The notes beneath the pieces are model-generated. The model saw only the letters and a program-made list of their open reading frames with translations, had not been told where the DNA came from and ran no database searches. Positions 1 through 38,514 of a DNA stretch of 38,514 nucleotides are shown here, piece after piece (the first letter of the stretch is position 1; the number at the start of each line of letters is the position of its first letter). The position numbers and the translations under genes were made by a program. Origin of the DNA: Gammaproteobacteria bacterium (GTDB lineage: Bacteria > Pseudomonadota > Gammaproteobacteria > Thiohalomonadales > Thiohalomonadaceae); the NCBI GenBank assembly GCA_026196575.1, contig JAPHSX010000056.1, positions 1 through 38,514 on the forward strand, in the 5' to 3' direction.

Positions 1-11
1 CCCCGCTGGGA

Positions 12-17
12 TATAAT
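12..17 (+). promoter_or_regulatory. Candidate -10 box for valS
   Basis: The hexamer TATAAT is a perfect sigma-70 -10 box and lies 35 bases before the valS ATG. The -35 region would fall at or beyond the window edge, so only half of the promoter can be judged. Confidence 0.5.
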
Positions 18-52
18 CGCGCCTTTGCGACAACCACAGATAGAGCGCTGAC

Positions 53-2914
53 ATGGACAAGACCTACAACCCCCACGCCATCGAGCAACGCTGGTACCAG
101 ACCTGGGAAGAGGGCGGCTACTTTGCCCCCCAAGGTGGCGAGCAATCCTACTGCATCATGATCCCGCCGCCCAACGTCACCGGCACCCTGCACATGGGCC
201 ACGCCTTCCAGGACACCATCATGGACGCGCTGACCCGCTACCACCGCATGAAGGGCGACAACACCCTGTGGCAGCCGGGCACCGACCACGCGGGGATCGC
301 CACCCAGATGGTGGTGGAGCGCCAGCTGGCGGCCGAGGGCAAGTCGCGCCACGACCTGGGACGCGACAAGTTCATCGAGCGGGTATGGGAGTGGAAGGCC
401 GAGTCCGGCGGCCACATCACCCGTCAGCTGCGGCGCATGGGCGCCAGCCCCGACTGGAGCCACGAGCGCTTCACCATGGACGAGGGGCTCAGCGATGCGG
501 TCAAAGAGGTCTTCGTGCGTCTGCACGAGGAGGGGCTCATCTACCGTGGCCAGCGCCTGGTCAACTGGGATCCGGTGCTGCACACCGCCGTCTCCGATCT
601 GGAGGTGGTGAGCGAGGAGGAGCAGGGCCAACTCTGGCACTTCCGCTATCCGCTTAGCGACGGCTCCGGCCATCTGGTGGTCGCCACCACCCGCCCCGAG
701 ACGATGCTCGGCGACAGCGCCGTCGCCGTCCACCCGGAGGATGCGCGCTACCGACACCTCATCGGCAAGAGCATCACCCTGCCGCTGGTGGGACGCCAGA
801 TCCCGATCATCGCCGACGACTACGTCGACCCCGCCTTCGGCACCGGCTGCGTCAAGATCACCCCGGCCCACGACTTCAACGACTACCAGGTGGGGCAGCG
901 CCACCAGCTGCCGCTGCACAACATCTTCACCGTCGACGCCCACATCAACGACGAGGCACCAGAGAAGTACCGTGGCCTGGAGCGCTACGAGGCGCGCGAC
1001 GAGATCGTCCACGACCTCAAGGCGCTGGAGCTGCTGGAGCAGATCGAACCGCACAAGCTGATGGTGCCGCGCGGTGACCGCACCGGCTCGGTGATCGAAC
1101 CCTATCTCACCGACCAGTGGTTCGTCGATCTCACCCGCGAGACCCTGAACGATGGCCGCCCCGGCGGCAAGAGCGCGATCACCCAGCCCGCCATCGACGC
1201 GGTGCGCGGCGGCGACATCACCTTCACCCCCAGGAACTGGGAGAACACCTACTTCCAGTGGCTGGAGAATATCCAGGACTGGTGCATCAGTCGCCAGATC
1301 TGGTGGGGCCACCGCATCCCCGCCTGGTACGACGAGGCCGGCACGGTCTACGTCGGCCGCTCAGAGGCGGAGGTGCGCGACAAGCACAAGCTCGGCTTCG
1401 AGGTGAAACTGAAGCAGGACGAGGATGTACTCGACACCTGGTTCTCCTCCGCCCTGTGGCCCTTCTCCACCCTCGGCTGGCCGGAGCAGAGCGAGCGCCT
1501 CGCGCAGTTCTACCCCACCAGCGTGCTGGTCACCGGCTTTGACATCATCTTCTTCTGGGTCGCCCGCATGATCATGTTCGGCATGAAGTTCATGGACGGC
1601 GCCGTCCCCTTCAAGGAGATCTACATCCACGGCCTGGTGCGCGACTCGCACGGCCAGAAGATGTCCAAGTCCAAGGGCAACGTACTCGACCCCATCGACC
1701 TCATCGACGGCATCGAGCTGGAGGCACTGGTCGCCAAGCGCACCAGCAACATGATGCAGCCGGAGCTGGCGAAAAAGATCGCACAGCAGACCCGCAGCGA
1801 ATTCCCCGACGGCATCCCCGCCTTCGGCACCGATGCGTTGCGTTTCACCTTCGCCTCGCTCGCCTCCACCGGACGCGACATCAGTTTTGATCTGGGCCGC
1901 GTCGAGGGCTACCGCAACTTCTGCAACAAGCTGTGGAACGCCACCAACTATGTGCTGATGCAGACCGAGGATAAGGACTGTGGCGTAGGAACGGATTCAT
2001 CCGCGATTGAACTCTCTCCGGCCGACCGCTGGATCATCTCGCGCCTGCAACACACCGAAAGGGCAGTGACCAGGGCACTCGACGGCTACCGTTTTGACCT
2101 CGCCGCCAACGCCATCTACGAATTCACCTGGGACGAATACTGCGCCTGGTACCTGGAGCTCTCCAAGCCGGTGCTCTACTCCGAGCAGAGCGCCGAGGCA
2201 GAAAAACGCGGTACCCGCCGCACCCTGGTGCGGGTGCTGGAGACCATCCTGCGCCTCGCCCACCCGATCATCCCCTACATCACCGAGGAGATCTGGCAGA
2301 AGATCGCCCCCCTGGCCGGTGTACTCCCCTCCCCATCAGGGGGAGGGGCAGAAGAAGAGGGAAGTGCAGACGTGGCAACCACCATCATGCTGCAGCGCTA
2401 CCCCATCGCCGACGAGTCGAAGATCGACGAGCAGGCCGAGGCACAGATGCGCTGGGTAATGGAGTTTATCGTCGGCGTGCGCAAGATCCGCTCCGGCATG
2501 AACATCGCGCCGAGCAAACCGCTGCCCATCCTGCTGCAGAACGGCTCGGCGCAGGATATCGCCTGGCTCGACGCCAACGAGGTCTACATCAAATCACTGG
2601 CCAAGAGCGAGTCCATCACCTGGCTCGCCGCAGGCGACGAGGCGCCCGACGCCGCCACCTCCCTCATCGGCGAGATGCGGCTACTGGTGCCAATGGCCGG
2701 CCTCATCGACAAGGAGGCGGAACTCGCCCGCCTCGCCAAGGAGATCGACCGCCTGCAGGGCGAGGTACAGCGCACCGAGGGCAAGCTCTCCAACGAGAAG
2801 TTCGTCGGCAAGGCCCCCGCCGAGGTGGTGGAGAAGGAGAAGGCCAAACTGGCCGAGGCCAAGAGCTCCCTGGTCTCACTGCTGGAGCAGCGGGTAAAGA
2901 TCGAAAGGCTCTAG
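53..2914 (+). CDS. valS: Valine--tRNA ligase
   Basis: Cytoplasmic class I aminoacyl-tRNA synthetase that charges tRNA-Val and edits mischarged threonine. The 953 residues match the usual full length. The HIGH signature appears as HMGH at residues 47-50, just after PPNVTGTL. The KMSKS loop is at 536-540. The editing (CP1) domain lies between them, including the [10 protein letters not shown] motif near 213-222. An anticodon-binding domain follows, and the last ~65 residues form the lysine- and glutamate-rich coiled-coil arm typical of ValRS. The ATG at 53 is the only sensible start, although its Shine-Dalgarno sequence is weak. Oddity: around residues 757-775 a low-complexity stretch rich in Pro, Ser, Gly and Glu is encoded over a DNA palindrome (2326-2348) and looks inserted between conserved blocks. 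The gene stands alone on this strand. Confidence 0.98.
2326..2348. repeat. G/C-tract palindrome inside valS
   Basis: A 9-base inverted repeat (CCCCTCCCC and its complement) has arms at 2326-2334 and 2340-2348 around a 5-base loop. It is read in frame as Leu-Pro-Ser-Pro-Ser-Gly-Gly-Gly and followed by an acidic tail. Short palindromes of this kind occur as dispersed repeats in many proteobacterial genomes. Whether this one is dispersed cannot be told from the window, as I see no second copy here. Confidence 0.6.
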
Positions 2915-3337
2915 TCAGCAACAACAGTAGCTAGAAGAAGTGGCTTGGCCGCTTGTTATGGCGTATCGAGCGAACTGGTGTCTACGATACTAGCAACTAA
3001 AGTCCATTCCATACCGCCTTGCGATGATCTCTAGCAGCGTGCGTTTCTTATCGTCTGCAAAGACAAGGTCAGGTGTGATTTCAAAAGCGGTGTTTGCGAT
3101 CTCGACGGCCTTGGCGTACTTCCTGCGTGTGACGTACTCAGTGATTAAAAGCCGACTCAGACAGAGGAGGGCCCTCGAATGTACAGCGTAAGCCAATGGT
3201 CTTTTTTGCCTTGACCATGGGAGCCACTACAGGCGACAAAAGGTTGCCGGGCAAGAGTGCCGTCCGTACACTGCACAGATTACCATTGCATGCCAAGCCA
3301 CAGCTGTCTGCAAGAAGTCAACGGAGGAGATGGGCTG
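2915..3337. other. 423-base gap between valS and the PhnD-like gene
   Basis: This is the longest stretch without a convincing intact gene. Its base composition is visibly more A+T rich than its surroundings, at least up to about 3240. It holds one minus-strand open frame that may be a gene remnant (listed separately). I see no strong terminator hairpin after valS. The last 20 bases contain the ribosome-binding site of the next gene (GGAGGA at 3323-3328). Confidence 0.6.
2990..3226 (-). pseudogene. Possible remnant of an unidentified gene
   Basis: An open frame of about 79 codons ends in a stop at 2990-2992. It has no ATG, only a TTG at 3194-3196, and an upstream in-frame stop lies at 3227-3229. 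The translation is protein-like: a helical middle with alternating Lys, Glu and Ala (RRKYAKAVEIANTAFEI), then an acidic-basic stretch ending in ARRYGMDFSC. Codon use differs from the G/C-ending pattern of neighbouring genes. I do not recognise a family. It may be the 3' end of a decayed or transferred gene, or chance. Confidence 0.25.
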
Positions 3338-4162
3338 ATGATCAATAAGTTCTACCGTGTGCGGCGGTCTTACAACGCTCTTTCCCGCCCACTTCTCATG
3401 CTGGCTCTGCTCGCCGCCACGACCATGGCCACCGCGGCCGAGCTAACCTTCGCCATCCATCCCGTACTGCCACAGCAACGCACCCTGCAGGTCTACCAGC
3501 CGCTGGCCGACTACCTGACCCTGGCCACCGGCCAGCAGATCAGGCTGATTACCAGCAGCAACTTCCTCGCCCACTGGCAGATGATGAAACGTGACAACTA
3601 CGACCTAATCCTGGACGGTCCGCACTTTACCGCGTATCGGGCCAAGAGAATGGGGTATACCGTACTGGCCAAGCTGCCCGATGTGGTCAGTTACACGCTG
3701 GTCGCCAACGAAGAGCAGATGATCCTCGAACCCGTGGAGCTGATAGGCAAGACCATCGCCACCACCCCCTCACCGGCGCTGGGCGCACTGCGCCTGATCG
3801 AGATCTACCCCAACCCATTACGACAGCCCGTCATTGTCGAAACACCCGACTCGGAGCAGGCCGCCGAGCTGGCGGTAGAGGGCAAGGTGGTAGCCGCCAT
3901 GATCCCGGCGCCACTGGTGGGCCGTTACCCCAGCCTGACCACCGTGGCCACTACCGAGCAGCTCCCCTCGCCAGCTATCTCCGCCAGCCCCGCCGTCGAC
4001 CTCGAACTGCAACAGGCCCTGCGCCGGGCCCTGCTCGATGCCCCCAACAACCCTGACGGTCGCAAGGCGCTGGAGGCCCTCAATGCCCCGCTCCTGGAGG
4101 CCGCCGACAACCAGAGATTCCAGGGGTTGGAGCAGCTGCTGGAAGGAATGTGGGGGTACTGA
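3338..4162 (+). CDS. PhnD-like periplasmic substrate-binding protein
   Basis: Type 2 periplasmic binding fold of the PhnD/phosphonate-binding kind (274 residues), expected in the periplasm. A signal peptide covers residues 1-34: an Arg-rich start, a hydrophobic core (LLMLALLAATTMATAA) and likely cleavage after ATAA. The mature part opens with LTFAIHPVLPQQ, then has the family's LADYLTLATGQQI helix and a DLILDGPHF segment near 89-97. The start at 3338 is set by GGAGGA nine bases upstream; the frame stays open further upstream but without a ribosome site. No permease or ATPase gene adjoins it, so it may be an orphan receptor or the sensor part of a signalling pathway rather than a phosphonate importer. 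The ligand cannot be told. Confidence 0.8.
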   Translation: MINKFYRVRRSYNALSRPLLMLALLAATTMATAAELTFAIHPVLPQQRTLQVYQPLADYLTLATGQQIRLITSSNFLAHWQMMKRDNYDLILDGPHFTAYRAKRMGYTVLAKLPDVVSYTLVANEEQMILEPVELIGKTIATTPSPALGALRLIEIYPNPLRQPVIVETPDSEQAAELAVEGKVVAAMIPAPLVGRYPSLTTVATTEQLPSPAISASPAVDLELQQALRRALLDAPNNPDGRKALEALNAPLLEAADNQRFQGLEQLLEGMWGY

Positions 4163-4224
4163 CCCCGCAAAAAAGAGAGCGTCATCCGTTGCCTTTCACA
4201 GGCGCGGCAATCCGGTAGGGTGGC

Positions 4225-4259
4225 GTCGCCTTTGTCAGGCGTTGCCCGGCAACGGCGAC
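4225..4259. repeat. Stem-loop between convergent genes
   Basis: GTCGCC (4225-4230) pairs with GGCGAC (4254-4259). Inside them lies a second palindrome, GTTGCC-C-GGCAAC (4241-4253). There is no T-run on either side, so it is not a standard intrinsic terminator. It sits in the 179-base gap where the PhnD-like gene and the cNMP-fold gene converge, and may slow transcription from both sides or be a decayed dispersed repeat. Confidence 0.35.
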
Positions 4260-4341
4260 ACAACAACCTCCCTGACACGGGGGGCTAAGGGGAGAGGCAA
4301 CCCGGCCAACAGCCTCACGATTAACCGGGTTGCGCGATGCG

Positions 4342-4857
4342 TTACAGCCGCTCGATGAGCTGGCCGGTGGTCTGGCGCAGGCGGTGACTGAGGAGTTCGG
4401 CAATCTTCGTCATCACCAGGTAGGCGGCGCGCGGGTGCTGCTCGCCGAGGCGTTCCAGCCCCCGCCGGGTGAGCATCAACAGCACTACCGGTGTGGTGCT
4501 AATGACCGTGGCGGAGTGGGGCTGGTTGTCGATAATCGACATCTCCCCCAGTGCCTTTCCCTCCCTGACGCTGGTGAGGTGGCGCTGTTGATTATCCGCT
4601 CCCGCCTCTTTGAGGATATCGAGCCTCCCCTCCACCACAAAGCAGAGAAAGGGGTCGCGTTTCCCCTCCTCGAAGATAACCGTGCGCGCCGCAGCACGGT
4701 AGGCATTCATCACCTCGGCAAGGATCTCGACATCGGCACGCCCCATATCGGAAAAGGCGGGCAACCGCTCAATCATGTCACCAATTTCGGTCTTAAAGCT
4801 GCTGCCATAACCGAGTAGCTCAAGCCCATCGGGAACCGCGATCTTCTCATCACCCAT
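4342..4857 (-). CDS. Cyclic nucleotide-binding-fold protein (atypical)
   Basis: A 171-residue protein made almost wholly of one CRP-type cyclic nucleotide-binding beta-barrel (about 33-145), with a short C-terminal helix and no DNA-binding domain. The phosphate-binding cassette is at 104-118 and reads GEMSIIDNQPHSATV. The Glu is present, but the Arg that normally grips the cyclic phosphate is His114, so binding of cAMP or cGMP is doubtful. The start at 4857 is chosen because AAGGAT lies a few bases upstream; a longer frame to a GTG at 4905 has no ribosome site. The gene lies 66 bases downstream of the RIO-kinase gene on the same strand, so the two may be co-transcribed. Role unknown. Confidence 0.85.
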   Translation of the reverse strand: MGDEKIAVPDGLELLGYGSSFKTEIGDMIERLPAFSDMGRADVEILAEVMNAYRAAARTVIFEEGKRDPFLCFVVEGRLDILKEAGADNQQRHLTSVREGKALGEMSIIDNQPHSATVISTTPVVLLMLTRRGLERLGEQHPRAAYLVMTKIAELLSHRLRQTTGQLIERL

Positions 4858-4923
4858 GCTACTATCCTTCAGCCATTTTCTATACGCCGGAGGCAAGAGG
4901 CCCACCCCGCGCCGGACGACGGC

Positions 4924-5781
4924 TCACCCCCCCTCCTGTGCCTCGCGCAGACGCCGCTGCCGCTCCTGCTCTTCGGCAAAGGCCGCCTTGATCTCCTGCA
5001 TCACCACCTCCACATCGGCCGCCTCGGTACTCTCCGTAAAATGGCCACTGAGTTCGACCTCCGGGGTCAGCTCGCCGCCCTCATAGAGCGCCCAGATCTC
5101 TTTAGCATAACGTGTCTGCAGCAGTTCAGGGGCGAACTGCCCGTAGTAGCTGGTCATGTTGTTCACATCGCGGGCGAACATCCACTCGGCGTTGTTGTTA
5201 CCGGCGGCATCCACCACCTGCGGCAGGTCGATGATCACCGGACCGTCCTCATTCACCAGCACGTTGAACTCCGACAAGTCGCCATGCACCAGGCCGGCAG
5301 AGAGCATGCGCACCACGTAACGCATGATGAGCAGAAAGTCCTCGCGCGCCTGTTCGGCAGACATCGAGACATCGTTGAGGCGCGGCGCCACCTGGCCGTC
5401 TTCGGTGGTGATCAGCTCCATCAGCAGCACGCCGTCAAAACAGCCATAGGGCTGCGGCACCCGCACCCCGGCATCGGCCAGACGGTAGAGGGCATCCACC
5501 TCGGTATGCTGCCACGCCTGCTCCTGCTCGTTGCGGCCGAAGCTGGAGCCCTTCTCCATTGCCCGGGCACGGCGACTGTTGCGCACCTTGCGTCCCTCCT
5601 GATACTGCACCGCCTGTTTGAAGCTGCGCTGCGCCGCCTCCTTGTAGACCTTGGCGCAGCGGATCCCGGTGCCGCAGCGCACCACAAAGACGGCCGCCTC
5701 CTTGCCGCTCATCAGCGGGCGCAGGACTTCGTCTACCAGGCCGTCATCGACCAGGGGCTGGATTCTCTTTGGTGTTTTCAT
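4924..5781 (-). CDS. RIO1-type protein serine/threonine kinase
   Basis: A 285-residue atypical kinase. The nucleotide-binding segment SGKEAAVF is at 25-32 (RIO1 consensus STGKEANV), the ATP-anchoring Lys is K44, the catalytic loop HGDLSEFN is at 166-173 with D168 and N173, and the metal-binding Asp is D185 in IIDLPQ. The Arg/Lys-rich part at 61-83 matches the RIO flexible loop. The tail (230-285) is acidic, then Arg/Glu-rich and probably coiled. The ATG at 5781 has AAGGA just upstream. Bacterial RIO kinases of this kind are common in gammaproteobacteria; their targets are mostly unknown. The next gene downstream encodes a cNMP-fold protein, which hints at a signalling pair but does not prove one. 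Confidence 0.92.
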   Translation of the reverse strand: MKTPKRIQPLVDDGLVDEVLRPLMSGKEAAVFVVRCGTGIRCAKVYKEAAQRSFKQAVQYQEGRKVRNSRRARAMEKGSSFGRNEQEQAWQHTEVDALYRLADAGVRVPQPYGCFDGVLLMELITTEDGQVAPRLNDVSMSAEQAREDFLLIMRYVVRMLSAGLVHGDLSEFNVLVNEDGPVIIDLPQVVDAAGNNNAEWMFARDVNNMTSYYGQFAPELLQTRYAKEIWALYEGGELTPEVELSGHFTESTEAADVEVVMQEIKAAFAEEQERQRRLREAQEGG

Positions 5782-5907
5782 AGCGTCCTTATACCTGAGT
5801 TGGGCGCGGAAGCAAGACCATGGCCGGCTCCTGACCCGCGCTTTGCCCGCTTACGGCAAAAATCCGCTATGCTTGCGCCCCGTCACCCTCGGATGCAGGT
5901 AAATACC

Positions 5908-6273
5908 ATGAAATTTATACGCTGGCTGCTGGGCCGCATCATCCTTCTTGTCAACTGGCTGAGCTGGCCACACCCCGGCGTGCGTACCGCGCAGCAGCAG
6001 CAGGCGGTCGAGGCGACACTGGCTCACTATGCGCTCTACCAGTTTCACGCCTGCCCCTTCTGCGTCAAGGTGCGCCGCGCGCTGCGCCGCCTCAACCTGC
6101 CGATGACCCTGCGCGACGCGAAGGCCGAGGGGCCATTTCGCCGCGAGTTGGCACAGCAGGGCGGCACGTTAAAGGTGCCGTGTCTGCGCATCGAGCACCC
6201 CGACGGGCGCATCGAGTGGCTCTATGAGTCGAACGACATTATCGCCCACCTGGAGCAGCGCTTCCCGCTGTAA
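5908..6273 (+). CDS. Membrane-anchored glutaredoxin-like protein
   Basis: A 121-residue protein. Residues 5-20 are hydrophobic (WLLGRIILLVNWLSW) and form one N-terminal membrane anchor or uncleaved signal. A glutaredoxin/thioredoxin fold follows, with redox motif CPFC at 49-52, the cis-proline in TLKVPC (P91) and the glutathione-binding style end YESNDIIAHLEQRF. It probably reduces disulfides or glutathione adducts at the membrane. The ATG at 5908 is preferred (AGGT upstream); an in-frame ATG at 5893 would add five residues. It is transcribed away from the RIO-kinase gene across a 126-base gap. Confidence 0.9.
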   Translation: MKFIRWLLGRIILLVNWLSWPHPGVRTAQQQQAVEATLAHYALYQFHACPFCVKVRRALRRLNLPMTLRDAKAEGPFRRELAQQGGTLKVPCLRIEHPDGRIEWLYESNDIIAHLEQRFPL

Positions 6274-6286
6274 CCGCCCACCGCCA

Positions 6287-6319
6287 CGCGCCCGGCACAC
6301 GATTCTGCCGCCGGGCGCG
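6287..6319 (+). terminator. Terminator-like hairpin after the glutaredoxin gene
   Basis: A perfect 10-base inverted repeat, CGCGCCCGGC (6287-6296) and GCCGGGCGCG (6310-6319), with a 13-base loop, starts 13 bases after the stop codon. Only ATTT follows, so the T-run is poor. It separates the glutaredoxin gene from the yaiL promoter. Confidence 0.5.
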
Positions 6320-6322
6320 ATT

Positions 6323-6331
6323 TGCTAGAAT
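6323..6331 (+). promoter_or_regulatory. Extended -10 promoter for yaiL
   Basis: TGC followed by TAGAAT makes an extended -10 box 34 bases before the yaiL ATG and just after the upstream hairpin. No good -35 box is visible, which is normal for extended -10 promoters. Confidence 0.45.
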
Positions 6332-6365
6332 TCAGTTCACCACACACCATCCGCCCGGAGAACCC

Positions 6366-6899
6366 ATGTCACTCAAGGATCAACTGCTCAAGGCCGGTCT
6401 CATCGACCAGAAGAAGGCGAAAAAGGCCGATGTGGCCAAGCACAAACAGCTCAAGCAGAAGCAGAAGAACAAGATCGAGACGGTGGATGAGGCCAAGGTG
6501 GCAGCGGCACAGGCACAGGCCGAGAAGGTGGAGCGCGACCGCCAGCTCAACGCCGAGCGCAAGGCGGAGGCCGAGCGCAAGGCCTACGCCGCGCAAATAC
6601 GCCAGCTTATCGAGATGAACCGCCAACCGATCAATAGCGGCGATATTGCCTACAGCTTTACCGATGGCACGCTAGTCAAGCGTATTCACGTCACCGCGCT
6701 GCAGCAAAAGCAGCTGAGCAACGGCCGCCTCTGCATCATCAAACTCGATGGGCAGTACGAGCTCATCCCCTCGCTGGTGGCCGAGAAGATCCTGCAGCGC
6801 GACCCGACCACGCCCGTCCTCAGCAACCAGCCCACCGAGACGCCGGATGAGGAGGATCCCTACGCCGACTTCCAGGTGCCTGATGACCTGATGTGGTGA
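6366..6899 (+). CDS. yaiL: DUF2058 (YaiL-like) protein
   Basis: A 177-residue cytoplasmic protein that matches E. coli YaiL along its length. It begins with SLKDQLLKAGL, has a long Lys/Gln/Glu-rich helix (about 14-75), then QLIEMNRQPINSGDIAYSF and a beta-rich part (about 85-145), and ends in the near-identical signature DPYADFQVPDDLMW. YaiL is described as a nucleoprotein/polysome-associated protein, but its molecular function is not known. The ATG at 6366 has CGGAGA upstream. It has its own candidate promoter and is followed after 70 bases by rlmJ on the same strand. Confidence 0.93.
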   Translation: MSLKDQLLKAGLIDQKKAKKADVAKHKQLKQKQKNKIETVDEAKVAAAQAQAEKVERDRQLNAERKAEAERKAYAAQIRQLIEMNRQPINSGDIAYSFTDGTLVKRIHVTALQQKQLSNGRLCIIKLDGQYELIPSLVAEKILQRDPTTPVLSNQPTETPDEEDPYADFQVPDDLMW

Positions 6900-6969
6900 T
6901 CCGCCGCGGCTCCGCGACGGGCCGCCCCCGGCGGCTACCCACCCCCACATCCCGCACGGGAGAATCACT

Positions 6970-7809
6970 GTGCTCAGTTATCGCCACGCCTTCCACGCCG
7001 GTAATTTCGCCGACGTACTCAAACACCTGGTGCAGGTGCGCATCCTGCGCTACCTGCTGCAGAAGGAGAAGCCGCTCCTCTACCTCGACACCCACGCCGG
7101 GGCCGGCGACTATAAACTGGGGGCGACACCGAGCGGCAAAGCCGCCGAGTTCGAGAGCGGCATCGGCCGCCTCTGGTCGCGCGACGACCTGCCCGAGATC
7201 GTGGCCGATTACGTGGCGCTGGTGCGCCGCTTTAACCACAGTAAAAAGCTGACCCACTACCCCGGCTCCCCCTGGCTTGCCCAGCAGCTGCTACGCCCCG
7301 TTGATCGCATGGTGCTGCATGAGCTGCACCCGGCCGATCTGGCACAGCTACAGGAGACCTTCCGTGGCGATCGGCGTTGCCGGGTGCGCGCCGAGGACGG
7401 CTTTGCCGCCTGTCTGGCCCTGCTGCCCCCGGCGGAGCGGCGCGGCCTGGTGCTGCTCGATCCCCCCTACGAGCTGAAGGAGGATTACCAGCGGGTGGTC
7501 GACACCCTGACGGGGGCGTACCAACGCTTTGCCACCGGCACCTACGCCCTCTGGTATCCAGTGGTGGAGCGGCGGCGTATCGACCGTCTGGAGAAGGCAC
7601 TCAGCGCCAGCGGCATCCGCCGCATCCTGCTGCTGGAGCTGGGGATCGCCGCCGACCGCCCCGGCCACGGCATGACCGCCAGCGGCATGGTGGTGATCAA
7701 TCCCCCCTTCTCGCTCGCCACCGAGATGGCCCCGGCTCTCGACTACCTGGCACAGACTCTGGGGGTAGGACACGGCCACTCGCGCATCGTCGAGCTGGTG
7801 GGCGAGTAA
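6970..7809 (+). CDS. rlmJ: 23S rRNA (adenine(2030)-N(6))-methyltransferase
   Basis: S-adenosylmethionine-dependent enzyme that methylates A2030 of 23S rRNA. The 279 residues match E. coli RlmJ from the first residues (MLSYRHAFHAGNFADVLKH) onward. The cofactor-binding motif DTHAGAGDY is at 40-48, the catalytic N6-adenine motif DPPY at 164-167, and the later signature RFATGTYALWYPVV is also present. The start is GTG at 6970, supported by GGGAGA upstream and by alignment to the family's N terminus. The EamA transporter gene begins six bases after the stop. Confidence 0.97.
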   Translation: MLSYRHAFHAGNFADVLKHLVQVRILRYLLQKEKPLLYLDTHAGAGDYKLGATPSGKAAEFESGIGRLWSRDDLPEIVADYVALVRRFNHSKKLTHYPGSPWLAQQLLRPVDRMVLHELHPADLAQLQETFRGDRRCRVRAEDGFAACLALLPPAERRGLVLLDPPYELKEDYQRVVDTLTGAYQRFATGTYALWYPVVERRRIDRLEKALSASGIRRILLLELGIAADRPGHGMTASGMVVINPPFSLATEMAPALDYLAQTLGVGHGHSRIVELVGE

Positions 7810-7815
7810 CGCGAC

Positions 7816-8721
7816 ATGCCACGCCACCACAGCACACTCCCCATCCTCGCCCTGCTGGGCGCCTCCATGCTGTGGGGGCTCTCCTGGCTGCCGCTCAAGG
7901 GGCTGCACGCCCTGGGCATCGACGGCATCGTCCTCATCCTCACCACCTACGGCCTGCTCGCCCTGCTCTTCACCCCAGCACTATGGCGCGCCCGCCACAC
8001 CCTTGGCCGCGCCAACGCCCGGCCGCTGCTGCTCATCGCCCTGCTCGGCGGTGGCGCCAACATCGCCTTCACCAGTGCGCTCATTCACGGCGAGGTGATC
8101 CGGGTGATGGTGCTCTTCTACCTGCTCCCCGCCTGGAGCGTGCTCGGTGGGCGGATCTTTCTCCACGAACGGGTGGATGGGGCGCGCTGGCTGGGGGTGG
8201 GGCTCGCCCTCACCGGCGCCTTTCTCATCCTCGGCGGCTTTGATGCCCTTGGCGGCCCACCCAGCTGGAACGACCTTATCGCCCTTAGTGCAGGGCTACT
8301 GCTGGCGATGACCAATCTGGTGTTTCGCGCGGCACGAGCCGAACCGATGGTCGCCAAGGTCGGCGCCATGTTCTACGGCTGCGTGCTCCTCGCCGCGCTG
8401 CTGCTATTGACGGGGGTGGAGGCGTGGCCCGTGGCGGTAAGCGGCACGGCGTGGGGGGCCATCGCCCTCTACGCCTGCGGCTGGCTGCTCTTCGCCAACC
8501 TCGGGGCACAGTATGGTGTCACCCATCTGGAGGCGGGGCGCGCCTCCATCATCCTCCTCATGGAGCTGCTCGCCGCCGTGGTCTCGGCCAGCCTTATCGG
8601 CGGCGAGCGGATGGACGGCTGGGAGCTGTTTGGCGGCGCCCTCATCCTCGCCGCCGCCCTGCTGGAGGCGCTGCGCGACCTGAAGAGCCCCCCGTATGAG
8701 ATCGGGGCGGGGGCGGCGTAA
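7816..8721 (+). CDS. EamA/DMT-family transporter
   Basis: A 301-residue inner-membrane protein of the drug/metabolite transporter superfamily. It has about ten hydrophobic segments arranged as two EamA repeats (roughly 9-135 and 150-288). The first repeat carries the typical SMLWGLSWLPLK start, and the second ends near GGALILAAALLEAL. The substrate is unknown; family members export amino acids or other metabolites. Its stop codon overlaps the ygjP start by one base (TAATG), so the two are translationally coupled. Confidence 0.9.
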   Translation: MPRHHSTLPILALLGASMLWGLSWLPLKGLHALGIDGIVLILTTYGLLALLFTPALWRARHTLGRANARPLLLIALLGGGANIAFTSALIHGEVIRVMVLFYLLPAWSVLGGRIFLHERVDGARWLGVGLALTGAFLILGGFDALGGPPSWNDLIALSAGLLLAMTNLVFRAARAEPMVAKVGAMFYGCVLLAALLLLTGVEAWPVAVSGTAWGAIALYACGWLLFANLGAQYGVTHLEAGRASIILLMELLAAVVSASLIGGERMDGWELFGGALILAAALLEALRDLKSPPYEIGAGAA

Positions 8722-9242
8722 TGGCGCAACTCAACTATCTCGTCCACTACCCGCCACAACTTATCCAGCAGATTCAGACCCTGCTGGCCGAGGGTCGGCT
8801 GGCGGACTACCTCCTGAATAAATACCCGCAGCCCCACACCCTCACCTCCGAGCGCGCCCTCTACGACTTTGCGCTGACGTTGAAGAACGATTACCTGCGC
8901 AGCTCAAAACCCGTCAGCAAGGTGATCTACGACGACAAAATTCACATCATCAACCACGCCCTGGGGCTGCACACCACCATCGCCCGGGTGCAGGGCAAGC
9001 GCCTCAAGGCGAAGAGCGAGATCCGTATCGCCGCCCTCTTTCGCCGCGTACCGCTGGAGTTTCTGCGCATGATCGTGGTGCACGAACTGGCCCACCTGCG
9101 CGAGCGTGACCACGACAAGGCCTTCTACAAGCTGTGCGAGCATATGGAGCCTGCCTACCATCAGCTGGAGTTCGACCTGCGGGTCTATCTCACCCATATC
9201 GACCATGCCGGCGAGCTCTACACCACCACACCGCAGCGATAA
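8721..9242 (+). CDS. ygjP: YgjP-like (DUF45) zinc metallohydrolase
   Basis: A 173-residue cytoplasmic protein with the YgjP-like metallopeptidase fold, similar to E. coli YgjP throughout. The zinc site HELAH is at 121-125, with a further His at 131 in the ERDHDKAFY segment, followed by LCEHMEPAYHQLEFDLR. The family is related to SprT and M48 peptidases; its substrate is not firmly known. The start ATG overlaps the stop of the EamA gene by one base. Confidence 0.93.
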   Translation: MAQLNYLVHYPPQLIQQIQTLLAEGRLADYLLNKYPQPHTLTSERALYDFALTLKNDYLRSSKPVSKVIYDDKIHIINHALGLHTTIARVQGKRLKAKSEIRIAALFRRVPLEFLRMIVVHELAHLRERDHDKAFYKLCEHMEPAYHQLEFDLRVYLTHIDHAGELYTTTPQR

Positions 9243-9278
9243 CGTCCCCGCCAACCATCAACCACGGAGCAGCACCCC

Positions 9279-9776
9279 ATGAGTCAGATCGTCACCCTGA
9301 GCGAAGAGCGCGTCACCCTGCCCAACGGCGTTGAGATGACCTGCCAGTTCGTACACCACCCCGGCGGCGCGGCGGTGGTGGCCCTGAATGAGGAGGGGGA
9401 GATCTGCCTGCTGCGCCACTACCGCCCGGTGGCCGGGGAGTGGCTGTGGGAGCTGCCTGCCGGCAAGCGTGACAACGATGAACAACCGCTACTTACCGCA
9501 CAGCGGGAACTGGCCGAAGAGGCCGGCGTTGAGGCCATGCACTGGGCACAACTCGGCGCCATCTACCCCTCCCCCGGTGTCTTCACCGAGGTGATCCACC
9601 TCTATCTTGCCACCGATCTCAAAGAGGTCGGCAGCCACCCCGAAGAGCATGAGCTGTTCGAACTGCACTGGCTGCCACTGGCACGGGCACTGACGATGGC
9701 GCAGAACGGCGAGATTCAGGACGCCAAGAGCATTATCGGCATCTTTCGCGCGGTGGTGCGCTTTGCCAGCGGCTAG
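9279..9776 (+). CDS. Nudix hydrolase (ADP-sugar pyrophosphatase type)
   Basis: A 165-residue Nudix protein with a complete box at 62-84: G62, E68, R76, E77, E80, E81 and G83. The segment GEICLLRHYRPVAGEWLWELPAG before the box matches ADP-ribose pyrophosphatases of the NudF group, so cleavage of ADP-ribose or a related ADP-sugar is likely. It is shorter than E. coli NudF. An ATG at 9279 lies 36 bases after ygjP, on the same strand. The stop codon overlaps the pepN stop on the other strand (CTAG). Confidence 0.9.
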   Translation: MSQIVTLSEERVTLPNGVEMTCQFVHHPGGAAVVALNEEGEICLLRHYRPVAGEWLWELPAGKRDNDEQPLLTAQRELAEEAGVEAMHWAQLGAIYPSPGVFTEVIHLYLATDLKEVGSHPEEHELFELHWLPLARALTMAQNGEIQDAKSIIGIFRAVVRFASG

Positions 9777-12400
9777 ACCAGGCTCTTGCTCACCACCTCG
9801 TAGACATCCGGCGACAACTCCCCGCTACCGCGAATGCGCTGCAGCTCGGCACACATCTGCTGCTGGTAAGTTTCCGTAAGACCGCGCCAGCGGGTAAGCG
9901 GCCCCAGCAGCCGCGCCGCCAGCTGCGGGTTGCGGGCGTTGAGTTCGATCACCTTGTCGGCCAGCAGGCGGTAACCGCCGCCGCTGGTGTCGTGGAAACG
10001 TGCCGGATTACCGCCAGCGAAGGCGCCGATGAGTGAGCGCACCCGGTTGGGGTTACTGAGAAGAAAGTCGGGATGCCTCAGCAGCTGTTCCACCCGCTGC
10101 AGGGTGTCGGACATACCGGAACGCGCCTGCACGCTGAACCACTTGTCGAGCACCAGCATGTCGTGGCGCCAGCTGTCGTAGAAGGTCTCCAGCGCGGCCT
10201 CGGCGTGGGGATGGCCGTTGTCCACCAGCGCATCGAGGGCCGCCATGGCGTCGGTCATGTTGTGGGCAGCGGCGAACTGCCGCTCAGCGTATGCGCCGCC
10301 GTCCAGCAGCGAGAGGTAGGCGAGACAGAGATTCTTCAGGCGACGGTGCGCCATCGCCGCGGCATCGAGACGGTAGTCACCGTGATCATTCAGCGTATCG
10401 TACCTGGCCTTGAGGGCATCACGGTGAGACTCGGCCAGGGCACGGCGCAGGAACTGGCGCACCGAGTGAATGGCCAGTGGATCGGCGGCCGGGCTTTCGC
10501 ACTCGGCCACATAGGCCTCGTCGGGCAGCGCCAGCGCCTCGGCGGCGAGGGCCGCATCAAGTTGCCCATCCTGCAAGGTTTTGGCGAAGGCCGCGCTCAG
10601 CCCCGCATCCAGTGTCAGTTTACGTCCCTCGCGCCGGTCACTAAGCAGCCGTTGCATCACCCGTAGCGCCAGCTGCTGACCCGCCTCCCAGCGGTTGAAG
10701 GGGTCGGTCTCATTGCCCATGAGAAAGGCCAGTTCGCTGTCGCTGTAGTCGTGCTCAAGGATCACTGGCGCGGAGAAGCCGCGCAGCAGTGAGGGGATCG
10801 GTTCGGCGGCAATGTCTTCAAACACGAACTGCTGTTCCGCTTCGGTAACGTCGAGTACCCGCACCGTGCCGGGTGCCGCCCCTTCCGCCGCCAGGCGCAG
10901 CGGCAGCTCATTGCCATTCGCGTCCAGTAGCGCCAGCTTGAGCGGAATATGCAGCGGCAGCTTCTCGGCCTGGTCGGGAGTCGGCGGGGTCTGCTGTTTC
11001 AGCGAAATGGTGTAGCGTCTGTTCGCCGTATCGTAGTGCCGTGACAGGGCGAGTCGCGGGGTGCCCGCCTGGGCGTACCAGCGGCGGAACTGGGTAAGCG
11101 CAACGCCGTTGGCCGCCTCCATCGCCGCAACAAAGTCATCGCAGGTCACCGCGCTGCCGTCGTGGCGTGCAAAGTAGAGATCGGCCCCCTTTCTGAACCC
11201 CGCCTCGCCAAGCAGGGTGTGGAGCATGCGCACCACCTCGGCCCCCTTTTCGTAGACGGTGACGGTGTAAAAGTTGTTGATCTCGACGTAGGCGTCGGGG
11301 CGCACCGGGTGGGCCATGGGGCCGGCATCCTCGGGAAACTGGTGGGCGCGCAACAGGCGCACATCGTCGATGCGCTTGACCGCCGCCGAGGTCATATCGG
11401 CGGTGAACTGCTGATCGCGCAGCACCGTGAAGCCCTCTTTCAGCGAGAGCTGAAACCAGTCGCGACAGGTGACGCGGTTGCCCGACCAGTTGTGGAAATA
11501 CTCGTGGCCGATCACCCCCTCGATATTGACAAAGTCGGTGTCGGTGGCCGATTCGGGACGGGCCAGTACGAACCTGGAGTTAAAGACGTTGAGACCCTTA
11601 TTCTCCATCGCCCCCATGTTGAAGTCATCCACCGCCACGACCATGTAGAGGTCGAGGTCATACTCACGGCCATACTTCTCCTCATCCCACTGCATTGCCC
11701 TTTTCAGCGAGGCGACGGCATGGTCGCACTTGTTTTCGTTGCCATGCTGCACATAGAACTCGATCGCCACCTCGCGCCCCGAGATGGTGGTGAAACTATC
11801 GCGCACGCAGGCCAGATCCCCCGCCACCAGGGCAAAGAGGTAACAGGGCTTGGGGAAGGGGTCGTGCCACACCGCGTAGTGGCGGCCACCCTCCAGCTCG
11901 CCGCAGTCGATTCGGTTGCCGTTGGCCAGCAGTTGCGGGTACTTCGCCCTGTCGGCGATGAGGGTGGTGGTGAAGACACTGAGCACGTCGGGGCGGTCGG
12001 GGTAGAAGGTGATGCGGCGAAACCCTTCGGCCTCGCACTGGGTGCAGAAGTTGCCGCTGGAGAGGTAGAGCCCCTCCAGTGCGGTGTTGGCGGCGGGCTT
12101 GATGGCGGTAGTGATGGTGAGCTCACACTGCGCCGGAGTATCAAGGGTCAGCGACCCCTCATCCAGCACATATTCATCGGCAGCGAGGGGGCGGCCATCC
12201 AGCTCTACCGAGATCAGCTCCAGCTCGCTGCCATCGAGGCGCAGGGTGCGCCCCGCGCCAAGGGCTCGCAGCCTGAGGGTGGAACGCACCGTGGTGCGGC
12301 TCCCCTCCAGCTCGATGTGCAGCGCCACCGACTCAACGTTGTGGCTGTAGGGGGTGTAGTCCTTGCGGTAGATGGTCGACGGGGTATTTGATTCGCTCAT
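9773..12400 (-). CDS. pepN: Aminopeptidase N
   Basis: An 875-residue M1 zinc aminopeptidase, the usual length for the bacterial PepN type. It removes N-terminal residues from peptides in the cytoplasm. The exopeptidase motif GAMEN is at 263-267, the zinc motif HEYFH at 299-303, and the third ligand is E322 in LKEG. An N-terminal beta-domain precedes the catalytic domain, and the PepN-type C-terminal helical domain (DUF3458-like) fills the rest. The ATG at 12400 begins with a Ser-rich lead into the typical YRKDYTPYSHNVESV. It lies 82 bases downstream of cobS on the same strand but is functionally separate from the cob genes. Confidence 0.98.
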   Translation of the reverse strand: MSESNTPSTIYRKDYTPYSHNVESVALHIELEGSRTTVRSTLRLRALGAGRTLRLDGSELELISVELDGRPLAADEYVLDEGSLTLDTPAQCELTITTAIKPAANTALEGLYLSSGNFCTQCEAEGFRRITFYPDRPDVLSVFTTTLIADRAKYPQLLANGNRIDCGELEGGRHYAVWHDPFPKPCYLFALVAGDLACVRDSFTTISGREVAIEFYVQHGNENKCDHAVASLKRAMQWDEEKYGREYDLDLYMVVAVDDFNMGAMENKGLNVFNSRFVLARPESATDTDFVNIEGVIGHEYFHNWSGNRVTCRDWFQLSLKEGFTVLRDQQFTADMTSAAVKRIDDVRLLRAHQFPEDAGPMAHPVRPDAYVEINNFYTVTVYEKGAEVVRMLHTLLGEAGFRKGADLYFARHDGSAVTCDDFVAAMEAANGVALTQFRRWYAQAGTPRLALSRHYDTANRRYTISLKQQTPPTPDQAEKLPLHIPLKLALLDANGNELPLRLAAEGAAPGTVRVLDVTEAEQQFVFEDIAAEPIPSLLRGFSAPVILEHDYSDSELAFLMGNETDPFNRWEAGQQLALRVMQRLLSDRREGRKLTLDAGLSAAFAKTLQDGQLDAALAAEALALPDEAYVAECESPAADPLAIHSVRQFLRRALAESHRDALKARYDTLNDHGDYRLDAAAMAHRRLKNLCLAYLSLLDGGAYAERQFAAAHNMTDAMAALDALVDNGHPHAEAALETFYDSWRHDMLVLDKWFSVQARSGMSDTLQRVEQLLRHPDFLLSNPNRVRSLIGAFAGGNPARFHDTSGGGYRLLADKVIELNARNPQLAARLLGPLTRWRGLTETYQQQMCAELQRIRGSGELSPDVYEVVSKSLV

Positions 12401-12482
12401 GGGCCTGCACTGGTGTCGTCAATCGGGCGGCTCAAGGTGCCTGTTTGCCGCGCCGGGGTCAAGGCGTGGAGATAATCAGCGA

Positions 12483-13220
12483 TCAACTGCCGCTCATCCC
12501 CGCCGCCAGCAACAGGGTCACCACTTCGGCCCCCTCGATCAGTGCCCCGGCACTATCCCCGGTAAAGCCCTGCAAACGCTGCATCAGGGCACGGCGATAG
12601 ATCACAAAGAGGAGGGCGCTAACACCCCACACCCAGGGCGCCAGCCCCGGCAGCCACAACAGGGTGGCGGCCACCACCACGGCCAGCAGCAGCCAGGCGG
12701 CACGGCGCGGCAGGTGGCGCACCATATCGGAGGCCAGCCCCGCCTCGCGACAGTAGGGGGTGGTCAGCAGCAGCAGGATGGCGAAACTGCGGCCCACCAC
12801 CGGGGGGAGCAGCAACAGCAGCGGCGCGGCGACGAGAAGCTCTGTCAGGGCGGCGAACTTGAGCAGCAACACCGCCACCACCGCACTCACCCCCATCGGG
12901 CCGCAGTAGGGGTCTTTCATGATCGCCAGGGTACGCTCGCGATCCCCCTGACCGCCGACCCAGGCGTCGGCCATATCGGCCACCCCGTCGATGTGCAGCG
13001 CGCCGCTGAGCAGCAGCCACAGGGCAAGCAGCAGCGCCGCCTGCAACAGCGGGGCAAGTGCGGCGGTCAGCAGGGTCGCGGCGTAGAGCAGGGCGCCGAT
13101 GAGCAGCCCCACCAGCGGGTAGAAGAGCAGCGAGCGTCCGACCGCCTGCGGGCTTACCTGCGCATAGTGCGGCGTGGGTAGGCGGGTGAGAAACTGCAGG
13201 GCGAGCCAGAGGGGTTGCAT
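12483..13220 (-). CDS. cobS: Adenosylcobinamide-GDP ribazoletransferase (cobalamin synthase)
   Basis: A 245-residue inner-membrane enzyme that joins adenosylcobinamide-GDP with alpha-ribazole (or its 5'-phosphate) to complete the nucleotide loop of cobalamin. It shows the CobS opening LALQFLTRLPTP, several hydrophobic helices, and the conserved polar motif DGVADMADAWVGG with RTLAIMKDPYCGPMG soon after (about 80-115). The ATG overlaps the last base of the cobC stop codon. It is the last gene of the cobU-cobT-cobC-cobS set. Confidence 0.96.
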   Translation of the reverse strand: MQPLWLALQFLTRLPTPHYAQVSPQAVGRSLLFYPLVGLLIGALLYAATLLTAALAPLLQAALLLALWLLLSGALHIDGVADMADAWVGGQGDRERTLAIMKDPYCGPMGVSAVVAVLLLKFAALTELLVAAPLLLLLPPVVGRSFAILLLLTTPYCREAGLASDMVRHLPRRAAWLLLAVVVAATLLWLPGLAPWVWGVSALLFVIYRRALMQRLQGFTGDSAGALIEGAEVVTLLLAAGMSGS

Positions 13221-13831
13221 CAGATTGTCGGCCCCTCGAACACCAGCTGGGTGTAGGCGTCGCCGTGACGGCCGCTATCCACGCGCAGTCGGATGAGGGC
13301 GGCGTTGCGCAGGTCGAAGCGGTAGAAGCTATCGAGCGGCATGTTGAGCGCCTTGAGCAGCAGGATGCGCATCATCCCGGCGTGACCCACCAGCAGGAGC
13401 CGCTTGCCGGCATGGCGCAAGAGCAGTGCCTGCCACGCCGCCTCGATGCGCTCAGCAAAAGCGGGCAGCGGTTCGCCATTGGGCGGGGTGTGGGTGAGCG
13501 GATCCTGCCAGAAGGCGAAGAGTGCCGCCTCATCCCGCGCCATGATCTCCTTGGCCGTCAGCCCCTCCCAATCGCCAAAGCCGATCTCGCGAAACGGGAC
13601 ACAACGCTCCACCGGGACGGCGAGCCGCTCGCCCAGCTCGTCGGCAAAGGCGGCGCAGCGGCTGAGATCCGAGGTAACGATCTGCTGCCACTCGTCACGC
13701 CCCGCCACCGCCGCGCGCATCTGCGCCCAGCCAAGCTCAGAGAGCGGGTCATCCAGCTGGCCGCGATACCTCGCGCCGCCCACCGGTTCGCCGTGGCGCA
13801 GGATGTCAATAATGGTGGTCTGCTCGTCCAT
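13220..13831 (-). CDS. cobC: Histidine phosphatase, alpha-ribazole-5'-phosphate phosphatase type
   Basis: A 203-residue phosphoglycerate-mutase-fold phosphatase. The catalytic RHG motif is at 12-14 (H13 is the phospho-acceptor), the second catalytic His is H150 in LVGHAG, and GFGDWEGL lies at 84-91. Placement between cobT and cobS points to removal of the phosphate from alpha-ribazole-5'-phosphate or adenosylcobalamin-5'-phosphate. The fold alone does not fix the substrate. An in-frame stop just upstream rules out an earlier start; AAGGAG lies rather far (about 15 bases) from the ATG. Confidence 0.88.
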   Translation of the reverse strand: MDEQTTIIDILRHGEPVGGARYRGQLDDPLSELGWAQMRAAVAGRDEWQQIVTSDLSRCAAFADELGERLAVPVERCVPFREIGFGDWEGLTAKEIMARDEAALFAFWQDPLTHTPPNGEPLPAFAERIEAAWQALLLRHAGKRLLLVGHAGMMRILLLKALNMPLDSFYRFDLRNAALIRLRVDSGRHGDAYTQLVFEGPTI

Positions 13832-13840
13832 AAAAAATGG

Positions 13841-14893
13841 CTACGCTCCTTGCGCCACCCCCGCCTCGGCAAAGGTCGCCATGTTGTTGTGCAGGGCGCA
13901 GGCGAGGCGCAGCAGCGGCACGGTGACGGCGGCGCCGCTCCCCTCACCCAGGCGCATCCCAAGGTCCAGCAGCGGCTCTCCGCCGATGGCCGCCACCAGC
14001 GCGGCGTGGCCCGGCTCGGCCGAGGCGTGACTCAAGATCAGCCACGGGGCAATGGCGGGGTTGAGGCGCAGTGCCAGTAGCGCGGCACTGCTGCTGATAA
14101 AGCCGTCGACCAGTACCGGCAACCCAGCCTGCGCCGCGGCGATATAGGCGCCACAGAGGGCGGCGATCTCAAAGCCGCCGACACAGCGCAGGATGGCCAA
14201 CGGTGAGGCCATGGCAGCGCGGTGCAACACCAGCGCCCGCTCGATCACCTGCGCCTTGTGGCTCACGCCAGCGGCCGGGAGTCCGGTGCCTGGCCCCGCC
14301 AGTTCAATGGCGGGACGCTGCAGCAGGGCGCAGCCAATGGCGGTAGCGGCGGTGGTGTTGGCGATCCCCATCTCGCCGCCGATGAAGAGTTGCGCCTCGT
14401 TTGCCACGGCACGCGCCACCGCCTCGCGCCCGGCCGCCAGGGCATTGGCCAGCTGTGCCTCGCTCATCGCCGCCTCTTTGGCCAAATTGCTAGTGCCGTT
14501 GCCGGCACGCCGCGAGATCACCCCCGGCATGGCGGGCGACTCACTCGCCGCCCCCACATCGACCACCTCCAGCGTCGCCCCCAGGGTGTTGGCCAGCACG
14601 CTGATGGCCGCGCCGCCGTGGGCGAAGTTGGCGATCATCGCCACCGTCACCTCCTGGGGAAAGGCGGAGACCCCCTCGGTAGCCACCCCGTGGTCGGCGG
14701 CAAAGACCGCGATGTGGAGGCGCTCCAGCGAGGGCTGCTCTGCCCCCTGCATCCCCGCCAGCCGGATGGCGACCTGCTCAAGACGCCCCAGCGAACCGGG
14801 GGGCTTGGTCAGCTGCCCCTGACGCGCCTCGGCGGCGGCCGTCGCCGCTGCATCTATCGATGCCACCGGCCCCTGCAACCATTCGTTACCCAT
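13841..14893 (-). CDS. cobT: Nicotinate-nucleotide--dimethylbenzimidazole phosphoribosyltransferase
   Basis: A 350-residue enzyme that activates the lower ligand by making alpha-ribazole phosphate from nicotinate mononucleotide and dimethylbenzimidazole. Family blocks seen are [12 protein letters not shown] (28-39), [13 protein letters not shown] (64-76), [14 protein letters not shown] (172-185), SHASAEPGH (288-296) and LGEGSGAA (315-322). In the last, E317 corresponds to the catalytic Glu of the Salmonella enzyme. The ribosome site GGGGAGAGG lies inside the 3' end of cobU, and the ATG follows the cobU stop directly, so the two are coupled. No dimethylbenzimidazole synthesis gene is in the window. 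Confidence 0.97.
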
Positions 14894-15409
14894 TCACCTC
14901 TCCCCTTTTAAAATCATTGGCAGTCCGGCGGTGACGAAGGTCACCCGCTCGCACCTGGCGGCGACGGCCTGATGCAGCCGTCCGCTCTCATCGCAAAAAC
15001 GGCGTGTCAGTTCACCCATGGGGACGATCCCCAGCCCCACCTCGTTACTGACCAGAATAAGCTGGCCCGGCAGCTGCGGCAGCTGTGCCAGCAGCGCCTC
15101 ACGCTCCTCGGCGAAGACCGCCTCACCGGCGGCCAGCAGATTGCTCAACCAAAGGGTCAGGCAGTCGACCAGCAGGCAGCGGTGGGGCGCCGCCTGTTGG
15201 CGCAGCGTGGCCGCCAGTTGCCGTGGCTCTTCGATAGAGAGCCAGTGGCCGGGACGGCAGGCACGGTGGTGGGCGATGCGCTCACTCATCTCCGCATCGC
15301 GCGCCTCGGCGGTGGCGATGTAGACCACCTCCAGACCGCTATCAGCGGCGCGCTGTTCGGCCAGGGCGCTCTTGCCCGAACGGGCGCCGCCCAGAATCAG
15401 TTCACGCAT
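14894..15409 (-). CDS. cobU: Bifunctional adenosylcobinamide kinase / guanylyltransferase
   Basis: A 171-residue cytoplasmic enzyme that phosphorylates adenosylcobinamide and transfers GMP to it. The P-loop GGARSGKS is at 7-14, followed by the segment with the GMP-accepting His (SERIAHHRACRP), the DCLTLWLSN motif and VSNEVGLGIVP. I start at the ATG at 15409, which gives the family-typical MRELILGGARSGKS. An in-frame GTG nine bases earlier is possible; neither has a strong ribosome site. It is the first gene of the cob set. I looked upstream for a B12 riboswitch and did not find one. Confidence 0.95.
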   Translation of the reverse strand: MRELILGGARSGKSALAEQRAADSGLEVVYIATAEARDAEMSERIAHHRACRPGHWLSIEEPRQLAATLRQQAAPHRCLLVDCLTLWLSNLLAAGEAVFAEEREALLAQLPQLPGQLILVSNEVGLGIVPMGELTRRFCDESGRLHQAVAARCERVTFVTAGLPMILKGER

Positions 15410-15459
15410 GGGACTCACTCAAACCAGGGAGTGGGGAATGATACCGGCTTGAGGGGGGT

Positions 15460-15492
15460 TTGGGGATGGCTTGGGGATGATTTGGCCCGGAT
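15460..15492. repeat. Three tandem 11-base units
   Basis: TTGGGGATGGC, TTGGGGATGAT and a degenerate TTGGCCCGGAT follow one another in the 139-base gap between ampE and cobU. The gap has no other recognisable element. The unit could be a protein-binding repeat or slippage product. Confidence 0.45.
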
Positions 15493-15557
15493 GTTTACCG
15501 AATGGTTGCCAAATAGTTGATGGCGCTGCTACGGCCACGAACCTTGGGCTCCTGCCC

Positions 15558-16421
15558 TCATCCCATCCACCCGGCAAGGGTGGCGAAGGCGAGCAGCGCC
15601 AGAATCACCAGCACGGCACGGCGTACCAGGGCGATGCTCTCACCCACCTGCTCACAGGCGCGGCTGTCGTCCTCGATCTCGCCCGGCTCGACCCGCAAGG
15701 CGCCAAAGCCACTGGCGATGAGTACCTTGTCACTGCTCTGCGGCCAGCCGGGAGCAACGCCTCGCCAGCCATGCAGCGCCTCGACAAAGCTTCCCGCCAG
15801 GGCGTAGGCGATGGCGCAAAGACGGGCCGGCAGCCAGCCGAGCAGCCGCTGCAGTCGCCACCCCGCCTCGAAGATCCCCTCACCAGCCGCTGCCACGGGT
15901 GGCGGCAGTTGCGAGCCGAAACGGTAGAGCAACGCCCCGGCCGGGCCCAGCAACACAAACCAGAAGAGGATGGCGAGCAGGCGCTCATTGGCCTCGATAA
16001 AGATGCGCTCCATGATCCGTCGGGTCACCGCCCCGGAGCTTGCCAGCTCGGCGTCCCCCAACAGCTCGGCGGCGTGCCAGCAGGCCGACTCCTCGTCGCC
16101 ACGGCAGCGGGCATCAATAAAGGCCTCGACCTCCGCCTCCAGGTCGTGCGGGCCGAAACAGTAGAGCAGGGTCAGGACGGCGAAGAGGAGGCCCAACAGC
16201 TGCCACCAACCGCTGAGGTAGTAGTCGAGTACCACTACCGGGGCCAGCAGCGGCAGCAGCAGCAACAGCATCCCCAGCGGCCCGTTCAACCAGCGCAACC
16301 GCGCCAGGAGGGGGGCTGCCCGGCGACAATAGGCGACAAACCAGTCAAAGCGGCGTAACTCCTCCATCGAACCGAGGAGGCGCTCCAGTACCAGACTGAG
16401 GATGATTGCGATAAGGGCCAT
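15558..16421 (-). CDS. ampE: AmpE-like inner-membrane protein
   Basis: A 287-residue membrane protein similar in size and plan to E. coli AmpE. It starts with a hydrophobic helix containing LVLERLLG, has hydrophobic segments near 45-90, a soluble stretch, further helices near 145-165 and 190-215 (WLPARLCAIAYALAGS, matching the AmpE part VPVRLAGVVYALIG) and a C-terminal helix. AmpE is tied to AmpD and to beta-lactamase induction, though its activity is not settled; the family is distantly related to CobD/CbiB. It starts three bases after ampD stops, which is the classic ampDE pair. Confidence 0.88.
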   Translation of the reverse strand: MALIAIILSLVLERLLGSMEELRRFDWFVAYCRRAAPLLARLRWLNGPLGMLLLLLPLLAPVVVLDYYLSGWWQLLGLLFAVLTLLYCFGPHDLEAEVEAFIDARCRGDEESACWHAAELLGDAELASSGAVTRRIMERIFIEANERLLAILFWFVLLGPAGALLYRFGSQLPPPVAAAGEGIFEAGWRLQRLLGWLPARLCAIAYALAGSFVEALHGWRGVAPGWPQSSDKVLIASGFGALRVEPGEIEDDSRACEQVGESIALVRRAVLVILALLAFATLAGWMG

Positions 16422-16424
16422 GCG

Positions 16425-17048
16425 CTAAGTGTCGATGCTCGTCTGGTGCTTTGCAAGCCACTGCCCCTGCAGCAGATAGTGAAAGTGGTGCCAGTCGAAA
16501 TGGGGGCCGGGGTCGCTCTTGCGCCCGGGGGCGATATCGCTGTGGCCGGCGATCCGCTCGGGGCTCAATTCAGGGTAGGCCGCCAGCAGTGCGGCGACAC
16601 ACTCGGCGAGGCGCTGGTACTGCACCGCCTCGTAGGGCTCCGCGTCGGTCCCCTCCAGCTCAATACCGATGGAGAAGTCATTGCAACAGGCGCATCCCTG
16701 ATAGGCGGAGGCCCCGGCATGCCAGGCACGCCGGTCGAAGGGGACATACTGCACCACCTCACCGGTGCGGCGAATCAGCAGGTGGGAGGAGACGCGCAGT
16801 TGATGAATTTCGGCAAAATAGGGGTGGGCCTGCGGGTCGAGGCGATTGGTGAAGAGGGCGTCGATCCACGGCCCGCCATACTCGCCGGGGGGCAGGCTGA
16901 TACCGTGGATCACCAGCAGCCGCGCCGCCTGTTGTGGCGGGCGGGCGTCACAATTGGGCGAGGGTACGCGTCGCGCCCCCGCCAGCCACCCCTCGCTAAT
17001 CGTGGGCACCCCCGTTTGGTGCAGCGCCCCCAATGGCCGTATCGACAT
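16425..17048 (-). CDS. ampD: 1,6-anhydro-N-acetylmuramyl-L-alanine amidase
   Basis: A 207-residue cytoplasmic zinc amidase that cleaves the stem peptide from 1,6-anhydro-muropeptides during peptidoglycan recycling. Zinc ligands are H48 (LVIHGISLPPGEYGG), H169 (AGHSDIAPGRKSDPGPHFDW begins at 167) and D179. E131 in GIELEG and K177 match the catalytic Glu and Lys of Citrobacter AmpD. Residues 10-36 are longer than a minimal amidase and match the AmpD N-terminal lead (GWLAGARRVPSPNCDARP). It is followed by ampE, and lies only 15 bases after the CBS-domain gene of the DUF1538 set. Confidence 0.97.
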   Translation of the reverse strand: MSIRPLGALHQTGVPTISEGWLAGARRVPSPNCDARPPQQAARLLVIHGISLPPGEYGGPWIDALFTNRLDPQAHPYFAEIHQLRVSSHLLIRRTGEVVQYVPFDRRAWHAGASAYQGCACCNDFSIGIELEGTDAEPYEAVQYQRLAECVAALLAAYPELSPERIAGHSDIAPGRKSDPGPHFDWHHFHYLLQGQWLAKHQTSIDT

Positions 17049-17063
17049 GCGTCTTGCCGCCTC

Positions 17064-17471
17064 TTACTTCAAGCCATTGACCAGGCCGCGCAGCACCATG
17101 TCGGTAAAGCTGATGATGCCGATCACCTCGCCGCCGTTCACCACCGGACAGCGCGACAGGCCAAAGCGGTCGAACAGGCGGGCGCAGTAGCGTATGTCCA
17201 TATCCGGGTCGACGGTGATCACCGGTTTGGCCATCACTTCGTAGACGTTGATACGCTCCGGGGCGCGATCCTTGGCCAGTACATTACGGGCGATATCGGA
17301 GATCAGCAGCATGCCGTACTCATCGTCCTCATGGCGCTTGTTGATGATCAGCGTCTTGGTCTCCACATGCCGCATCGTCTTCAGGGCATCGGCCACCGTG
17401 GTCATGCCGTCGACCATGTCAAACTGCGTCTTCATCACATCACGGACCCGCACTATCGTTCTGTCACTCAT
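17064..17471 (-). CDS. Two-CBS-domain protein
   Basis: A 135-residue protein made of one Bateman module: CBS1 at about 8-65 (VRDVMKTQFDMVDGMTTVADAL) and CBS2 at about 75-133 (VYEVMAKPVITVDPDMDIRYCA, ending GIISFTDMVLRGL). Such pairs bind adenosyl ligands (AMP, ATP, cAMP relatives or S-adenosylmethionine) and regulate a partner. The ribosome site GAGGAG overlaps the end of the P-II-like gene, whose stop is one base away. The partner is probably the DUF1538 membrane proteins; this is inferred from position. Confidence 0.93.
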   Translation of the reverse strand: MSDRTIVRVRDVMKTQFDMVDGMTTVADALKTMRHVETKTLIINKRHEDDEYGMLLISDIARNVLAKDRAPERINVYEVMAKPVITVDPDMDIRYCARLFDRFGLSRCPVVNGGEVIGIISFTDMVLRGLVNGLK

Positions 17472-17472
17472 C

Positions 17473-17823
17473 TCAGATCTCCTCTTCTACTGCCGACGTC
17501 AGCTCTTTTACCTGATGGATCACCCCCACCGCATCCTCCACATCGAGCTGGAAGGCGATGCCGGTGCCCGGCTTGTCGTCAAACTGCCCCACTTCGGCGA
17601 TCTTCTCCAGGATCTTGCGGCTCATGTGCTCCTCGACCAGGAACATCACCATGTCGCGCTGCGTCTCCAGCGACAGGCCAAAGAAGGTCTTGCTCTTATT
17701 TATCCCCTCGCCCCGCGCCTGGTTCAGCACCGTGGCGCCGGTGGCACCGGCCTCGCGTGCGGCATCGAGCACCGCCTCGGTCTTGTGATCCTCCAACAGG
17801 GCAATCAACAGTTTAAAGTGCAT
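17473..17823 (-). CDS. Divergent P-II-family protein
   Basis: A 116-residue protein with a P-II-like ferredoxin fold: an opening beta-strand (HFKLLIALL), a helix, GATGATVLNQARGEG at 26-40, then a short T-loop region (41-55), and a C-terminal strand IAFQLDVEDAVGVI at 89-102 resembling the P-II pattern FVYDVERAVRI. It lacks the canonical uridylylated Tyr and the Arg-rich C-terminal nucleotide contacts of GlnB/GlnK, so it is not a classic nitrogen P-II protein. The start at 17823 is set by GGAGAG upstream; the frame is open further but contains the end of the previous gene. It lies two bases after the second DUF1538 gene and one base before the CBS gene. It is likely a small-molecule sensor that docks on the DUF1538 proteins. 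Confidence 0.85.
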   Translation of the reverse strand: MHFKLLIALLEDHKTEAVLDAAREAGATGATVLNQARGEGINKSKTFFGLSLETQRDMVMFLVEEHMSRKILEKIAEVGQFDDKPGTGIAFQLDVEDAVGVIHQVKELTSAVEEEI

Positions 17824-17825
17824 GG

Positions 17826-18611
17826 TTACTCTCCAGATTGTTCCCGCCGCGCCGCGCGCCGGGCCTTCCAATGACTCAGTTGGGCATAGCCCATTACCGA
17901 CATAATCGGGAACAGGCTGGCAAAGGCGATGAGACCGAAACCATCCAGCATCGGGCTGCGTCCGGGTACGGTGCTGGCCAACCCCAGTCCCAGCGCGGTA
18001 ACCAGCGGCACGGTAACGGTGGAGGTGGTCACCCCGCCCGAATCGTAGGCCAGGGCGATGATCATCCGCGGGGCGTAGAGAGTCTGGATAATGACCACGA
18101 TATAGCCGACGATGATGTAGTAGTGTAACGGCGTGCCGGTGACGATGCGCAAGGTGCCGAGCGCGATGCCGATGGCCACCCCCAGCGCCACCGCGGTGCG
18201 CAACCCCCTCACGCTAATGGCACCAGCGGAGACCTCCTGCGCCTTAATCGCCACCGCGATAAGTGAGGGCTCCGCCACGGTAGTGGCAAAACCGATGGCA
18301 AAGGCAAAGAGGTAGACCCAGCCGTAATCACTCCAGCGCAGCGCCCGTGCCACCCCCTCGCCGAGGATAAAGGCGGGGGCGGTGAGCTGCTCGGCCATCA
18401 GCTTACCGAGCGGGAAGAGCGCCTCCTCCAGACCGACAAGGAACAGCGACAACCCCAATAAGACATAGCCAAAACCGAACAATACCTGCTTCAGGTGGGG
18501 GACGGGGCGGCGGATGACAAAGAGCTGGAAACCGAAGATGATGGCGGCGATGGGCAGCACATCCAGCACGGTCGCCAGGGTGGTGTCGAAGATGAGCTGC
18601 AACACCTCCAT
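17826..18611 (-). CDS. DUF1538 membrane protein, second copy
   Basis: A 261-residue inner-membrane protein with about six or seven hydrophobic segments. Two conserved half-motifs stand out: TTVAEPSLIAV (110-120) and [20 protein letters not shown] (189-208), the latter followed by [19 protein letters not shown] (217-235). Conserved Thr, Ser, Glu and Asp within membrane segments suggest a transport path. The C-terminal tail (248-261) is basic. Function is not established for the family. Its ATG overlaps the stop of the first copy by one base, so equal translation and a heteromeric complex are likely. The P-II-like gene follows after two bases. Confidence 0.85.
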   Translation of the reverse strand: MEVLQLIFDTTLATVLDVLPIAAIIFGFQLFVIRRPVPHLKQVLFGFGYVLLGLSLFLVGLEEALFPLGKLMAEQLTAPAFILGEGVARALRWSDYGWVYLFAFAIGFATTVAEPSLIAVAIKAQEVSAGAISVRGLRTAVALGVAIGIALGTLRIVTGTPLHYYIIVGYIVVIIQTLYAPRMIIALAYDSGGVTTSTVTVPLVTALGLGLASTVPGRSPMLDGFGLIAFASLFPIMSVMGYAQLSHWKARRAARREQSGE

Positions 18612-19378
18612 CAGATCACCATGCCGTAACCCATGACGAAGATCATCGGCGTCAGCGAGGCAAAGGCGATGAGGCCAAAGCCGTCGATCATCGGGTTGCG
18701 CCCCTTGATGCTGGAGGCAAGCCCCACCCCCAGCGCGGTGACCAGCGGCACGGTGATAGTGGAGGTGGTGACCCCGCCCGAATCATAGGCGATGCCGATG
18801 ATCTCCTCGGGGGCGAAGGCGGTCATCACCACCACGCCGAGGTAGCCGCCGATGATGAAATACTGGATAGGCCACCCCTTGAGGATACGCAACACCCCCA
18901 GCACGATGGCAAAACCGACCGACAGGGCGACGGTGAGGCGCAGGCCGCTGGCATAGCCGTCGCGCGCCGCCTCACTCTCCCCGATCATCCCCCCCGCCGC
19001 CGCCACCTTGGCCGCCTCGGCCGCCACCGCGATGAGGGCCGGTTCGGCCACGGTGGTACCAAAGCCGAGGGCGAAGGCGAAGGCGAGCAGCCACCAGACA
19101 CTGCCCTTGCGTGCAAAGTCGTAGGCCATACCCTCGCCGATGGGAAAGAGCCCCATCTCCAGCCCGCGCACGAAGAGGGTCAGCCCCAGCACCACCAGCA
19201 CGGTGCCAAAGAGCAATTTACCCATATTGGGGATCGGCTGCTGCAGCACCACCAGCTGAAAGAAGGCGATCACCAGCAGGATCGGCAACAGATCGCGCAG
19301 GCTGGCGATGAAGGGGCGCAGGATGGCGGCAACGGGCAGGCTCAAGGGGACTTCCGGCAACAGTAACTGAAGCCACAA
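18611..19378 (-). CDS. DUF1538 membrane protein, first copy
   Basis: A paralogue of the next gene, sharing [12 protein letters not shown] (108-119), [20 protein letters not shown] (198-217) and [19 protein letters not shown] (226-244). It has about seven hydrophobic segments and ends at GYGMVI without the paralogue's basic tail. The start is unsettled: the frame opens with a TTG at 19378 that has no ribosome site. A TTG at 19345 has GGAAG a suitable distance upstream and fits the N terminus of the paralogue better. There is no ATG before residue 52. It is the first gene of the run that continues through P-II-like, CBS, ampD and ampE. Confidence 0.85.
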
Positions 19379-19389
19379 ACGTTACACCA

Positions 19390-19430
19390 ACGGCCCCCTC
19401 TGTGAAACGAAAAAAACGTAACGGCCCCCT
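19390..19430. repeat. Repeated decamer upstream of the DUF1538 operon
   Basis: ACGGCCCCCT occurs at 19390-19399 and again at 19421-19430, 31 bases (about three helical turns) apart, with an A-run between them. The pair lies in the 123-base divergent gap between the DUF1538 operon and the retropepsin gene. This suggests an operator for a dimeric regulator, but no regulator is identified. Confidence 0.4.
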
Positions 19431-19489
19431 AGGGTGGGCGTCAGAACTGTAGGGGGGAGTGAAGGGGGCGTGTAATTACAAAAAACCGA

Positions 19490-19495
19490 TATACT
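19490..19495 (+). promoter_or_regulatory. -10-like box next to the retropepsin start
   Basis: TATACT ends six bases before the ATG at 19502. If it is used, transcription would begin at about the start codon and the mRNA would be leaderless. No clear -35 box or ribosome site is seen. Confidence 0.3.
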
Positions 19496-19501
19496 GGCGC
19501 G

Positions 19502-20029
19502 ATGCGCAGACAACCAGACCCGACCCAGACCCCCTACCACCTCGGCCGCGGCATGTTGCTGCTCGGCTGGGTGGCGGGGCTCGGTCTGCTCAGCCTGCTC
19601 TTCAGTGATATTCTGGAGCAGCAGCGCAACCCCAACGCCCGGCTCGACACCGTGCAGACGGCGGACGGCAGCCGCGAAGTGGAGCTGCAGCGCAACCGCC
19701 ATGGCCACTATCTGGCCCGCGGCACCATCAACGGCCAGGCGGTGGAGTTTCTGCTCGATACCGGTGCCAGCGATGTCTCGATCCCCGAGGCGGTGGCGCG
19801 CCGGGTGGGACTGAGGCGCGGTACCCCCCGGCTTTACGAGACGGCCAACGGCACCATTACCGCCTACACCACCCTCCTCGACACGCTGGCACTGGGTGAG
19901 ATCGCGCTACAGCGGGTGCGCGCCAGTATCAATCCGCAGATGGAGGGCGAGACCATCCTGCTGGGGATGAGCGCCCTGAAGCAGCTGGAGTTTACCCAGC
20001 GCGGCGACACCCTGATAATCCGCCAGTGA
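19502..20029 (+). CDS. Retropepsin-like aspartic protease (TIGR02281 type)
   Basis: A 175-residue single-domain aspartic protease of clan AA, as found in many proteobacteria. One membrane helix at about 17-35 (GMLLLGWVAGLGLLSLLF) anchors it, probably with the catalytic part in the periplasm. The active-site motif LLDTGASDVSIP is at 84-95 with D86; a single copy means it must dimerise. The segment after the helix (FSDILEQQRNPN) is typical of the family. The start at 19502 fits the family but has no Shine-Dalgarno sequence. Substrate unknown. Confidence 0.92.
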   Translation: MRRQPDPTQTPYHLGRGMLLLGWVAGLGLLSLLFSDILEQQRNPNARLDTVQTADGSREVELQRNRHGHYLARGTINGQAVEFLLDTGASDVSIPEAVARRVGLRRGTPRLYETANGTITAYTTLLDTLALGEIALQRVRASINPQMEGETILLGMSALKQLEFTQRGDTLIIRQ

Positions 20030-20066
20030 ACCACCAAAATAACCACCAACAATAAAAGGGGGAGAG

Positions 20067-21407
20067 ATGGAGACCATTAGCGGCCTCATCGGCCAACTCA
20101 ACGCCATCGTCTGGGGCCCGGCGATGCTGCTGCTAATCCTCGGCACCGGCCTCTATCTGATGTTGGGTCTCAGGGCGATGCCGCTGCACCGCATCGGCTA
20201 CGGCTTTCGCATGTTGTGGCGCGGGCGCAAAAGCGATGCTGAGGGGGATATCACCCCCTTCAACGCCCTGATGACCTCCCTCTCGGCCACCGTCGGTACC
20301 GGCAACATTGCCGGGGTGGCGACTGCCATCGCCCTAGGCGGCCCCGGAGCCATGTTCTGGATGTGGTGTACCGCACTGGTGGGGATGGCCACCAAGTACG
20401 CCGAGGCGGTACTGGCGGTGCGTTACCGCGAGACCGATGAACAGGGCAACCACATCGGCGGACCGATGTTCTATATCAAAAACGGGCTGAAGGGCCACTG
20501 GGCCTGGCTTGGCACCGCCTTTGCCATCTTCGGTGCGCTGGCCGGTTTTGGCATCGGCAATACGGTACAGGCCAACTCGGTGGCCGATGCCTTGCAGTCA
20601 ACGTTTGCCATCGCCCCGCTGGCCACCGGCATCGTCATGGCGGTATTGGTGGCGCTGGTACTCATTGGCGGCATCCGGCGCATCGCCACCGTGGCGGGAA
20701 AGCTGGTGCCTTTTATGGCCATTAGCTACATTCTTGCCGGGCTGGTGGTGCTGGCCCTGAACCTTGGTGCCATACCCGAGGCCGTCGCCCTCATCGTCAA
20801 ACACGCCTTCACCCCGGTGGCTGCCACCGGCGGTTTTGCCGGGGCGGCGGTGTGGGCGGCGATCCGCTTCGGTGTGGCGCGCGGCATCTTCTCCAATGAG
20901 GCTGGGCTGGGCAGCGCCCCCATCGCCCACGCTGCGGCCAAAACCGACAGCCCGGTGCGCCAGGGCACCATCGCCATGCTCGGCACCTTCATCGACACCC
21001 TGGTACTCTGCTCGATCACCGGGCTGGTGATCGTGGTCACCGGGGCCTGGAGCAGTGGCGAGACCGGCGCCACCCTCTCCTCCACCGCCTTCGAACTGGC
21101 CCTGCCGGGGGTCGGCGGCTATGTGGTGAGCCTGGGGTTGGTGCTGTTTGCCTTCACCACCCTGCTCGGCTGGAGCTTCTATGGCGAGAAGTGTGTGGAG
21201 TACCTGTTCGGGGTACGCTCCATCGTCCCCTTCCGGGTACTGTGGATCATTGCCGTACCCATCGGCGCCACCGCCGAGCTGGACTTTATCTGGCTGGTAG
21301 CCGACACCCTCAACGCCCTGATGGCGCTGCCCAACCTGCTGGCGCTGCTGCTGTTAAGCCCGGTGGTGTTCAAACTGACACGGGACTATTTTGCCGACAA
21401 GGCTTGA
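20067..21407 (+). CDS. Alanine/glycine:cation symporter (AGCS family)
   Basis: A 446-residue inner-membrane amino-acid transporter driven by sodium or protons. It has about eleven hydrophobic segments. Family blocks are [20 protein letters not shown] (about 66-85), a [11 protein letters not shown] segment (about 132-142), and [19 protein letters not shown] (about 276-294). The ATG has a strong site (GGGGGAGAG) upstream. It lies 37 bases after the retropepsin gene on the same strand; no functional link is evident. Substrate is likely alanine or glycine. Confidence 0.95.
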
Positions 21408-21496
21408 ACTCGAAACAGGGCACGATTCGTGACATAGTATTGGCACTGTTAACCAGGCCCGCCGCCGCGCGAGCCGTTCCGTTTTGGAGAGAAAAA

Positions 21497-21841
21497 ATGA
21501 GTGAGACCACTACCCCATCCGGCCTGAAGTATGACGACACCATCGAGGGCCACGGCGCCGAGGCCACTGCCGGCCAGACCGTCTCGGTCCACTACACTGG
21601 TTGGCTGGAGGACGGCAGCAAGTTTGACTCCAGCAAGGATCGCAACGACCCGTTCCGCTTTCGCCTCGGCGCCGGCCAGGTGATCCGCGGCTGGGATGAG
21701 GGGGTACAGGGGATGAAGGTGGGCGGCACCCGCAAGCTCACCATCCCGTCCGATCTGGGCTACGGTGCCCGCGGTGCCGGTGGCGTGATCCCGCCCCATG
21801 CCACCCTGATCTTCGAGGTGGAGCTGCTGGAGATCCTCTAG
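21497..21841 (+). CDS. FKBP-type peptidyl-prolyl cis-trans isomerase
   Basis: A 114-residue single-domain FKBP without a signal peptide, so cytoplasmic. The conserved pocket is visible: [16 protein letters not shown] (29-44), [20 protein letters not shown] (50-69), and [20 protein letters not shown] (88-107). It speeds proline isomerisation in folding. The start at 21497 is chosen for GGAGAG upstream and because [12 protein letters not shown] is a typical opening; the frame is open further upstream but overlaps the symporter gene. nadC follows after two bases. Confidence 0.96.
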
Positions 21842-21843
21842 CC

Positions 21844-22692
21844 GTGCACCTCGCCAACCCCATCCCTGCCGAGGAGATCGCCGCCCAGGTCGCCCTTGCC
21901 CTCGCCGAGGATCTCGGTGCGGGCGACCTCACCGCCGCCCTCATCCCCGCGGATGCCAGATCCGAGGCGACGGTGATCTGCCGCGAGGAGGCGGTACTCT
22001 GCGGCTGTGACTGGTTCAATGCCGTCTTTGCCCAGCTCGATACCGCCATCCGCATCGACTGGCTGCTGGCGGATGGCGACAGGATCGAGCCCAACCAGCT
22101 CCTCTGCACCCTCAGCGGCCCCTCCCGCGCCCTCCTTAGCGGCGAACGTACCGCGCTCAACTTCCTGCAGACCCTCTCCGGCACCGCCACCCTCGCCAGC
22201 CACTATGTCCAGGCGGTGGCCGGTAGCGGGGTACGGGTGCTCGATACGCGCAAGACCATCCCCGGTCTGCGCCGTGCACAGAAGTACGCCGTACGCTGCG
22301 GCGGCGGCCACAACCACCGCGTCGGCCTCTACGACGGGATACTGATCAAGGAGAATCACATCGCCGCGGCCGGCTCCATCGCCACCGCCGTGGCGCAGGC
22401 ACGGGCCAGCGCCCCCGCAGGGGTTCCGATCGAGGTGGAGGTGGAGAACCTGGATGAGGTCGGACAGGCGCTGGAGGCCGGGGCCGATATCCTGCTGCTC
22501 GACAATATGTCCCCGCGGCTGTTACGCGAGGCGGTGGCCATCAACCACGGACGGGCCAAGCTAGAGGCCTCCGGCGGGATCACGCTGCACAATATCGGCG
22601 ATATCGCCGCCACGGGCGTGGACTACATCTCCGTGGGGGCGATCACCAAGCAACTGCATGCCATCGATCTATCGCTGCGTTTTGATCACTAA
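21844..22692 (+). CDS. nadC: Nicotinate-nucleotide pyrophosphorylase (carboxylating)
   Basis: A 282-residue enzyme of de novo NAD synthesis that makes nicotinate mononucleotide from quinolinate and phosphoribosyl pyrophosphate. Diagnostic blocks: [13 protein letters not shown] (19-31), [11 protein letters not shown] (107-117), [11 protein letters not shown] (136-146), [19 protein letters not shown] (149-167), [10 protein letters not shown] (200-209) and [10 protein letters not shown] (243-252). The start is GTG at 21844, two bases after the FKBP stop. Placement just upstream of pilB-pilC-pilD is common in gammaproteobacteria. Confidence 0.97.
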
Positions 22693-22720
22693 TTGGGATA
22701 ACTGATTTGGGTAACTGGAT
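22693..22720. repeat. Two tandem 14-base units after nadC
   Basis: TTGGGATAACTGAT and TTGGGTAACTGGAT follow each other directly after the nadC stop codon. There is no hairpin with a T-run here. The rest of the 208-base gap to pilB becomes A+T rich from about 22800. Confidence 0.4.
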
Positions 22721-22794
22721 TGTCAGGGGTGAGGGCCGTCCACCGATCCGTCGTGCGGCGCCTCCTCTTAACCGACCAAGCGGCCGGGAAAAAC

Positions 22795-22823
22795 ATGACC
22801 AAAACCCCATAACTCTATATTAT
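22795..22823 (+). promoter_or_regulatory. Possible promoter for the pilB operon
   Basis: ATGACC (-35-like, 22795-22800) and TATTAT (-10-like, 22818-22823) are separated by 17 bases in an A+T-rich stretch 78 bases before pilB. No sigma-54 site (TGGCAC with TTGC) is seen. The match is weak. Confidence 0.3.
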
Positions 22824-22900
22824 GGCTAGAATTACAGAAAAATTTATCATACTGTTAAGCTGCCTTTTACAAACTTAACGCAGGGTATTGATCTAGGGAA

Positions 22901-24625
22901 ATGGCTAGCACGAATATCAAAGTTGCCCTGAGTGGCCTGGCCCGAAAACTGGTCAGCGATGGCCTGCTTAGCGAGGATGCCGCCATCAAGGCTGCGGAGA
23001 ACGCTCAACGGGAGAAAATTCCTTTCGTCTCCTATCTTGTCGAAAACAAACTTATCGACTCGCTGCAGCTGGCCTCGGTTGCCTCCATGGAATTTGGTGT
23101 GCCGCTGTTCGATATTGATACGGTGGAGCTGGACGAGGAGGTCACCAAGCTCGTCGATGAGAAGCTCATCCGCAACCACCACGCCCTGCCCCTGTTCAAG
23201 CGCGGCAACCGCCTCTTTGTCGCCGTCTCCGACCCCACCAACCTGGTGGCCCTCGATAACATCAAATTCCACGTCGGCGCCAACACCGAGGCGGTGCTGG
23301 TGCTGGAGGATAAACTCAAAAAGACCATTGAGAAGGCGATGGAGGCCGGCGACACCTCACTGGGTGAGGGGCTCGATGATGCCGACCTCGACGGTCTGGA
23401 CATCAGTGCGGAAGATGAGAACAAACAGGATGAGACCGCCGACAAGGAGATCGACGATGCCCCGGTGGTACGCTTTATCAATAAGATTCTGCTCGATGCC
23501 ATCAACAAGGGGGCCTCGGATATCCACTTCGAACCCTACGAGAAGCGCTACCGCGTGCGCACCCGCACCGACGGCATGCTGATGGAGGTCGCCTCGCCGC
23601 CCATCCAGCTGGCCGGCAAGATCTCCGCCCGCATCAAGGTCATGTCGCGCCTCGACATCTCCGAGAAACGGGTACCGCAGGACGGCCGCATCAAACTGAC
23701 CCTCTCCAAGACCAAGGCCATCGACTTTCGTGTCAGCACCTGTCCGACGCTGTTTGGCGAAAAGATCGTTATGCGGATCCTCGATCCCTCCAGCGCCAAG
23801 CTGGGGATCGACGCCCTCGGTTATGAACCGGAGCAGAAAAAACTCTATCTCGACAATCTGGCCAAACCCTATGGCATGATCCTGGTGACCGGACCGACCG
23901 GTTCGGGAAAAACGGTGTCACTCTACACCGGCATCAACATCCTCAACCGGGTGGATATCAACATCTCCACCGCCGAGGACCCGGCGGAGATCAATCTGGA
24001 GGGGATCAACCAGGTCAACGTCAATGACCGGGTCGGACTCACCTTCAGCGTGGCGCTGAAGGCCTTCCTGCGGCAGGACCCGGATATCATCATGGTGGGC
24101 GAGATCCGTGACATCGAAACCGCCGAGATCGCCGTCAAGGCGGCCCAAACCGGCCACATGGTGATGTCCACGCTCCACACCAACGACGCCCCGCAGACTA
24201 TCACCCGCCTGATGAACATCGGCGTCGCCCCCTACAACATCGCGGCGGCGGTCAACCTCATCATCGCCCAGCGCCTGGGGCGCCGCCTCTGTAACCACTG
24301 CAAAATGATCGATGATGCACCCAAAGAGGCACTGCTGGAGGAGGGATTCACCGAGGAGGATGTCGCCTCGGGAATGAAGATCTACAAGGCAAATCATGAC
24401 GGCTGCGATCAATGCACCTTCGGCTACAAGGGCCGCGTGGGCATCTATCAGGTCATGCCCATCTCCGAGGATATGGGCAAGCTGATCATGAAAAACGCCA
24501 CCTCCTACGAGATTGCGGATCAGGCCAGAAATGAGGGGATTCCAGACATTCGCCAATCGGCGTTAAAGAAGGTCAAGGATGGCTTGACCAGTCTGGAAGA
24601 GATTAACCGCGTGACCAAGGACTAA
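22901..24625 (+). CDS. pilB: Type IV pilus assembly ATPase
   Basis: A 574-residue hexameric cytoplasmic motor that drives pilus extension. The N-terminal domain (about 1-150) precedes an acidic linker (150-187) and the secretion ATPase core. Walker A GPTGSGKT is at 331-338, Walker B region DPDIIMVGEIRD at 393-404, and the His box TGHMVMSTLHTN at 417-428. The tetracysteine zinc site is C464, C467, C502 and C505. ATG with AGGG just upstream. pilC and pilD follow; no pilin gene (pilA) or retraction ATPase (pilT) is in the window. Confidence 0.98.
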   Translation: MASTNIKVALSGLARKLVSDGLLSEDAAIKAAENAQREKIPFVSYLVENKLIDSLQLASVASMEFGVPLFDIDTVELDEEVTKLVDEKLIRNHHALPLFKRGNRLFVAVSDPTNLVALDNIKFHVGANTEAVLVLEDKLKKTIEKAMEAGDTSLGEGLDDADLDGLDISAEDENKQDETADKEIDDAPVVRFINKILLDAINKGASDIHFEPYEKRYRVRTRTDGMLMEVASPPIQLAGKISARIKVMSRLDISEKRVPQDGRIKLTLSKTKAIDFRVSTCPTLFGEKIVMRILDPSSAKLGIDALGYEPEQKKLYLDNLAKPYGMILVTGPTGSGKTVSLYTGINILNRVDINISTAEDPAEINLEGINQVNVNDRVGLTFSVALKAFLRQDPDIIMVGEIRDIETAEIAVKAAQTGHMVMSTLHTNDAPQTITRLMNIGVAPYNIAAAVNLIIAQRLGRRLCNHCKMIDDAPKEALLEEGFTEEDVASGMKIYKANHDGCDQCTFGYKGRVGIYQVMPISEDMGKLIMKNATSYEIADQARNEGIPDIRQSALKKVKDGLTSLEEINRVTKD

Positions 24626-24633
24626 GAGTCGAT

Positions 24634-25863
24634 ATGGCCGAGAAAGCAAAAAAACAGGACATCTTCACCTGGGAGGGAACCGACCGCAAGGGGGGGAAGA
24701 AAAAGGGGGAGATGTCGAGCCAGAACATGTCGATGGTCAAGGCGGAACTGCGCAAGCAGGGCATCAATCCGCTGAAGGTAAAGAAAAAGCCCAAGGCCAT
24801 CTTTGGTGGCGGCGGCCCCCGAGGCAAGGCTATCACCCCCAAGGATATCTCGGTATTTGCACGGCAAATCGCCGTCATGATGTCCTCTGGTGTGCCGCTG
24901 GTTCAATCGTTTGAGATCATGGCCAAGGGTTCGGACAACCCCTCGATGCGTATTTTGATCACTGACATCAAGAGTAATATCGAGGGGGGTGCCACCATGG
25001 CCGATTCCTTCAGGAAACACCCGAAATATTTCGATGATCTTACCTGCAACCTGATCCATGCCGGTGAACAGGCGGGTATTCTCGAGAGCCTGCTCGACAA
25101 GATCGCCACCTACAAGGAGAAGACCGAAGCGCTGAAATCAAAGATCAAAAAAGCGCTCTTCTATCCCACCGCCGTTATTGTCGTCGCCTTCATCATTACC
25201 GCGATTCTGTTAATCTTTGTTATCCCGCAGTTCGAACAGCTCTTCTCCGGTTTCGGTGCCGATCTGCCGGCGCTGACCATGATGGTCATCAATTTGTCGA
25301 AAATCTTTCAGGAGCAGTGGTTCCTGATCTTCGGCGGGATAGGTGGCGTGATCTACGGTTTTAAAACCATCAAGGCCAAGTCCAAGGCCTTCAGGGATTT
25401 TCTGGAAAAGACCTCACTAAGTATCCCGATTATAGGCAACCTGTTGAACAAGGCGGCGGTTGCCCGTTTTGCACGGACACTCTCCACCATGTTTGCTGCC
25501 GGTGTGCCACTGGTCGAGGCGATGGAGTCTGTCGCCGGCGCGGTCGGTAACGTGGTGTACCGCGAGGCCGTGCTCAAGATGCGCGATGAGATCTCCACGG
25601 GTACCTCCATTACCGCATCGATGGAACAGGTGAACATCTTCCCGAATATGGTGATTCAAATGACCTCTATCGGCGAGGAGGCGGGGTCACTCGACACCAT
25701 GCTGGGAAAGGTGGCCGACTTCTATGAGCAGGAGGTCGATGATGCCGTGGACGGGCTAACCAGCCTGCTCGAACCCCTCATCATGGCCGTCCTCGGCGTA
25801 CTCATCGGCGGCCTCGTCCTGGCCATGTATCTGCCCATCTTCAAAATGGGTGAGGTTATCTAG
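24634..25863 (+). CDS. pilC: Type IV pilus inner-membrane platform protein
   Basis: A 409-residue GspF-family protein that links the PilB motor to the growing pilus. It opens with a short basic domain (FTWEGTDRKGGKKKGE), then two repeated T2SSF domains (about 73-195 and 275-397). The first carries FARQIAVMMSSGVPLVQSFE and the second FARTLSTMFAAGVPLVEAME. Transmembrane helices lie near 175-200, 225-245 and 380-400. It starts eight bases after pilB, so the two are co-translated. Confidence 0.97.
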   Translation: MAEKAKKQDIFTWEGTDRKGGKKKGEMSSQNMSMVKAELRKQGINPLKVKKKPKAIFGGGGPRGKAITPKDISVFARQIAVMMSSGVPLVQSFEIMAKGSDNPSMRILITDIKSNIEGGATMADSFRKHPKYFDDLTCNLIHAGEQAGILESLLDKIATYKEKTEALKSKIKKALFYPTAVIVVAFIITAILLIFVIPQFEQLFSGFGADLPALTMMVINLSKIFQEQWFLIFGGIGGVIYGFKTIKAKSKAFRDFLEKTSLSIPIIGNLLNKAAVARFARTLSTMFAAGVPLVEAMESVAGAVGNVVYREAVLKMRDEISTGTSITASMEQVNIFPNMVIQMTSIGEEAGSLDTMLGKVADFYEQEVDDAVDGLTSLLEPLIMAVLGVLIGGLVLAMYLPIFKMGEVI

Positions 25864-25906
25864 GTACTTGTCGTCATATCAATAACGTATTTACAAGAAG
25901 AGTGAT

Positions 25907-26773
25907 ATGACAGAGCAGCTGCTTTACGGCCACCCCCTTTTGCTCATTAGCGCTGCCGCGGTTCTTGGGCTGATGATCGGCAGCTTCCTCAATGTCGTCA
26001 TCTACCGCCTGCCGCTGATGATGCAACGCTCCTGGCGGTTACAGTGTCAGGAGTTGCTGGAACAGCCGTCAGACCAGGGCGAACGGTTTAACCTTGCAGT
26101 TCCCCCCTCGCGCTGCCCCGGCTGCGGCCACCCCATCGGCGCGCTGGAGAACATCCCGCTCATCAGTTTCCTGCTGCAGAGAGGACGCTGCAGCCACTGC
26201 CAGGCCAAGATCTCCGTGCGCTATCCTGCCATCGAACTGCTCACCGCCATCATTAGCGGCGTGGTCGCCTGGCAACTCGGCCTTGGCTGGCCACTGCTCT
26301 TTGCCCTGCTGCTAAGCTGGGCGCTGATCGCTCTGACCTTTATCGATTTTGATCACCAGCTGTTGCCGGATGACATCACCCTGCCGCTGCTCTGGCTGGG
26401 ACTGCTGCTCAGCCTCTTCGGCCTCTTCACCGACATGCAATCGAGCATCATCGGCGCGGCAGCGGGCTACCTCACCCTGTGGTCGGTCTATCAGCTGTTT
26501 AAACTGGTAACCGGCAAGGAGGGGATGGGGTATGGCGATTTCAAGCTGTTGGCCGTGTTCGGGGCATGGTTTGGCTGGCAGGTGCTACCGGTGGTGATCC
26601 TGCTATCCTCGCTGGTAGGGGCCGTGGTCGGGGTCACGCTGATCCTGTTTCGCGGCCGTGACCGCCAGCTTCCCATCCCCTTCGGCCCCTACCTCGCCGC
26701 CGCCGGCTGGATCGCCATGCTCTGGGGCGACCACATTACCCGTGGCTACTGGCGCTATATGACCCAGTCATAG
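25907..26773 (+). CDS. pilD: Prepilin peptidase / N-methyltransferase
   Basis: A 288-residue inner-membrane enzyme that cuts the leader of type IV prepilins and methylates the new N terminus. The zinc-binding tetracysteine domain is present (C70, C73, C95, C98), and the two catalytic aspartates lie in FIDFDHQLLPDD (146-156) and the GxGD motif MGYGDFKL (D211). About eight hydrophobic segments. The ATG has AAGAAGAG upstream, 43 bases after pilC. coaE follows after six bases. Confidence 0.97.
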   Translation: MTEQLLYGHPLLLISAAAVLGLMIGSFLNVVIYRLPLMMQRSWRLQCQELLEQPSDQGERFNLAVPPSRCPGCGHPIGALENIPLISFLLQRGRCSHCQAKISVRYPAIELLTAIISGVVAWQLGLGWPLLFALLLSWALIALTFIDFDHQLLPDDITLPLLWLGLLLSLFGLFTDMQSSIIGAAAGYLTLWSVYQLFKLVTGKEGMGYGDFKLLAVFGAWFGWQVLPVVILLSSLVGAVVGVTLILFRGRDRQLPIPFGPYLAAAGWIAMLWGDHITRGYWRYMTQS

Positions 26774-26779
26774 CGCCGC

Positions 26780-27406
26780 ATGTTACGCATCGGACTTACC
26801 GGCGGTATCGGCAGTGGCAAGAGTACCGTCTGCACCATCTTCCGTGAGCTGGGTGTACCGGTCATCGACAGCGATGAGATCGCCCGGGAGCTTGTCGTCC
26901 CGGGCAGCGTGGCGCTACAACAGATCACGGCACGCTTTGGCCCACAGGTACTGCGCAATGATGGCTCCCTTGATCGCCAACGGATGCGGGATCTGGTGTT
27001 CGATGACCCCGACAAACGCCAACAGTTGGAGGCGATCCTCCACCCGCTAATCCGACAGGAGATGGAGCGTCAAATTGCACGCCTCCATGCCCCATATCTC
27101 ATTCTCGCCATCCCGCTACTGCTGGAGAAGGGGTGGCAACAGCAGCTGGATAGGGTGCTGGTGATCGACTGCAATGAAGAGCTACAGCGTCAGCGTGCCA
27201 CCCGGCGCGACGGCAGTCCGGCGCACACTATCGACCGTATCATCGCCAGCCAGATTGAACGTAATACACGCCTCGCCGCCGCCGATGATTGCATCGACAA
27301 CAGCGGCTCACTGGCCTCGTTGCGCACGCAGGTAGAGATGCTCCACCACCATTATCTGATGCTGGGCAAGCGTAACGGCCCACCCTCCCCGCAAAAAACC
27401 TTATAA
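26780..27406 (+). CDS. coaE: Dephospho-CoA kinase
   Basis: A 208-residue cytoplasmic P-loop kinase that carries out the last step of coenzyme A synthesis. The P-loop GGIGSGKST is at 8-16. Further family features are VIDSDEIARELV (about 32-43), HPLIRQEME (about 92-100), the PLLLEKGW lid region, and RQRATRRDG later. It sits in the standard pilD-coaE-zapD-yacG order. Confidence 0.97.
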   Translation: MLRIGLTGGIGSGKSTVCTIFRELGVPVIDSDEIARELVVPGSVALQQITARFGPQVLRNDGSLDRQRMRDLVFDDPDKRQQLEAILHPLIRQEMERQIARLHAPYLILAIPLLLEKGWQQQLDRVLVIDCNEELQRQRATRRDGSPAHTIDRIIASQIERNTRLAAADDCIDNSGSLASLRTQVEMLHHHYLMLGKRNGPPSPQKTL

Positions 27407-27441
27407 TGTTCAGACCGTCACAACCGAACTACCATTGACCC

Positions 27442-28212
27442 ATGACGACCCCGGAACAGATTATCTACGAGCACCCGCTCAACGAGCGCATCCGCACCAT
27501 CTTGCGCCTGGAGCACCTGTTTCGCCTCGCCCTGCACTACACCAAGGGACAGAGTAGCTGGGACAGCCGCGTCTTCGTCACCACTCTAATTGATATCCTC
27601 GATATCTTCTCGCGCGGTGATCTGAAGAATGAACTGATCAAGGAGCTGGAACGCTCCGCCAACAATCTGAACAACCTGATGGCCAATCCCCATGTCGACA
27701 GCAGTCGCCTGACGACCATCCTCAAGGCGATGGAGCACCTGATCGATAACCTCCACGGCATGAAAAACCAGCCCGGACACGAACTGCGCGAGGATGAGTT
27801 TCTCAACGTCGTGCGCCAGCGCAGCACCATTCCCGGCGGCACCTGCGACTTTGATCTCCCCGCCTACCACCGCTGGCTGCAGCAGCCGTGGCCACAGCGT
27901 GAGGCCATGCAGAAGAGCTGGTTTGCCCAGCTCGATCCCATCCGTCAGGCGATAGAATTGCTGCTGAAGATGATCCGCAACAGCGCCGACCCGGTTGCGG
28001 CCCAGAGCGATGCCGGCAGTTATCAGCAGAGCCTCGACAGTTCACATCCGTTCCAGCTGCTACGCGTGGCCCTGGACGGCGACTCACCCTATTACGCCGA
28101 GATCAGCGGCAACCGCCACCGCGTTAACATCCGCTTTTTGCAGACGGCGGGCGGGCGGCCACAACTGGCGGATCAAACCGTCAACTTCACGATAACCTGT
28201 TGCAGCCTGTGA
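27442..28212 (+). CDS. zapD: Cell division protein ZapD
   Basis: A 256-residue cytoplasmic protein that cross-links FtsZ filaments at the division ring. It matches the ZapD/YacF family from the start ([19 protein letters not shown] at 9-27), then a helical domain (FFRLAL region through about 110) and a beta-rich C-terminal part ending ITCCSL. Located between coaE and yacG as in E. coli. Its stop overlaps the yacG start. Confidence 0.95.
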
Positions 28213-28397
28213 AAAAGCCTCGCCTCATCGCCTGTCCCACCTGCCAGAAGGTGGTGGAGTGGTCAGAACAGAATCCGTGGCGCCCCTTCTGCAGTGAACG
28301 CTGCCGTCTGATAGATTTGGGGGAGTGGGCAAGCGGTGGCCACCGTATACCCGGCGAGCCCCAGCCGCCAGTGCAAGAGGATGAGGATAACAGCTGA
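28209..28397 (+). CDS. yacG: DNA gyrase inhibitor YacG
   Basis: A 62-residue zinc protein that binds GyrB and blocks gyrase in E. coli. Zinc ligands are C9, C12, C28 and C32 (CPTC and FCSERC), and an acidic tail follows. The start is a GTG at 28209 that overlaps the zapD stop (GTGA), giving translational coupling. The gene ends six bases from the end of the convergent Nudix/ThiE-like gene. Confidence 0.95.
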
Positions 28398-28403
28398 GGG
28401 ACT

Positions 28404-29423
28404 CTACCCGACCGCCACGACACCCTTCTCCTTAGTACCCCACAGCGCCCCTATTGCCGCGATCCCCTGGCCACCGTGGCGCCAGGCCGCCTCCAGATCC
28501 CCCACGCCCACCCCCCCCAGGGCGAAGAGCGGCAAGGCGATCTGCTCACTCAGCCAGTGAAAACGGTGCCAGCCGAGCGGTCTCGCATCCGGATGCGAGG
28601 CGGTCGCCTTGACCGGTGAGAGCAGCGCAAAATCGGCGCCAATGCGCTCAGCCTGACGCAACTCCTCCAGATTGTGACAGGAGGCCGCCAGCCACTTGTC
28701 GTCCCCGACAGGCCGCTCCCGTGTCGCCATCAGGCGTTTCGCGTTCAGGTGCAGCCCTGCGGCATCACACTCGGCAAGCAGCGTGGCCTCGGCATTGAGC
28801 AGCAACTCGGCCCCCTGCTCCCGACAACAGGCCAACACCTGACGTGCCAGCCTCAGATAGTCGTCGGTATTCAGGGTGGGGGCGCGAAACTGTAGCAGCG
28901 AGATCCCCCCCCGCAGCGATTGTCGCAGCTGTCGCAGAAAATCGGGCCAGGCCGCCTCGCCCCCAGGATCGGGGGTGATGAGGTAGCAGGAGGGGAGCCG
29001 GGCCGCAGCGATGATGTGACGGTTGGCGGCAGGAACGGGGTAGTCACGCAGCGCCGCCTTGCTCACCCAGGCCAGCGGCTGCCCCTCTGCCCCGTGCGGC
29101 TCACCCCGATAGGCCGTCACCCGCCAGACATCGAGCAACACCTTGCGATCCGGGTAGTGATAGGGGAGGCGCAGCAGCGGATGAATTACCGTCGGGGTGA
29201 GCGCCAGCTCCTCCCGCAGCTCACGCCGCAGTGCGGCGGTAACATCCTCCCCCGCCTCCACCTTGCCACCGGGAAACTCCCACAGCCCCCCCTGGTGCAG
29301 ATGGGGATGACGCCGGGCAAGCAACACCTCACCCCGGCCGTTATCGATAACGGCCACCGCCACATGCAGATAATCACTGTAGTCGGGAAGCCGGGGCCGC
29401 GCCTCAGCTGCGGTACTCGGCAT
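28404..29423 (-). CDS. Nudix hydrolase fused to a ThiE/TenI-like domain
   Basis: A 339-residue two-domain protein. The N-terminal MutT-like Nudix domain (about 18-145) has a box at 53-75 with G53, E59, R67, E68, E71 and E72; it probably cleaves 8-oxo-dGTP or a related nucleotide. The C-terminal part (about 150-339) has the thiamine-phosphate-synthase barrel fold with [24 protein letters not shown] and LFALGGVG segments. The metal-binding Asp pair and a substrate Lys of ThiE appear replaced, so true ThiE activity is unlikely. Such fusions are known in gammaproteobacteria at the end of the secA-argJ block. The start overlaps argJ by 20 bases; ATGs at 29435 and 29441 are alternatives. Confidence 0.9.
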
Positions 29424-30618
29424 TGATGCGCACATAGTCATAGGAGAAGTCGCAGGTCCACAACAGGGCCTGCGCCTCACCACGCGCCAGCTCGACACGA
29501 ATGGTGATCTCGTCGCGCGCAGTTACCGCCTGCCCCAGCTCCTCGCGATAATCGGCGGCACGGCCGCCATCGCGCACGATACAGACTTCGCCGAGGTAGA
29601 TGGCAAGGGCGTGCAGGTCGAGGGCCTGCAGCCCGGCACGGCCCACCGCGGCGAGGATGCGCCCCCAGTTGGGGTCACTGGCAAAGAGTGCCGTTTTTAC
29701 CAGCGGGGAGTGGGCAATGGTGTAGGCTACCTGCTCACACTCCGCCTCATCGCGACCTCCATTGACCGCGATGGTAATGAACTTGGTGGCCCCCTCGCCA
29801 TCACGCACGATAAGCTGCGCCAGCTGCTGGCAGATGGCCGTCACGGCGGCGGAAAACTGACGCAGGTTTTCACTCCCGGGGGCAATGGCAAGACCGCTCT
29901 GGCCGCTCGCCATCAGTACGCAGGCATCGTTGGTGGAGGTGTCGCCATCGACGGTGATACGGTTGAAGGAGTGCTTCACCGCCTCATCCAGACACTGCTG
30001 CAGCAACGGTGCCTCCAGCGCCGCATCGGTCGCCACATAGGCCAGCATGGTCGCCATATCGGGGCGAATCATCCCCGACCCCTTGGCGATCCCGGTGATG
30101 GTGATACGCTTGCCATCGAGTTCCAGCTGGCAGCTCGCCCCCTTGGCCACGGTATCGGTCGTCATGATACCGTGGGCCGCCGCTTCCCAGCCGTCACCCC
30201 CCAGCGCTGCGGCAAAACCGGGCAGGGTGGCGACGATCTTCGCCACCGGCAACGGCTCACCAATCACCCCGGTAGAGAAGGGCAGCACCTCCGCGGCGCG
30301 GCACTGCAGCTGCGCGGCAAGCTGCGCACAGCACTCACGCGCATCGCGCAACCCCGGCTCACCGGTGCCGGCGTTGGCGTTGCCGGTATTGATCAGCAGA
30401 TAGCGTGGCGTGGCCTGCGCCAGGTGCTCCCTTGCCACCACCACCGGTGCCGCGCAAAAGGCGTTACGCGTAAAGACCGCCGCCACCGTGCTCCCCGGCT
30501 GCAGGGAGAAGAGCACCAAGTCGCGCCGCCCCGGTTTTTTGATCCCGGCGCTAAGCGTTGCCACCTCGACCCCCGCCACCGGATGGAGCCGGGGCAGCCC
30601 CTGATATCCTACCGCCAC
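29404..30618 (-). CDS. argJ: Bifunctional glutamate N-acetyltransferase / ornithine acetyltransferase
   Basis: A 404-residue enzyme that recycles the acetyl group in arginine synthesis, moving it from N-acetylornithine to glutamate, and may also use acetyl-CoA. It is made as a precursor that cuts itself before a Thr: the motif [16 protein letters not shown] (179-194) holds the nucleophile T190. The oxyanion segment [11 protein letters not shown] (114-124) and the C-terminal block [16 protein letters not shown] are also seen. Ends overlap the Nudix/ThiE-like gene. secA lies 34 bases upstream on the same strand. Confidence 0.97.
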
Positions 30619-30652
30619 AACGATTCTCCTCTACACATGCACATGGAATGTT

Positions 30653-33355
<2,703 letters not shown>

Positions 33356-33437
33356 TGATTCTTCTCAATCCTTCACATCCATGGGGCGTATGCCCAAGAC
33401 CCTATGCCACGGCGCTGATGCGGGCAATAGAGGCGCC

Positions 33438-33443
33438 ATTCTA
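33438..33443 (-). promoter_or_regulatory. Possible -10 box for secA
   Basis: TAGAAT on the minus strand lies 82 bases before the secA ATG, in the 114-base gap after the CapA-family gene. The -35 region is poor. Confidence 0.3.
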
Positions 33444-33469
33444 CCTGAGAGGTGGCCGTTTTTCCGCCA

Positions 33470-34645
33470 CTATGGCGATGCGCCAAGACTCGCCGCAGCA
33501 ACCGGGGAGGGTTTGACACTGATGTGCCCCTCATCGTCGATAAGGAGAAGACCGTCGGGGAAGTCGGCCAGAGTGAGTTCACGAATGAGGCGTGCCGCCT
33601 GATGTTGCGGATCGACAAGCAGACCATCGGGGCGCTGTTGATAGCTCGAATGAATACGCCCCTCAAGAAATCGTCCGGATGGGTCGAGTGTGGCCATCAA
33701 CAGAGGGGCGAGGCCGTTAACGCCACGGATATTAATCCCCCAATAGGTGGCAAAATTGCCCAAACTGTAGGCAATAAGGCGTCCCTGATATAACTCCAGC
33801 GCCCGCGGCACATGGGGACCGTGGCCGATAATCAGATCCCCCCCAGCCTCCACCGCCATATGTGCAAAGGCCACCACATCCCCTCTCTCCTCGCCATGAA
33901 ACTGCTCACTGGCAAAGGGCAACGCGGTCCTGTCGGCCCCCTCGGCACCACCGTGGAAGGAGACAATAAGGATGTCGCTCTGTGCGGCCAGCTGCTCAAT
34001 AAGCAAGCGCCCACTAACCATATCGAGCATGTCGTGCGAGCCACCGAAGGGGGCAAAGGCCACCATCGCCAGATTCAACCCCGACTCGCTCCAGAGAGCG
34101 ACATCCCCCACGCGTCCGCTATGGCGAATGCCCACCGCATCCAGCGACTGCATCGTTGCGTCCCGCCCCGCCTCGCCAAAATCACGGGCGTGGTTATTGG
34201 CCAGGCTCAACAGGTCAAAGCCGGCGGCCTTTAGGGTAGCGGCATACGAGGAGGGGGAACGGAAGAGATAACAGGCGGAGGGGTTGGAGCACCGCTTTAC
34301 GGCCTCGCCACCATCCAGCAACACCCCCTCCAAATTACCAAAGGTGAGGTCAGCCTGTTGCAGCAGCGGCGCCACCTGCTCCAGCTGCGCGGCGGCACTC
34401 TCCGGCAGACGCCGTTGTGGGTAATCGGTGCCGAGCATGATATCGCCAACGGCAGCAATGGTGACGTTTGCAGGCACCGGCGGCGTTGGCACATCGACTC
34501 GCGGCGCCAGGCGCGGCTCCTCCGCCGCTTCGGGCTTGGGGGCAACCCCGCTGCAGCCCACCTGGAACAGCGTGGCACAGAGCAGCGCCGCCTTGCCCAG
34601 CGCAAGGGCGTAACGGGGTGCGGCTAGTGGAGTCTGACTCGACAT
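33470..34645 (-). CDS. CapA-family (PGA_cap) metallophosphatase-like protein
   Basis: A 391-residue exported protein. An N-terminal hydrophobic stretch (15-30, ending FQVGC) is a signal sequence; C31 could be lipidated, but Gln at -3 makes the lipobox poor. After a Pro-rich linker (35-60) comes the CapA fold: VTIAAVGDIMLGTD (61-74), FGNLEGVL, LANNHARDFG, IVSFHGGAEG and IIGHGPHVPRALELY, with the usual metal-binding Asp, Asn, His and Glu. The family is related to poly-gamma-glutamate synthesis protein CapA, but no cap operon is here, so another surface-polymer role is likely. A longer frame to a TTG at 34705 is less likely. The gene sits between the M23 peptidase and secA. Confidence 0.88.
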   Translation of the reverse strand: MSSQTPLAAPRYALALGKAALLCATLFQVGCSGVAPKPEAAEEPRLAPRVDVPTPPVPANVTIAAVGDIMLGTDYPQRRLPESAAAQLEQVAPLLQQADLTFGNLEGVLLDGGEAVKRCSNPSACYLFRSPSSYAATLKAAGFDLLSLANNHARDFGEAGRDATMQSLDAVGIRHSGRVGDVALWSESGLNLAMVAFAPFGGSHDMLDMVSGRLLIEQLAAQSDILIVSFHGGAEGADRTALPFASEQFHGEERGDVVAFAHMAVEAGGDLIIGHGPHVPRALELYQGRLIAYSLGNFATYWGINIRGVNGLAPLLMATLDPSGRFLEGRIHSSYQQRPDGLLVDPQHQAARLIRELTLADFPDGLLLIDDEGHISVKPSPVAAASLGASP

Positions 34646-34717
34646 GGTGACGGCTTGGAGGCTGGGAGAGATCAGGCCGCCTCGGGAGTGTGGGCGGCCT
34701 GGCAAATGGTTCGCCGC

Positions 34718-35644
34718 TTACTTGGCGGCGTGGATATATTTTGACGGGTCAACGGTATGCCCATCAACCCACACCTCGAAGTGAACGTGCGGGCCGGTAG
34801 AGCGTCCGGTGCTGCCCATGGAGGCGATGCGCTGCCCCTTCCTGATGGTCTCCCCCGCCGTGACCAGCACCTCCTTGGCGTGCCCATAGCGCGTAACGTA
34901 GCCGTTACCGTGGTTAACCTCCACCAGATTGCCATAACCGTAGCGTTTGCCGGCCCAGGTCACCACACCGGCGGCCACGCTGATGATATCGCTCCCCTCC
35001 TTGCCCGCCAGATCAACCCCCTTATGGAACTCCGGCTTGCCGCTAAAGGGGTCGTTGCGGGTACCGTAGTTGGAGGAGAGCCAACCCTTGGTGATGGGCC
35101 GCCCCGCCGGAAAGACCTCATCGTGCAGATTGCGGCTCATCAGCAGGTTTTCCAGGACATTCAGCTGCTGCTCCCGATTCTCCAGCTGACGCGCCAGCTC
35201 ATCCAGCTGCAACATAAACTCGGGGAGCTTCACGCTGTCACCCGACCCCTCACCCTCGGGGCCACCCTGCGCCGGGGGGATGGAGAAATCGAACTCACCG
35301 CTATCGAGCTCCGCCATGCGTGTCAACCGCTGCCCCAGGGCATCGAGACGAAACACATGGGCCTGCATCTGCCCCAGGCGCAGAGTCAAGGCATTGAGAT
35401 TCTCTTCGGCTACGCGACGCGCCTCGTTGATCGCCTGCTGCTGCTTGTCCAGCTCCTGGTTGATCACCAGCGCCGCCTCCTCGGCGCCAAGCGGCGCGGC
35501 GCCGCCGGCCAACTGGTAACCGGCGTAGAGGCTAACCAGCGGAACGACCAGCAACAACACGGCGGCGGCGACAAGCAGCTTGCCCTTGGTCAGGCAGAGA
35601 CAGGCGGAATGGCCAAAACGTTTTGATATAAAGAGTACATTCAT
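34718..35644 (-). CDS. M23-family peptidase with coiled coil (LytM domain)
   Basis: A 308-residue envelope protein. One transmembrane helix lies at about 22-46 (KLLVAAAVLLLVVPLVSLYAG). Two coiled stretches follow (about 55-110 and 145-172), then a LytM/M23 domain (190-300). Zinc ligands are H207 and D211 (HKGVD) and H288; H286 (HVH) and H255 complete the active site, so it should be a live endopeptidase acting on peptidoglycan cross-links. This type of gene is conserved between lpxC/dciA and secA in many gammaproteobacteria. Start at the ATG 35644; a TTG at 35677 would add eleven residues. It is divergent from dciA across 62 bases. Confidence 0.93.
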   Translation of the reverse strand: MNVLFISKRFGHSACLCLTKGKLLVAAAVLLLVVPLVSLYAGYQLAGGAAPLGAEEAALVINQELDKQQQAINEARRVAEENLNALTLRLGQMQAHVFRLDALGQRLTRMAELDSGEFDFSIPPAQGGPEGEGSGDSVKLPEFMLQLDELARQLENREQQLNVLENLLMSRNLHDEVFPAGRPITKGWLSSNYGTRNDPFSGKPEFHKGVDLAGKEGSDIISVAAGVVTWAGKRYGYGNLVEVNHGNGYVTRYGHAKEVLVTAGETIRKGQRIASMGSTGRSTGPHVHFEVWVDGHTVDPSKYIHAAK

Positions 35645-35706
35645 TATACTGACCCGACTGTTTTTTTCGTTTTGCAATCAACGTTTTGTATCACACAACC
35701 GCCCCC

Positions 35707-36150
35707 ATGGACAAGCCCAGATCGATCACCGAACTGCTTCAGCGCACCGGCTCTGCCACGGAAAGGGTGCTGCAACACGGACAATTTCTGCACCGCCTTA
35801 ACCGGCTGGTGGGCTCGCTGCTGGATCACGACTCCAGACCGCACTGTCAGGCCGGCAACATCCGTGACGGCGTGCTTATCCTCTATGCCGACTCTACGGC
35901 ATGGGCGTCACGCCTGCGTTACCAAACGCCCGCACTGCTCACCCGGCTGCAGCACCACAAGGCTCTCGCCACGCTGCAGCGGATCGAGGTCAAGGTAGTG
36001 CCACACCAGGAAAAAACCGCTATTTATCAGAAAGCCAGACTAAGCTCCGAGGCGGCATCGTGCCTGCACGCCTGTGCCGACTCGGTGGCCGACAGCAATC
36101 TGCGGCAGGCGTTGCAACGCCTTGCCGCACACCACAAAAAAACGGACTAG
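35707..36150 (+). CDS. dciA: DciA-like DUF721 protein
   Basis: A 147-residue protein with a DUF721 domain in its first ~100 residues: [14 protein letters not shown], then [19 protein letters not shown] (about 57-75) and LLTRLQ. DciA is the ancestral loader of the replicative helicase DnaB in bacteria that lack DnaC. The C-terminal tail is helical and basic. Start at the ATG 35707, with no clear ribosome site; an in-frame TTG 21 bases earlier is possible. It is the only plus-strand gene in this division block, and its stop overlaps that of lpxC (CTAG). Confidence 0.88.
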
Positions 36151-37061
36151 ACGGTGGCGCCGACCGGTTGTATGTAGGAGATTGGCACCTCTTTCTCATC
36201 CTCAAAGGTGACCAACTCCCACGCCTCCTGATCAGCGAGCAAGGTGCGCAGCAGCTGATTGTTCAGCGCATGGCCTGACTTGTAGCCACTGAAGGCACCA
36301 ATCAGGCTGTGACCCAGCAGATAGAGATCACCGATGGCATCAAGCACCTTGTGCTTGACGAACTCATCATCGTAGCGCAGCCCATCCTCATTGAGTACAC
36401 GGTAATCATCCACCACGATGGCATTATCAAGACTGCCGCCCAGCGCCAGATTGCGCGCCCGCAGCATCTCCAGCTGACTCATGAAACCAAAGGTGCGGGC
36501 ACGGCTCACCTCTTTCACGAATGAGGTGGTGGAGAAGTCGATCTCACAGCTCTGCTTGCGACCATTAAAGGCCGGGTGATCAAAATCGATACCGAGCTTG
36601 ACCTTGAAGCCGTCAAAGGGCTCGAACTGCACCCACTTGTCATCCTCCTCCACGCGCACCGGGCGCTTGATACGGATAAAACGCTTGTGGGCGTTCTGCT
36701 CCTCGATCCCCGCGGACTGAATGAGAAAGACAAACGGCCCGGCGCTGCCATCCATAATCGGCACCTCGGGGGCGCTCAAATCGACGTAGGCATTATCGAT
36801 GCCGAGACCCGCCAGGGCCGAGAGCAGGTGCTCCACGGTAGAGATGCGAATATCGCCGGCGGAGAGTGTAGAGGAGAGTGTGGTGTCGCCGACATTCTCC
36901 GCCTTCGCCCGCACCTCGACCGGCGGATCAAGGTCAACACGGCGAAAGATAATACCGGCATCGATGGGCGCGGGGCGTAACGTCAGGTAGACCTTATCCC
37001 CTGTATGCAACCCCACGCCGGTGGCACGAATCACATTCTTTAGCGTTCTCTGCCGAATCAT
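36147..37061 (-). CDS. lpxC: UDP-3-O-acyl-N-acetylglucosamine deacetylase
   Basis: A 304-residue zinc enzyme for the committed step of lipid A synthesis. Zinc ligands are H78 ([11 protein letters not shown]), H237 and D241 ([10 protein letters not shown]), and the catalytic His is H264 (SGHALNNQ). The opening [19 protein letters not shown] is family-typical. TAGGAAG precedes the ATG. It shows that the organism makes lipopolysaccharide. It lies 127 bases downstream of ftsZ, after a hairpin terminator and with its own candidate promoter. Confidence 0.98.
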
Positions 37062-37108
37062 CTTCCTAACCCTTTGTTTTTACTAGGCCTAAGGCCAATA
37101 CGTGCGAC

Positions 37109-37117
37109 ATCTTACCA
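37109..37117 (-). promoter_or_regulatory. Extended -10 promoter for lpxC
   Basis: On the minus strand TGG directly precedes TAAGAT, an extended -10 box 47 bases before the lpxC ATG. Downstream of the expected start site, a near-palindrome GGCCTTAGGCC (37086-37096) could form a small hairpin or bind a regulator. Confidence 0.4.
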
Positions 37118-37158
37118 CACGGTATTTCGCCCTGCCTAGAGAACGGTTTCACAAAACA

Positions 37159-37185
37159 GCCCACCCCGTCACCAACGGGGTGAGC
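37159..37185 (-). terminator. Hairpin terminator after ftsZ
   Basis: Just after the ftsZ stop codon, an 11-base stem (GCTCACCCCGT with ACGGGGTGGGC, one G-U pair) encloses a 5-base loop and is followed by TGTTTTGT on the minus strand. It should end ftsA-ftsZ transcripts at least in part. Confidence 0.6.
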
Positions 37186-37188
37186 GGG

Positions 37189-38337
37189 TTAGTCCGCCTG
37201 GCGACGCAGGAAGGCCGGGATATCGAGATACTCCAGATTGACCTCATCCGCACGCGGCTCCAGCCCACCGCTCTTTGGCTTGTTGCGCAGGATGGTAGGA
37301 CGGTCATAATCCACCTCGACATTCATGGGCTCCTCCTTGTTGACCACCAGCTTCACCGGCTGTGCGGCAACCGCCTCGGCACCACGACCCAGCCCGGTGG
37401 CCACCACGGTGACGCGCAACTCATCGCTCAGCTCGGGGTCGATCACGGTGCCCACCACCACCGTGGCGTTCTCCGAGGCGAAGCCCTTGATGGTGTTGCC
37501 CACCTCCTCGAACTCACCGATAGACATATCAAAACCGGCGGTGACGTTGACCAGAATGCCACGCGCACCGGAGAGGTCGACGTTATCGAGCAACGGACTG
37601 GAGACCGCCCGCTCGGCGGCCTCGCGAGCACGATCCTCACCCTTGGCCGAACCGCTGCCCATCATCGCCGTTCCCATCTCCGACATCACGGTGCGCACAT
37701 CGGCAAAGTCGACGTTAATCAGACCGGGACGGGTGATCAGCTCCGCGATCCCCTGCACCGCGCCCAGCAGCACATTATTGGCCGCCTTGAAGGCGTCGAG
37801 CAGGGTCATCTTCTTGTCGAGCACGGAGAGCAGTTTCTCATTGGGAATGATGATGAGCGAGTCGACATACTTCTTCATCTCCTCGATACCCTGATCGGCA
37901 ATGTCCATGCGCTTCTTGCCCTCGAAGGGGAAGGGCTTGGTCACCACCGCCACGGTAAGGATACCCATCTCCTTGGCAACCTGGGCGACAATGGGCGCGC
38001 CACCGGTGCCGGTGCCGCCACCCATGCCGGCAGTGATAAAGACCATGTCCGCGCCACTCAGCACCTCCTCGATGCGATCACGGTCCTCCATCGCCGCCTG
38101 TCGGCCGATATCGGGGTTGGCACCGGCACCCAGCCCCTTGGTGATATGGGTGCCGATCTGAATTACGGTGCGGCTGGAGGCGCGATCCAGTGCCTGCGCA
38201 TCGGTATTGGCACAGATAAAATCCACCCCCTCGATGCTGTGGCACACCATGTGCTCTACCGCGTTGCCGCCACCGCCGCCGACACCAATAACCTTGATTA
38301 CGGCACTTTGGTTGTTGCTATCCATCAGTTCGAACAT
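37189..38337 (-). CDS. ftsZ: Cell division protein FtsZ
   Basis: A 382-residue tubulin-like GTPase that forms the division ring. N-terminal [15 protein letters not shown] (16-30) and the tubulin signature GGGTGTG at 106-112 bind GTP. The T7 catalytic loop ([11 protein letters not shown]) is near 210. A variable linker follows (about 318-365), and the C-terminal peptide ends [14 protein letters not shown], the docking site for FtsA, ZipA and ZapD. A strong ribosome site (GAGGAGG, minus strand of 38344-38350) lies six bases before the ATG. ftsA is upstream and zapD is elsewhere in the window. Confidence 0.99.
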
Positions 38338-38343
38338 TCCACA

Positions 38344-38350
38344 CCTCCTC
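38344..38350 (-). promoter_or_regulatory. Strong ribosome-binding site of ftsZ
   Basis: GAGGAGG on the minus strand, six bases before the ftsZ ATG, is the best Shine-Dalgarno match seen in the window and fits the high output needed for FtsZ. Confidence 0.7.
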
Positions 38351-38397
38351 GTTAAACCGGGCCAAGCCCCTTAGCGATATTTGATAAAAAATGAAAA

Positions 38398-38514
38398 TTA
38401 AAAATTACCCTGAAACCAACTCTTCATGCGTTGCAGCACGCTGCCAAAACCGTTACGGCCACTACGGCCGCCTCGCTCGACAAAACCACTGTCACGATTG
38501 CGCTGACCAAACAG
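38398..38514 (-). CDS. ftsA: Cell division protein FtsA, C-terminal end (partial)
   Basis: The last 38 codons of a gene entering from the window edge, ending in TAA at 38398-38400. The translation is Gly- and Arg-rich and ends LQRMKSWFQGNF, which matches the amphipathic membrane-targeting helix at the FtsA C terminus (compare RLKSWIKENF style ends). Its place 60 bases upstream of ftsZ on the same strand supports the call. FtsA is the actin-like protein that tethers FtsZ to the membrane. Confidence 0.88.
   Translation of the reverse strand: MFGQRNRDSGFVERGGRSGRNGFGSVLQRMKSWFQGNF

Follow-up and report, generated by a model that had tools for sequence, protein, structure and literature searches.

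UmpAB-type DUF1538 gene pairs in the company of a divergent P-II-like gene and, often, a CBS gene

GlnK blocks AmtB, and CBS-CP12 binds AMP. To our knowledge, the transporters partnered by P-II proteins are nutrient carriers (AmtB, SbtA), and we know of no CBS partner of SbtA-SbtB. It is well established that a P-II protein can dock on a transporter encoded next to it, with SbtB described in the available passages of PMC8352866 as a trimeric protein that binds AMP and inserts its T-loop into the transporter. The target of CBS-CP12 is given as phosphoribulokinase in the available part of PMC9514657.

The closest described relative of DUF1538 membrane proteins is UmpAB of Halomonas zhaodongensis, a Na+(Li+,K+)/H+ antiporter reported in 2017. 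According to the available passages of PMC5484666, it was discovered via heterologous rescue, is a membrane-located heterodimer studied in the antiporter-deficient E. coli KNabc, and was assayed directly in vesicles with Na+, Li+ and K+. The cloned Halomonas fragment comprised umpAB and two other transporter ORFs (PMC5484666, section 5); as neither a P-II-like nor a CBS gene is among the ORFs described there, the antiport activity does not need them. In the main text of PMC5484666, a term search revealed P-II, PII, GlnB, GlnK, CBS, cystathionine and "nitrogen regulat" to be all absent. In the open-licence literature searched, no mention of UmpAB control or of its P-II/CBS company was found, the available passages of citing papers dealing with the transporter pair only. 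A machine-learning study also names DUF1538, alongside the Mnh/Mrp, TrkH and Kdp domains, as a feature of pH adaptation (PMC13255231, available passages).

An earlier note on this DNA had held that DUF1538 has no established function and that the substrate is unknown. Both statements were superseded by the 2017 antiport paper, in which a DUF1538 pair, UmpAB, exchanges Na+(Li+,K+)/H+ (PMC5484666, available passages), and "function unknown" was likewise ruled out by the NCBIfam models for both subunits. New relative to the literature searched is the P-II-like and CBS company of UmpAB-type genes; the antiporter itself is already characterised.

The four-gene operon and its products

The window, i.e., the whole analysed stretch of 38,514 nucleotides, contains four consecutive minus-strand genes:

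18611..19345, minus strand, umpA-like gene (DUF1538-A); Pfam DUF1538 237 bits, NCBIfam UmpA 384 bits; GGAAG at 19355-19351
17826..18611, minus strand, umpB-like gene (DUF1538-B); Pfam DUF1538 223.9 bits, NCBIfam UmpB 349.5 bits
17473..17823, minus strand, P-II-like gene (116 aa); Pfam P-II 47.5 bits, predicted P-II fold, profile A4 166.5 bits
17064..17471, minus strand, gene of a two-CBS (Bateman) protein (135 aa); Pfam CBS in two stretches, 5nmu as best solved relative

The umpA-like and umpB-like genes overlap by 1 base (18611), with gaps of 2 bases (17824-17825) between the umpB-like and P-II-like genes and of 1 base (17472) between the P-II-like and CBS genes; the spacing in the earlier note was thus exact in ORF coordinates. 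This four-gene arrangement is far beyond chance. The full ORF of DUF1538-A (18611-19378, minus strand) has no opening ATG, and TTG 19345 is the likelier start compared with TTG 19378, judging from the GGAAG motif five bases upstream of it. In the 255-residue version of DUF1538-A, the NCBIfam UmpA match starts at residue 17. The P-II-like gene starts at ATG 17823, with an upstream TTG (17871) being the start from ORF calling.

By sequence comparison, both DUF1538 proteins are relatives of UmpA and UmpB, the subunits of the Na+(Li+,K+)/H+ antiporter. Their DUF1538 (PF07556) scores of 237 and 223.9 bits compare with a gathering score of 22.6, the NCBIfam models NF041627 (UmpA) and NF041628 (UmpB) were matched over almost their full length, and the gene arrangement is that of UmpAB, with A before B as an adjacent homologous pair overlapping by one base. 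Since the pair scores below the NCBIfam equivalog cut-offs (UmpA 384 vs 490, UmpB 349.5 vs 500), the same substrates as those of UmpAB are not assured. The UmpA cut-off was reached by no genome in searches of 369, 20, 254 and 116 genomes (some recurring); the top scores were 444 and 435.5 bits (G984 and G985), and P-II-like and CBS genes were present at both loci (L249, L250).

A predicted model of a fused UmpAB homologue (L041, 514 aa; pLDDT 85.4, pTM 0.85) gave no usable match in fold searches (Foldseek best E 0.011, VIA best Z 5.2). Among the weak rows of these searches, elevator-type carriers were mixed with many unrelated proteins. What can be drawn from this work on the fused protein is its helix pattern and, in each half, an invariant E and an invariant D, with E108, D184, E369 and D445 being among the invariant columns of alignment A5.

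The P-II-like protein belongs to the P-II superfamily, as evident from its Pfam score (47.5 bits, cut-off 25) and from the P-II ferredoxin-like fold of the predicted model. The model of residues 1-114 (pLDDT 86.9) matched P-II/GlnK/SbtB/CPII structures, including 3lf0_B with Z 13.5 and rmsd 2.8 over 102 aligned residues. Two canonical P-II proteins are encoded elsewhere in the same genome; the subfamily profile A4 gave 166.5 bits for the window protein versus 25.4 for a canonical one. For a residue comparison, 182 P-II-like sequences were aligned with these two proteins, where we take K90, R101 and R103 to be the ATP-phosphate ligands of GlnB/GlnK and Tyr51 of the T-loop to be the modified tyrosine. 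The K90 position was I, V or L in 176/182 sequences and the R101 position G in 174/182; the R103 position was variable (I in the window protein), and the Tyr51 position was mostly T, S or A (T in the window protein). Canonical residues 57-61 were without counterpart in all 182. The stretch KTFFGL-x-LE-x-QRD is conserved. The candidate of an ordinary GlnB/GlnK was ruled out by these replacements, the canonical P-II proteins standing elsewhere in the genome. The earlier statement that P-II proteins bind nucleotides does not transfer directly to this protein: with the presumed phosphate ligands replaced, nucleotide binding by the P-II-like protein is not assured. By analogy, it is expected to form a trimer.

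The CBS protein contains two CBS stretches (64.6 bits, Pfam cut-off 24), and its closest solved relative by sequence is CBS-CP12 (5nmu, E 5.7e-25 over residues 6-128). The Asp closing each CBS motif, presumably a ribose-binding residue, was D in 120/135 sequences at position 54 and in 101/135 at position 119, and both are present in the window protein.

Neighbourhoods and co-inheritance

A survey covered 153 loci, with 73 picked among the best-scoring places listed and 80 being the best 80 of 575 relatives. The 73-locus pick omits some listed clusters (e.g., G212, G173, G128, G278, G198, G184, G209, G195) and every place beyond the listed ones, and L001-L031 within it are short stretches. A P-II-like gene was found downstream on the same strand in 147/155 DUF1538 clusters, with 35-264 bases between the matched domains, and was followed by a CBS gene in 120/155 (18-45 bases in 118, 384 and 404 in two). 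For the 73 picked loci plus the window, the counts were 71/75 for P-II-like and 46/75 for CBS; for the 80 named loci, being the best 80 of 575 relatives, they were 76/80 and 74/80. Colwellia demingiae (L182) and Thiohalocapsa marina (L171) are among the named carriers of all four genes. No P-II gene was assigned to eight of the 155 clusters. Four of these stop at a contig edge (L134, L148, L155, L169), L059 has two P-II genes inside a double operon, and L055, L088 and L098 lack the gene with room to spare, their genomes (G121, G093, G116) carrying P-II-like genes elsewhere.

The genes flanking the operon in the window, AmpD, AmpE, a protease and AgcS, recurred in 24, 10, 1 and 2 of the 153 loci, respectively. 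As these flanks are not conserved and the link is kept in divergent forms and by co-inheritance across distant genomes, chance or mere regional synteny was ruled out.

In one further search matching 53 genomes, 14 neighbourhoods were checked (including G741 and G817), and all contained both P-II-like and CBS genes. For G877, G868, G751 and G685, P-II-like was found in 4/4 and CBS in 3/4, with no CBS gene in the stretch around the G685 locus (L241). At 27 further loci, mostly fused or divergent (L200, L209 and L210 are not divergent) and including Clostridia and Alphaproteobacteria, a neighbouring P-II-like match was present in 27/27, one of them weak (L192, 17 bits). One of these arrangements, L208, has the gene order P-II-CBS-UmpAB; the CBS gene did not adjoin in the fused forms and the Clostridia loci. 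On plasmids (7 of 9 matched records), CBS was absent from all seven loci; the gene after DUF1538 was named "P-II family nitrogen regulator" in all five annotated records, and the two records without annotation each gave a P-II-like profile match.

Two complete sets adjoining each other, both of them including a P-II-like and a CBS gene, were found in five genomes (L236, L238, L249-L251), all of one genus (g463); the single genus and the differing scores point to two diverged units and not to repeated duplication. In G116 and G084, P-II-CBS stands apart from umpAB with all genes kept, and in G309 (L244/L245) the CBS gene is apart but retained. In G116, P-II-CBS adjoins a malic-enzyme/PTA ORF. 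Some genomes carry P-II-like paralogues away from DUF1538, beside argB-like, Dus/histidine-kinase and ETF-QO-like ORFs. Among 16 stretches picked for a stand-apart P-II-like gene (L230 for a double operon), DUF1538 was absent in 15, the absence being limited for L222 and L225 by contig ends near the P-II gene.

Across 299 genomes of the phylum, 111 had both DUF1538 and P-II-like, five DUF1538 only, five P-II-like only and 178 neither (Fisher 1e-68, relatedness not corrected). The CBS subfamily occurred in 62/299, all 62 with both DUF1538 and P-II-like, and was missing at the threshold used in 54 of the 116 DUF1538 genomes; a CBS gene always present in the unit is thus not supported. Among 56 taxonomic relatives, 29 had DUF1538. 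Of these, 28 reached at least 94.7 bits for P-II-like and 26 at least 148.9 bits for CBS, as opposed to none of the 27 others (best 32.5 and 64.6, respectively). These genome-wide counts are free of locus-picking bias; profiles A4 (P-II-like) and A6 (CBS) were nonetheless built from picked loci, using 74/182 and 58/135 collected sequences. Co-occurrence and adjacency of DUF1538 and P-II-like are near-perfect. The earlier proposal of a membrane transporter with P-II-like and CBS partners is supported by these counts, strongly in the case of P-II-like (111/116 genomes) and in about half of the genomes in that of CBS (62/116).

Proposed control of the antiporter and rival explanations

The operon probably codes for a cation/proton antiporter of the UmpAB type and for two dedicated proteins, P-II-like and CBS, that control it post-translationally. 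We infer contact, ligands, direction of control and the role of CBS as follows. UmpA and UmpB would move Na+, Li+ or K+ out and H+ in, and a P-II-like trimer would dock on their cytoplasmic face, where its strongly conserved T-loop region might slow or block UmpAB, as in GlnK-AmtB and probably in SbtB-SbtA. A small ligand would set the state of the P-II-like protein; AMP/ADP is the most likely one, ahead of ATP plus 2-oxoglutarate, and the CBS protein would be a second adenylate sensor acting on P-II-like or UmpAB. The purpose may be to throttle proton-gradient-spending antiport at low energy.

That the P-II-like protein regulates UmpAB whose natural substrate is a different one (e.g., bicarbonate, ammonium or an organic ion), Na+(K+)/H+ antiport being a side activity or half-cycle, is rather unlikely. 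The known P-II transporter partners AmtB and SbtA do carry nutrients (PMC8352866, available passages), the window proteins fall below the UmpA/UmpB equivalog cut-offs and fold searches of the fused homologue were without a clear relative, but the Halomonas pair was assayed directly in vesicles with Na+, Li+ and K+ (PMC5484666, available passages), and the grouping with Mnh/Mrp, TrkH and Kdp in pH adaptation fits ion/pH homeostasis (PMC13255231, available passages). It is quite improbable that P-II-like and CBS never touch UmpAB and, as sensors of the ion or energy state, target other enzymes or gene expression, the operon serving co-expression only: co-inheritance over distant taxa and within side-by-side sets, and the established docking of P-II proteins on co-encoded transporters (PMC8352866, available passages), argue against such a role, although unlinked arrangements such as that in G116 and paralogues near argB-like and histidine-kinase ORFs speak for it. 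The least probable of the three alternatives is that only P-II-like belongs to the antiporter, whereas CBS merely travels along in some genomes and has a separate function. It would explain the 54/116 DUF1538 genomes and the 7 plasmid loci without CBS, but not that all 62 genomes with the CBS subfamily have both partners, that side-by-side sets carry one CBS gene apiece, or that the gene is retained when displaced (G309).

Turning to the preferred reading, in which the P-II-like protein gates UmpAB, the chances are about even that a widespread P-II-gated class exists with a cation/proton antiporter instead of a nutrient transporter as target, in which a divergent P-II-like trimer, joined in many proteobacteria by a second sensor, CBS, ties Na+/K+ and pH homeostasis directly to adenylate state. 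Because the P-II-like part of the unit occurs in Pseudomonadota as well as in Clostridia, the partnership may be of great age. Paralogues in other settings, and the 5/299 genomes with P-II-like alone and 5/299 with DUF1538 alone, speak against P-II-like being exclusive to DUF1538. If P-II-like and CBS do gate UmpAB, a whole family of antiporters acquires a regulator and P-II signalling extends to a further target class, ion and pH homeostasis; a two-sensor switch could then be tested using four small genes and a standard antiporter-deficient E. coli strain.

Comparison with known systems

Like UmpAB (PMC5484666, available passages), the locus encodes a pair of homologous DUF1538 membrane proteins whose neighbouring genes overlap by one base, but the window pair scores below the equivalog cut-offs. 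The CBS protein has CBS-CP12 (5nmu) as its nearest solved sequence relative, but stops at the point from which CBS-CP12 continues into its CP12 part. As in AmtB-GlnK, a membrane transporter is co-encoded with a P-II protein, and the fold matches included GlnK structures, one of them being 2ns1, the complex with AmtB; unlike GlnK, the P-II-like family does not retain the canonical tyrosine or the phosphate-binding residues. With SbtA-SbtB, the locus shares a transporter gene and a small P-II-fold gene in one operon, SbtB structures again being among the fold matches. SbtA is one protein, whereas UmpAB is two, and the UmpAB profile gave nothing significant by sequence against solved chains (best E 0.3); the CGPxGC tail of some SbtB proteins is absent, the window P-II-like protein being without any cysteine. 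By analogy with AmtB-GlnK and SbtA-SbtB, the best reading is that a dedicated P-II-like protein, joined in many proteobacteria by a CBS protein, gates an UmpAB-type cation/proton antiporter.

The operon and its membrane pair

The following features were located in and around the operon:
19345 (or 19378)-17064, minus strand: DUF1538 pair, P-II-like and two-CBS genes (ORF and Pfam)
Upstream of the operon, divergent: aspartic protease ORF of the TIGR02281 type
Upstream of the operon, divergent: AgcS-type amino-acid carrier
Downstream, 15 bases past the CBS gene: ampD
Next after ampD: ORF matching the AmpE and CobD/CbiB models (Pfam CobD_Cbib, AmpE)

The ORF and Pfam check reproduced the four genes with the overlap and gaps reported in the earlier note, and the P-II-like and two-CBS proteins of the window comprise 116 and 135 residues, respectively. 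Candidate cobalamin-synthesis ORFs (CobS, CobC, CobT and CobU types, assigned by eye), followed by the AmpE/CobD-like ORF and ampD, were seen at window positions 12483-16421.

The best NCBIfam model was UmpA for the first DUF1538 protein (384 bits, below the equivalog cut-off of 490) and UmpB for the second (349.5 bits, below the cut-off of 500). In 2017, UmpAB of Halomonas zhaodongensis was demonstrated to act as a heterodimer performing Na+(Li+,K+)/H+ antiport, with a pH optimum of 9 (PMC5484666), and passages of two cable-bacteria papers regard UmpAB homologues as likely salt adaptations. In view of this published antiport and the UmpA/UmpB matches, the earlier statements that DUF1538 has no established function and that the substrate is unknown do not hold, while the outline of a transporter with P-II-like and CBS partners stands. 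The UmpAB publication (PMC5484666) contains none of the terms P-II, PII, GlnB, GlnK, CBS and cystathionine in its main text. Within the literature searched, an established antiporter family with dedicated P-II-like, and often CBS, partners is new; the gene company of DUF1538, rather than the already known membrane pair, is the main finding.

Gene company of DUF1538

Counting the neighbours of DUF1538 in other genomes, as the earlier note had proposed, placed a P-II-like gene downstream of it on the same strand in 147 of 155 clusters (153 fetched loci plus the window), followed by a CBS gene of the window's subfamily in 120. Among the eight clusters lacking P-II, four lay at a contig edge and one was a double operon that encloses P-II genes; in L055, L088 and L098, a DUF1538 pair was present with no adjoining P-II gene. 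A flank-conservation count across the 153 loci gave P-II-like in 146, CBS in 120, AmpD-like in 24, AmpE-like in 10, AgcS in 2 and the protease in 1, revealing the window's remaining neighbours to be unconserved, unlike P-II-like and CBS.

Since these loci were picked from high-scoring DUF1538 members, presence was counted across whole genomes, using 299 genomes spread over the phylum and thresholds of E <= 1e-12 for the P-II-like profile (A4) and E <= 1e-25 for the CBS profile (A6). DUF1538 and the P-II-like subfamily each occurred in 116 genomes, with both present in 111, DUF1538 only in 5, P-II-like only in 5 and neither in 178 (Fisher 1e-68, a value that overstates independence because of relatedness, over-representation of family f33 and many incomplete genomes). 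The CBS subfamily was found in 62 genomes, all 62 of which also contained DUF1538 and P-II-like; it was missing from 54 of the 116 DUF1538 genomes.

In a second sample of 56 relatives selected by taxonomy, the genomes with DUF1538 (29) and those without it (27) separated cleanly: 28 of the former reached best P-II-like scores of 94.7-169.8 bits, whereas the latter reached 32.5 bits at most; CBS scored 148.9-201.1 bits in 26 of the 29 and at most 64.6 in the 27 lacking DUF1538. In G300, the sole DUF1538-bearing relative outside this P-II-like range, a weak match (27.8 bits) adjoins the DUF1538 gene. The partners are co-inherited.

Fused, rearranged and stray copies

A neighbouring P-II-like match was present in all 27 additional loci, mostly fused or divergent DUF1538 and including single-chain UmpAB fusions and plasmid-borne copies, at L192 with 17 bits only. 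That match is a 444-residue ORF (L192:3613-4944) behind a 693-residue fused DUF1538 protein and may be a strongly diverged regulator. Seven of these copies (in Paraclostridium, Peptoclostridium, Vescimonas, Acetoanaerobium, Subdoligranulum, Methylocystis and Chelativorans) keep P-II-like and lack CBS. In the clostridial L185, L189, L190 and L191, UmpA and UmpB form one protein and two P-II domains one ORF, with the P-II halves scoring unequally. A plasmid search with the P-II-like protein returned four records, all already within the nine DUF1538 plasmid records.

Gene order is P-II-CBS-UmpAB in L208, and L059/L230 carry a double arrangement of fused UmpAB, P-II, CBS, P-II and another DUF1538 pair. 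Two full, adjoining UmpA-UmpB-P-II-CBS sets occur at L236, L238, L249, L250 and L251, in five genomes that belong to a single genus; as the second set's scores differ from the first's, these are two diverged units, probably joined once. An additional P-II-like gene lies ahead of the first umpA in L236, L238 and L251.

Two genomes of family f53, G116 and G084, have P-II-CBS and umpAB on different contigs, the P-II-like and CBS genes of G116 lying directly behind a malic-enzyme/phosphotransacetylase (PTA)-type ORF (L223:156-3203); in G309, the CBS gene is ~35 kb off, with all genes still present. Retention after separation from umpAB argues for a common function. Against exclusivity count the DUF1538 pairs of L055, L088 and L098, the 54 DUF1538 genomes lacking CBS and, in some genomes, copies of the P-II-like subfamily remote from DUF1538:
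L216-L219, L224, L227-L229, near 0.4-4.8 kb: stray P-II-like copies, several beside SH3-domain and argB-like ORFs or a Dus/histidine-kinase pair

Pfam analysis of ORFs of L216, L217 and L219 revealed an ETF-QO-like ORF (L216), an amino-acid kinase as the argB-like neighbour (L217), and Dus and PAS/histidine-kinase ORFs (L219); other argB-like calls were made by eye. A second target in those families is possible.

Candidate regulatory proteins, proposed mechanism and precedents

The P-II-like protein matched Pfam P-II with 47.5 bits (cut-off 25), and its predicted model (pLDDT 86.9) matched structures of GlnK, GlnB, SbtB and CPII, with Foldseek E-values as low as 6.6e-8 and, for 3lf0_B, a VIA Z of 13.5 at rmsd 2.8 over 102 aligned residues. 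A canonical GlnB/GlnK identity was ruled out by residue alignment of 182 P-II-like relatives with the two canonical P-II proteins of the same genome. At what we take to be functional positions of canonical P-II, K90 is I in the window's protein (I, V or L in 176/182), R101 is replaced by G in 174/182, R103 is not retained and the Tyr51 position is T. Canonical residues 57-61 have a counterpart in none of the 182, T29, G35, G37, G87 and G89 are retained in 157 to 182 of them, and strong conservation is instead seen along the stretch K-T-F-F-G-L-x-L-E-x-Q-R-D. Given these replacements, a mono- or diphosphate adenylate or other small ligand is expected, rather than ATP plus 2-oxoglutarate. In the CBS protein, the Asp of each of the two CBS motifs, presumably ribose-binding, is retained in most members.

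Gene identity, predicted fold and co-inheritance are established by the analysis; contact with UmpAB, ligand, direction of control and stoichiometry are inferred. By analogy with the precedents given below, a putative P-II-like trimer would sit beneath UmpAB and throttle exchange once the adenylate signal indicates low energy, which would spare the proton gradient; the CBS protein would serve as an additional sensor of that signal. With UmpAB reported as a heterodimer, such a trimer would call for either three UmpAB pairs or asymmetry in the complex.

Solved precedents exist for P-II-fold proteins bound to membrane transporters: GlnK inserts its T-loop into AmtB, and SbtB, with AMP bound, does likewise with SbtA; what SbtB does in vivo is unsettled according to that source (PMC8352866). 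For the window's CBS protein, the nearest solved relative is CBS-CP12.
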